Shown piece by piece: positions 1-41,816 of a stretch of 41,816 nt of DNA. The stretch comes from Bacillota bacterium (GTDB lineage: Bacteria > Bacillota > Dethiobacteria > Dethiobacterales > Dethiobacteraceae). The translations under genes were made by a program, and so were the position numbers. Each line of letters starts with the position of its first letter. Position 1 is the first letter of the stretch. Below the pieces are notes generated by a model. The model worked only from the letters and a program-made list of their open reading frames with translations, was not told the origin of the DNA and searched no databases. The DNA lies in assembly GCA_012521405.1 (NCBI GenBank), contig JAAYMK010000018.1, positions 1 to 41,816 of the forward strand. The letters run 5' to 3'.

Positions 1-105
1 CAATGTGCCGCTTTTCAAAGGCGGCAGCAACCTTACTAGATCAGCTTTGAGAAAGTTAAATGAACGTTGTTTCGTGTAAATGATGTGGGGTTCAATAAAA
101 CCTAA
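1..105. other. Intergenic sequence at window edge, no gene seen
   Basis: No open frame with a convincing start or codon pattern is visible before the trp leader. The sequence is AT-rich and probably the downstream flank of a gene outside the window. Confidence 0.4.
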
Positions 106-119
106 AGTGTCTTGACACT
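106..119. promoter_or_regulatory. Perfect inverted repeat upstream of trp promoter
   Basis: AGTGTC-TT-GACACT is a perfect 6+2+6 palindrome ending 19 bases before the -35 box of the trp promoter. It could bind a regulator, in addition to the T-box control downstream. No family is recognised. A palindrome this short can also occur by chance. Confidence 0.3.
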
Positions 120-138
120 ATCTTTTTGTAAAATTTGT

Positions 139-168
139 TTGACAAAGGGCATATATTTATGCTAAAAT
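139..168 (+). promoter_or_regulatory. SigA-type promoter of the trp operon
   Basis: TTGACA (139-144), an 18-base spacer and TAAAAT (163-168). Transcription would start near 175, just before the T-box stem I, which supports the assignment. Confidence 0.75.
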
Positions 169-179
169 CAGCTTCAAAT

Positions 180-476
180 TATTAACACCTTAATTGTTTA
201 AAGTGTTTAAACCGAAGAGCAAGAGTAGTAGGAATAACCGCCTGCAGATAGAGAGCCGCTGGGGGTGGAAATGCGGTTGCAGAGTTATTCTGAATGGACT
301 TGCGAGGGAAGCCCGAAATCTGTCGAGAGTAGGCGCTTACGGGGAGCCTGCCCGTTATCAGGGGGATGCATATGATGGTATGCAAAAGTGAGCGGGTGTA
401 GCTATGCACCAATGAGGGTGGTACCGCAGAAGCTTAAGCTTTTGTCCCTATTTTCCGGGACAAAAGCTTTTTTTTC
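180..476 (+). promoter_or_regulatory. T-box leader, tryptophan specific
   Basis: Transcriptional T-box riboswitch that reads uncharged tRNA. Stem I begins near 216 with the AAGAGCAAGAGTAGTA-type segment. The specifier loop contains GAATGGAC at 292-299, giving specifier codon TGG (295-297, Trp). The conserved T-box AATGAGGGTGGTACCGC is at 411-427 and a terminator follows at 436-475. The Trp specifier matches the trp genes downstream. In known T-boxes, uncharged tRNA pairs with the specifier and T-box bulge and stabilises the antiterminator, so the operon would be induced by tryptophan starvation. Confidence 0.93.
436..475 (+). terminator. T-box regulated intrinsic terminator
   Basis: A 13-bp stem (436-448 with 457-469), loop 449-456 and a run of T at 470-475. 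It directly follows the T-box sequence, as expected for the OFF-state hairpin. Confidence 0.9.
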
Positions 477-556
477 TTATGCGGTTAAAGCAAAAAGGGC
501 AGTTTACCGGTTCAAGGATAAAGTAGGAAAAATTTTTCTGCAAAAGGGGTGGGACC

Positions 557-2017
557 GTGATCAAGCCCGGTTACAATGAAATCCGGCAGTTGGCAAAAAA
601 GTATAATATCATTCCCCTTTGTCGGGAAATATACGCCGATATTATTACTCCCATTGGGCTGTTATTGAAAATTGCCCGCAAAAGCAAGAGATTCTATCTT
701 TTTGAAAGTATTGAGGGGGGTGAAAAATGGGCCCGGTATTCTTTTTTAGGTTTTGATCCTGTGGTGCGCATTGTATGTAAAGACAAAAAAATAACTATTG
801 AGGAAAAGCAGGGAAAAAGTATAATCTATTCCTCCGATCCTTTTGCTGAACTGCGGGCATACATGGCAAAATATAAAGCACCTAAACTGGCGGGAATGCC
901 GCCCTTTACTGGAGGCTTGGTGGGGTACTTTGCCTATAGCATGATTGGTTATAGCGAACCGGTTTTAAAACTAAAAAGCAGTGACTTTCCTGATTTTGAT
1001 TTCATGCTTTTTGACAAAGTTATTGTTTATGACCACCTGAAACAAAAAATATTGATTGTGGTAAACCTGCAAACTGATAACCTGGAAAAAAATTATGCAA
1101 AAGCCCTGGAAACCATAGCAGAAATGAGCCGCATGCTCAGGGAGGAATTTTCCCCTCCGCAAGCCGCCGGCTCCTGCCGGCCTAATTTTTTGTGTAATAT
1201 TTCCAAGGAAGAGTACTGTGAGCTGGTGGAAAAAGCTAAAGACTACATCAAAGGCGGCCAAGTTTTTCAGGTTGTAATCTCCAGGCGTTTTGAGGCAGAG
1301 TACACTGACAGTCTTTTAAATGCATATCGCGTTTTAAGGACTCTAAATCCTTCCCCCTATATGGTATTTTGGCAAAATGATGATTTGCAGGTGATAAGTA
1401 CTTCCCCGGAGACATTGATCAGGCTGCAAGACGGTGTACTTACCACCTATCCCATCGCCGGCTCAAGGCCCCGGGGCAAAAATGAAGAGGAAGATAAAGC
1501 GTTGGAGCGGGAATTGTTAAGCGATGTAAAGGAACTGGCGGAACATGATATGCTGGTGGACTTGGCCCGAAACGATTTAAGTAAAATTGCCAAGTACGGC
1601 AGTGTGCGTCTTACCAGCTATAAAAATATTCAGCGCTATGCAAAGGTTATGCATCTTACCTCGGAAGTGGAAGGCAGCATCAGGGACGATTTAGATGCAT
1701 TGGATGCCGTCAAAGCTTTTTTGCCGGCGGGCACTTTATCCGGGTCGCCGAAAATTCGGGCCTGTCAAATCATTGAGGAATTGGAAAAGGAACCAAGGGG
1801 AATTTACGGCGGAGCCATTGGCTATCTAGATTTTACCGGCAATATGGATATCTGTATTGCCATTAGAATGGCCGTAAAAAAAGGCAAGAAAGTTTATGTG
1901 CAAGCCGGGGGTGGAATTGTGGCAGACAGTAAGGCGGAGCAAGAATATGAAGAGTCGGCCAATAAAGCCAGAGCCGTTATGGAAGCAATCATGAATGCCG
2001 GTGAGGTGGATCAATGA
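557..2017 (+). CDS. trpE: Anthranilate synthase component I (TrpE)
   Basis: Converts chorismate plus ammonia to anthranilate, the first committed step of tryptophan synthesis. At 486 aa it has the usual length. The N-terminal domain keeps an LFESIEGGE segment, corresponding to the LLES tryptophan feedback site. The C-terminal chorismate-binding domain shows PIAGSRPRG, DLARNDL, LPAGTLSGSPK and the GGAIGY region. The start is GTG at 557 behind AAAGGGGTGGG. The Trp T-box leader and the downstream trpGDCF genes favour TrpE over PabB. The stop overlaps the start of trpG by four bases, so the two subunits are probably translationally coupled. Because the partner TrpG lacks its catalytic cysteine, this subunit may have to use free ammonia or another glutaminase. 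Confidence 0.95.
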   Translation: MIKPGYNEIRQLAKKYNIIPLCREIYADIITPIGLLLKIARKSKRFYLFESIEGGEKWARYSFLGFDPVVRIVCKDKKITIEEKQGKSIIYSSDPFAELRAYMAKYKAPKLAGMPPFTGGLVGYFAYSMIGYSEPVLKLKSSDFPDFDFMLFDKVIVYDHLKQKILIVVNLQTDNLEKNYAKALETIAEMSRMLREEFSPPQAAGSCRPNFLCNISKEEYCELVEKAKDYIKGGQVFQVVISRRFEAEYTDSLLNAYRVLRTLNPSPYMVFWQNDDLQVISTSPETLIRLQDGVLTTYPIAGSRPRGKNEEEDKALERELLSDVKELAEHDMLVDLARNDLSKIAKYGSVRLTSYKNIQRYAKVMHLTSEVEGSIRDDLDALDAVKAFLPAGTLSGSPKIRACQIIEELEKEPRGIYGGAIGYLDFTGNMDICIAIRMAVKKGKKVYVQAGGGIVADSKAEQEYEESANKARAVMEAIMNAGEVDQ

Positions 2018-2592
2018 TGATTTTAATCATAGACAATTACGATAGTTTTTCCTATAACCTGGCGCAGGTGGCAGGAGCTTTTAAGCCTTCAGTACGGGTT
2101 GTGCGTAATGATGAAGTCACGGCTGAAGAAGTAAAAGATTTGCATCCTTCCCACTTAATTCTCTCCCCGGGACCGGGGCGGCCCGGCATTTGTGAGGATC
2201 TTGTCAGGCTCATGCACAAATTTGTCCCCATTCTAGGGATTAATCTTGGTTGCCAGGTTATCGCCAAAGTTTTTGGCGCGTCCTTAGTACCGGCAAAACG
2301 CTTGCTCCACGGTAAAGCAGGCAGTATTCATATCGCTAACGGGAATCGCATTTTTCAAGGTTTGCCCCCGGTGATTCAGGGGGCCAGATACGATTCCCGC
2401 AGTATCCTGCGAAAAACTTTGCCGGAAAAATTGCTAATCATTGCTGAAGATGAGGAAAGGGAAGTGATGGGAATTAAGCATAAAGATTATGAGCTTTATG
2501 GGTTGCAATTCCATCCCGAGTCCATTTTGACGCCACAGGGGCAGGTTATAATCAACAACTTCTTGCAGATAGGTGGTGGAGAAGATGATTAA
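2014..2592 (+). CDS. trpG: Anthranilate synthase component II (TrpG), catalytic Cys replaced by Asn
   Basis: Class I glutamine amidotransferase subunit of 192 aa that would supply ammonia to TrpE. Family signatures present are IIDNYDSFSYNL at the N-terminus, SPGPGRPG (51-58), a HGKAG segment (99-103) and QFHPES (165-170) with the triad His167 and Glu169. The nucleophile elbow, normally G-x-C-x-G-x-Q, reads G-I-N-L-G-C-Q: Asn77 stands at the cysteine position (codon AAT, 2242-2244) and a cysteine is three residues later (Cys80). The usual RYHSL segment reads RYDSR. The frame is otherwise intact and well conserved. As seen, the protein should not hydrolyse glutamine by the known mechanism. It may be structural or decayed. 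It overlaps trpE by 4 bases and trpD by 8. Confidence 0.9.
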   Translation: MMILIIDNYDSFSYNLAQVAGAFKPSVRVVRNDEVTAEEVKDLHPSHLILSPGPGRPGICEDLVRLMHKFVPILGINLGCQVIAKVFGASLVPAKRLLHGKAGSIHIANGNRIFQGLPPVIQGARYDSRSILRKTLPEKLLIIAEDEEREVMGIKHKDYELYGLQFHPESILTPQGQVIINNFLQIGGGEDD

Positions 2593-3598
2593 GGAAGCCA
2601 TACAAAAACTCTTAAACGGAGAAAATCTGCCTTATGGATTGACGAAGAACGTCATGACGCAAATTATTAATGGGGAAGCCACACAGGCACAAATTGCCTC
2701 CTTTATCACTGCCATGAGGATGAAAGGGGAAACTATCGAGGAAATTACTGCTTGTGCCCAGGTGATGCGGGAAAGCTGTTTGAAACTAAAATATGACGGT
2801 GATGTTTTAGATATTGTGGGTACAGGCGGGGATCAGGCCAATACATTTAATATCTCCACAGTTTCTGCTTTTGTGGTTTCAGCGGCAGGTATCCCGGTAG
2901 CCAAACACGGTAACAGGAGTGTTTCCAGTAAATGCGGCAGTGCAGATGTCTTAGAAGCTCTGGGGGTAAAAATAGATCTCCCGGTAGAAAAAAGTGAAAA
3001 GATTTTGCAGGAAATAGGCATCTGCTTTATGTTTGCCGCCCATTACCATCCTTCCATGAAGTATGCTGCGCCGGTCAGAAAAGAACTGGGCGTGCGGACA
3101 ATTTTCAACATCCTTGGTCCCCTGGCCAGTCCCGCCGCCGCCAAGATACAGCTTTTAGGGGTTTATGATGAAAATTTAGTAGAGCCTTTAGCCCGGGTGC
3201 TTGCCAATTTAGGGGTGAAAAAAGCCATGGTGGTCCATGGCCATGACGGCTTAGATGAAATTTCCTTAACGACAGCTTCCACCGTCTGTGAAGTGAATCA
3301 TGGCAGAATCAACTGCTTCTTTTTAGATCCACGCCAGTTTGGTTTTACTTATTGTCAACATGAAGATTTAAAAGGTAGCGGACCTGAAGAGAATGCCAAA
3401 ATTGCCAGAAGCATTTTAAAGGGCGAAAAAGGACCCAAAAGAGATATTGTGTTGCTCAATTCCGCAGTTTGTCTTTATCTTTTTTATGACAACCTGACTT
3501 TAAGGGAATGTGTACAGCTGGCGGCGGAGATGATTGACAGCGGCAAAGCTCTGGACCAGCTAAACAAATTTATCAAACTCTCCCACCAGGTACATTAA
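2585..3598 (+). CDS. trpD: Anthranilate phosphoribosyltransferase (TrpD)
   Basis: Transfers the phosphoribosyl group of PRPP to anthranilate. The protein is 337 aa from ATG 2585, close to the family norm. This start has GGTGGTGGAG directly upstream and overlaps the end of trpG. The GTG at 2573 in the same frame lies inside that ribosome binding site region. Motifs seen: GTGGDQANTFNIST (PRPP loop), KHGNRSVSSKCGSADVLEALG-type segment, the metal-site region near HDGLDE, and PVRKELGVRTIFNILGPL. All key family elements appear intact. Confidence 0.95.
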   Translation: MIKEAIQKLLNGENLPYGLTKNVMTQIINGEATQAQIASFITAMRMKGETIEEITACAQVMRESCLKLKYDGDVLDIVGTGGDQANTFNISTVSAFVVSAAGIPVAKHGNRSVSSKCGSADVLEALGVKIDLPVEKSEKILQEIGICFMFAAHYHPSMKYAAPVRKELGVRTIFNILGPLASPAAAKIQLLGVYDENLVEPLARVLANLGVKKAMVVHGHDGLDEISLTTASTVCEVNHGRINCFFLDPRQFGFTYCQHEDLKGSGPEENAKIARSILKGEKGPKRDIVLLNSAVCLYLFYDNLTLRECVQLAAEMIDSGKALDQLNKFIKLSHQVH

Positions 3599-3615
3599 GT
3601 AAAGGCGGGGAAAAC

Positions 3616-4404
3616 GTGCTGGATGTTTTAGTAGAATCCACCAGAAAACGTGTAGCGGCAGCCAAAAGGGAAGTCCCCCTGGACAATTTACTTAGACAAG
3701 TATCTGCCCATGAAAAAAGAAAAAACAGGCGAGAAGCTTTTATTTGGGAAAAAGTGTTAAAACAAGCAGGTATCTCTTTTATCTGTGAAGTTAAAAAAGC
3801 CTCTCCGTCCAAAGGCATTATTTCTCCTGATTTTCCCTACCTGGAAATCGCTGCCCAATATGAAAAGGCCGGTGCCCATGCCATCTCCGTGCTGACGGAA
3901 CCGGAATATTTCCTGGGCAACAATCGTTATCTTACGGAGATAAGTGAGTCAGTCAGTATTCCAGTTTTGCGCAAAGATTTTATTATTGATGAATACCAGC
4001 TTTATGAGGCGAAACTGCTTGGTGCGGACGCGGTACTTTTAATTTGTGCCATCCTGGAAGCGGAGGTGCTGAAAAAGTTTTTGCAGCTTTGTGATACATT
4101 AGGGCTTTCGGCACTGGTGGAGGCACATACAGAAGAGGAAATTGCCGCTGCCCTTGCGGCCGGTGCCAGGGTGATCGGGGTAAACAACCGGGATTTAAAA
4201 ACCTTTAACGTTGATGTTGGCCGCTGTCTTGCTTTTAGGGAGCTGGTGCCGGAAGAGGTTGTTTATGTGGCAGAAAGCGGCATCAAGGCGCGCCAGGAAG
4301 TGGAATTGCTGGAGCAGGCGGGAGTAGATGCGGTTTTAATCGGAGAAGCGCTGATGAAAAGTCCGGATAAGGCTGCCATGCTGGCTTACTTAAAGGGCAA
4401 GTAA
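3616..4404 (+). CDS. trpC: Indole-3-glycerol phosphate synthase (TrpC)
   Basis: Closes the indole ring from CdRP. It is a 262-aa single-domain TIM barrel. Motifs are CEVKKASPSKG (lysine and phosphate site), VLTEPEYFLGN, VLRKDFIIDEYQ, GVNNRDLKTF and VAESGI. The start is GTG at 3616 after AAAGGCGGGG, 17 bases past trpD. It is not fused to TrpF, which follows as a separate gene. Confidence 0.95.
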   Translation: MLDVLVESTRKRVAAAKREVPLDNLLRQVSAHEKRKNRREAFIWEKVLKQAGISFICEVKKASPSKGIISPDFPYLEIAAQYEKAGAHAISVLTEPEYFLGNNRYLTEISESVSIPVLRKDFIIDEYQLYEAKLLGADAVLLICAILEAEVLKKFLQLCDTLGLSALVEAHTEEEIAAALAAGARVIGVNNRDLKTFNVDVGRCLAFRELVPEEVVYVAESGIKARQEVELLEQAGVDAVLIGEALMKSPDKAAMLAYLKGK

Positions 4405-4422
4405 TACTCTGGGGCGGGGGAA

Positions 4423-5043
4423 ATGACAAAAATCAAAATTTGCGGTTTAAAAAGTATACAGGATATCTTGGCTGTAAATAAAGTTCTTCCTAATTATATT
4501 GGCTTTGTGTTTGCCGAAAGTTTAAGGCAAATTGATGCCCAAAAGGCGCAAGAGCTGAAAACTTACTTACATCCTGCCATCAAAGCAGTTGGCGTGTTTG
4601 TCAATGAAAAGATGGAGAAGATTATTAAACTCTGCGCTGCCAATGTCATTGACTTGGTGCAATTGCACGGAGACGAAGATGAAGAGTATATCAAGTATCT
4701 GAAAAAACATGTAGGACAAAAAATCATTAAAGCCGTAAGGGTAAAAGACAAAGAATCCGTCAAAAAGGCGCTGGGATTGCCTTGCGATTATTTTTTGTTT
4801 GATACTTACCGGCAAAATACTTACGGCGGTACGGGAAAAACCTTTGACTGGTCGTTACTGCCGGCAATAGAAAAACCGTATTTTCTCGCCGGAGGGATAA
4901 ATGCCGGAAATGTCATGCAGGCCATTAACGCCTGCCGCCCGTACTGTATTGATGTCAGCAGCGGCGTAGAAACACGGGGTCGTAAAGATCCAGAAAAAAT
5001 CAAAAAATTTGTTTCCCTGGTAAGGAAAGCTGCCGTGGATTAG
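4423..5043 (+). CDS. trpF: Phosphoribosylanthranilate isomerase (TrpF)
   Basis: Amadori isomerisation of PRA to CdRP. It has 206 aa. KICGLKS carries the catalytic cysteine, LVQLHGDE and FLLAGGIN-like and DVSSGVE segments follow, and the late aspartate region FDTYRQNTYGGTGKTFDW is conserved. ATG 4423 follows GGGGCGGGGGAA. This is the last gene of the operon: a terminator and convergent genes follow, so trpB and trpA are absent here. Confidence 0.94.
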   Translation: MTKIKICGLKSIQDILAVNKVLPNYIGFVFAESLRQIDAQKAQELKTYLHPAIKAVGVFVNEKMEKIIKLCAANVIDLVQLHGDEDEEYIKYLKKHVGQKIIKAVRVKDKESVKKALGLPCDYFLFDTYRQNTYGGTGKTFDWSLLPAIEKPYFLAGGINAGNVMQAINACRPYCIDVSSGVETRGRKDPEKIKKFVSLVRKAAVD

Positions 5044-5064
5044 GAAAGAAAATAATCCGAGACA

Positions 5065-5105
5065 AAACGCCTCTGCTGCGATGAAGCAACGGAGGCGTTT
5101 AAAAA
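5065..5105 (+). terminator. Terminator after trpF
   Basis: AAACGCCTC (5065-5073) pairs with GAGGCGTTT (5092-5100), and inner TGCT (5074-5077) pairs with AGCA (5085-5088). The T tract is weak. It lies between trpF and a convergent minus-strand gene and may serve both strands. Confidence 0.6.
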
Positions 5106-5115
5106 GCAACTTAAG

Positions 5116-5615
5116 CTAGATTACTTTTACTCCCAGTGTCTTTTCCATTTCTTTAAGGGCAAATTCATGGGCTTGGGGGTCAAAGGAGGCTACACAGTTT
5201 CTTCTTACCGTGACGTCGTAATTAAGCATGCGTGCATCGGCAGCAGTGTAAAGGACACAAATTTGTGTACAAACACCCACCAACTCCACTTCGGTAACGC
5301 CTAGTTCTCTGAGAGTCAGGTCCAAATCGGTACCGAAAAAAGCACTGTAACGGCGTTTATAAATTTTTAAATCACCTTCTTGCGGGGCCAGTTCAGCCAC
5401 CACTTCGCCGCCCGGTTCTCCCGCCAGGCAATGGGGGGAAACATTTTAAACTCTGCATCCTGGGGCAGGTGCCGGTCCATAATGTAAATAATGGGGTTGC
5501 CGCCGGCACGCCATTCCTTAATTCTGGCAGAGACATTGCGGATAATTTCTTCCGTATCCCCAATACATAAAGCACCGTCACTGTCTAAAAAATCTTTTAG
5601 CATGTCAATGGCCAA
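5116..5615 (-). pseudogene. Isochorismatase/nicotinamidase-family hydrolase, frameshifted
   Basis: Cysteine hydrolase of the isochorismatase-like superfamily (PncA relatives) in two frames. The 5' part (frame from the TTG at 5615, with GGAGG 8 bases upstream) reads AIDMLKDFL and IYIMDRHLPQD. It continues correctly to FPP and then leaves frame. The 3' part begins at VAELAPQEGD and contains VELVGVCTQICVLYTAADA with the catalytic-type cysteine. One extra base in the run of six G at 5433-5438 (C on the coding strand) would restore FPPHCLAGEPGGEVVAEL, which is the family pattern. The upstream GTG at 5624 overlaps the ribosome binding site and is less likely. Either a recent inactivating slip, a slippery (phase-variable) tract or a sequencing error. 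Confidence 0.85.
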
Positions 5616-5636
5616 ACTTATCACCTCCGGTTTATT

Positions 5637-6785
5637 TTAAGCGGAATTGCCGCTAAACAAGCCGCGGATGAAAGCTAGCAAGCTACGGAACAGGCGTACA
5701 AAAATATTGGCACGGTTTACTGTTTCCGTGGTTACTAATTCCCGGGAGGCAAGTGTTTCGCCGTCCAGTTGCACAAGCAGCGTCGCCGCTGCCGTTCCTT
5801 TTTCCACAGGGGCTGTCAGTTCTTTTTGTTCCGCCACTTTAAGGTCAAGATCTGCTGTGCGATCTTTGGGAACTAAAGGTTGAAAATCTTCTTGGATTGT
5901 TAAACTGACGGTTTGTTTTTTCCCGTCTTTAACAGGAATTTCACCTAAAACTTCTCCTGCTTTGGCCACGGTATGAAATGTAAAATTGCGAAAACCGTAA
6001 TTGAGCAGTTCCTGGCTGGCCACAAGACGGGCTTGATCGCTTTCTGTATTTAAAACTACAGAAATCAAGCGCATGCCGTTTTGCTCGGCGGTACCGGCTA
6101 AACTATAGCCGGATTCAGGCGTCCAGCCGGTTTTCAGACCGTCAGCGCCGGGATAGCGTCCCAGTAAAGGATTGCGATTATATTGTGTAATATTGTTGTA
6201 TGTAAATTCGCGTTGCGATTCAAACTCAAGAATTTTAGGATGATTTAAAATAAGCTCACGGGCTACAATGGCAATATCCCGGGCACTCATATAATGATTA
6301 TCAGCAGGAAGACCTGTGGAATTGGCAAAATGCGTGTTTGTCATCCCTAATTCCTGTGCCCGCTTATTCATAAGGGCAACAAAAGCTTCTTCGCTGCCGG
6401 CAATTAACTCGGCTAAAGCGACACAACCGTCATTGGCGGAGACAATAGAAATTCCACTGATGAGTTCTTCCACAGTGACTTCCGTATTTATTTCCAAAAA
6501 CATGGAGGAACCTTCTTTTTGATAGGCACGTTCCGACACCATGATTGTATCATCCCAGTTAATGCCGCCGCGTTCTATTGCTTCAAAAGCCAGGAGCAGC
6601 GTCATAATTTTTGTGGTACTGGCAGGAGGACGGGGTTCGTCCGCATTTTTTAGGTAGAGAAATTGTCCGGTGGAAACCTCCATGAGTGCAGCAACTTCAG
6701 CAGAAGATGCAAAATGCTGGGCGGCAGCCGAGAGGGGTAAGAGAAGGAAGAAAACAGCAAAAAAGAGTGAGATAATTTTTTTCAT
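5637..6785 (-). CDS. D-alanyl-D-alanine carboxypeptidase (DacF/PBP5-like)
   Basis: Low-molecular-mass penicillin-binding protein that trims the terminal D-Ala of peptidoglycan stem peptides outside the membrane. It has 382 aa from ATG 6785, which follows CAGGAGG with 8 bases spacing. The frame could extend to 6857 but without a better site. A signal peptide is seen (MKKIISLFF... to about residue 22). Catalytic motifs: SxxK as S56-T-T-K59, SxN as S116-A-N118, and K218-T-G220. The second, beta-rich PBP5 C-terminal domain spans roughly 270-350. A hydrophobic C-terminal end (FVRLFRSLLAFIRGLF) fits an amphipathic membrane anchor. Confidence 0.93.
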   Translation of the reverse strand: MKKIISLFFAVFFLLLPLSAAAQHFASSAEVAALMEVSTGQFLYLKNADEPRPPASTTKIMTLLLAFEAIERGGINWDDTIMVSERAYQKEGSSMFLEINTEVTVEELISGISIVSANDGCVALAELIAGSEEAFVALMNKRAQELGMTNTHFANSTGLPADNHYMSARDIAIVARELILNHPKILEFESQREFTYNNITQYNRNPLLGRYPGADGLKTGWTPESGYSLAGTAEQNGMRLISVVLNTESDQARLVASQELLNYGFRNFTFHTVAKAGEVLGEIPVKDGKKQTVSLTIQEDFQPLVPKDRTADLDLKVAEQKELTAPVEKGTAAATLLVQLDGETLASRELVTTETVNRANIFVRLFRSLLAFIRGLFSGNSA

Positions 6786-6897
6786 GTGACCAGCCTCCTG
6801 ATGCAGTTTTACATATGTATATCTTATACGAAAAGATAGGTAAGAATCCAGTAGCAATAAAGTATTTTCTCTGAAAAAACAACTTGTTAGTTAAAAA

Positions 6898-6926
6898 TTG
6901 AGAAAGATACACTGATCATGTATAAT
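6898..6926 (+). promoter_or_regulatory. SigA-type promoter of the two-component operon
   Basis: TTGAGA (6898-6903), 17-base spacer, TATAAT (6921-6926). The -10 box overlaps an in-frame ATG at 6925, so transcription starting near 6933 cannot use that ATG. This decides for the TTG start at 6961. Confidence 0.75.
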
Positions 6927-6960
6927 GGGCTCAAATGAAGCAAATGAGTGGGTGAACGCC

Positions 6961-7659
6961 TTGGCTGAAGGTTTAATTTTAATTGTTGATGATGAAGAAC
7001 ATATTTGCGAACTAGTCCGTTTATATTTGGAGCAGGAAGGCTTTACCACGGAGGTGGCCTTTGACGGTGAAGAAGCTGTGCAGAAAGCAAAAATGCTTAA
7101 CCCGCTCTTGATTATTCTTGATATAATGTTGCCAAAAGTAAACGGGTGGGATGTCTGCCGACAGCTCAGAAAGTTTATGGATGTACCTATTATTATGCTG
7201 ACGGCAAAAGGTGAAGAATTTGATAAAGTTTTGGGACTGGAGCTAGGTGCCGACGATTATATCACAAAACCTTTTTCGCCCCGCGAATTGGTGGCGCGGG
7301 TAAAAGCAATTTTACGGCGCACTACTATGGAGGAGCATCTGCCGTCGGAAGAAGTGATTCAATTGCCCCACCTTACCATTAACCGTTCTTCCCGGGAAGT
7401 GGTGGTGGCAGGACAGGAAGTTTCACTGACGCCTAAAGAATTTGATCTGCTTTGGTTTTTGGCGAAAAACCCAGGTAAAGTTTTTACCCGGGAACAGTTA
7501 CTGGCAGCCGTGTGGGGATATGATTATTACGGTGATTTAAGGACAGTAGATACGCACATTAAACGACTCCGGGAAAAAGTTGAGCGCAAACAGCAAAAGC
7601 AGTTGCTTAAAACTGTCTGGGGTGTAGGTTATAAATTAGAGGTAAGTTCGTCATCATGA
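6961..7659 (+). CDS. OmpR/PhoB-family response regulator
   Basis: DNA-binding response regulator, 232 aa from TTG 6961, preceded by GAGTGGGTGA. Receiver domain about 4-118, with acidic pair DDEE, phospho-acceptor Asp54 in LDIMLP, Thr/Ala in LTAKG and Lys in TKPFSPRELVAR. The winged-helix domain (about 130-228) shows LTPKEFDLLWFLAKNPGKVFTREQLL-type sequence and the VDTHIKRLREKVE recognition helix. The next gene, overlapping by four bases, is the cognate histidine kinase. The pair resembles PhoPR/ResDE/WalRK types, but the signal cannot be read from the sequence. Confidence 0.92.
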   Translation: MAEGLILIVDDEEHICELVRLYLEQEGFTTEVAFDGEEAVQKAKMLNPLLIILDIMLPKVNGWDVCRQLRKFMDVPIIMLTAKGEEFDKVLGLELGADDYITKPFSPRELVARVKAILRRTTMEEHLPSEEVIQLPHLTINRSSREVVVAGQEVSLTPKEFDLLWFLAKNPGKVFTREQLLAAVWGYDYYGDLRTVDTHIKRLREKVERKQQKQLLKTVWGVGYKLEVSSSS

Positions 7660-9434
7660 GGATCAATATTTTTACTAAACTTTTAATTACATACTTGCTG
7701 ATTATTTTACTTACCTTATTTGTGGTAGGCATTTTTTTGACACAACTTTTGCAAAATTATTTTTACCATCTGCGCCAGCGTGAGCTGATGGTAAAAGGCC
7801 AGGAAATTGCCGATATTTTGTCGGCACAGCTTTTGGGCTTGCAAGATCCACGCGTGACAAATGATTTACTTGCCATTCTGGATCAGTTTTTAGATGCGCG
7901 CATTCAGGCGGTGGATAAAACTGTCTTGGTTTTGGCCACTGTTCCCGGATTCGAAGAAATGAGTCTGCCTTTTTCTGCGGAAGAGCTGGAACAATTACTT
8001 TTGGGAGAAGCTGTGGCTAAACGCAATTACCATGCACAAACTGGCGAGCAGCTGGTGAGTGTGGCAGTACCCATTGTTTTACCGCATGAGGTGGCCGGCG
8101 CCGTATTTTTAAATGCGCCGCTGAGGGGAATTGCGCAAACTTTGTCCCAGGTGCAGCGGCTCATTATTTATGCTGCCATGCTGGCTTCGGCTTTAGCCAT
8201 GCTTGCCGGTTTATACCTGTCAAAAACAATTTCGCTGCCGTTGCAACAAATGAACCTGGCAGCACTGGAAGTGGCGAAAGGTAATTACCGGCAACAGGTG
8301 AAAGTTACTTCAAGGGATGAAGTCGGTCAGTTAGCCCAGACTTTTAACCATATGGCATTAAAATTACGGCAGACCATCGAAGCACTTTCGCAGGAAAAAG
8401 CTAAACTGGAAAATATTATGCTTTGTATGCATGAAGGTGTCATCGCCATAGATAAAAAAGGCCGGATTTTATTGGCCAATGCACAGGCGCAGAAACTTTT
8501 GCACTTGCAAAAAAAGGAATTAACGGGAGAAAAACTGACTAATTTGCCTGTAGATAAAGAAATAGAGAATTTGTTTTTGGCGGTCATTGGCCAAGGTAAA
8601 GCTTTGACGGAGGAGTTTGCTACTACCGGCGATAGGATTCTTTCGGTGCAAGTTTCGCCTTTACGTCGCCGGCGGCAGATTTGGGGAGCTGTCGGTATCC
8701 TGCAGGATGTGACGGAATTGCATCAAATGGAACAAATGCGTCGCGATTTTGTCGCCAATGTTTCCCATGAACTGCGTACACCTATGACTTCAATTCAGGG
8801 ATTTGTGGAGGCTATTTTGGATGGTGTCGTTACCGATGAAAAAAGCCGGAATCGCTACCTGCAGATAATTTTGGCGGAAACTGTGCGGCTTAACCGTTTA
8901 GTCAATGATTTGCTGGACTTGTCTTACCTGGAAACAGGAAAGCTAACCTGGCAATTGGAACCGATAAAGCTGCCACCACTTTTGACGCAAGTTGCTGATA
9001 AATTGCAACCGCAACTGCAGCAGCAATCTCTTGTTTTGCAAATGCAGGTGCCGGATAATTTGCCCCTTGTACTAGGCAATTATGATCGCATCGAGCAGGT
9101 ACTGGTCAATTTGTTGAGCAATGCCATTGCTTTTACTCCAAGCGGTGGACAAATTACATTATCTGCTAAAGATATAGGCAAACAAGTGTGTATTTCCGTG
9201 ACGGATACAGGTCCCGGGATTCCTGAAGCAGAGCAGCATTTGGTCTGGCAGCGTTTTCATAAAGTAGATAAAGCCAGAACGCGTAATTTAGGCGGTACCG
9301 GATTGGGACTGCCCATAGTCAAGCAAATAGTGGAAGCCCACGGGGGTACTGTGGGGCTTAAGAGTGTTTTAGGACAGGGTTCAACCTTTTATTTTACCCT
9401 GCAGAAAGTTAAAGCTAAGACCGAAAGGTGTTAG
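7656..9434 (+). CDS. Sensor histidine kinase with HAMP and PAS domains
   Basis: Membrane kinase of 592 aa partnering the preceding regulator. TM1 about 8-30, extracytoplasmic sensor region about 35-165, TM2 about 169-188, HAMP about 190-242, PAS about 250-355, HisKA with phospho-acceptor His371 in VSHELRTPMTSIQGF, and HATPase_c about 470-585 with N box NLLSNAIAFTP, G1 DTGPGIP and G2 GGTGLGLPIV. The architecture is that of PhoR/PnpS/WalK kinases. ATG 7656 overlaps the stop of the regulator (ATGA). Confidence 0.92.
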   Translation: MRINIFTKLLITYLLIILLTLFVVGIFLTQLLQNYFYHLRQRELMVKGQEIADILSAQLLGLQDPRVTNDLLAILDQFLDARIQAVDKTVLVLATVPGFEEMSLPFSAEELEQLLLGEAVAKRNYHAQTGEQLVSVAVPIVLPHEVAGAVFLNAPLRGIAQTLSQVQRLIIYAAMLASALAMLAGLYLSKTISLPLQQMNLAALEVAKGNYRQQVKVTSRDEVGQLAQTFNHMALKLRQTIEALSQEKAKLENIMLCMHEGVIAIDKKGRILLANAQAQKLLHLQKKELTGEKLTNLPVDKEIENLFLAVIGQGKALTEEFATTGDRILSVQVSPLRRRRQIWGAVGILQDVTELHQMEQMRRDFVANVSHELRTPMTSIQGFVEAILDGVVTDEKSRNRYLQIILAETVRLNRLVNDLLDLSYLETGKLTWQLEPIKLPPLLTQVADKLQPQLQQQSLVLQMQVPDNLPLVLGNYDRIEQVLVNLLSNAIAFTPSGGQITLSAKDIGKQVCISVTDTGPGIPEAEQHLVWQRFHKVDKARTRNLGGTGLGLPIVKQIVEAHGGTVGLKSVLGQGSTFYFTLQKVKAKTERC

Positions 9435-9441
9435 CTTTTTT
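9411..9441 (+). terminator. Terminator overlapping the kinase 3' end
   Basis: AAAGCTAA (9411-9418) pairs with TTAGCTTT (9431-9438), with inner ACC-GAAA-GGT (9420-9429) forming a GNRA-type tetraloop, followed by T. The hairpin begins inside the last codons of the kinase gene. Confidence 0.8.
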
Positions 9442-9825
9442 GTTATGTTTTTATCCGTTGAGGTTTGTTTAAGGTAAAAAAGCAAGCTTTTTGGTAAAGA
9501 AAGGTAAAGCATTTTGTGTTTACTTTTTGGAGGATTTGTATATTAAAAGGCGAATTAATGCTATGTAGCGCCAACCTGTTGCCCCAGGCCGCGAAAAATT
9601 CCATTTAAATGAGCAAATCTTTGCTTAATCGTATAATATGCATTAAATGGTATATAATATTTTAAGCAAACGGGTCGGGATAAACTTTAGCTTTAAAGAA
9701 GGAATCAACCAAGCAATGTAGAAATAAATGGGTACAGTTTATTGGACGCTGAATGCATCCGGCAAAGGAGGAATAGGTTCCAGGAACGGGTTGGAGAGAG
9801 GCTAAACATGCGGCTATGACAATGT
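9442..9825 (+). promoter_or_regulatory. Long leader upstream of dnaG-rpoD, promoter-proximal part
   Basis: There is no gene here. AT-rich TATAAT-like boxes occur at 9632-9637 and 9653-9658, but neither has a good -35 box at 17 bases. Downstream are hairpins AATAAA (9723-9728)/TTTATT (9738-9743) and GTTC/GAAC around 9777-9787, a near-palindromic segment around ATGCAT (9753-9758), and the segment 9794-9802 that can form an antiterminator with 9832-9840. It matches no riboswitch class I can recognise. Confidence 0.45.
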
Positions 9826-9858
9826 GACCTCGTCTCTCTTTCAGGGATGAGGTCTTTT
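9826..9858 (+). terminator. Candidate attenuator terminator before dnaG
   Basis: An 11-bp stem pairs 9826-9836 with 9844-9854, beginning GACCTCGTC and ending GATGAGGTC, followed by TTTT. The ascending arm includes bases (9832-9836) that can pair instead with 9798-9802, inside a competing 9-bp helix between 9794-9802 and 9832-9840. This is mutually exclusive folding typical of attenuators. dnaG starts about 134 bases later. Confidence 0.6.
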
Positions 9859-9991
9859 CAGTGATTAAGAGCTGTAAATAGAATTTTGCAGGATTTTGTC
9901 CAATAATGGCGAATAGATAAGCTCTAGCGGTTCTACTTAAGCTAAAAAGGTCCAAACCCGTGTCATGGCTGCAAAGCGCAGGGTGATAAGG

Positions 9992-11791
9992 ATGATGGGA
10001 AGGCTTCCCGCTGAATTTATTGATGAAGTACGTGCTCGCTTCGACATTGTCGAGGTGGTTTCGCAATATGTGCAATTGAAAAGATCCGGCCGCAACTATT
10101 TTGGTCTTTGTCCATTTCATAATGAAAAAACTCCTTCTTTCAGTGTTTCCCAGGAAAAACAGATTTTTCACTGTTTTGGTTGCGGTGAAGGCGGTAATGT
10201 CTATACTTTTCTCATGAAAATTGAAGGTTTAACCTTTACCGAAGTCGTGCTGGAGCTGGCCAGGAGGGCGGGTGTGCCGCTGCCCAGACAGCAGGATACA
10301 CCCTGGGAGCGCAAAAAACTGCGGGCCAGGGAACGGTTGTATAAAATTATGGAGCTTGCTCATGACTATTACCAATACCAGCTGCAGCAACCGGCGGGGC
10401 GGAAAGCATTAGAGTACCTGTACCGCCGTGGGCTTAAGCCGGAAATCATCAAGCAATTTGGGCTTGGCTATGCGCCGGACAGCTGGCATGCAGTGAAAAA
10501 TTTGCTGATAAAAAAAGGTTTTACGGAAAAAGAATTGCTAACTGTCGGGTTGCTTGGTGAAAGCTCCGGTAGAACTTATGACCGCTTTCGCAACCGCATC
10601 ATTTTTCCCATTCACGATCAAAGCGGTCAGGTGATTGCTTTTGGCGGTCGTACCTTGGGCGACGGTCAACCGAAATATTTAAATTCTCCGGAAACACCCC
10701 TTTTTAATAAAAGCAAAACTTTATATGCTTTACATCTGGCCCGTCAAGCCGTGCGCCAACAAAACTCTGTCATCATTTTTGAAGGTTACATGGATGTGAT
10801 CGCCGCCCATCAGGCCGGTATTAATCATGCCGTGGCAACTCTGGGGACTTCCTTAACGGAAACACAGGCCAGAATCCTGCGCAATCAGGCGGAAGAAGTG
10901 ATTATCGTTTATGATGCCGATGCCGCCGGTCAGGCAGCAACTTGGCGTGGTTTAGAGATCTTGCGCCATGCCGGATGTTTGGTCAAAGTTGGCCGTTTAC
11001 CACAAGGTCTCGATCCTGATGATTATCTTGGTCGTTATGGGGCGGAAACTTTTCAAAGTAAAATTATCAATCATGCCCTGCTTTTAACTGATTATCAGCT
11101 GTTACGATTAACAGAAATTTATAACCCGGAAAACGATAAAGAACGCCTTTTACTTTATCGTAGAATTATTGAAATATTAAATTCCATAGATAATGCCATG
11201 GAGCAAGAGGATTATTTGCAAAAAACGGCGAAATTATTAAACCTACCGGCTGAGGTAATTCGTCAGGAGTTGGAGAAAGCAAAAAGATCCTCTCCGCAGA
11301 CTCGGCCTCTACGGAAGATAAATACAGTTCCCCAAGTAAGTACATTGCAAAAAGCTTTGCTGCAAATCCTTGCGCTTTGGGCGCAATATCCACAGTTTAT
11401 TGCCGATACTAAAGAACAGCTGCAGGCAGAAGATATTCCGCAAGAATTCAAAACACCACTTAAAACTGCAGCGGCAGCCGGTGCGGAATTAACTCCGGCC
11501 ATGCTCTATGATGTACTGCCTGCAGAAAAATATCGTCTCCTTACCAGCCGTTTATTTGTCCATGAAGAACTTGATGAGAAAAGCGCCCGTAAAGCGCTGG
11601 ATGATTGTATCAGGTATGTTAAATGCGCCCGCATTGCCAAAAGACGAAAAGAAATTGAGGAACAAATATCTAAATTGGATGCCGGTACTGCGAAAGGGGA
11701 AATTGCTAAGTTGTCAAAGGAATGGCTAGCTTTGCGTAAAATGGAAGAAGAAATAAATCAAGCCAGGGAAGGAGGGAAAGGTGTTGGATAA
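9992..11791 (+). CDS. dnaG: DNA primase (DnaG)
   Basis: Makes RNA primers at the replication fork. It is 599 aa from ATG 9992. This start has AGGGTGA 5 bases upstream, or 8 bases to the adjacent ATG 9995. An ATG at 9965 is in frame with a weaker site. CHC2 zinc finger: Cys40-x2-His43 and Cys61-x2-Cys64. The primase core and Toprim domain show [17 protein letters not shown] and [14 protein letters not shown] with the metal-binding acidic residues. The C-terminal part is a DnaB-binding helical domain. The gene runs directly into rpoD, the classical macromolecular synthesis arrangement. Confidence 0.96.
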
Positions 11792-12902
11792 GATGGAAAA
11801 AGATAAAAAACTGAAAAAGATTCGTGAACAGCTGGTTAAGCAAGGGAAAAAGAAAGGTTATATCACTTATAAAGAAATTATAGAACTGCTTCAGAATATG
11901 GATTTATCTCCGGACGAGATTGATGAGTTTTATGATCACCTCTCCCGCCTTGGTATTGACGTAATCGATGAAGACGCCGGCAAAGACGAGCAGGTACTTG
12001 AAGATGTTGACGAGCTCAAAGATGATGTAGAAAATGTGGAAGACCTGGATGATTTGTCTTCCCTTGAGGGCGTCAATGTTAATGACCCGGTTCGTATGTA
12101 TTTAAAAGAAATTGGTAAAATCCCGCTTTTAACTCCCGAAGAGGAGATTGAGCTTGCCATACGGATGGAACAAGGCGATGAAGATGCCAAGCGCGCTTTA
12201 GCCGAAGCCAATTTGCGGCTTGTGGTCAGTATTGCCAAAAAATATGTAGGCCGCGGTATGCTTTTCCTCGATTTGATCCAGGAAGGCAATTTAGGCTTGA
12301 TTAAAGCAGTGGAAAAATTTGATTACCGTAAAGGTTTTAAATTCAGTACCTATGCCACATGGTGGATTCGCCAAGCCATTACTCGTGCCATTGCAGATCA
12401 GGCCAGAACTATTCGCATTCCTGTCCATATGGTGGAAACTATCAATAAACTGATTCGTGTTTCGCGGCAATTGGTACAGGAACTGGGCAGAGAACCTACG
12501 CCGGAAGAAATAGCCGAAGTTATGAATATTTCTGAAGAAAAAGTGCGTGAAATTCTGAAAATTGCCCAGGAACCTGTTTCCTTGGAGACACCTATCGGGG
12601 AGGAAGATGATTCTCATTTGGGAGATTTTATTGAGGATCAGGACGTACAGGCACCGGCCGAAGCGGCGGCGTTTGAGTTGCTGAAAGAACAGCTTGATGA
12701 TGTCTTGGAGACGCTTACTCCGCGTGAGAAAAAAGTTTTAAAACTCCGTTTCGGTCTCGATGACGGCCGGTCTCGGACTTTAGAAGAAGTAGGGCAAGTT
12801 TTTGGCGTAACACGGGAGCGTATTCGTCAAATTGAAGCCAAGGCTTTGCGCAAACTGCGCCATCCTATGCGCAGTAAGCGCCTGAAGGACTATCTGGAGT
12901 AA
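11781..12902 (+). CDS. rpoD: Primary sigma factor RpoD (SigA)
   Basis: Vegetative sigma-70 factor of 373 aa. Region 1.1 is short and followed by an acidic linker (about 55-90). Region 1.2 begins [21 protein letters not shown]. Region 2 has [24 protein letters not shown] and [13 protein letters not shown] (the -10 recognition helix). Region 3 has [13 protein letters not shown]. Region 4.2 has [24 protein letters not shown]. The GTG at 11781 follows AGGAGGG and overlaps dnaG by 11 bases. ATG 11793 is in frame but too far from that site. Confidence 0.96.
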
Positions 12903-12931
12903 GATCCAAAAAACACCTGTGAATTAGGGCT

Positions 12932-12961
12932 TGACGAATGATACTGATTTGCGCTATAATA
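12932..12961 (+). promoter_or_regulatory. Promoter of the tRNA cluster
   Basis: TTGACG (12932-12937), 18-base spacer and TATAAT (12956-12961), about 27 bases upstream of the first tRNA. Confidence 0.78.
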
Positions 12962-12988
12962 AGCAGTGCATGACTTGCATAGAAGCTT

Positions 12989-13063
12989 TCCTCGATAGCT
13001 CAACGGTAGAGCAACCGGCTGTTAACCGGTAGGTTGTAGGTTCGAATCCTACTCGGGGAGCCA
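12989..13063 (+). tRNA. tRNA-Asn (GTT)
   Basis: Full cloverleaf with acceptor TCCTCGA/TCGGGGA, anticodon loop CTGTTAA giving GTT, T-loop GGTTCGAATCC and encoded CCA at 13061-13063. First gene of a four-tRNA cluster. Confidence 0.95.
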
Positions 13064-13064
13064 A

Positions 13065-13140
13065 GGGCCCATAGCTCAACGGTTAGAGCTGCCGGCTCAT
13101 AACCGGTAGGTTCTAGGTTCGAATCCTAGTGGGCCCACCA
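13065..13140 (+). tRNA. tRNA with CAT anticodon, probably Met
   Basis: Acceptor GGGCCCA/TGGGCCC, anticodon loop CTCATAA giving CAT, encoded CCA. A CAT anticodon can mean elongator Met or, if lysidine-modified, Ile2 (AUA). The body does not settle this by eye. It is not initiator-like, because the acceptor starts with a G-C pair. Confidence 0.9.
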
Positions 13141-13153
13141 ACATCACTAATAC

Positions 13154-13228
13154 GGCCCCTTGGTCAAGCGGTTAAGACACCGCCCTTTCACGGCGGTAAC
13201 GCGGGTTCGAGTCCCGCAGGGGTCACCA
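13154..13228 (+). tRNA. tRNA-Glu (TTC)
   Basis: Acceptor GGCCCCT/AGGGGTC, anticodon loop CTTTCAC giving TTC, T-arm GCGGGTTCGAGTCCCGC, encoded CCA. It directly abuts the next tRNA. Confidence 0.95.
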
Positions 13229-13304
13229 GGGCGATTAGCTCAGCTGGGAGAGCGCCTGCCTTACAAGCAGGAAGTCAGTGGTTCGAGCCCACTATCGCCC
13301 ACCA
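13229..13304 (+). tRNA. tRNA-Val (TAC)
   Basis: Acceptor GGGCGAT/ATCGCCC, anticodon loop CTTACAA giving TAC, T-loop GGTTCGAGCCC, encoded CCA. It starts on the base after the CCA of tRNA-Glu, so processing must separate the two. Confidence 0.95.
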
Positions 13305-13317
13305 TGAGAAAATTAAC

Positions 13318-13351
13318 AGCCATAAGGTCTTATCAACCTTATGGCTTTTTT
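13318..13351 (+). terminator. Terminator of the tRNA cluster
   Basis: AGCCATAAGGT (13318-13328) pairs perfectly with ACCTTATGGCT (13336-13346), followed by T through 13351. Confidence 0.92.
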
Positions 13352-13365
13352 GCTTTTAGAACTTC

Positions 13366-13653
13366 TTATTGTTGCGTTTCCGAGAGCAATTGATCTGTAT
13401 ACATAATATAAAATAAAATTTGTGCCACCGCTTCATATAAATCGGGAGGGATTTCTTCGCCTACGGGTAGTTGGGCGAGACTTTCCGCCAGTGGTGGGTT
13501 TTGTTGGATGGGGATTTGCTTCTTTTTAGCCAGTTCCACAATTTTCTCTGCCAGCCTGCCTCTGCCGCTGGCGGTAATGGTGGGGACAGGCGTGGTGGCT
13601 TGATCATATTTTAAAGCAACAGCTGTGAGTTTTTTCTTCTTTTTCATTTTCAT
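13366..13653 (-). CDS. FlhB C-terminal-like protein (YlqH type)
   Basis: A 95-aa protein with a basic N-terminus (MKMKKKKK), then LTAVALKYDQATTPVPTITASGRG and ELAKKKQIPIQQNPPLAESLAQLPVGEEIPPDLYEAVAQIL. This is the pattern of the cytoplasmic domain of FlhB/YscU export switch proteins, found as free proteins (YlqH) in Firmicutes. The NPTH autocleavage motif of true FlhB is replaced here by the PVPT region, and there is no membrane domain. It follows the FliK-C-like gene by 7 bases on the same strand, as in the ylqG-ylqH pair. The function of the stand-alone domain is not established. Confidence 0.8.
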   Translation of the reverse strand: MKMKKKKKLTAVALKYDQATTPVPTITASGRGRLAEKIVELAKKKQIPIQQNPPLAESLAQLPVGEEIPPDLYEAVAQILFYIMYTDQLLSETQQ

Positions 13654-13660
13654 GCTCCTT

Positions 13661-14287
13661 TTAAGCTTTCCGGTCTAGCAGGGAATGGGGGAAATATTCA
13701 TGGCGCCGGATCAAAACGAAAGGTTTAAATTCAATAGGGAGTTCTAACCCGGCGGCAGTCAACCAGGCAGAGACAGAATCAGTAAGTAATTTGCCGTATT
13801 CTTGATTTTCAACTAAAAAACTGCAGGGATAAGGTTTTTGGAACGCATAAATACGCACACCCACAATACCCATACTTTGAGTTGGCAAAACTATATCAAG
13901 CCAAAAGGGAGTATTATCTGCTTTTTTGTGTTTTTTTACGGCAATGAAGGGCGGGCGCATTTCCTGATTTATTTCCTGTTCCGGCAGCACTAGTGTGTAC
14001 CAGCTAGTGTTGGGATCCACGTCTTCATTGTAGCGGGCCAAAACTTTATAATATTTTAAGCCGTCTTTTTCCGCGGTAAGTTGTAAAAGCAGTTTTTCTC
14101 CCTTTTTTACTTGTGTTTCCAGGACAGCATGGATTAATTTGTGCTGCCACTTGATAATGACAGTTTTTCCGCTTATTTCTTGTACTTCAGCGGTGAGCAA
14201 GCGGGGAAGTACTGAAGCTTGTTGGTTATGTTGTTGTAGAGGTAAAAGCTTCTTAATAAATGCGGGCAGAATGCGCAAAACATGCAT
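13661..14287 (-). CDS. FliK C-terminal-like protein (YlqG type)
   Basis: A 208-aa soluble protein from ATG 14287, which follows AAGGAAGGGG with 7 bases spacing. A TTG at 14293 is in frame. Its second half has a pattern like the FliK hook-length control C-terminal domain: WLDIVLPTQSMGIVGVRIYAF, then SFLVENQEYGKLLTDSVSAWLTAAGLEL. The pairing with a free FlhB-C-like protein supports this, since FliK-C contacts FlhB-C in flagella. No other flagellar gene lies nearby. The N-terminal half has a beta-rich look and is not assigned. Confidence 0.65.
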   Translation of the reverse strand: MHVLRILPAFIKKLLPLQQHNQQASVLPRLLTAEVQEISGKTVIIKWQHKLIHAVLETQVKKGEKLLLQLTAEKDGLKYYKVLARYNEDVDPNTSWYTLVLPEQEINQEMRPPFIAVKKHKKADNTPFWLDIVLPTQSMGIVGVRIYAFQKPYPCSFLVENQEYGKLLTDSVSAWLTAAGLELPIEFKPFVLIRRHEYFPHSLLDRKA

Positions 14288-14678
14288 GGACAATCCCCTT
14301 CCTTGGTTAAATCATACTGAAAATGCAATTCTTTGTAAACACATAATCATGTTTAGCTCCACTTGCAAAAAACATTGGGCCACAAAGAAACAGGGGAAAT
14401 TTTTCGCGAAAAAAAGTGCAGAAAAAGTTAGACAATAGAAAATCTTTGCATTAAAAAATATCTTTGCTGAAGGATTCTTCATCTTTGTAGCGAATTGTAA
14501 TATATAGTTTTGGGCACCTGGGAATTTATCCATAGTTTACTATCGATTTTGCCCATAAGACTGCCGCTAAATTGCAGCAGTGCAGATATTTATGGGGAAA
14601 TTAGTTTTTCAACAGTTTACCGGTCCGCCGTACCGGGGGGTTACCTGTTGACAGAATTAATTGAAAAGGAGGAAAGTA
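14288..14678 (+). promoter_or_regulatory. Structured leader before the corrinoid protein gene
   Basis: This 390-base gap holds no gene. Its second half can fold into consecutive hairpins: TGGGCA (14511-14516)/TGCCCA (14550-14555) enclosing ATAG (14532-14535)/CTAT (14540-14543), a CTGC...GCAG stem near 14561-14577, and CCGGT (14620-14624)/ACCGG (14632-14636). A TAATAT box is near 14498. There is no clear cobalamin-riboswitch B12 box. The first half should hold the promoter of the divergent minus-strand pair. Confidence 0.4.
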
Positions 14679-15317
14679 ATGTTAGATTTAAAAGCATTAA
14701 CAGAAGCTGTCGGTGAATTAGATGAGGACAAGGTGTATGAACAGCTGAAAGCATTTATGGCCACCAATCCTTCAAATGAACAAGCGCAAGAAGTTGTAGC
14801 TGCCTGCCAAGCCGGAATGACTATTGTCGGTGATCTGTTTGAACAGGGAGAATATTTTGTGGGTGATTTAATTTTTGCCGGCGAACTGCTAACTAATGCT
14901 ATCGAGATTTTAAAACCTGCTTTAGGTAATGTAGAATCCAGCAGTGTGGGTACCATTGTTTTAGGTACTGTTCACGGTGACCTGCACGATATCGGCAAAA
15001 ATATCTTCAGAAGCATGGCAGAAGCAGCCGGATTTGTCGTTCATGATATCGGCATTGACCAGCCTCCCAGTGCTTTTGTGGAAAAAGTTAAAGAGGTTAA
15101 ACCTGATATTGTGGGCATGAGCGGCGTTTTGACACTTGCGCTTGAATCTATGAAAGATACTGTTGATGCGTTGAAGGAAGCCGGTGTCCGGGATAGTGTG
15201 AAAGTCATTATTGGTGGAAACCCTGTTACTAAAGAGGCTTGTGAGCAAATTGGTGCCGACGCCTTCACAACCAACGCTGCCGAAGGCGTTAAGATTTGCC
15301 AAGGATGGGTTTCGTAA
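14679..15317 (+). CDS. Corrinoid (cobalamin-binding) methyltransferase subunit
   Basis: A 212-aa corrinoid protein of the MtaC/MtbC/MttC type, which carries a methyl group on cobalt between two methyltransferases. An N-terminal four-helix cap (about 1-88) contains AGMTIVGDLFEQGEYFVGDLIFAGE. The Rossmann B12 domain has GTVHGDLHDIGKN, with D101-x-H103-x2-G106 (lower axial His103), then VGMSGVLTLALESMK and IIGGNPVTKEACEQIGADAFTTNAAEGVKIC. ATG 14679 follows AAAAGGAGG; the upstream TTG lies on that site. No methyltransferase or activator gene is adjacent, so the substrate is unknown. It stands alone between a leader and a terminator. Confidence 0.9.
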   Translation: MLDLKALTEAVGELDEDKVYEQLKAFMATNPSNEQAQEVVAACQAGMTIVGDLFEQGEYFVGDLIFAGELLTNAIEILKPALGNVESSSVGTIVLGTVHGDLHDIGKNIFRSMAEAAGFVVHDIGIDQPPSAFVEKVKEVKPDIVGMSGVLTLALESMKDTVDALKEAGVRDSVKVIIGGNPVTKEACEQIGADAFTTNAAEGVKICQGWVS

Positions 15318-15333
15318 ACGCTTGTTAAATTTG

Positions 15334-15366
15334 TGACAAGGTGATTTAAGCCTTGTCATTTTTTTT
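15334..15366 (+). terminator. Terminator after the corrinoid protein gene
   Basis: TGACAAGG (15334-15341) pairs with CCTTGTCA (15351-15358), followed by eight T. Confidence 0.9.
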
Positions 15367-15556
15367 GCATTTTTTTTCACAAAGTAACAGGATAAAACAA
15401 AAAAATAGCGAATATTTAGGTTTTAGGTTTATATAAGTTTGAAGAAACTTGTCGAAAGGGGTGTTTTTTTACGAAGAAAATTACACAATAAGGATAGCTA
15501 TTTTTTTTTGCCAGGTTGGCAGGAGCATTATAATTACTGAGTTAAAGGAGTAGAGT

Positions 15557-16762
15557 ATGAGGGATACAAAGCTTTCGTGGAAAAATGTTGTGTTAGGTTT
15601 GCAGCATTTAGTGGCCATGAGTGGGGCAACTATTATCGTACCGCTCATAACCGGTTTAAATGTTTCTGTTGCTTTATTTACAGCGGGAATAGGTACATTA
15701 ATTTTTCACTTTTTCACCAAAGGCAAAGTTCCTGTTTTTTTGGGTAGTAGCTTTGCCTTTATTGGTGTCATTAGCATGATTGGGGCAGAATACGGGTTGG
15801 AATACGCAGTGGGCGGAATCACTGTGGCCGGCTTAATCTACGTGCTTTTTGCCATCATTGTGAAACTGGTAGGCTTAGAAAGAATAAATAAGCTCTTTCC
15901 ACCTGTTGTTACCGGTTCCATGATTATAGTTATTGGTCTCACACTGGCCCCGTCAGTGATTAATGCCAATATTGTGGAAGCCGCAACGGGAACTTTAGGA
16001 CAAAGATGGTTAGTGGCCATGGTTGTGGCTTTAACTATGGTTATTGTCAGTATCTTTGTCAAAGGCTTTTTTAAACTCACACCCATTTTATTTGGTTTTG
16101 TTGCCGGGTATATAGTGGCGGCTTCTTTAGGCATGCTGGATACAGCAGCCATTGCCGAAGCAAATTGGTTCCAAGTGCCGCCCTTTATGCTGCCGAAATT
16201 TAGTTGGGATGCTGTAATTACCGTAGCGTCAGTTACCATTGTTACTATTATGGAACATATTGGCGATGTGACAACAATCAGCGCCGTAACACGGGCAAAT
16301 TTTCTTAAAAATCCAGGTTTGCACATGACTTTAATTGGTGACGGTTTAGCTACAACTGTAGCCGGGCTTTTAGGCGGGCCAGCCAACACCACCTATTCGG
16401 AAAACACCGGTGTCTTGGCCATGACAGGCAATTATAATCCCTTTACTTTGGAGCTGGCAGCAATCTTTGCCATTATCTTGGCTTTTATCGGTAAACTGGG
16501 AGTCGCACTGCAATCAATTCCGGCTCCTGTAATTGGCGGTGCCAGTATAATTTTATTTGGTATGATTGCCAGTATCGGGCTTAGAACCATTAAAGACGCT
16601 GATGTGGACTTAAACCGCAATCGTAATCTGCTTATTATCTCCATTATGCTGGTTTTAGGTATTTCCGGGGTTAGCATACCTATTGCCGGTAATATTGCTC
16701 TCACCGGTTTAAGTTTATCGGCGCTGGTGGGCATTATTTTAAATCAGGTTTTGCCCGAGTAG
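15557..16762 (+). CDS. NCS2 uracil/xanthine permease
   Basis: Inner-membrane nucleobase:proton symporter of the NAT/NCS2 family, 401 aa with about 12-14 hydrophobic segments. Diagnostic features are WKNVVLGLQHLVAMSGATIIVPLITGL at the N-terminus, ITVASVTIVTIMEHIGDVTTISAVT in the middle (substrate-site region with Glu and His) and GGPANTTYSENTGVLAMTG. These match UraA-type uracil permeases best. ATG 15557 follows AAAGGAG. A TATAAT at 15530-15535 lies close upstream with a TTGCCA at a short spacing, and I see no purine riboswitch or PyrR site. Confidence 0.9.
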   Translation: MRDTKLSWKNVVLGLQHLVAMSGATIIVPLITGLNVSVALFTAGIGTLIFHFFTKGKVPVFLGSSFAFIGVISMIGAEYGLEYAVGGITVAGLIYVLFAIIVKLVGLERINKLFPPVVTGSMIIVIGLTLAPSVINANIVEAATGTLGQRWLVAMVVALTMVIVSIFVKGFFKLTPILFGFVAGYIVAASLGMLDTAAIAEANWFQVPPFMLPKFSWDAVITVASVTIVTIMEHIGDVTTISAVTRANFLKNPGLHMTLIGDGLATTVAGLLGGPANTTYSENTGVLAMTGNYNPFTLELAAIFAIILAFIGKLGVALQSIPAPVIGGASIILFGMIASIGLRTIKDADVDLNRNRNLLIISIMLVLGISGVSIPIAGNIALTGLSLSALVGIILNQVLPE

Positions 16763-16849
16763 GATTCGGGGGGCAGGAAAATCCCTTTCCGGCAGGAATT
16801 AGATAATTAAAGGCAGAATTGGTAAAAATAATGGCGGAGGTGATTTTAC

Positions 16850-17563
16850 ATGAAACTCACTCCGCGTCTGCAAGCCATTGCAGAGTTGATTCCTCCCGGC
16901 AGTGTTGTTGCCGATATTGGAACTGATCATGCTTATTTACCGGTTTATTTACTGCAGGAACAGATTTGCGGGCAGGCAATTGCCGCCGATGTAAAAGAAG
17001 CGCCCCTTGCCCAGGCACAGGAGACCGTTGCCGCATTTAACTGTCACCAGAAAATTGATTTGCGATTGGGTGACGGTCTTGATGTACTTAAAGAGGAAGA
17101 TGGTGTAGATACCATTGTTATCGCAGGCCTAGGGGGACGGACAATTGTGCGGATTTTAGCAAAGGGGCAAGAAAAGCTTAAAGGCATAAAAAGGCTAATT
17201 TTACAGCCTATGAATGAATCAGGCTGCTTACGTTTATATCTGGCTAAAAACGGGTTCGCCATTGTGGCGGAAAAATTGGTGACAGAAGGAAAACGCCTTT
17301 ATGAAATAATTTTAGCCATGCCGGGACAGGAACGGGAAAAAGATCCCTTTCGCCTTGCTTTAGGGCCGCGGCTTTTAGAAAATAATCCTCCGCTTCTACC
17401 GGTATTACTGCAGGAAAAAATACGTAAACTGCGTATAGTCTATCGCAGCCTGCAGCAGGCACAAAAGGAAGATGTGTCAGAAAAATTAGATAAAGTGCAA
17501 AAGGAATTAACATGTCTGCAGGAGGTGCTAGAGCATGCCGGTAAGCGTACAGATGCTTACTAA
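16850..17563 (+). CDS. trmK: tRNA (adenine(22)-N1)-methyltransferase (TrmK)
   Basis: SAM-dependent methyltransferase that makes m1A22 in tRNA, 237 aa. The SAM site VVADIGTDHAYLPVYLL is at about 18-34, AADVKEAPLAQA is motif II, RLGDGLDVL follows, then IVIAGLGGRTIVRIL (NxxGMGG-like) and LILQPMNESGCLRLYL. The C-terminal helical hairpin is typical of YqfN/TrmK. ATG 16850 follows GGCGGAGGTGATT. It overlaps the next gene by 29 bases. The trmK-nif3 order is the usual one downstream of rpoD, here separated from it by about 4 kb. Confidence 0.93.
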   Translation: MKLTPRLQAIAELIPPGSVVADIGTDHAYLPVYLLQEQICGQAIAADVKEAPLAQAQETVAAFNCHQKIDLRLGDGLDVLKEEDGVDTIVIAGLGGRTIVRILAKGQEKLKGIKRLILQPMNESGCLRLYLAKNGFAIVAEKLVTEGKRLYEIILAMPGQEREKDPFRLALGPRLLENNPPLLPVLLQEKIRKLRIVYRSLQQAQKEDVSEKLDKVQKELTCLQEVLEHAGKRTDAY

Positions 17564-18653
17564 AATCCTTGAGAAATTGGCACCAAAACGCTTGGCGGAA
17601 AAATGGGATAATGTGGGACTGCAAATTGGCAGTTACCAGGATACAGTTAATAAAGTACTTATTGCTTTAGATCTTACTGAAGCCGTGGTGGAAGAAGCCA
17701 AAAAAGTGGGAGCCGATTTTATTATTACCCATCATCCTTTTATTTTTAAACCGCTGCAAGCTATCCGGACGGATTTGATGCCGGGCAAACTGGTGAAAGA
17801 AATTATTTTGGCAGGGATTGGCGTTTATGCAGCGCACACTAATTTGGACCTGGCTAGTGGTGGTGTGAACGACGCTTTAGCCCACTGCCTTGGTTTGAAA
17901 GAAAAAAAAGTTTTACGGCCTTATGGACACGAAGCATTAGAAAAAATTGTGGTCTTTGTACCCAAAGGCTATGAGGATAAAGTACGCCAGGCTATGACGG
18001 CCGCCGGTGCCGGCTGGATCGGTAATTATAGTGACTGTACTTTTCAAACTCCCGGAATCGGGACTTTTCTGCCCCGGGAGGGTACCGATCCTTTCCTGGG
18101 GGAAAAGGGCAAGTTAGAAAAAGCTGAGGAAATTCGCCTGGAGACAATTATGCCCTCAGCCATACGCAAAAGAGTAGTGCAGGCAATGCTCAAGGCGCAT
18201 CCCTATGAAGAGGTGGCTTATGATATTTACCCGCTTTTGAATGAAGGGGAACCTTATGGACTGGGCAGAGTGGGAACATTGGAGAAGCCCCTTGAGTTGG
18301 CGGAGTTCTGTCAACTGGTTAAAGACAGACTAAATATCTCTTTTGTACGGGTGGCCGGTGAGCTAAAGCGTCCTGTACAAAAAGTAGCCATTTGTGGAGG
18401 AGCCGGCAGTGAATTGCTGGAAGCGGCAAAATTTGCCGGAGCTGATGTGTTGCTTACGGCCGACGTGAAATATCATGAAGCGCAAGCGGCAGAGAATGCA
18501 GGGATTGTCATCATTGATGCCGGCCATGATGCCACGGAAAGAGTAATTGTACCCGTGTTATGTAATTATGTGCGTGAAGAACTGAAAAATTTGGGCCAGC
18601 AGGTGGAGATTATTGCTTCCACAGTGGAAACAAATCCATGGAAAATTTTTTAA
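17535..18653 (+). CDS. Nif3-like dinuclear metal centre protein (YqfO type)
   Basis: A 372-aa Nif3/DUF34 family protein, often labelled GTP cyclohydrolase I type 2-like. The core has WDNVGLQIG, FIITHHPFIFKP (metal-binding His pair) and AHTNLDLASGGVNDALA. The C-terminal half has AICGGAGSELLEAA, TADVKYHEAQ and DAGHDATERV, supplying the remaining metal ligands. The inserted middle domain (about 125-225), with AHPYEEVAYDIYPL, is the YqfO/PII-like insertion. The start ATG lies within trmK behind AGGAGGTGCTAGAGC, so translation is coupled. The cellular role of this family is not settled. Confidence 0.92.
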   Translation: MPVSVQMLTKILEKLAPKRLAEKWDNVGLQIGSYQDTVNKVLIALDLTEAVVEEAKKVGADFIITHHPFIFKPLQAIRTDLMPGKLVKEIILAGIGVYAAHTNLDLASGGVNDALAHCLGLKEKKVLRPYGHEALEKIVVFVPKGYEDKVRQAMTAAGAGWIGNYSDCTFQTPGIGTFLPREGTDPFLGEKGKLEKAEEIRLETIMPSAIRKRVVQAMLKAHPYEEVAYDIYPLLNEGEPYGLGRVGTLEKPLELAEFCQLVKDRLNISFVRVAGELKRPVQKVAICGGAGSELLEAAKFAGADVLLTADVKYHEAQAAENAGIVIIDAGHDATERVIVPVLCNYVREELKNLGQQVEIIASTVETNPWKIF

Positions 18654-18681
18654 GACAGGTTTGTGCCTGTCTTTTTGTTTT
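18653..18681 (+). terminator. Terminator after the Nif3-family gene
   Basis: AGACAGG (18653-18659) pairs with CCTGTCT (18666-18672), followed by a T-rich tract. Confidence 0.85.
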
Positions 18682-18764
18682 TTTATTCAATGTGGTTTTA
18701 AGAGGAATTCCACCTTAAGCTTGTGGGGTGGTCAGGACTAAAGGTCCGTTAAAGGAGGAAAACC

Positions 18765-19487
18765 ATGGAACAATTGCAAAATCTTTATCGTCTACAACAA
18801 GTGGAACTAAAGCTTTGCGCTTGGCAAGAAAAATTGAAAAATTTACCGGTGTACGCGGCTTTTACGCAAGCCAAGGCGGAAGTGATGCGGGCAAAGGAAG
18901 CGGTTGAAGCGCTGCAAGAGAAATTCACTACACAGCAAAGGCAAGTGAAAAAATTAGAATACAATTTGCAAGAGACGGAAGCAAAGGAGCAGGATTTACA
19001 AAAAGAACTTTTTGGTGATAATAAAACGGCAAGGGAAGTGCAACAGCTGGAGAAAAAAGCAAAAATTTTGCGGCAAAATTTTTTGCAACAGGAAGAAGAG
19101 TTAATCGCTTCCCTGGAAGTAACGGAGGCGTTGGCAGAAGCATTAACTCAGGCCAGGCAAAATTATCAAAAGTTACGCAAGGATTTGCAGGCAGTACAAC
19201 AACAAGGGAAAAGGGAAATACGGCAAATAAAAGCGAAAATAAAAGAATTGCAGGCAGAAAAGCTTCGACTGGAAGCACTCATCCCTCAGGAGCTTAAAAC
19301 AGAATATCAAAGGCTACGCTCCCACTTTCAGGGGAAACCGTTGGCAGAGGTAAAAAACGGTATCTGCAGCGGCTGTTATGTGGCCATACCTCTTAGTATT
19401 AACAGTAGACTTTTGGCACAAAAAATGATTTATTGTGAAAACTGCGGTCGCTTGCTGGTTTTTTTCCCGGAGAAAGAAGACGATTGA
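18765..19487 (+). CDS. Coiled-coil protein with C4-type zinc ribbon
   Basis: A 240-aa protein with a long antiparallel coiled coil (about 5-185, rich in Gln, Glu, Lys and Leu) and a C-terminal zinc ribbon: C-S-G-C-Y-V-A-I-P-L and C-E-N-C-G-R-L-L supply four cysteines. This family regularly sits beside nif3 and rnpB in Clostridia and is annotated as a putative nucleic-acid-binding or regulatory zinc ribbon protein. ATG 18765 follows AAAGGAGG. The function is inferred only from architecture and neighbourhood. Confidence 0.88.
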   Translation: MEQLQNLYRLQQVELKLCAWQEKLKNLPVYAAFTQAKAEVMRAKEAVEALQEKFTTQQRQVKKLEYNLQETEAKEQDLQKELFGDNKTAREVQQLEKKAKILRQNFLQQEEELIASLEVTEALAEALTQARQNYQKLRKDLQAVQQQGKREIRQIKAKIKELQAEKLRLEALIPQELKTEYQRLRSHFQGKPLAEVKNGICSGCYVAIPLSINSRLLAQKMIYCENCGRLLVFFPEKEDD

Positions 19488-19510
19488 AGGCTATTTTCCG
19501 CATATTTCCT

Positions 19511-19539
19511 TTGACGATAAAGTTTTTTTATGCTATACT
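19511..19539 (+). promoter_or_regulatory. Promoter of rnpB
   Basis: TTGACG (19511-19516), 17-base spacer and TATACT (19534-19539). The predicted start near 19546 is just before the RNase P RNA. Confidence 0.8.
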
Positions 19540-19555
19540 TTAAATTCCTGAGTAA

Positions 19556-20003
19556 GCAATGCAAAGCAGGTCGGATAGTCGCGGGGTAATGCTTTACTCC
19601 GAGGAAAGTCCGAGCTCCATAGGGCAGGGTGCTGGGTAACGCCCAGTGAGGGTGACCTCAAGGAAAGTGCCACAGAAATTATACCGCAAACCGGAGGTCA
19701 GATGTCAGAGGTCGGTTTACCGGAACTATGTAGGAATCGCTGTTTGGATTTTATCGAGACTGATGCTGACATCTGATCTCCGGTTTGTAAGGGTGAAATG
19801 GTGCGGTAAGAGCGCACCAGCGGTCAGGTGACTGGCCGGCTAGGTAAACCCCACCTGGAGCAAGACCAAATAGGGGAGAGATGACGTTGCCCGCCGATCT
19901 CCCGGGTTAGGTCGCTAGAGGTGTTAGGCAACTAACATCCCAGAGAGATGACTATCGCCCCGGAAGGGGAACAGAACTCGGCTTACAGACCTGCTTTGCA
20001 TAA
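19556..20003 (+). ncRNA. rnpB: RNase P RNA, type A, with expanded P12
   Basis: Catalytic RNA that matures tRNA 5' ends. The ends pair: GCAAAGCAGGTC (19561-19572) with GACCTGCTTTGC (19988-19999). Conserved cores are GAGGAAAGTCCGAGCTCC (19601-19618), CACAGAAAT-ATACCGC before P12, AAGGGTGAAATGGTGCGGTAAGAG after it, GGAGCAAGACCAAATAGGG (type A signature), CAGAACTCGGCTTACAGACC at the 3' end. P12 is unusual: 22-bp arms 19687-19708 and 19766-19787 match with one G-U wobble and enclose a 57-base loop, so the RNA is about 445 nt. Confidence 0.96.
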
Positions 20004-20010
20004 AATGATT

Positions 20011-20040
20011 AAAGCACCGGATTTTATGGCGGTGCTTTTT
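20011..20040 (+). terminator. Terminator of rnpB
   Basis: AAAGCACCG (20011-20019) pairs with CGGTGCTTT (20030-20038), continuing into T. Confidence 0.88.
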
Positions 20041-20451
20041 GTCTTTTTAGGTATTGTCTATGAAGAGTATTTGAAACTTTGTCTAGTTATCAAGACGGCC
20101 TTTATTTTGTAGGAGTAGATTCCGGTGTGCTCCGGTCTGTGTTTCAGACCTGGGCAATTCCATACCCGGATGAAAAATATCTTGAATTTCTGCTTATTTA
20201 TTAAAACCGCCATTTGTGGCGGTGTTTTTGGAAAATTATTTCATACAAATTTTGTAGGAAAGCATGAGAAAATTAAACAAAATATACAAATATTACAAGT
20301 ACAAAAAAGCAAAATTATGTATAATTATGGTTGTCTTAAAAGCGCAATTATGGTAGATTTAAAGTAAGTTCACGCAATTTTTACATTATTTTGGGGTCTC
20401 TTAAAAAGCGCCGGTCGACCGGTAGCATGAAAATAGGATGGGAGGCTTCAT
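20041..20451 (+). other. Intergenic region with one candidate structured RNA
   Basis: There is no gene in this 410-base stretch. It holds a compact two-part stem at 20121-20170 and an intrinsic terminator at 20206-20229, both described separately. An AT-rich tract with TATAAT at 20320-20325 follows. A perfect palindrome CCGGTCGACCGG sits at 20411-20422, 30 bases before the next start codon, and may be an operator or a leader hairpin. Confidence 0.5.
20121..20229 (+). ncRNA. Candidate small structured RNA with terminator
   Basis: TCCGGTGTG (20121-20129) pairs with CATAC-CCGGA (20161-20170) through one bulged C. Inside it GGTCTG (20134-20139) pairs with CAGACC (20145-20150). A terminator follows: ACCGCC (20206-20211)/GGCGGT (20218-20223) plus T. 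No open frame fits and no known class is recognised. It may instead be a readthrough region of the rnpB transcript. Confidence 0.35.
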
Positions 20452-21996
20452 ATGAGTTCGAATATTTCGAATTTAGAAAAAAAGTCCCTTTATACAGTGG
20501 AGAATACGGCAACAATTTTAATGCAACCGGTTTATAATGAAGCGCAGCGGATTGTTGATTTTAAACTTGTTGATTGTAAAGAGTGTCGCAAATTTATTGG
20601 CGATGGGCAGGTTACACAAAATAGATACTTATCGCAATTATTTTTTCATGACACAGTCTTTTGGCGTAACCTGCTCATTTTTACTAATAACGACTTTAGC
20701 TCTGAAGCAGAAATGGCGGTTAAGCTGCAAGGGAAGAGCTATAAAGCTTTTGTGAAAAAATTTAACCAAAATTACGTGGTCAGGTTATGTGCAGAGGTAG
20801 AAGAATCTGCTTCCCACCTATACGTAAAAGAGAGCAAAGGGAAAACACCTTCTCTTTATCGTGATAAACTGACAGGTTTTTATAACTTCAATTATTTTCA
20901 GGAGATATTGCCCCGGACTTTGGAAAAGCAAAGGCAGCCTCTGGGATTAATTTTACTCACTGTTAACGGGCTGCAGCTTATTTATCAGCTTTTGGGAAAA
21001 GAAACCGGCGATAAGTATTTAAAGTCTGCGGCAGATCTCCTTTTGTCTATAATGGGGAAGAAAACAACAACACTACGTTTGGCAGATGATGAATTGGCCG
21101 TGCTTGTAGCGGCCTCATCTGCTGAAGAAGTAAAAGTACTGGTGCAGAAACTGAGAAACTGCAGCAAGCAAATTAAAGAACCTTTTAAAACATGTTTGTC
21201 TGTTGAGGCGGCCTTCAGCAAAACAGGCAAGCAAAATTTAAATGAGCTTTATGCCATAGCAAAGTATAAATTAAGACAATATAAGCAAAAAAATAGAAAT
21301 CGCCTCCAGGCTGATGTAATAAAATACATCAGAAAATTGATAACTTCTGAATATAACCGTGCTCCGCAGCATTGGGAAAGTTTAGACATGCTGCTGGTTA
21401 AGTTAGGTGTTCTTCTGGGTTTAACGTCAAAGCAGCTGGAAGATTTAAGAATGTTGGCTATCCTGCATGATATCGGTATTGTCAAAGTACCTAAAGAAAT
21501 TGTCTTGAAACCAAAAAAACTTACCATCCAAGAATGGCATCAAATCAAAAAACATTGTGAAGCCGGAGCGCAAATTGTTTATACCATCCCGGAATTTGCT
21601 TCCGTGGCTGAAGCAATTTTATACCACCATGAGCGTTGGGACGGTTGCGGTTATCCCCGGGGTTTAAAGGGAAAGGAAATACCGCTTTTGTCCAGGGTGT
21701 TTGCCGTTGTTGATGCTTTTGATGCCATGACACAGCATAGAGTTTATCGTGAAAAAATTTCACCCTTGGAGGCACTGGCTGAATTGGAGAAATGTGCCGG
21801 CAAGCAGTTTGATCCGGAAATTGTGCTCATGTTCGGCTCTATGATTCGCCGGGAAGAGTTGAGTAAAAGAATGGAAAAGGAGAGAGAAAAATTAAAAGAA
21901 ATTGCCGCCACAAAGGGGGTTAACAGTAAGGAAGCATTGGAACAAAGCAAACTTATTGACCAGATTCATAACGAACTTAACAAATTTAAGTTTTAA
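20452..21996 (+). CDS. Degenerate GGDEF plus HD-GYP signalling protein
   Basis: A 514-aa cytoplasmic protein. The N-terminal 1-125 resembles a PAS-like sensor but is not firmly assigned. A GGDEF-like domain (about 136-280) begins YRDKLTGFYNFNYFQEIL, but its signature GGDEF reads A211-D-D-E-L215, so cyclase activity is doubtful. The HD-GYP domain (about 290-480) has His339-Asp340 in LHDIGIVKVP, YHHERWDGCGYPRG and RVFAVVDAFDAMT, the pattern of cyclic-di-GMP phosphodiesterases. The usual lysine after HDIG is isoleucine. A lysine- and glutamate-rich tail follows. ATG 20452 follows GGGAGGCTTCAT. The degenerate GGDEF may act as a regulatory GTP or c-di-GMP sensor. Confidence 0.88.
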   Translation: MSSNISNLEKKSLYTVENTATILMQPVYNEAQRIVDFKLVDCKECRKFIGDGQVTQNRYLSQLFFHDTVFWRNLLIFTNNDFSSEAEMAVKLQGKSYKAFVKKFNQNYVVRLCAEVEESASHLYVKESKGKTPSLYRDKLTGFYNFNYFQEILPRTLEKQRQPLGLILLTVNGLQLIYQLLGKETGDKYLKSAADLLLSIMGKKTTTLRLADDELAVLVAASSAEEVKVLVQKLRNCSKQIKEPFKTCLSVEAAFSKTGKQNLNELYAIAKYKLRQYKQKNRNRLQADVIKYIRKLITSEYNRAPQHWESLDMLLVKLGVLLGLTSKQLEDLRMLAILHDIGIVKVPKEIVLKPKKLTIQEWHQIKKHCEAGAQIVYTIPEFASVAEAILYHHERWDGCGYPRGLKGKEIPLLSRVFAVVDAFDAMTQHRVYREKISPLEALAELEKCAGKQFDPEIVLMFGSMIRREELSKRMEKEREKLKEIAATKGVNSKEALEQSKLIDQIHNELNKFKF

Positions 21997-22020
21997 TGCT
22001 TTTTTAAGCAGTTTTTTTTT
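21997..22020 (+). terminator. Short terminator after the HD-GYP gene
   Basis: TGCTT (21997-22001) pairs with AAGCA (22006-22010), followed by G and nine T. The stem is short. Confidence 0.6.
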
Positions 22021-22061
22021 GCATAAAATAAGTTAGCGGCTGGTTTTTTGGGGGGAAAATT

Positions 22062-22159
22062 ATGGAGTTTAGCCATTTATTATTGCTGGGTTAGGTATCG
22101 GGTATGCTATAAAAGAATTTTTACTAAAAATAAACTTTGCAAGGATGGTAGAGCCATGA
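22062..22159 (+). pseudogene. Possible small membrane peptide gene with one-base frameshift
   Basis: ATG 22062 behind GGGGGGAAAAT reads MEFSHLLLLG and then stops. If one T is added near 22090-22092, the frame continues as LGIGYAIKEFLLKINFARMVEP and ends in a TGA that overlaps the ATG of the next gene (ATGA). The result would be a short protein of about 32 residues with one hydrophobic segment, translationally coupled to the P-type ATPase. The inference rests on the ribosome binding site, the reading pattern and the overlap. It could be chance. Confidence 0.3.
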
Positions 22160-22884
22160 AACCATTTGCGCAAAATGCTACAGAAGTATTAAAAGCACTG
22201 GCAACAAAGGAAACGGGGTTAACGGAAAAGGAAGCCCGGCTGCGTTTAGAGCATTACGGCAAAAACGTTTTAACACAAGAGCAAAAACAGACATTTACGC
22301 AAAAAATTTGGGCACAAATTAAAGATCCCATGGTTTTAATTCTGATTGCTGCGGCTACAGTTGCCGGACTCTTGGGGGAAATTGCCGATACAGTCATTAT
22401 TTTGGCGGTTGTTTTTCTTAATACGATAGTTGGTCTTGTCCAAGAAAGTAAAGCAGAACAGGCTATAGAAGCTTTAAAGAAAATTAGTGCCGCTCAAGCT
22501 AAAGTCTTACGCCAGGGGCAGGTACAAGTAATTCCGGCAGAGTTGCTTGTACCCGGAGATATCGTCTTGTTGGATGCCGGCGACATGGTTCCTGCCGATT
22601 TACGGCTCATTGAAAGTTCATCCTTACGTATTGAAGAAGCATCTCTCACGGGTGAATCGGTTCCGGCAGAAAAAGATGCGCAAGTTACCTGTGCGGCAGA
22701 TTGCCCCCTGGGAGACCGTTTGAATATGGCCTTTAGTGGCAGTAGTATTGTTTACGGTCGCGGCAAAGGTGTAGTTACCGCCACCGGTATGGCTACCGAA
22801 ATGGGCCGCATTGCCGAACTTATAAGCGGGGTAGAGGAAACGCAAAACCTTATGATCCGGTCCAGGAAGTGGAGTCCCAATTGA
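22156..22884 (+). pseudogene. Calcium P-type ATPase, 5' fragment
   Basis: The N-terminal part of a P2-type (SERCA/PMCA-like) cation ATPase. ATG 22156 starts MKPFAQNATEVLKAL. It has the cation-ATPase N domain (about 1-65), M1-M2 hairpin (VLILIAAATVAGLLGEIADTVIILAVVFLNTIVGLV-type) and an intact actuator domain with SLTGESVPAEKD. The reading is normal to GRIAELISGVEETQ (about 22845). It then runs out of frame into sequence that in another frame reads YDPVQEVESQLIF, and stops at 22884. M3-M4, the DKTGT phosphorylation site and most of the nucleotide-binding domain are missing, roughly 270 residues against family length. Confidence 0.9.
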
Positions 22885-23996
22885 TTTTCGTCGGTTTGGT
22901 GGGGATGATGGATCCGCCTCGCCCTGAAGCTTATGAAGCCGTAAGCAAAAGTAAATCTGCCGGTATTGTGCCCGTCATGATTACCGGCGACCATAAGGAT
23001 ACTGCTGTTGCCATTGCCAAGGATTTAGGCATGATTGCTTCAGAAGAGGAAGCCCTAAGCGGGCATGAACTTGACAAGCTATCGGAAGAAGAATTTGCCG
23101 CTGTCCTGGAGCAATACAAAGTTTATGCCCGGGTAAGTCCGGAACATAAGGTGAGAATTGTCAAGGCATGGAAAAACCGTGATAAAGTTGTTGCCATGAC
23201 CGGTGACGGAGTCAATGACGCTCCTGCACTGAAAATTGCCGATATTGGTATTAGCATGGGTATCATCGGTACAGATGTGGCAAAAGATGTTTCCGATATG
23301 CTTTTGGCAGACGATAATTTTGCCACCATTGTGAATGCAGTGGAAGAAGGCCGCAAGATCTATAATAATGTGCGCAAAGCAGTACAGTTTTTACTTTCTA
23401 CCAATATGAGCGAAGTACTTTCTTTATTTGTGGCCACGCTGGTTCTGCCGGCCGGTACGCGTTTTTTAAGTCCCGTTCATATTTTGTGGATTAATTTGGT
23501 TTCAGACAGCATTCCGGCCATAGGTTTAGGGGTGGATCCGGCACATTCCCGTTTAATGGCTGAACCGCCGCGGGATACACGCAAAAGTTTTTTTGCCGAC
23601 GGGCTTGGCTTCAATATTTTTTATCAGGGCTTTCTTATTGCCTGTTTTACGCTGCTTTCCCATTATCTGGGTAGTTTAGTCTCCCCGCAAATCGGTACCA
23701 CCATGGCTTTCGTCACTTTATCCGCGTCGCAGTTTGTGCATGCAATTAATATTAAGCAAGGCAAAGATACTGTGTTTTCCCTGCGGACTTTAAATAACCC
23801 GGTTATAATTATAGGAAATATCTTACTTTTTTTCTTGACGGTGTTAGTGGTGCAGGTGCCTACTTTTGCCGCCTGGTTTAAATTAACGCCGCTTTCGTTA
23901 CAGCAATGGCTTTATGCCCTGGTTTTTTCGGTGGCCATTACACCGGTTGTGGAAATCGTCAAAGCTGTGCAGCGGGCAGCTGAACGTGCCACATAA
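22869..23996 (+). pseudogene. Calcium P-type ATPase, 3' fragment
   Basis: The C-terminal part of the same ATPase in the next frame. Family-like reading begins with YDPVQEVESQ at about 22855 and continues FVGLVGMMDPPRPEA, then VMITGDHKDTAVAIA and AMTGDGVNDAPALKIADIGISMG (phosphorylation-domain hinge motifs). M5-M10 follow, including LSTNMSEVLSLF and ILWINLVSDSIPA typical of calcium pumps. An in-frame ATG at 22872 exists, but the product would lack the catalytic Asp, so no pump function is expected. The junction with the 5' fragment indicates an internal deletion plus frameshift. Confidence 0.9.
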
Positions 23997-24009
23997 ATTT
24001 TAAGCTTTT

Positions 24010-24037
24010 TAGTTCCTTTCCGGGAACTATTTTTTTT
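24010..24037 (+). terminator. Terminator after the ATPase pseudogene
   Basis: TAGTTCC (24010-24016) pairs with GGAACTA (24023-24029), followed by eight T. Confidence 0.88.
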
Positions 24038-24200
24038 GCCGGCAAAAGCTAACATCGGCGTTTTTTTAAGTAAAACAGCAAAAAGGTTAAAATTTGACAG
24101 CTTAAGCGAAAAAATACAATTTTAAAAGCAAAAAGCAGGAAAAAATCGACATCAAGCGAAGTACTATAGAAGATGAGTTTAGCAGTTTGAGGAGGAGTTT

Positions 24201-25712
24201 ATGACGGATATTTTCATACTTGCGGCAGTTTTACTTGTATTGTTGCTAAATATTATCCTGCTTTTGAAAAATTTCGGTGCTGGTGGAGTAAAGCAAGCAC
24301 TGGCAGATTTGGAAAAAATGACGGAGCGCAATCAAAAGCTGATCAGTGACGGTTTAACCGGTTTTCGTGAGGAAATAGCCACCAATGCCAGGGAAAACCG
24401 CTTGGAATTAAGTCAAACACTGAAGGCGGTGGGTGATTCCCTCTCGAAACAAGTGGCGGAAATGGCCATGCTTTTAAAAACGCATTTAGATCTTCTTATC
24501 CGCAGCAATAATGAGAAGCTGGACGGTATACGTGCCGTTATGGAAGACAGGTTAACCAAGCTGCAGGAACAGTTAAATCAAGATGCCGGGCAAAACCGGG
24601 CAGAATTGGTGAGGGCTTTAAAATCTTTTGCAGAAAGTTTTCGCCTCAGTGTGGCTGAATTTAATGAGCACCAGCAGCAAAAATTTACCCTTCTCTCAGC
24701 ACAATTGGAAAAATTGATTACTTCCAGTGAAGATAAATTAAATAAAATGCGGGACACTTTGGAGGCAAAATTGGCAAGCCTGCAGCAGGACAATGCAGAT
24801 AAATTGGAAAAGATTCGCCTTACTGTGGATGAAAAGCTGCAAAGCACGCTGGAAAAAAGATTGGGAGAATCTTTTCACCAGGTTAGCCAGAGACTGGAAC
24901 AGGTACATCGTGGTTTGGGAGAAATGCAGGCTTTGGCCAGCGGTGTTGGTGATCTGAAAAAAGCTTTGGTGAACGTGAAGGTGCGCGGTACACTGGGTGA
25001 ACTCCAGCTGGAAAATATTTTGGAGCAGATTTTTGCTCCCACACAGTATGAAAAAAATGTGGCGGTGGTGCCGCAAGCCCGGGAGCGCGTGGAATTTGCT
25101 GTGAAATTGCCGGGTAAAGATGATGAGCATCCAGTTTTATTACCTATTGACTCCAAATTTCCTTTAGAAGATTATCACCGTTTATTGGATGCTTATGAAA
25201 ATGCGGCGGTGGAGCAAATAGAAGCTTGTGCCAAAAAGCTGGAAGCCAGTATTAAAAGATGTGCCAAAGATATTAAAGAAAAGTATATCCGCCCGCCTTA
25301 TACCACTGATTTTGCCATAATGTTTCTAGCTTTTGAAGGTTTGTATGCAGAAGTTTTACGGCGCAACGGTTTGTTTGAAACCTTAATGCGTGAGTACAAA
25401 GTGGCAGTGACTGGACCCACCACCTTGGCGGCTTTTTTGACGAGCCTGCAAATGGGATTTAAGACCTTGACCATTGAGAAACGCTCCAGTGAAGTCTGGG
25501 AACTTTTAGGGACTGTAAAGGCCGAGTTTAGCAATTTTGGGGCTTTGCTGGAAAAAACAAAACGAAAACTGCAGGAGGCCAGCGACACCATTGACGGCGC
25601 TTCCCGTAAAAGTCGTACCATTGAACGAAAACTGAAAAAGGTACAGGAGCTGCCTGCAATTTCGCCGGAAAAGTTGGAAGCGGATGTAACTATCGATGAT
25701 GACAATGATTAA
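24201..25712 (+). CDS. rmuC: RmuC-family protein
   Basis: A 503-aa protein with an N-terminal membrane anchor (about 4-24, FILAAVLLVLLLNIILLL), a long coiled coil (about 30-250) and the conserved RmuC nuclease-like domain. The domain shows KVRGTLGELQLENILEQIF, VLLPIDSKFPLEDYHRLL, YIRPPYTTDFAIMFLAFEGLYAEVLRR and GPTTLAAFLTSLQMGFKTL. RmuC limits inversion-type rearrangements in E. coli; its biochemistry is poorly known. ATG 24201 follows GAGGAGGAG. It lies 28 bases before the HD-domain gene and probably forms an operon with it. Confidence 0.93.
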   Translation: MTDIFILAAVLLVLLLNIILLLKNFGAGGVKQALADLEKMTERNQKLISDGLTGFREEIATNARENRLELSQTLKAVGDSLSKQVAEMAMLLKTHLDLLIRSNNEKLDGIRAVMEDRLTKLQEQLNQDAGQNRAELVRALKSFAESFRLSVAEFNEHQQQKFTLLSAQLEKLITSSEDKLNKMRDTLEAKLASLQQDNADKLEKIRLTVDEKLQSTLEKRLGESFHQVSQRLEQVHRGLGEMQALASGVGDLKKALVNVKVRGTLGELQLENILEQIFAPTQYEKNVAVVPQARERVEFAVKLPGKDDEHPVLLPIDSKFPLEDYHRLLDAYENAAVEQIEACAKKLEASIKRCAKDIKEKYIRPPYTTDFAIMFLAFEGLYAEVLRRNGLFETLMREYKVAVTGPTTLAAFLTSLQMGFKTLTIEKRSSEVWELLGTVKAEFSNFGALLEKTKRKLQEASDTIDGASRKSRTIERKLKKVQELPAISPEKLEADVTIDDDND

Positions 25713-25740
25713 AGGTAAAAGAAAATAAGGAGAGAAAGAA

Positions 25741-26940
25741 ATGATTACGAAAGAATTATTGCTGCTGTTGTTTGAAGCGGCCAGCATCCAGCGCTGGAAT
25801 GATCACAACAGACCGCATAAAGGTTTTACAGAGTTGGATAAACAGGCACATAAAATGATTTATGCCTTTCTTTTGGCCAAATTTGAAGAAACTGACCGCG
25901 GAGTTACCATAGATTGGCGCAAACTGCTGGAAGGCGGCATTTTTGAGTTTTTGCACCGGATTATGCTAACAGATATTAAACCACCTATTTTTCATCAATT
26001 AATGGCGGAAAAGGGTGAACTCTTAAACCAGTGGGTTTTAACGGAATTGGAAGATGCCCTTAAGGGAGTGAAAGATAATTTTTACGAAAAATTTACCGCC
26101 TATTTGTTTCAACCGGAGTACAGTGCTTTGGAAAAAGATATTTTAAAAGCTTCCCATTATTTGGCTACAAACTGGGAATTTAAACTTGTCTACCATCTTA
26201 ATGCCGATATATACGGTTTGGAGGAAACGAAAAATAAAATTGAAGATGAAATAGAAGATCATTACCATTTGGCCGGAGTGCAAAAATTGCTTTTGGGTAA
26301 AAAGACCAGCCATTTTATGGATTTAGTGGGACAGTTGCGTTTTCAGCAGCGCTGGGCGCAAACACCCCGCCTGCCGGAGACTTCAGTCTTGGGACATATG
26401 CTGATAGTTTTTCTGCTGGCTTATTTTGCCACTACAGAAATAGAGCCCTGTACGCAGCGTTTGGTCAATAACTGCCTGGCCGGCCTCTTTCACGATTTGC
26501 CTGAAGTGCTGACGCGGGATATTGTTTCTCCTGTGAAACGGGCGGTGGCGGGGCTGGACGAGGTAATTAAAGAAATTGAAAAGCGGCAGGTACAGGAGAA
26601 ATTATTACCTTTACTGCCGGAAGCTTGGCATAACCAGTTGCGTTATTATACTGAAGATGAATTTGCCAATAAAATTATTAAAGCTGGTAAAGTAAAAATC
26701 GTGCCCTCGGGAGCCATCAATGCCCTTTATAATCAAGACGAATATAGTCCCTTGGATGGAGAGTTAATTCGTGTTTGTGATCATTTTGCTGCTTTTATGG
26801 AAGCATATCTTTCCCTGATCCACGGTGTACGTACGCAAGCTTTGCTGGAAGGCTATCAAAAACTTTATGCGCAATACCAGGCTAAAACCGTGGCAGATTA
26901 TGATTTCTCCCGTTGGTTTGAATATTTTAAACTGGATTAA
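25741..26940 (+). CDS. HD-domain phosphohydrolase (YfbR-like)
   Basis: A 399-aa protein with a split HD-type metal site: WNDHNRPHKGFTELDKQAHK near the N-terminus, LGHMLIVFLLAYF in the middle and LFHDLPEVLTRDIVSPVK with the His-Asp pair, then LIRVCDHFAAFMEAYLS near the end. These match a Firmicute family annotated as predicted HD-superfamily hydrolases related to 5'-nucleotidase YfbR. The substrate is unknown. ATG 25741 follows AAGGAGAG. Confidence 0.82.
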   Translation: MITKELLLLLFEAASIQRWNDHNRPHKGFTELDKQAHKMIYAFLLAKFEETDRGVTIDWRKLLEGGIFEFLHRIMLTDIKPPIFHQLMAEKGELLNQWVLTELEDALKGVKDNFYEKFTAYLFQPEYSALEKDILKASHYLATNWEFKLVYHLNADIYGLEETKNKIEDEIEDHYHLAGVQKLLLGKKTSHFMDLVGQLRFQQRWAQTPRLPETSVLGHMLIVFLLAYFATTEIEPCTQRLVNNCLAGLFHDLPEVLTRDIVSPVKRAVAGLDEVIKEIEKRQVQEKLLPLLPEAWHNQLRYYTEDEFANKIIKAGKVKIVPSGAINALYNQDEYSPLDGELIRVCDHFAAFMEAYLSLIHGVRTQALLEGYQKLYAQYQAKTVADYDFSRWFEYFKLD

Positions 26941-26969
26941 TGGCTGCAAAGGGCAGCCAATTTTTTTTT
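26941..26969 (+). terminator. Terminator after the HD-domain gene
   Basis: TGGCTGC (26941-26947) pairs with GCAGCCA (26953-26959), followed by nine T. Confidence 0.9.
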
Positions 26970-27089
26970 GCGGAAAGCACCGGACAAGCGTCTGACTAAA
27001 TCTGACCATAATTTTGCTTAAAAAAACCAGCTATTTTTTTAAAACGGCTGGATTTGCCGGGTGAAAGGTAATATTTATGCGTAGTTGAG

Positions 27090-27119
27090 TTTGACCTTAA
27101 TTGACCTTTATCTTATAAT
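27090..27119 (+). promoter_or_regulatory. hsp20 promoter with CtsR-like operator
   Basis: TTGACC (27091-27096), 17-base spacer and TATAAT (27114-27119). On the reverse strand 27106-27090 reads GGTCAAT-TAA-GGTCAAA, which matches the CtsR heat-shock operator (GGTCAAA-NAN-GGTCAAA) at all but one base and covers the -35 box. This predicts repression by CtsR and induction by heat or protein stress. No ctsR gene is in the window. Confidence 0.8.
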
Positions 27120-27170
27120 GAGATTGAAAAAATTACTAACGATAATTACAAGATACAGGAGGTAGCTATA

Positions 27171-27605
27171 ATGTTTGATCTGGTTCCTTTCCGCAGAAGA
27201 GGGAGACATGTAATGGGAGTGGATGATGTTTTCGATCAATTTATCAATAATTTCTTTACCGGAGTTTGGGGTGTGAATAATCTATCCGGGTTCAAAGCTG
27301 ATATTAGAGAAACAGACGATGCCTATATTGTGGAAGCAGAACTGCCAGGCTTGGCTAAAGATATGATTGATGTAGAATATAAAGATAATTATTTAACCAT
27401 TAAAGCAGAAAACAAAGAAATCTATGAAAACAAAAATGCAAACTTTATTAGAAGGGAAAGAAGATACGGCAAATTCCAGCGCTGCTTCTATGTCGACAGC
27501 ATTGATGCTGACAAGATTTCTGCCAAGTATGAGCACGGTGTGCTGACAGTAACTCTGCCGAAAACAGAACCCGGACGCAAAGGTAGAAAAATAGAGATAA
27601 ACTAG
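27171..27605 (+). CDS. Small heat shock protein (Hsp20/alpha-crystallin)
   Basis: ATP-independent holdase chaperone, 144 aa. The alpha-crystallin domain (about 40-135) begins FKADIRETDDAYIVEAELPGLAKDMIDVEY and includes FYVDSIDADKISAKYEHGVLTVTLPK with the conserved A-x-x-x-x-G-V-L motif. A short C-terminal tail ends in KIEIN, the I-x-I motif that bridges oligomers. ATG 27171 follows AGGAGG. It converges with clpB, which would re-solubilise the substrates that this protein holds. Confidence 0.94.
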   Translation: MFDLVPFRRRGRHVMGVDDVFDQFINNFFTGVWGVNNLSGFKADIRETDDAYIVEAELPGLAKDMIDVEYKDNYLTIKAENKEIYENKNANFIRRERRYGKFQRCFYVDSIDADKISAKYEHGVLTVTLPKTEPGRKGRKIEIN

Positions 27606-27614
27606 GAAAAATTT

Positions 27615-27643
27615 AACCCTGCCCGTGAAGGACAGGGTTTTTA
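27615..27643. terminator. Terminator between hsp20 and clpB
   Basis: AACCCTG (27615-27621) pairs with CAGGGTT (27633-27639), then T. It lies between convergent genes and could act on hsp20 mainly. Confidence 0.8.
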
Positions 27644-30235
27644 TTTTGCTCCGGTATTGCTGACGCGGAAAACAAGACGGTTGTTTTCTGCATCAATGAT
27701 GACATTGTTGTGGTCGGTGATTTCCCCGGCAATGAGTTTGCGGGCCAGTGCGGTTTCCACAGTACGCTGCAAATAACGTTTCAGGGGCCGTGCTCCATAA
27801 ACCGGGTCATAGCCCGCCCCGGCAATGAACTCTTTCGCCGCTTCCGTTAAGGTGAGTGTAATATGGCGCTCTGCCAGACGTGCTCGTAACAGCCCTATTT
27901 GTAAATCAATAATTTGTTTTAACTGTTCCTTTGTCAGCGGCCTAAAGAGGACAATCTCGTCCACACGATTTAAAAACTCCGGCCGGAAGTGCTTGCGCAA
28001 ATGGGCAAATACCTGGTCTTGGACATCCCGGGGGATAGTGCCGTCTGCTGCAATATTTTCCAAAAGATAGGTGCTGCCGATATTGGAAGTCATAATTACA
28101 ATGGTATTTTTAAAATCCACGGTGCGGCCGTGGCTGTCTGTCAGACGGCCGTCATCAAGAAGTTGCAACAGGATATTAAATACATCGGGGTGTGCTTTTT
28201 CTATTTCGTCAAACAGCAGCACACTGTAGGGTTTACGGCGCACAGCTTCTGTCAGCTGGCCTCCTTCCTCGTAGCCTATATAACCTGGTGGAGCGCCAAT
28301 TAAACGTGCAACAGCATGTTTTTCCATATATTCGCTCATATCTATTCTAACCATGTTTTCTTCCGTATCGAAAAGCGCTTCTGCCAAAGCCTTTGCCAGT
28401 TCTGTTTTCCCAACGCCCGTGGGGCCCAAAAAGATAAAAGAACCAATGGGGCGGTGGGGATCCTTGAGACCGGAGCGGGCGCGAATGACAGCATCACTGA
28501 CAGCCTGTACTGCCTCATGCTGGCCAACGACTCGTCTATGCAGGAGCTCATCTAAACGCAATAGTTTTTCTTTTTCTCCCTCTAACAGCCGGTTCAGGGG
28601 GATCCCTGTCCAGCGGGCAACAACTTCTGCCACTTCTTCTGCCGTTACTTCTTCCTTCAATAATTTGCTTTGATCGGCACCCAGTTTGGTTTCTGCTTCT
28701 TTTAGCTGCCGTTCTAAAGCAGGAATTTTCCCATACTTATACTCGGCAACTTTATTCAAATCGTATTCGCGTTGCGCTTGTTCCATTTCCGTCCGTGCTT
28801 TTTCCAACTCTTCACGTATTTTGCTTAAACTGCCGATAACCTTTTTCTCTTCTTCCCATTTAGCGCGGAGAGCATCTCGGTCTGCTTTAATTTCCGCCAA
28901 TTCTTTTTCCAAAGCTTGTAGCCGTTTTTGGGAAGCTTCATCTTTTTCCTGGCGCAGTGCTTCACGTTCAATTTCCAATTGGAGTAAGCGACGCTCCAGG
29001 TTTTCCAATGCTTCCGGCATGCTTTCCATTTCCGTGCGCAGTTTAGCCGCCGCCTCATCAATGAGATCGATGGCCTTGTCGGGCAAAAAGCGATCAGAAA
29101 TATAGCGATGGCTTAAAACGGCGGCAGCAACCAGGGCGGCATCCTGGATCCGTACACCATGGTGCAATTCATACCGCTCGCGCAGACCGCGCAGGATGGA
29201 AATGGTGCTTTCCACTGAAGGTTCTTCCACTAAAATGGGTTGGAAACGTCTTTCCAAAGCGGCATCTTTTTCAATGTATTGGCGGTATTCATCCAATGTG
29301 GTGGCGCCAATACAATGTAGTTCGCCCCGGGCCAGCATAGGTTTTAACATGTTGCCTGCATCCATGGCCCCTTCAGCTTTGCCGGCGCCCACAACTGTGT
29401 GCAGCTCGTCAATAAAAAGAATTATCCGTCCTTTGGCCCGGGATACTTCCTGCAGGACTGCTTTCAGGCGCTCTTCAAATTCGCCCCGGTATTTGGCTCC
29501 GGCCAAAAGGGAACCCATATCCAAGGCCACAATCCGCCTGTCTTTAAGGCTTTCCGGTACATCTTGGGCCACAATCCGCCGTGCCAGCCCTTCAACAATG
29601 GCAGTTTTCCCTACGCCGGGTTCGCCGATGAGAACAGGGTTGTTTTTTGTGCGCCGCGACAACACTTGAATGACACGCCGGATTTCCATATCCCGGCCAA
29701 TGACAGGATCCAATTTATTTTGTTCTGCCATGGCTGTAAGATCGCGGCCATATTTCTCCAAAGCTTCATATGTTTCTTCCGGGTTGGGACTGGTGATGCG
29801 TTGGTTTCCCCGCACTTCCATCATGGCCTGCATGAATGCTTGGCGCTCAAGACCAAGGGAGGAAAGGAATTTTTGCATTTCCTGGTCTTGAAACATGGCC
29901 AGTACCAGGTGCTCCACGCTAAGATATTCGTCTTTGAGATATTCTGCTTCTTCGCCGGCCTGGACCACTAACTGATTAAGCCGCTGGGTAATATAAGGGG
30001 AAGCGGCACCGGAAACGGCCGGTCGTTTTTGCAGTTTTTTTTCTAATTCTGCTTTTGCTTTTTGTAAAGATACTCCCGCTTTGGTAAAGAGACGGGGGAT
30101 TAAGCCTTCCTCCTGCTCCAAAAGAGCCATCAGCAGGTGTTCAATGTCAATGGCTTGATGCTTTCTACGTGCTGCCACATTTTGTGCCGAGTGCAAAGCC
30201 AGAGCAGCCTTTTCCGTAAAGCGATTTAGATCCAT
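27641..30235 (-). CDS. clpB: ATP-dependent disaggregase ClpB
   Basis: Hexameric AAA+ chaperone that extracts proteins from aggregates together with DnaK. It has 864 aa from ATG 30235, which follows GGGAGG. The frame extends to TTG 30250 over that site. Clp N-domain repeats about 1-145, first AAA+ with Walker [10 protein letters not shown] and [12 protein letters not shown], the M-domain coiled coil (about 400-520) that distinguishes ClpB from ClpC/ClpA, and second AAA+ with [16 protein letters not shown] and [15 protein letters not shown]. No ClpP-docking loop (IGF/L) is evident. All motifs look intact. Confidence 0.96.
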
Positions 30236-30266
30236 ACCAGGTCCTCCCAAAAGAAATTCTCTTTTT

Positions 30267-30307
30267 ATCGTAATTATTATGCCACATTATGTCAATTAGA
30301 TATGACA
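30267..30307 (-). promoter_or_regulatory. clpB promoter with inverted repeat
   Basis: On the minus strand: TTGACA (30295-30290), 17-base spacer, TACGAT (30272-30267). An inverted repeat TGTCA (30290-30294) - 8 bases - TGACA (30303-30307) overlaps the -35 box. It does not match CIRCE or the CtsR consensus, so its binding protein, if any, is unknown. Confidence 0.6.
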
Positions 30308-30312
30308 GACAA

Positions 30313-30350
30313 AAAAAGTACAGTGGAGTGGAGTAAGCACTGTACTTTTT
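30313..30350 (-). terminator. Terminator after the uridine-kinase-like gene
   Basis: A 13-bp perfect stem (30313-30325 with 30338-30350) with A/T ends on both strands. It lies just past the minus-strand kinase gene and upstream of the clpB promoter. Confidence 0.88.
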
Positions 30351-30362
30351 TACAAGTATTTT

Positions 30363-32030
30363 TTATTCGCGGAAAAAGCAGGAATCCCCGATGAACTCGC
30401 GCAAAATAGAATTTGAGGGTACATCGGCGGCCTCAAGGCTGACAAAACTGGAGAGGAAAAGTAATAATCTTTTGGCGGCAATATATTCCGGTTCACTCTG
30501 AGGAATCTTTTCCAGTAATGGTATGGCATAATCCTTTAGAACGGCCAGTTCATATACCAAAGATGAATTAAACATTATATCTGCTTCTTCTTGCAGGCGG
30601 AAAATATTGCGCTCTTCGCCGCGGCGGACGGACGGCCAGCGGCGGATAGTTTCTAAAGCATTGTGCCCGCGAAACTGGTGATCACGGATGATACGGCGCA
30701 AAAGGCGGGTGTCCGTGGTGTGGATACGTGTATGGCGATCCACATTGAGTGCTGTCAGCGCCGAAATATAGATTTTATACTTTTGGTTGCGCGGAATTGC
30801 TTCTGTCAGCCGTTCGTTTAAGGCATGTATGCCTTCAATGATTAAGGGCTGGCCGGGCTGTAAAGTTAAAACATTTCCCCTGTATTCCCGTTTGCCGGTG
30901 TTAAAATTAAAGGTGGGAATTTCCACAGTTTCACCATTAATGAGTCGCATCAGATGCTCGTTAAAAAGCGGTAAATCAATGGCTTCAATATGCTCAAAAT
31001 CCGGATTATTTGACTCATCAACAGGCGTTTTGTCCCTGTCTACAAAATAATCGTCGAGAGAAATGGGATACGGTCGGATACCGTTAACTAAAAGTTGGAT
31101 ACGTAAACGCTGGGCAAAAGTAGTTTTGCCGGAGGAAGAAGGACCGGCGATTAAAATAATACGAATTTCATCTTTACGGGAAGTGATGGCATCGGCAATT
31201 TGGGCAATTTTTTTCTCATGGAGCGCTTCGGCAATACGGATAATCTCCGGACCTTGGCCTGCTTCAATCAGGTCATTAAGTGCTCCAACCGTAGTAAAAC
31301 CGAGGATTTCCATCCATTTCTCCGTTTCCCGGAAAATTTCAAATAATTTTGTTTGCTCAATATAAGGAGGAATGGTAAAAGGATCTTCTTCCGTAGGAAA
31401 GCGCAGTACCAGTCCCGGCGGGTGGTAGCGCAGGGCAAAACGCTGTAGGACTCCGGTTCTTGGCACCATATAGCCATGCAGGGAATCAGTTAAATTGCCT
31501 AGCGAAAATACTGTTACTTCCTCATCCGGCCACCTCTTATAAAGACGGATTTTATCATCAAAGTTTTCGGCGGCATAGATGTTAAGGGCTTCTTTGAGGG
31601 GAATACGTTTCTTTTCAATGGGCAGATCTGCCGCCACAGTTTCATGCATTTTTTTCTCGATGGCTAACACGTCAGCTTCCGTTAACGCCGGATTTTTCTT
31701 AATTTCACAGTACAAACCTTTGCCCAGGGAATGCTCTACCGTTACTTGGGCATCTGGGAAAAGCTGTTGCGTGGCGTAAATAAGCAAAAAGGTCAGGCTG
31801 CGCTGGTAAATGCGCGCCCCTTCCTTGGTACCTAGGTCAAGAAATTCCACTACTGACGGTTCTTGGGGAATATATGTTAAATCTTTAATTTTATTATTAA
31901 TAATGGCGGCAACGATCGGTGTAGAATAGTGTTTCTGTACTTCTTTACTAATTTCAAGCAGGCTCCGTCCTGCTTCCGTGGTGACGGTAGTCCGGTCCGG
32001 TAAAATTACTTTAACCGTGTTCTTAATCAT
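30363..32030 (-). CDS. TGS/SAD domain-uridine kinase fusion (nucleoside kinase)
   Basis: A 555-aa protein from ATG 32030. An N-terminal TGS-like domain (about 1-65) and a threonyl-tRNA-synthetase second additional domain-like segment (about 75-260) lead into a P-loop kinase of the phosphoribulokinase/uridine kinase family. The P-loop is GPSSSGKTT (296-304). PISLDDYFVDRD, FEHIEAIDLPLFNEHL and LIIEGIHALNE are kinase motifs. This architecture is common in Clostridia and annotated as nucleoside or uridine kinase, though the purpose of the synthetase-like domains is unknown. GGAGG lies 14 bases before the ATG, an unusual distance; a TTG at 32060 is in frame and could be the true start. Confidence 0.88.
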   Translation of the reverse strand: MIKNTVKVILPDRTTVTTEAGRSLLEISKEVQKHYSTPIVAAIINNKIKDLTYIPQEPSVVEFLDLGTKEGARIYQRSLTFLLIYATQQLFPDAQVTVEHSLGKGLYCEIKKNPALTEADVLAIEKKMHETVAADLPIEKKRIPLKEALNIYAAENFDDKIRLYKRWPDEEVTVFSLGNLTDSLHGYMVPRTGVLQRFALRYHPPGLVLRFPTEEDPFTIPPYIEQTKLFEIFRETEKWMEILGFTTVGALNDLIEAGQGPEIIRIAEALHEKKIAQIADAITSRKDEIRIILIAGPSSSGKTTFAQRLRIQLLVNGIRPYPISLDDYFVDRDKTPVDESNNPDFEHIEAIDLPLFNEHLMRLINGETVEIPTFNFNTGKREYRGNVLTLQPGQPLIIEGIHALNERLTEAIPRNQKYKIYISALTALNVDRHTRIHTTDTRLLRRIIRDHQFRGHNALETIRRWPSVRRGEERNIFRLQEEADIMFNSSLVYELAVLKDYAIPLLEKIPQSEPEYIAAKRLLLFLSSFVSLEAADVPSNSILREFIGDSCFFRE

Positions 32031-32171
32031 TTTATCTGCAGCAACCTCCGCTTGTTTCAATGGTTTACTTTGCTTACCTTTTTTGACATTAATAGCATCA
32101 AACCTTCCTCAAGCCGTCTTAGTAGTATATGATAACCTTGCCGGTAAAAAATTAAAAAATTCTTATGATTT

Positions 32172-33131
32172 TTAGAGGACCAGTTCAACAATATCACGAT
32201 CATGCAGAACATAATCGCGGGAGACGGCTTGGCCGTCAAAACGGGCTGAACCCCAAACTAAAGCGCTTTTTAGTCGCTTGGGGAAATCGCGGTGAATAGC
32301 ATAAGCCAAATCTACCACGGTGGAACCTGTTTTCAAGATGAAAGGGCGCTCTAATTCTGGTTTTTTCCCCGGAGCCTTACTATAGATGCGGATTACACCT
32401 AGTTGTTTAAAGATAAGTTTTTGTAGCTTTGTAAGATCTGCATTTATGGATAAAGGCATAATTTCAACATCGGGACGAAGTTCCCGTAAAATTTCCCAAT
32501 TGGCGTTGGCTTCCGGATGATCGGCCTTTGTACCCAGCAAAAGGTAAGGGACGGCAACAGGACTTTCGCCGGTTGGGTCAATGACCCCGCGCTCTTCCAA
32601 AAGTGACAGTGAAGCTTCCAGCTGCTCCAAACATTCTCCGCTGCTTAAATCAATGGTAATAAGCAGCAAATCAGCATTGCGCAGTGTACCCATGAGGCCT
32701 GCCGGAACATTGTCTGCCGTAAAGGGTGGCGTGTCCACCAGTTGAATCAGGATATCTTCATACGGCATCATGCCGGCAGCAGGAATTGTTGTGGTATACG
32801 GGTAATCTGCCACTTTAACTTTGGCCCTAGTAAGCGTGGCCACCAGGGCGGATTTGCCGGTATTGGGATAACCGGTTAAAACTACCTGTCCTGCTCCCTG
32901 TTTTTCCACGTGAAAAGGATTGTAGGTGCTTTTTGCTTTCTTTTTTTGCTGGCTTTCCTCCCGTAACTGCGATAGCCGTCTTTTCAGATCGGCTTGCAGT
33001 TTTTCTGTACCTTTATGTTTGGGGATGGTCGCCAGCATTTCTTGCAGGGCGGCAATTTTATCTTCCGGTGTAGATGCCTTGCGATATTTTTCTTCTGCTT
33101 CATAGTATTGCGGTGTGAGATTGGCAGGCAT
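32172..33131 (-). CDS. TGS-domain GTPase of the Obg/DRG group
   Basis: A 319-aa protein from ATG 33131, preceded by TGGTGATT. A helical N-terminal region (about 1-70) is followed by a G domain with P-loop GYPNTGKS (87-94), switch region with threonines (YPYTTTIPAAG), DTPPF (G3) and GTKAD (G4, with T in place of the usual N). A C-terminal TGS domain (about 250-319) ends LHDRDIVELVL, as in DRG proteins. A role in ribosome or RNA biology is likely for the family but unproven for this member. Confidence 0.88.
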   Translation of the reverse strand: MPANLTPQYYEAEEKYRKASTPEDKIAALQEMLATIPKHKGTEKLQADLKRRLSQLREESQQKKKAKSTYNPFHVEKQGAGQVVLTGYPNTGKSALVATLTRAKVKVADYPYTTTIPAAGMMPYEDILIQLVDTPPFTADNVPAGLMGTLRNADLLLITIDLSSGECLEQLEASLSLLEERGVIDPTGESPVAVPYLLLGTKADHPEANANWEILRELRPDVEIMPLSINADLTKLQKLIFKQLGVIRIYSKAPGKKPELERPFILKTGSTVVDLAYAIHRDFPKRLKSALVWGSARFDGQAVSRDYVLHDRDIVELVL

Positions 33132-33210
33132 AAAAATCACCACACTTTAGGCTTTTTTATAATTTTCTTGTTTAAACCCGGCAAATCCTGCTCATTTACC
33201 CAGGAGGCTT

Positions 33211-33249
33211 ATGTCAAACCAATATCAGGAAAAATTTAGGCAAAACTAA
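33211..33249 (+). CDS. Possible 12-residue peptide
   Basis: ATG 33211 is preceded by CCAGGAGGCTT, a near-perfect ribosome binding site. The frame reads MSNQYQEKFRQN and stops at 33247-33249. It is followed by RNA hairpins and a terminator, as in leader-peptide arrangements, but no downstream gene is within the same unit. It may be chance. Confidence 0.3.
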   Translation: MSNQYQEKFRQN

Positions 33250-33310
33250 GCAGGAATTGCTCCTGTGTGGTCCGGAACCGGAGGTAAAAAACTATGGTGG
33301 CTGCGAAAAT

Positions 33311-33358
33311 GCCCCTATTATTAAAGTGCGCATTAATAAGACTTGGGGGCTTTTTTTT
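33311..33358 (+). terminator. Strong terminator without an obvious upstream gene
   Basis: GCCCC (33311-33315) pairs with GGGGC (33346-33350) and TTATTAA (33317-33323) with TTAATAA (33333-33339), followed by eight T. No plus-strand protein gene ends upstream, so it should terminate a noncoding transcript. Confidence 0.8.
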
Positions 33359-33530
33359 GTATATTACTATGGTTACGACAGAATAATAATCTTGCCGGAT
33401 AGCCAAAAATAAGCTTGGTATGCCTAATTTTTAAGCTTTTTGTAAGAAAGATTTTTCTTCCTAAGAGGTAAGAAATGTTGGCATGCAGAATATATTCGCA
33501 TCTGGTACAAAAAGGAAGGCGCTGGTGTTA

Positions 33531-33757
33531 ATGGCAAAAAAGCTTGATCTGAAAAAATCTGTCCGCGACTTATGCCGGGAGAATCCGGAAATAGCGGAAA
33601 TTATGAAAGCACTGGGGTTTGAGAATATTACAAACCCGGCTATGCTAAATTCGGTGGGCAGGTTTATGACCATCCCGCAAGGGGCAGCCATGCGGGGGAT
33701 CGATTTAGAAAAAATTAAAATGGAATTTAGGAACAGGGGATACACAATCAGCGAATA
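33531..33757 (+). CDS. DUF1858 domain protein
   Basis: A 75-aa protein from ATG 33531; AAGGAAGG stands 11 bases upstream, and GTG 33525 is an alternative with 5 bases spacing. LDLKKSVRDLCRENPEIAEIMKALGFENITNPAMLNSVGRFMTIPQGA is the DUF1858 pattern, related to the N-terminal domain of ScdA/RIC-type proteins. It is 19 bases upstream of a DUF438-hemerythrin gene. This pairing is frequent in anaerobes and fits response to nitric oxide or oxygen, but the function is not established. Confidence 0.85.
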
Positions 33758-33776
33758 AATAAAAGGAAGTGATAAG

Positions 33777-35006
33777 ATGAGCGAAATTATTAATAACCGT
33801 GAATACCGGCAAAAAGTTTTAAAAGAGCTGATTATGGAGCTGCATGACGGGAAAAGCGTAGATGAGGTTAAAGAGCGTTTTGCCAAGTTAATTGAAGGCG
33901 TTTCTACTGCGGAAATTTCGGAAATGGAACAAGCTTTAATTGCAGAAGGTATGCCGGTGGAAGAGATCCAGCGGCTGTGTGATGTTCATGCCGCCGTCTT
34001 CAAAGGTTCAATTGAAGATATTCATAAACCTGATACCCTGACGGAAATCCCAGGACATCCTCTACATACTTTCAAGCAAGAAAACAGGGCACTGGAGAAG
34101 CTTATTGATGAAAAAATTCTGCCCCTGGTGGACAGTTTTACCCGGGATGACAGTGAGGACAATGTCCGCTCCTTAGCTGCTGCTTTTGCCGAGCTTGGGG
34201 AAATTGACAAGCATTATGCACGCAAGGAAAATCTGCTTTTTCCCTACCTGGAAAAGTACGGTATTACGGCGCCGCCCAAAGTAATGTGGGGAGTGGATGA
34301 TGAAATCCGCGCCGGCATTAAAGAAGTGCGCAGAATGCTGGCTGCTTACAGTGGTAATAAGGACCAGTTGGCGGCAAAGGCCAGGGCGGCGGTGGATAGG
34401 GTAAAAGAAATGATTTACAAAGAGGAAAATATTCTCTTCCCCTTGGTGGCAGATACCCTGGCGGAAGATGAATGGATTAGAATTGAAGAAGAAAGCGAAG
34501 AGATTGGATATACCCTTTATCAACCAAAGGTAAAATGGCAACCTGCCAGGGTAGATGTGGAAGCCAAAGAACTGGCCCAAGGAGAAAAACCTGTTGATGA
34601 GGGTTATATAAAATTTGCTACTGGCATTTTGAAGCCGGAAGAAATTTACGCTATTTTTAATACTTTGCCCATAGACATTACTTTTGTGGACAAGGATGGG
34701 GCCGTAAAATTTTTTTCCCAAGGTAAAGAACGAATTTTTGCCCGTCCCAAGACCATTATCGGCCGGCAGGTAGCAAACTGCCATCCCCCTGCCAGTGTGC
34801 ATATTGTAGAAAAAATCGTGGAGGATTTACAGGCGGGAAGAAAAGATCATGAGGATTTTTGGCTGCGCATGGGGGATAAATATGTGTTTATTCGCTATTT
34901 TGCCGTCAGGAATGAAGATAATGAATTTTTGGGCGTGGTGGAGGTAACCCAAGATATCGCCCCACTGCAGGCCATTAGCGGTGAAAAAAGGCTGCTTGAT
35001 GAATAA
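33777..35006 (+). CDS. DUF438-hemerythrin-PAS protein
   Basis: A 409-aa protein. DUF438 occupies about 15-80 (LIMELHDGKSVDEVKERFAKLIEGVS). A hemerythrin HHE domain spans about 95-225 with HPLHTFKQENRALE, HYARKENLLFPYLEKYGI and MIYKEENILFPLV supplying His and Glu ligands for a di-iron site. A PAS-like domain lies at about 285-395 (LPIDITFVDKDGAVKFFSQG, GRQVANCHPP, VEVTQDI). ATG 33777 follows AAAGGAAGTGATAAG. Family members are thought to sense or handle O2 or NO, in keeping with the FprA gene 5.4 kb downstream; the partner is the small DUF1858 protein. Confidence 0.88.
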   Translation: MSEIINNREYRQKVLKELIMELHDGKSVDEVKERFAKLIEGVSTAEISEMEQALIAEGMPVEEIQRLCDVHAAVFKGSIEDIHKPDTLTEIPGHPLHTFKQENRALEKLIDEKILPLVDSFTRDDSEDNVRSLAAAFAELGEIDKHYARKENLLFPYLEKYGITAPPKVMWGVDDEIRAGIKEVRRMLAAYSGNKDQLAAKARAAVDRVKEMIYKEENILFPLVADTLAEDEWIRIEEESEEIGYTLYQPKVKWQPARVDVEAKELAQGEKPVDEGYIKFATGILKPEEIYAIFNTLPIDITFVDKDGAVKFFSQGKERIFARPKTIIGRQVANCHPPASVHIVEKIVEDLQAGRKDHEDFWLRMGDKYVFIRYFAVRNEDNEFLGVVEVTQDIAPLQAISGEKRLLDE

Positions 35007-35029
35007 AAGTAAAAACAAGCCGGAAAGCT

Positions 35030-35060
35030 ACCGGCCGGAATATTCCGGCCGGTTTTATTT
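35030..35060 (+). terminator. Palindromic terminator after the DUF438 gene
   Basis: A perfect 24-base palindrome (35030-35053) with ACCGGCCGG arms, followed by a T-rich tract. With almost no loop, it would fold with a small AT loop in the centre. Confidence 0.82.
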
Positions 35061-35232
35061 TTGCTGTGCCGGTAAGGCGGCGCATCTACCGGAAGCGGCG
35101 GGGAGGTGCTGCGTCCGACTAAAGACAGCAGAATCTAAGGCTTGCCTGTCAGGGCATAAAATGGTATAAATCTTTTAATATTTGCTTTAATTCCGGAAAA
35201 AGCAAGCAGAACATGAGGAAGAGGGATACAGC

Positions 35233-35877
35233 ATGGCTTTAATGGGGATCTTTGTAAGTTCTTTTTTAATTGGCTTTTCAGGGGCAATGATGCCCGGGCC
35301 GCTTTTAGGAGTTACCATTGACGGCAGCCTAAAAAAAGGCTGGACTGCCGGGCCCGTTATCGTCCTGGGACATGGAATACTGGAATTATTTCTGATTATG
35401 CTGATGATATTTGGGCTGAGGGATTTTTTTGCCAAACAGCATGTTGCCGGATTTATCGGTTTGTTTGGCGGTGCTTATCTTGCCTGGATGGGTTACGGCA
35501 TGATTAAATCCGGGTTGAATAAATCCGTGTCTTTAGAGACTGCGGGCACCGGAAGAAGTATAGACACAAAAAATCTGATTTTAGCCGGCATAGTTGTCAG
35601 TGCCAGCAATCCCTATTTTATACTCTGGTGGGCGACAACAGGCATGGAATCGATACGCCTGTCCTACGCCCTGGGACTGTCCGGTGTTTTCTGCTTTTTT
35701 TGCGGACATATCCTTTCGGATTTTGTCTGGTATACGGCGGTTTCTACGGCTTTATCCCGGGGCAGGAAACTCTTGCGTGCCGGTGTGTATCACTGGCTAA
35801 TCATAATTTTAGGCGCCTTTATCTTGGTATTTGCCTGCTATTTTCTGCTAAATGGGTGGCTGATGCTCCGCCATTAA
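35233..35877 (+). CDS. LysE-family transporter
   Basis: A 214-aa inner-membrane protein with about six hydrophobic segments. It opens FVSSFLIGFSGAMMPGPLLGVTIDGSLKKGW, matching the LysE/RhtB GxxxPGP motif region, and continues with GHGILELFLIM and LVSASNPYFILWWATTG (here VVSASNPYFILWW). Family members export amino acids or related small molecules; the substrate is unknown here. ATG 35233 follows GAGGAAGAGGG. It lies upstream of the glycyl radical gene pair but separate from it by 200 bases with its own promoter. Confidence 0.9.
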   Translation: MALMGIFVSSFLIGFSGAMMPGPLLGVTIDGSLKKGWTAGPVIVLGHGILELFLIMLMIFGLRDFFAKQHVAGFIGLFGGAYLAWMGYGMIKSGLNKSVSLETAGTGRSIDTKNLILAGIVVSASNPYFILWWATTGMESIRLSYALGLSGVFCFFCGHILSDFVWYTAVSTALSRGRKLLRAGVYHWLIIILGAFILVFACYFLLNGWLMLRH

Positions 35878-35954
35878 GCCCGGTTTACAAGCATTGGCGG
35901 CAATATAAAAAAATATTATAGGGGCAGAAGTGACCGTTTTGCAACTTTTCTAAA

Positions 35955-35990
35955 GATAGTGATTGCTATCCGGCGGAAAAAGACTATAAT
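35955..35990 (+). promoter_or_regulatory. Promoter of the glycyl radical operon with inverted repeat
   Basis: TTGCTA (35963-35968), 16-base spacer and TATAAT (35985-35990). GATAG (35955-35959) - 6 bases - CTATC (35966-35970) is an inverted repeat overlapping the -35 box and a candidate operator. Confidence 0.6.
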
Positions 35991-36016
35991 ATTTGTAAAA
36001 GGTAAATATTTTTGAA

Positions 36017-36051
36017 GATTGTTACGACATTGCTTAGTTAAGCTAACAATC
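36017..36051 (+). promoter_or_regulatory. Leader hairpin of the glycyl radical operon
   Basis: GATTGTTA (36017-36024) pairs with TAACAATC (36044-36051). Inside it GCTT (36032-36035) and AAGC (36040-36043) form a small stem. It lies between the promoter and the GTG at 36078 and may be an operator or an mRNA structure. It is not followed by T, so it is not a terminator. Confidence 0.5.
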
Positions 36052-36077
36052 AAATTAAAGAAAAGGCAGGTTCAATT

Positions 36078-37037
36078 GTGGAGTACAAAAATGTAACAGG
36101 ATGCATCTATGACATTCAAGGTTATGCCGTACACGACGGGCCGGGAATTCGCACCACAGTTTATACTAAAGGCTGCCCTTTGCGCTGCCTCTGGTGCCAT
36201 AGCCCGGAATCGCAGCACCAGGAGTTTGAACTGGGTTATTTACCGGTAAAATGCATCGGCGCAGACATCTGCCAAAACGCATGTATCAATGCCTGCCCGG
36301 AAAAGGCAATTACAAGGGGGGAACCTGTAGAGGCCACTGATAAGCCGGGACTGATGCAAAAAGCAAAAATTGATCGCTCCCGCTGCACAAATTGTTTAAA
36401 GTGTACAGAAGTATGTATTACGAAGGCACTCTACTCTTCCGGTTGGGAGACAACAGTTGACGAGGTATATGAACGTGTAATGAAAGATCGGGGCTTCTTT
36501 CAGAACGGCGGGGGGATAACAATTTCAGGCGGGGAGGCGATGGCGCAGTTTGCATTCACCTATAATTTAGCGAAAAAATTGAAGGACAGCGGCATCCATA
36601 TTTGCCTTGATACTTCAGGTTATGCGGCAACGGAATTGTACGCAAAGATTTTGCCGTATATTGACTTATTTTTATATGACATCAAGCATATGGATTCTCT
36701 AATGCATAAAAAACTAACAGGAGTTGGCAATGAGCTGATCCTGAAAAATGCCCGCTTTTTGGCGGAACACAAAGCTGCGCTGCAAATCCGCGTCCCTGTT
36801 ATTCCCAGGTTAAATGATAAGGAAACAAATTTGCGGCAGACGGCGGAGTTTTGTGTAACACTGGGAAGCGCGGTGAAATTGGTTCAGCTCTTGCCGTATC
36901 ACAAGACGGGGCGTACCAAGTATGACCGCTTGGGATGGCGTTATAAATTGCCCCATCTTGAACCTCCCGATGATGATTTTATGCACAAAGTTCTCGAGCT
37001 GTTTCAAAGTTATGGGCTTAATTGCCAATTACATTAA
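36078..37037 (+). CDS. Glycyl radical enzyme activating enzyme
   Basis: Radical SAM activase of 319 aa that installs the glycyl radical on the enzyme encoded next. Radical SAM cluster Cys33-x3-Cys37-x2-Cys40 (GCPLRCLWCH). A ferredoxin-like insert (about 55-118) carries Cys59/65/69/73 and Cys103/106/109/113, enough for two extra [4Fe-4S] clusters. Such inserts occur in activases of the diol dehydratase, CutC and decarboxylase groups, and are absent from PflA. GGGITISGGEAMAQ is the conserved SAM-binding segment. The start is GTG 36078 after AAGGCAGGT. The order activase then enzyme suggests co-expression. Confidence 0.93.
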   Translation: MEYKNVTGCIYDIQGYAVHDGPGIRTTVYTKGCPLRCLWCHSPESQHQEFELGYLPVKCIGADICQNACINACPEKAITRGEPVEATDKPGLMQKAKIDRSRCTNCLKCTEVCITKALYSSGWETTVDEVYERVMKDRGFFQNGGGITISGGEAMAQFAFTYNLAKKLKDSGIHICLDTSGYAATELYAKILPYIDLFLYDIKHMDSLMHKKLTGVGNELILKNARFLAEHKAALQIRVPVIPRLNDKETNLRQTAEFCVTLGSAVKLVQLLPYHKTGRTKYDRLGWRYKLPHLEPPDDDFMHKVLELFQSYGLNCQLH

Positions 37038-37074
37038 AAAAATGCGCCTGGCCAGGTGCGGGATGGAGGTTTTT

Positions 37075-39552
37075 ATGACAACAACCTTTATGTCAAAATT
37101 TGATTTGCCAATTTCTGAGCGGATTAAAGCACTTAAGGAAAAACGGGAACGAATTAACAAGGATATGCGTTTAAACTTTGAACGCAATCGGATTATCACC
37201 GAGTATTACAAGAACCATGAAAAAGAGTACCCGATATTAAAGCGCGCCGGTTTCCTCTATGAGTGGTGTGCAACACGGGAGATAAATATTGATGATGACG
37301 ATATTTTCCTCGGTGACGGCGGACCGCGTTGCCGTACGGTGCACTTTGATATTGAGCAAACCAGCCAAACCTGGATCCGTAGCTGTTTTGGCGATACTGA
37401 TGAGCGGTTCCGTGCCGCCTGGCAGGTGCCGGGCAGTGTCTGGGTAGACGATGAAGATCGCCAGTGGATTCTAGAAGCTGCTGATTACTGGAAAGATAAA
37501 GATATAGCAGCCACAGCCCGCGGTTTGTTCCCGCCGGAGTTCTTTGAAAGGATGGGGCCCTTTGTCGAGCATTTGGCCGGCTCATACCCGGGTCATTTCA
37601 ACCCCAATTACGAACGGGCAGTGACGGTAGGGTTTGGCGCAGTGCGCCGGACCGCCTTGGAAAAGCTGGAGGAAATACGGAAACATACCACAGCCGATAA
37701 TGTGCGCAGTGAATTATTTTACCGCGCCATCATTAAGGTTTGCGACGGCATGATCCTCATGAGCAAGCGTTACGCCGAGGCGTGCCGTAAAAAAGCGGAA
37801 ACGGCACCGACACCGGAGCGTCGTGCAGAACTTTTGCGCATGGCTGATTCCTGCGACTGGATTATTGAAAACCCCGCCAGGAACTTGTGGGAAGCTCTCC
37901 AAACCATGCTCTTCTACCAGTACCTGCTCATTGCCGACGGTACGCACTGGGCGGATTCTCCGGGCCTTATTGACAGTTTCCTGGGGCCTATTTTGGAAAA
38001 CGATCTCAAAAACGGTACCTTGACCCCTGAACAGGCGCAGGAATTGTTTGATGCTTATTTGCTGCAAGTGGGCAACCAAATTATTATGTTCCCTAAACCC
38101 ACAAACGATCAGCTCATTGAAGCTCATGAAAACGGGAAAACATTTTTTGACCTGCAGGGCGGTGCACAAAATATTGCCGCCGGCAGCCTCATAACCATTG
38201 GCGGCCAGAAAGCCGACGGTTCCGGCGACTACAATCTGGCCACTGAAATGATGCTCCTGTCATATTACCGGCTGCGCGTAGCCGAGCCGAGCTTGGCGCT
38301 GCGGATCAATAAACATACCCCTGATCGTATTTGGGAGTTGGCCATTGCCTGCAGTATCCGTTCGGGAGGTATGCCCCAGTTCAATAATGACGATGTCATT
38401 ATCCAGACCATGCTGGATAAGGGCGTACCGCTGGAGGACGCCAGGCGCTATGCTATTTTCGGCTGTGTGGAACCGGCCGTTAGCGGTAAAGAATGGTCCA
38501 TGGCAGCCAACTGCGGCGGTTTTGGCGGCGGTGCCAGCCTGGTGGATATTCTCCAATATGTCATTTACGGTAATGTCAATCCCATGACGGGCGCCAAAGG
38601 AATGCTGCCATGTAAAAAACTTTATGAATATGAGTCCTTTGAGGAACTGCAGGCCGAGTTTGAGCGGCAAATCAAACACTATCTTGATTACCAGGCAAGA
38701 CTATATCATTTTGCCGCCCTGGTCTTTAACCATGAGTGGCCGTGTCTCTCTGCTTCGGTGATGACGGAAGGCTGCATCGAATCAGGTAAGGATGTTACCT
38801 GGGGCGGTGCCAAGTACAACGGTATGGGGTCCATGTTTAGCGCCGTAGGTTCGGTGGCAGACAGCCTGATGACAATCAAAAAACTTTGCTTTGACGACAA
38901 AACTGTTTCCACAAAAGAGCTCTATGATGCCCTGTGCGCCAATTGGGAAGGTTATGAACTGCTGCGGCAACGTATCTTAAACGAAGTACCCTTCTACGGC
39001 AACGATCTCGATGAGCCCGATGCCATCATGCAATGGTTTACCAACTTCTATGCAGACTATTATAATTCGCGTCCGGGAGTTAATAACGGCACCAATAACT
39101 GCGGCGCCCTGGATCTTTATTGGGTGGCCGCCGGTAAAAGGGCTTGGGCCACACCGGACGGCAGAAAAGCAGGAGAGCCGCTGTCACATTCAAGTGACCC
39201 GCGTCAAAGCGCTGTGAAAAACGGGCCCTTGGCTTATGTGAAGAGTGTGGCTAAACTGCCGTGGGATAAAATGCGCTGTGGCGGAGCCATTAATGTGCGC
39301 CTTGATGCCAATTCCGTCCGGAGTGAAGATGCCATCTCCAAGGTGCGGAAACTGATTGAAGCGTACTTTGCCATGGGGGGAATCCAGTTCCACTTCACGG
39401 TGGCGGATACAGAAGTTTTGCGCGCAGCCCAGAAAAACCCTGAAGATTACAAAGACTTAATTGTGCGCATTGCCGGCTTCTCCGCTTACTTCACACACCT
39501 GCCCTTTGACATGCAGGAAGACTATATTAACAGAGTTGAGCTTGGAGTATAA
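37075..39552 (+). CDS. Glycyl radical enzyme of unknown substrate
   Basis: An 825-aa glycyl radical enzyme from ATG 37075, which follows GGAGGTTTTT; the frame runs back to 36922 inside the activase gene. The thiyl site is FGC464VE466P, the C-x-E motif of diol dehydratases, CutC and related lyases, and not the Cys-Cys of pyruvate formate-lyase. The glycyl loop is RIAG801FSAYF near the C-terminus. The region GGIQFHFTVAD before it corresponds to the usual GG-x-x-x-QFNV. The PFL-type N-terminal region and WWASNG-like contacts are replaced. There are no microcompartment, transporter or dehydrogenase genes adjacent, so the substrate cannot be read from context. Candidates include dehydration, C-N, C-S or decarboxylation chemistry. 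Confidence 0.93.
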   Translation: MTTTFMSKFDLPISERIKALKEKRERINKDMRLNFERNRIITEYYKNHEKEYPILKRAGFLYEWCATREINIDDDDIFLGDGGPRCRTVHFDIEQTSQTWIRSCFGDTDERFRAAWQVPGSVWVDDEDRQWILEAADYWKDKDIAATARGLFPPEFFERMGPFVEHLAGSYPGHFNPNYERAVTVGFGAVRRTALEKLEEIRKHTTADNVRSELFYRAIIKVCDGMILMSKRYAEACRKKAETAPTPERRAELLRMADSCDWIIENPARNLWEALQTMLFYQYLLIADGTHWADSPGLIDSFLGPILENDLKNGTLTPEQAQELFDAYLLQVGNQIIMFPKPTNDQLIEAHENGKTFFDLQGGAQNIAAGSLITIGGQKADGSGDYNLATEMMLLSYYRLRVAEPSLALRINKHTPDRIWELAIACSIRSGGMPQFNNDDVIIQTMLDKGVPLEDARRYAIFGCVEPAVSGKEWSMAANCGGFGGGASLVDILQYVIYGNVNPMTGAKGMLPCKKLYEYESFEELQAEFERQIKHYLDYQARLYHFAALVFNHEWPCLSASVMTEGCIESGKDVTWGGAKYNGMGSMFSAVGSVADSLMTIKKLCFDDKTVSTKELYDALCANWEGYELLRQRILNEVPFYGNDLDEPDAIMQWFTNFYADYYNSRPGVNNGTNNCGALDLYWVAAGKRAWATPDGRKAGEPLSHSSDPRQSAVKNGPLAYVKSVAKLPWDKMRCGGAINVRLDANSVRSEDAISKVRKLIEAYFAMGGIQFHFTVADTEVLRAAQKNPEDYKDLIVRIAGFSAYFTHLPFDMQEDYINRVELGV

Positions 39553-39562
39553 CGATAATAAG

Positions 39563-39600
39563 AAAACCGCTATTTCCCCACCGGAGATAGCGGTTTTTTT
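39563..39600 (+). terminator. Terminator of the glycyl radical operon
   Basis: AAAACCGCTAT (39563-39573) pairs with ATAGCGGTTTT (39587-39597), followed by T. Possibly bidirectional. Confidence 0.9.
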
Positions 39601-39673
39601 CTGAATAAGAAATTGTATCAAACTAATTTTTTGTTTTCTACGGAATTTAAAAGGAATTAGTCGCGTCTAATAC

Positions 39674-40204
39674 TTACAGGCGTTCCGTGCATTGTTTTAG
39701 AAAGCCTAAAATTTTAATAACCAGAATGATATTAGCAAATAATAAGCCAAGTATGGCAAGCACTGCCAGTGGTGGCATAATAACCAGAAAGAGTGTAACC
39801 AAGGTAGCAATTAACAGTAGCCGGTATTGTTCCCAGCGCCTTTCTGCTTCTTCTGCTAAATCTGATTGCCCTGCATATGTTGCCATTTCACTGATCCCCA
39901 TAAAAAGATGATAAACCAGAAACCAGGTGGCGATTATTGAGACAATACTAATTAAGATAACAAACAAATAGGAACGGAAACCTGGTTCTGCTTGTGGCTC
40001 ATAAAAAGAAAAAAGGGAGAAAAGAATCATCAGCAAATTAAATTTACCGGCCTGCTTAAAATGCTCACTCTCAGCCTGTAGAGCGCTAATGCCTATGGCA
40101 AAAAAGATGTGCCCAAGGATATCAGGTAAAATATCAAAACCGTTGATGCGAAAATCCAACATCGTCAACAAAAATCCCCAGTAAAAATTTCTAAAAGCAC
40201 CCAC
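39674..40204 (-). CDS. Small multipass membrane protein
   Basis: A 176-aa protein with about four to five hydrophobic segments: GFLLTML/ILPDILGHIFFAIGISAL, LLMILFSLFSFY, SYLFVILISIVSIIATWFLVYHLF, and the long final pair LLLIATLVTLFLVIMPPLAVLAILGLLFANIILVIKIL. GTG 40204 (VGAFRN) is chosen because an AAAGGAG site lies 12 bases upstream; the frame extends to 40261 without a better site. No family is recognised. It converges with the glycyl radical operon and is divergent from fprA. Confidence 0.65.
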   Translation of the reverse strand: MGAFRNFYWGFLLTMLDFRINGFDILPDILGHIFFAIGISALQAESEHFKQAGKFNLLMILFSLFSFYEPQAEPGFRSYLFVILISIVSIIATWFLVYHLFMGISEMATYAGQSDLAEEAERRWEQYRLLLIATLVTLFLVIMPPLAVLAILGLLFANIILVIKILGFLKQCTERL

Positions 40205-40409
40205 GTAATTTGTTTTCTCCTTTCTTAATTTTTTATTCCTCGACAGGGCAACGTGCAGCATATATAATTATACTAAATTTCCAAAATTTTTCTTGTATTT
40301 TTTTCTTTTGCCTTGGTAAAAGTATACGCCTGCAAAAAATGGGTATTAAAAATGAAGAGTGAGCTCTTTGGAAATGGTGGTTTAGTAAAATTGAAAGGAG
40401 TTAAAACCT

Positions 40410-41597
40410 GTGAAAAAGAAGATTAAGAATAATGTATATTGGGTAGGCAAAGTGGATTGGGAGTTGAGGAAATTCCACGGTGATGAGTATTCGACCCACA
40501 GAGGCTCCACATATAATTCATATCTAATACAGGAGGAAAAGACTGTTCTCATTGATACAGTCTGGACTCCTTTTGCCAAGGAGTTTATTACTAATCTGGC
40601 GGCAGAAATAGATTTAAAGCAAATAGACTGCATTGTTGCCAACCATGGTGAGGTTGATCACAGCGGGGCCTTGCCGCTTTTAATGGAACAGATACCTGAT
40701 GTGCCCATTTACTGCACGGCAAATGCCGTAAAATCCCTAAAGGGGCAATTTCATCAGGATTGGAATTTTCAGGTGGTGAAAACCGGGGACAAGTTGGAAT
40801 TGGGCAATGGTAAAGAATTGATTTTTGTGGAAATGCCGATGCTGCATTGGCCAGACAGCATGGCCGCATACATGACCGGCGACAATATTCTTTTCAGTAA
40901 CGATGCCTTTGGCCAGCACCTGGCAACGGAAGAGCTTTTTAATGACTTGGTGGACCAGTGTGCTTTGTTTGAGGAGTCCATAAAGTACTATGCCAACATC
41001 TTGACCCCGTTCAGCAGGATTTTAAAAAAGAAACTGGAAGAGATTCTGGCATTAAATCTTAAAATCGATCTCATTGCTACTAGCCATGGTGTGGTCTGGC
41101 GGGACAACCCCATGCAGATCGTGGAAAAATATGCGCAATGGTGCGATGATTACCAGGAGAACCAGATCTCAGTGATCTACGATACCATGTGGGGAGGCAC
41201 AAAAAGACTGGCGGAAAAAATCGCTGAGGGAATTTACAGTGCAGATCCCACCGTTAAAATCAAGGTTATTAACATCGCCAAAACTGATGTCAATGATGCC
41301 ATTACCGAGGTGTTTAAGTCCAAAACGATAGCTGTAGGTTCGCCCACCATAAACAGGACTATTTTACATTCTGTGGCCGGCTTCCTTGAGTTAATGAAAG
41401 GATTAGGCTTTAAAAAGAAAAAAGCAGCTGCCTTTGGCTGTTACGGCTGGAGTGGAGAAGCGGTAAAGTATCTTTCCGAATTATTGGAAAAGGCCGGCTT
41501 CCAGCTTATTAATGAAGGGCTGAAAACTACCTGGTATCCCGACAACGACCAGCAACTTGCTGCCGTCGACTTTGGCAAAAAAATAGCAAAGGCCTGA
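40410..41597 (+). CDS. FprA-type flavodiiron protein
   Basis: A 395-aa A-type flavoprotein that reduces O2 to water and/or NO to N2O in anaerobes. The metallo-beta-lactamase-like domain (about 1-250) has ligands His79-x-Glu81-x-Asp83-His84 (NHGEVDHSG), a later His in MLHWPDSM, Asp in SNDAFGQH and His in TSHGVVWRDNP. The flavodoxin domain (about 255-395) begins SVIYDTMWGGTKRLAEKIAEG with the FMN phosphate loop and contains GSPTINRTIL and GCYGWSGEAVK. The start is GTG 40410 after AAAGGAG. It fits the oxidative/nitrosative defence suggested by the DUF438 gene upstream. Confidence 0.94.
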   Translation: MKKKIKNNVYWVGKVDWELRKFHGDEYSTHRGSTYNSYLIQEEKTVLIDTVWTPFAKEFITNLAAEIDLKQIDCIVANHGEVDHSGALPLLMEQIPDVPIYCTANAVKSLKGQFHQDWNFQVVKTGDKLELGNGKELIFVEMPMLHWPDSMAAYMTGDNILFSNDAFGQHLATEELFNDLVDQCALFEESIKYYANILTPFSRILKKKLEEILALNLKIDLIATSHGVVWRDNPMQIVEKYAQWCDDYQENQISVIYDTMWGGTKRLAEKIAEGIYSADPTVKIKVINIAKTDVNDAITEVFKSKTIAVGSPTINRTILHSVAGFLELMKGLGFKKKKAAAFGCYGWSGEAVKYLSELLEKAGFQLINEGLKTTWYPDNDQQLAAVDFGKKIAKA

Positions 41598-41613
41598 TAC
41601 AAATTATCTTATG

Positions 41614-41649
41614 AGAAAAACCGTTTGTCATGGCACAGACGGTTTTTCT
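41614..41649 (+). terminator. Terminator after fprA
   Basis: AGAAAAACCGT (41614-41624) pairs with ACGGTTTTTCT (41639-41649), with inner TGT/ACA. A/T ends suggest it can act in both directions. Confidence 0.88.
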
Positions 41650-41746
41650 GGTTTTAATTGCTTTCTCCCTTTTGTACTCATATTCATGATTTGTTAGTGT
41701 AAAATTACTATAGGTTTTTGAAGGAAAAATCTATTTAAAATAGAAA

Positions 41747-41803
41747 GAGGAACCTCACATTCTAGCAGAATGAATACCCCCTAAAAGGAGGCGGAGGTTC
41801 CTC
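41747..41803 (+). promoter_or_regulatory. Inverted repeat that may cover the ribosome binding site of the next gene
   Basis: GAGGAACCTC (41747-41756) and GAGGTTCCTC (41794-41803) form a 10-bp stem, with an inner ATTCT-AGC-AGAAT hairpin (41759-41771). The 3' arm lies just before the ATG at 41804 and next to AAAGGAGGCGGAGG, so folding would hide the ribosome binding site. Such sequestering stems are known at insertion sequence ends, where they block translation from readthrough transcripts. Confidence 0.5.
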
Positions 41804-41816
41804 ATGGATGTAATTC
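41804..41816 (+). CDS. Start of an unidentified gene cut by the window end
   Basis: ATG 41804 followed by GATGTAATTC (MDVI...). It is preceded by AAAGGAGGCGGAGG and an inverted repeat. A transposase is possible given that repeat, but four residues are not enough to say. Confidence 0.4.

Follow-up and report, generated by a model that had tools for sequence, protein, structure and literature searches.

A probable clade-specific transcription attenuator in front of the dnaG-rpoD operon of Dethiobacteria

Described systems and the Dethiobacteria dnaG leader

In E. coli and other Gram-negatives, the rpsU-dnaG-rpoD operon carries an intrinsic terminator before dnaG (PMC2824700). The dnaG-sigA operon of Bacillus subtilis has several promoters with 7 start sites (PMC2824700), and yqxD is listed as sigma-A/H (PMC12456014). 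The STAB-SD of cry3A is a Shine-Dalgarno (SD)-like sequence that does not initiate translation and is able to bind the 16S 3′ end (PMC4113751). Here we analyzed a window (the whole 41,816-nucleotide stretch of contig JAAYMK010000018.1, from a member of the Dethiobacteraceae) in which response regulator and histidine kinase genes are followed by a dnaG leader containing an intrinsic terminator (Table 1).

Terminator restraint of dnaG-rpoD is an old theme, since Gram-negative operons also have a terminator before dnaG (PMC2824700), and this tempers the view of an earlier note on this DNA that such control of primase and the main sigma factor would be unusual. As in E. coli, an intrinsic terminator would limit transcription into dnaG-rpoD in Dethiobacteria, but the E. 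coli terminator lies between rpsU and dnaG, whereas the Dethiobacteria locus lacks rpsU. To our knowledge, the two terminators have no sequence in common and their mechanisms are unrelated. The B. subtilis operon is likewise served by several promoters, including a sigma-H promoter, and we know of no attenuator of this kind in it.

The dnaG leader resembles T-box leaders (RF00230), in which an upstream strand captures the same terminator 5′ arm (ACCUCGUCUCU), but dnaG-rpoD is neither a tRNA-charging nor an amino-acid operon. T-box membership was rejected, as the RF00230 covariance model did not match the window's dnaG leader at E-values up to 5, nor those of 15 relatives at the gathering score, while detecting the T-box at 206–452 of the same window; the UGGNACC bulge before the antiterminator arm, present in six T-box matches (see below), was found in none of the dnaG leaders. 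Likewise, no dnaG leader of the window or of these relatives scored above the gathering threshold for the cis-regulatory families of Rfam 15, which led us to reject a known riboswitch and agrees with the earlier note, in which no known class had been recognized. Neither the Dethiobacteria terminator sequence, nor the antiterminator strand, nor their class-wide distribution was found in the literature searched. Based on sequence comparison, we judge the attenuator to be real, undescribed, restricted to this clade, and of a known general kind.

Table 1 Features of the dnaG-rpoD leader and of the surrounding window (window coordinates).
Feature	Position	Strand	Evidence and remarks
T-box leader	206–452		108 bits
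Sigma-H-type promoter 1, AGGATT-N15-GAATT	9531–9556	+	Pattern scan; upstream of vegetative promoter
Vegetative-type promoter block TCGTATAATATGCATTAAATGGTATATAATAT	9629–9660	+	Family alignment; related block in other families
Sigma-H-type promoter 2, AGGAAT-N15-GAAAT	9700–9725	+	Alignment, pattern scan; best-conserved part of supposed structured leader
SD-like motif AAAGGAGGAA	9764–9773	+	Family alignment; no start codon at usable distance
Antiterminator 5′ strand GAGAGAGGC	9794–9802	+	Direct reading, family alignment, pairing test
Terminator 5′ arm GACCTCGTCTC	9826–9836	+	Terminator scan, arm comparison; near-invariant over class
Antiterminator 3′ strand GTCTCTCTT	9832–9840	+	Direct reading, pairing test; overlaps terminator 5′ arm
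Terminator 3′ arm GGGATGAGGTC	9844–9854	+	Terminator scan, arm comparison
Terminator T tract TTTT	9855–9858	+	Terminator scan
Sigma-H-type promoter 3, AGGATT-N15-GAATA	9890–9915	+	Pattern scan; downstream of terminator
dnaG (DNA primase)	9995–11791	+	TIGR01391, 498 bits
rpoD (main sigma factor)	11781–12902	+	NF006666, 644 bits
Cluster of four tRNA genes	12989–13304		After rpoD
RNase P RNA, class A	19563–20001		326 bits

Terminator and competing helix in the window

Direct reading of the window confirmed the pairing of 9826–9836 with 9844–9854, followed by TTTT, and a terminator scan made independently of the earlier note returned exactly this site (9826–9858). The terminator is well above chance, since just 6 of 1000 dinucleotide-shuffled versions of the intergenic region contained an 11-bp stem followed by TTTT. 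A competing helix of 9 bp, two of them G-U, joins 9794–9802 to 9832–9840, and the two structures are mutually exclusive because both use 9832–9836. The earlier note, which had proposed the stem, the helix, and their incompatibility, was thus exact in each of these coordinates. A general-purpose genome terminator was rejected, as the genome carries a single copy by pattern.

Taken alone, the competing helix in the window is at chance level: with a pyrimidine-rich terminator arm, 26.9% of shuffles give a pairing at least as long, and comparison with shuffles by energy yields p = 0.33. The window by itself therefore offers a good terminator and an unremarkable alternative fold, and the significance of the competing helix comes from conservation across genomes rather than from this single sequence. 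Forbidding the terminator 3′ arm costs ~11 kcal/mol of predicted folding energy in the window (median roughly 8 in the class), and in most leaders the predicted stability of the terminator far exceeds that of the alternative fold. This stability and the chance-level helix would both fit a fixed partial terminator, which would lower expression from upstream promoters without switching and next to which the purine strand would be incidental; the comparative evidence that makes this reading unlikely is presented below.

The leader upstream of the terminator did not bear out the ~160 structured bases described in the earlier note. The region 9660–9860 folds no better than shuffles (z = −0.41) and its conserved stretch at 9700–9725 corresponds to a sigma-H-type promoter, so that a structured aptamer was rejected. 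Alignment of dnaG upstream regions across the window's family revealed that conserved blocks precede the terminator and that one follows it, and the terminator was the sole structure found by RNAalifold on the family alignment. By eye, a hairpin of GUUUGACG with CGUCAGGC can be seen upstream of the SD-like motif in several family members. The riboswitch-style architecture suggested earlier thus survives in its exclusive folds, its lack of an Rfam class, and its conservation before dnaG-rpoD over most of the class, but not in its aptamer-like leader.

Conservation of the device across Dethiobacteria

A covariance model of the antiterminator strand and terminator, searched in 98 genomes of the class, matched 28 of them once each, always before dnaG except for one match whose contig ends first. 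A scan of ~85,000 genomes with the terminator pattern alone returned 36 loci. Thirty of them, from Dethiobacteria-type metagenome-assembled genomes, are dnaG leaders or copies truncated by an end, and the other six are ordinary T-boxes bearing a GTGGTACCGCG-like signature. Reading further dnaG upstream regions of the class revealed divergent versions in families f3, f4, f5, f6, and f7, for a set of 51 distinct leaders with the terminator in six families (f1, the window's family, 17; f3, 7; f4, 5; f5, 18; f6, 3; f7, 1). All 51 have the terminator between promoter and dnaG, i.e., the predicted intrinsic terminator lies between promoter and first gene as in an attenuator. Two sampled leaders of the class, L091 (f2) and L113 (f3), lack the device.

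Across the 51 leaders, the terminator 5′ arm (CCUCGUCUCU) has accumulated 13 substitutions vs. 70 in the 3′ arm, of which 29 fall in one loop-side column and 41 in the rest. Equal drift of both arms would be expected for a plain terminator, while a 5′ arm far less variable than the 3′ arm is expected if the former pairs with two partners. An upstream purine strand complementary to the 5′ arm recurs, with a sequence and position that vary by family. Most members of the window's family have AGAGAGGC 23–31 nt before the arm, and this pairing holds in 100% of cells across the family, compared to 37–83% when slid.

Strict two-sided covariation is scarce overall, and the window's family offers none because its antiterminator is invariant. 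Three lineages with a changed antiterminator strand have kept the pairing: in L046 AGAGAC pairs with GUCUCU, in L051 AGAGAGAC pairs with GUCUCUC with a G-U turned into A-U, and in L049 AGAGGGG pairs with a changed arm, CGUCCCUCU. The covariation analysis proposed in the earlier note therefore gives a mixed answer, in that the window's family shows little two-sided covariation, but arm asymmetry and changed-partner lineages support the pairing.

Family f5 shows a different putative antiterminator, RCGAGG-n-AAUGUC, which pairs with CCUCGU and the stretch before it in 82.8% of cells vs. 35–45% when slid; its covariation control, which takes no account of relatedness, is weak, with 37 to 331 of 500 shuffles reaching the observed values, and when arms were swapped between leaders the AUGUC strand had no preference for its own partner. 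A Spo0A-box reading of AUGUCGAAU in this family was set aside because AUGUCGAAU can pair in the f5 antiterminator, a pairing weakly supported by swapping. Outside the window's family as a whole, own arms pair better than swapped ones (p = 0.007, in a test that ignores relatedness). By family, and again ignoring relatedness, the same holds for f5 with f7 (p = 0.016) and for f3 (p = 0.017), in which the partner strand is poorly defined, while the result for f4 was not significant.

One member of the window's family, L009 (1294–1387), is a natural deletion experiment: it keeps the terminator, with a changed 5′ arm (CGUUUCUC), and lacks both the SD-like motif and the antiterminator strand. It is the sole family member seen without the strand. 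A terminator persisting without an antiterminator strand is also what a fixed partial terminator would produce, yet such an element would not account for a near-invariant 5′ arm next to a drifting 3′ arm, for the invariance of AGAGAGGC in the window's family, or for the own-arm preference in swapping, and we consider it unlikely. Instead, conservation, arm asymmetry, and own-arm preference, with two-sided covariation scarce, suggest that the exclusive upstream helix has been kept by evolution, and it is this sequence conservation across genomes that, in our judgment, makes the attenuator-like pair of folds real.

Promoters, SD-like motif, and proposed mechanism

We scanned the window for AGGAWW-N15-GAAW, which we take to be the sigma-H consensus, and found 10 sites against 2.67 expected, including three located ≤470 bp from dnaG. 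These three (9531, 9700, and 9890) match the consensus and are predicted sigma-H promoters given this excess over chance, their conservation, and the presence in the genome of sigH (TIGR02859, 372 bits, above cut-off). The window sites have the same form as listed sigma-H promoters of C. difficile, for example that of fusA1 (PMC7438776). The earlier reading depended on promoters not being confined to 9860–9992; one lies there, at 9890–9915, and others lie upstream of the terminator.

A sigma-H-type site precedes the terminator in 45 of the 48 class leaders parsed automatically. In the window's family, 13 leaders have a second one after it, as do 4 of 5 in f4, and this site would bypass the terminator by virtue of its downstream position; none of the f5 leaders has a sigma-H-type match downstream of the terminator. 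Among 27 dnaG upstream regions sampled from other classes of the phylum, 15 fit the strict sigma-H-type pattern, and only one (L134) has a terminator between this site and dnaG, with an unrelated sequence. Sigma-H-type promoters before dnaG are thus widespread (15/27), whereas the terminator is not (1/27).

Additional promoter-like elements were noted in the course of these comparisons. The vegetative-type block at 9629–9660 includes two TATAAT hexamers 21 bp apart and no good −35 element, and is more conserved than a plain promoter requires, with even the spacer conserved through the family. Another sigma-H-type site (AGGATTATTTGCAAAAAACGGCGAAAT, 11208–11234) lies within dnaG at a distance of about 570 bp from rpoD; a sigma-H promoter inside dnaG is also known in B. 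subtilis. Further sigma-H-type sites on the + strand lie at 14471, 15389, 16775, and 16794 of the window; the genes that follow them include those for a corrinoid protein and an NCS2 permease, as well as an ORF, at 16850, with no family match. Finally, positions 1501–1539 of L002 (G000:C56) resemble the 9890–9915 promoter region (GCAGGTTTTTGTGCAATATTAGCGAAAT) without being a strict AGGA match, and the next gene presumably encodes a diadenylate cyclase (CdaA) and is followed by a YbbR-like gene.

The conserved combination of promoter and terminator could also delimit a gene for a stable trans-acting RNA of ~190 nt, with dnaG relying chiefly on the downstream sigma-H-type promoter or on read-through. 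The complementarity of the pyrimidine-rich arm to SD-like sequences and the promoter that follows the terminator in the majority of f1 and f4 leaders would be consistent with such a gene. We nonetheless regard it as improbable, as the element always occurs before dnaG and once per genome, diverges strongly between families outside the arm, has this arm locked in a stem, and lacks a sigma-H-type match after the terminator in f5.

Most leaders include a purine motif such as AAAGGAGG or AGGAGGU roughly 50–75 nt before the terminator arm, and in the window the SD-like motif contains an exact AAAGGAGG. In the window's family, this motif is separate from the antiterminator strand. By eye, no start codon was found at a usable distance after it in f1, and the leaders of f4 or f3 have none in common. 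The motif is predicted to bind the 16S tail with high affinity, yet 2 of 60 scrambled oligonucleotides are equally good, so that ribosome binding at the motif is treated here as hypothetical and a specific anti-SD affinity, while suggestive, was not retained.

An SD-like motif in most leaders raises the question of leader-peptide attenuation, in which translation of a short leader ORF would choose between the folds, as might ORFs that start in the leaders of L073, L086, and L099 and cross the terminator, and an AUG within the AUGUCGAAU stretch of many f5 leaders. This scenario was rejected for want of a shared start codon (see above) and appears very improbable, since in addition the arm is read in a different frame in L099 than in L073 and L086, and the AUGUC of f5 can be part of a helix. 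The ORFs of these three leaders stop right after the T tract (e.g., MLGMFHGLVRKVKADELMPASSLRDEVF).

Like the cry3A STAB-SD, the motif is an SD-like leader sequence without a translation start (with start codons here judged by eye), and the ability of the former to bind the 16S 3′ end without starting translation (PMC4113751), together with the exact AAAGGAGG of the window, could point to an mRNA stabilizer unrelated to the terminator. We give little credence to this alternative: a motif preceding the terminator would protect just the read-through or short RNA, and the two equivalent scrambles leave it doubtful that the SD interaction is specific relative to other C-rich oligonucleotides. The motif further differs from STAB-SD in being coupled to a terminator, and 30S binding to it is hypothetical.

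Taken together, these results suggest that a clade-specific transcription attenuator probably controls the dnaG-rpoD operon in Dethiobacteria. We infer termination itself, the switching, its direction, and its trigger as follows. Transcripts initiated from the vegetative promoter (about 9665) or from the 9700–9725 sigma-H-type promoter would run into the terminator at 9826–9858, unless 9794–9802 captures 9832–9840 first, in which case the terminator would be blocked and transcription would read through into dnaG and rpoD. Termination is probably the default, given that the terminator is predicted to be more stable by ~11 kcal/mol in the window. A factor stabilizing or exposing the purine strand would increase read-through. 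Such a switching factor, whether a protein, an RNA, or a 30S subunit, would most likely bind at the SD-like motif, which lies about 50–75 nt upstream of the arm. When sigma-H is active, the promoter after the terminator would yield operon transcripts escaping the attenuator. Since the terminator arm resembles an anti-SD sequence, one can envision a ribosome-sensing attenuator, in which a free 30S subunit at the SD-like motif would alter the capture of the terminator arm by the purine strand without any leader peptide, although we hold this specific version to be doubtful.

By setting how much primase and main sigma factor is supplied, the operon couples replication to transcription, and if ribosome sensing were true this supply would directly follow translation capacity. 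The occurrence of the device once per genome and before dnaG alone, in the class genomes searched, suggests a local and perhaps autogenous control. Sigma-H-type promoters on either side of the terminator would allow the cell to follow different rules during growth and when sporulation begins. Overall, the dnaG leader of Dethiobacteria would add an undescribed element to the repertoire of cis-regulatory RNAs.

Follow-up and report, generated by a model that had tools for sequence, protein, structure and literature searches.

Among P-type pumps of solved structure, the nearest to the intact orthologue of the gene discussed here, from another species of the same genus, is LMCA1 (lmo0841), a Ca2+-ATPase of Listeria (PDB 6zhf and 9euq): residues 7-871 of the orthologue align with 6zhf, with an E-value of 3.7e-217. 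According to an excerpt of PMC11977196, the phosphorylated residue of LMCA1 is Asp334, and P-type pumps require both the aspartate and the nucleotide-binding (N) domain. Two profiles, TIGR01116 and TIGR01522, describe the P2A (SERCA/PMR1-type) Ca2+-ATPases, and the copy studied here matches each of them in two pieces, one at each end of the profile with a gap between. Judged by its sequence, the gene is a type IIA (SERCA/LMCA1-like) Ca2+-ATPase, which agrees with the calcium pump named in the first-pass annotation. Compared with LMCA1, our copy is without the stretch that corresponds to residues 233-493 of the intact orthologue (M3, M4, the catalytic aspartate and the N domain), and what is left is split between two frames. 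Since the catalytic aspartate (Asp334 in LMCA1) is lost, the product would be unable to pump.

The window, i.e. the whole stretch of 41 816 nucleotides that was analysed, is contig C163 of a 2.11-Mb genome, which is distributed over 165 contigs and 97% complete. Most comparisons were with G001, which represents a second species; no further genome of this genus was among those searched. We think it probable that the window records a recent and private loss of function: of the three type IIA Ca2+-ATPase genes of this genome, one would have suffered an internal deletion in a single step. Part of this reading is that the assembly is correct at the junction, which we infer. The features concerned are the following:

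20452..21996, + strand: upstream neighbour, GGDEF/HD-GYP-like by eye, found at the same place in G001.
22156..22884, + strand: 5' remnant of the type IIA Ca2+-ATPase gene, with M1, M2 and the A domain with TGES; 242 codons to a premature TGA.
22840..22847, + strand: deletion junction ACGCAAAA; 772 nt net absent by comparison with the G001 orthologue.
22845..23996, + strand: 3' remnant, with the last N-domain residues, the hinge, the remaining P domain with TGDGVND, and M5-M10; no DKTGT.
24201..25712, + strand: downstream neighbour, RmuC-like by eye, found at the same place in G001, with its frame intact.

The pump gene at this locus is not one continuous reading frame. The frame of the 5' remnant runs from the ATG at 22156 to the TGA at 22882-22884 and is native to about 22839-22846; M1-M2 and the A domain occupy 22156-22839, and the TGES loop of the latter is present as LTGESVP. 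In Pfam terms this part consists of Cation_ATPase_N followed by E1-E2 ATPase (PF00122), the latter represented by profile positions 3-108 of 181 only. After ...LISGVEE (22839), 14 further codons are read before the stop, which lies 43 nt beyond the last left-hand homology to G001. The 3' remnant is one base off from this frame; it begins KPYDPVQEVESQLIF... at 22845 (its translation from that position is also given as KPYDPVQEVESQLIFVGLVGMMDPPRPE...) and continues to its stop at 23996, with the motif TGDGVND and with matches to HAD hydrolase (the end of the P domain) and to Cation_ATPase_C; this remnant includes M5-M10. Neither frame contains any further stop, and the two overlap around the junction. 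A degenerate coding pattern for DKTGT had no match across the whole window, and the PEGLP ion-binding motif of M4 and the N domain are absent as well, both lying inside the missing segment.

The size of the loss comes out the same by two routes. The alignment with G001 breaks between window positions 22840 and 22845, where 776 nt in G001 face 4 nt in the window, and mapping by codons sets residues 233-493 of the G001 protein (783 nt) against 11 nt; the net loss is 772 nt in both cases, although the exact breakpoint is ambiguous within the A-run at the junction. As 772 is not a multiple of three, the frame is shifted. The lost segment covers M3, M4 with PEGLP (G001 residue 291), DKTGT (G001 residue 334) and, as far as ...AAYKT, the N domain. 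The first-pass annotation had described a passage from the A domain straight into the end of the N domain with a change of frame, the disappearance of M3-M4, DKTGT and most of the N domain, and some 0.8 kb missing. All of this is borne out by the alignment, and 'most of the N domain' falls a little short, since the domain keeps no more than its last few residues. Relocation of the segment was considered and rejected: when 461 nt of it were searched against the own genome, nothing but the paralogues on contigs C95 and C146 rose above noise.

Comparison with relatives had been suggested as a check. At this locus (contig C120), G001 has an intact gene for 874 amino acids, whose flanks are collinear with window positions 20303-22840 and 22845-26722, the sole large break between these blocks being the junction. 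Conservation of the upstream neighbour at the same place indicates that the locus is orthologous. In a search of 38 genomes, the frames of the best four relatives (72-87% identity) are open over 874, 876, 898 and 893 codons. A degenerate pattern for the junction matched exactly in the own genome only, among the 39 genomes searched; with 3 mismatches allowed it matched in 4 others, in unrelated sequence, and a reversed-pattern control matched in 7 of the 39. Going by these sequences, the deletion is private to this genome among those searched. One of the relatives deserves separate mention. The G008 orthologue (L043, on contig C110 of that genome) has one base fewer than those of G014 and G017 in the M2 region, which puts its N-terminus out of frame and leaves its frame only partly native; this is either an error of the draft or another lesion of this pump gene, distinct from the deletion.

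The loss also looks recent, as had been supposed from the intact codon structure of both parts. Relative to G001, dN/dS is 0.07 in the N part (227 codons) and 0.105 in the C part (383 codons), rough values given that synonymous sites are fairly saturated. Amino-acid changes were polarised at positions that are identical in more distant orthologues, namely G014 and G017 in the N part and these two plus G008 in the C part. The window branch carries 8 changes in the N part and 10 in the C part, against 5 and 14 on the G001 branch, i.e. 18 versus 19 overall, so that no relaxed evolution is visible. From the upper confidence limit of this ratio, and under a rough model of our own, at most about 7-11% of the window branch would have been unconstrained. 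The lack of excess amino-acid change points to a loss that is young or, with equal compatibility, to one that is absent from the organism.

This last possibility leads to the most serious alternative, an assembly artefact or a strain mosaic, in which the organism would carry an intact gene, or the assembler would have picked a deletion variant from a minor strain, and 0.77 kb would be missing from the contig only. The assembly is a draft in 165 pieces, and the base missing from G008 is a reminder that small faults may occur in such drafts; the way in which both remnants evolve, like an intact gene, is predicted equally well by an artefact. According to an excerpt of PMC11017572, errors of assembly account for many of the pseudogenes in draft genomes, and as such assembly-made pseudogenes are common we keep a minor but real share of our belief for this explanation. 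Three observations weigh against it. The join is clean and flanked on either side by full homology; the missing segment, as far as the 461 nt searched can tell, is on no other contig; and the intact G001 gene contains no direct repeat of at least 14 nt, so that collapse of a repeat by the assembler is not expected and was rejected as a simple cause, an argument that applies to simple collapse and leaves chimeric joining and minor strains untouched. On balance we consider an artefact or mosaic unlikely.

If, as we prefer to think, the deletion is real, a single event of about 772 bp net would have shifted the frame and taken M3 and M4 together with the aspartate that is phosphorylated and almost the whole N domain. 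Short A-rich stretches at the two ends may have given rise to it, through slippage or illegitimate recombination, and what remains would be a pseudogene of recent origin, predicted from its sequence to be incapable of pumping. The junction GCAAAACC sits in an A-run, and this makes short-homology illegitimate recombination or slippage plausible, if unproven. A look for short direct repeats at the deletion ends in the intact homologue had been suggested. A 7-nt word, ATAAAAC, is common to both ends of the missing segment in G001 and has only these two copies in the gene. This is weak evidence, because 142 of 4609 random pairs of places share words of this length. Moreover, simple recombination between the two copies would remove 774 nt, in frame, versus the 772 observed, and was rejected. 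An 8-nt word, CCGTTGCA, is also common to both end regions in G001, and nothing is concluded from it. G001 is not the ancestor of the window copy, and the ends that it offers for such comparisons may differ from the true ones.

A much weaker alternative is that both halves are still made, by reinitiation or frameshifting, and now serve some new purpose other than catalysis, for instance modulation of the two paralogous pumps. The absence of more stops in the two frames, their overlap around the junction and the lack of accelerated change would all suit this idea, but the last point is explained by recency. By eye, there is no evident ribosome-binding site at the normal distance from the GTG at 22869, which is the first usable start in the second frame. 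Furthermore, none of the other genomes among the 39 searched shows this arrangement, and the aspartate and the N domain, which are needed according to the excerpt of PMC11977196, are lost. We therefore judge it very improbable. Its most specific form, a live split gene whose membrane-only remnant (M5-M10 and half of the P domain) has newly arisen as a non-catalytic partner and tunes the two paralogous Ca2+ pumps, is more improbable still, and we give it hardly any credit.

Returning to the loss of function that we favour, two further complete genes of the type are present in the own genome, on C95 (918 amino acids) and C146 (940 amino acids), both carrying TGES, PEGLP, DKTGT and GDGVND; their counterparts in G001 have 902 and 921 amino acids. 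With two intact paralogues remaining, loss of the third copy is plausibly tolerated.

Other parts of the window were also inspected. At 206-5043, a T-box leader is followed by what look by eye like trpE, trpG, trpD, trpC and trpF, and neither trpB nor trpA comes directly after trpF in this run. TrpA had no match in the own genome or in G001, G007, G008 and G010, and was absent from 10 of 20 genomes; the trpB-like gene of the own genome is cut off by the end of contig C31, so that a contig gap is possible. A cluster of four tRNAs (Asn, Met, Glu, Val) lies at 12989-13304, and a bacterial RNase P RNA of class A at 19563-20001 (326 bits). At 36078-39552, again by eye, a glycyl-radical-enzyme activase overlaps the frame of a glycyl radical enzyme (36922-39552, 876 amino acids), the start of which (36922), since it overlaps the activase, is probably placed too early.

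The case documents the recent disappearance of one calcium pump that was redundant, and has little reach beyond this genome. If the deletion is real at the level of the species, the lineage can do without the third pump. It also calls for caution in annotation, as the two adjacent 'calcium ATPase' fragments found here are one broken gene. What we describe is ordinary pseudogene formation. Like recent bacterial pseudogenes formed by internal deletion, the window copy has one clean frameshifting deletion and no other lesions, keeps intact paralogues in the same genome and is confined to one genome; set beside such pseudogenes, it has no feature that we found distinctive.
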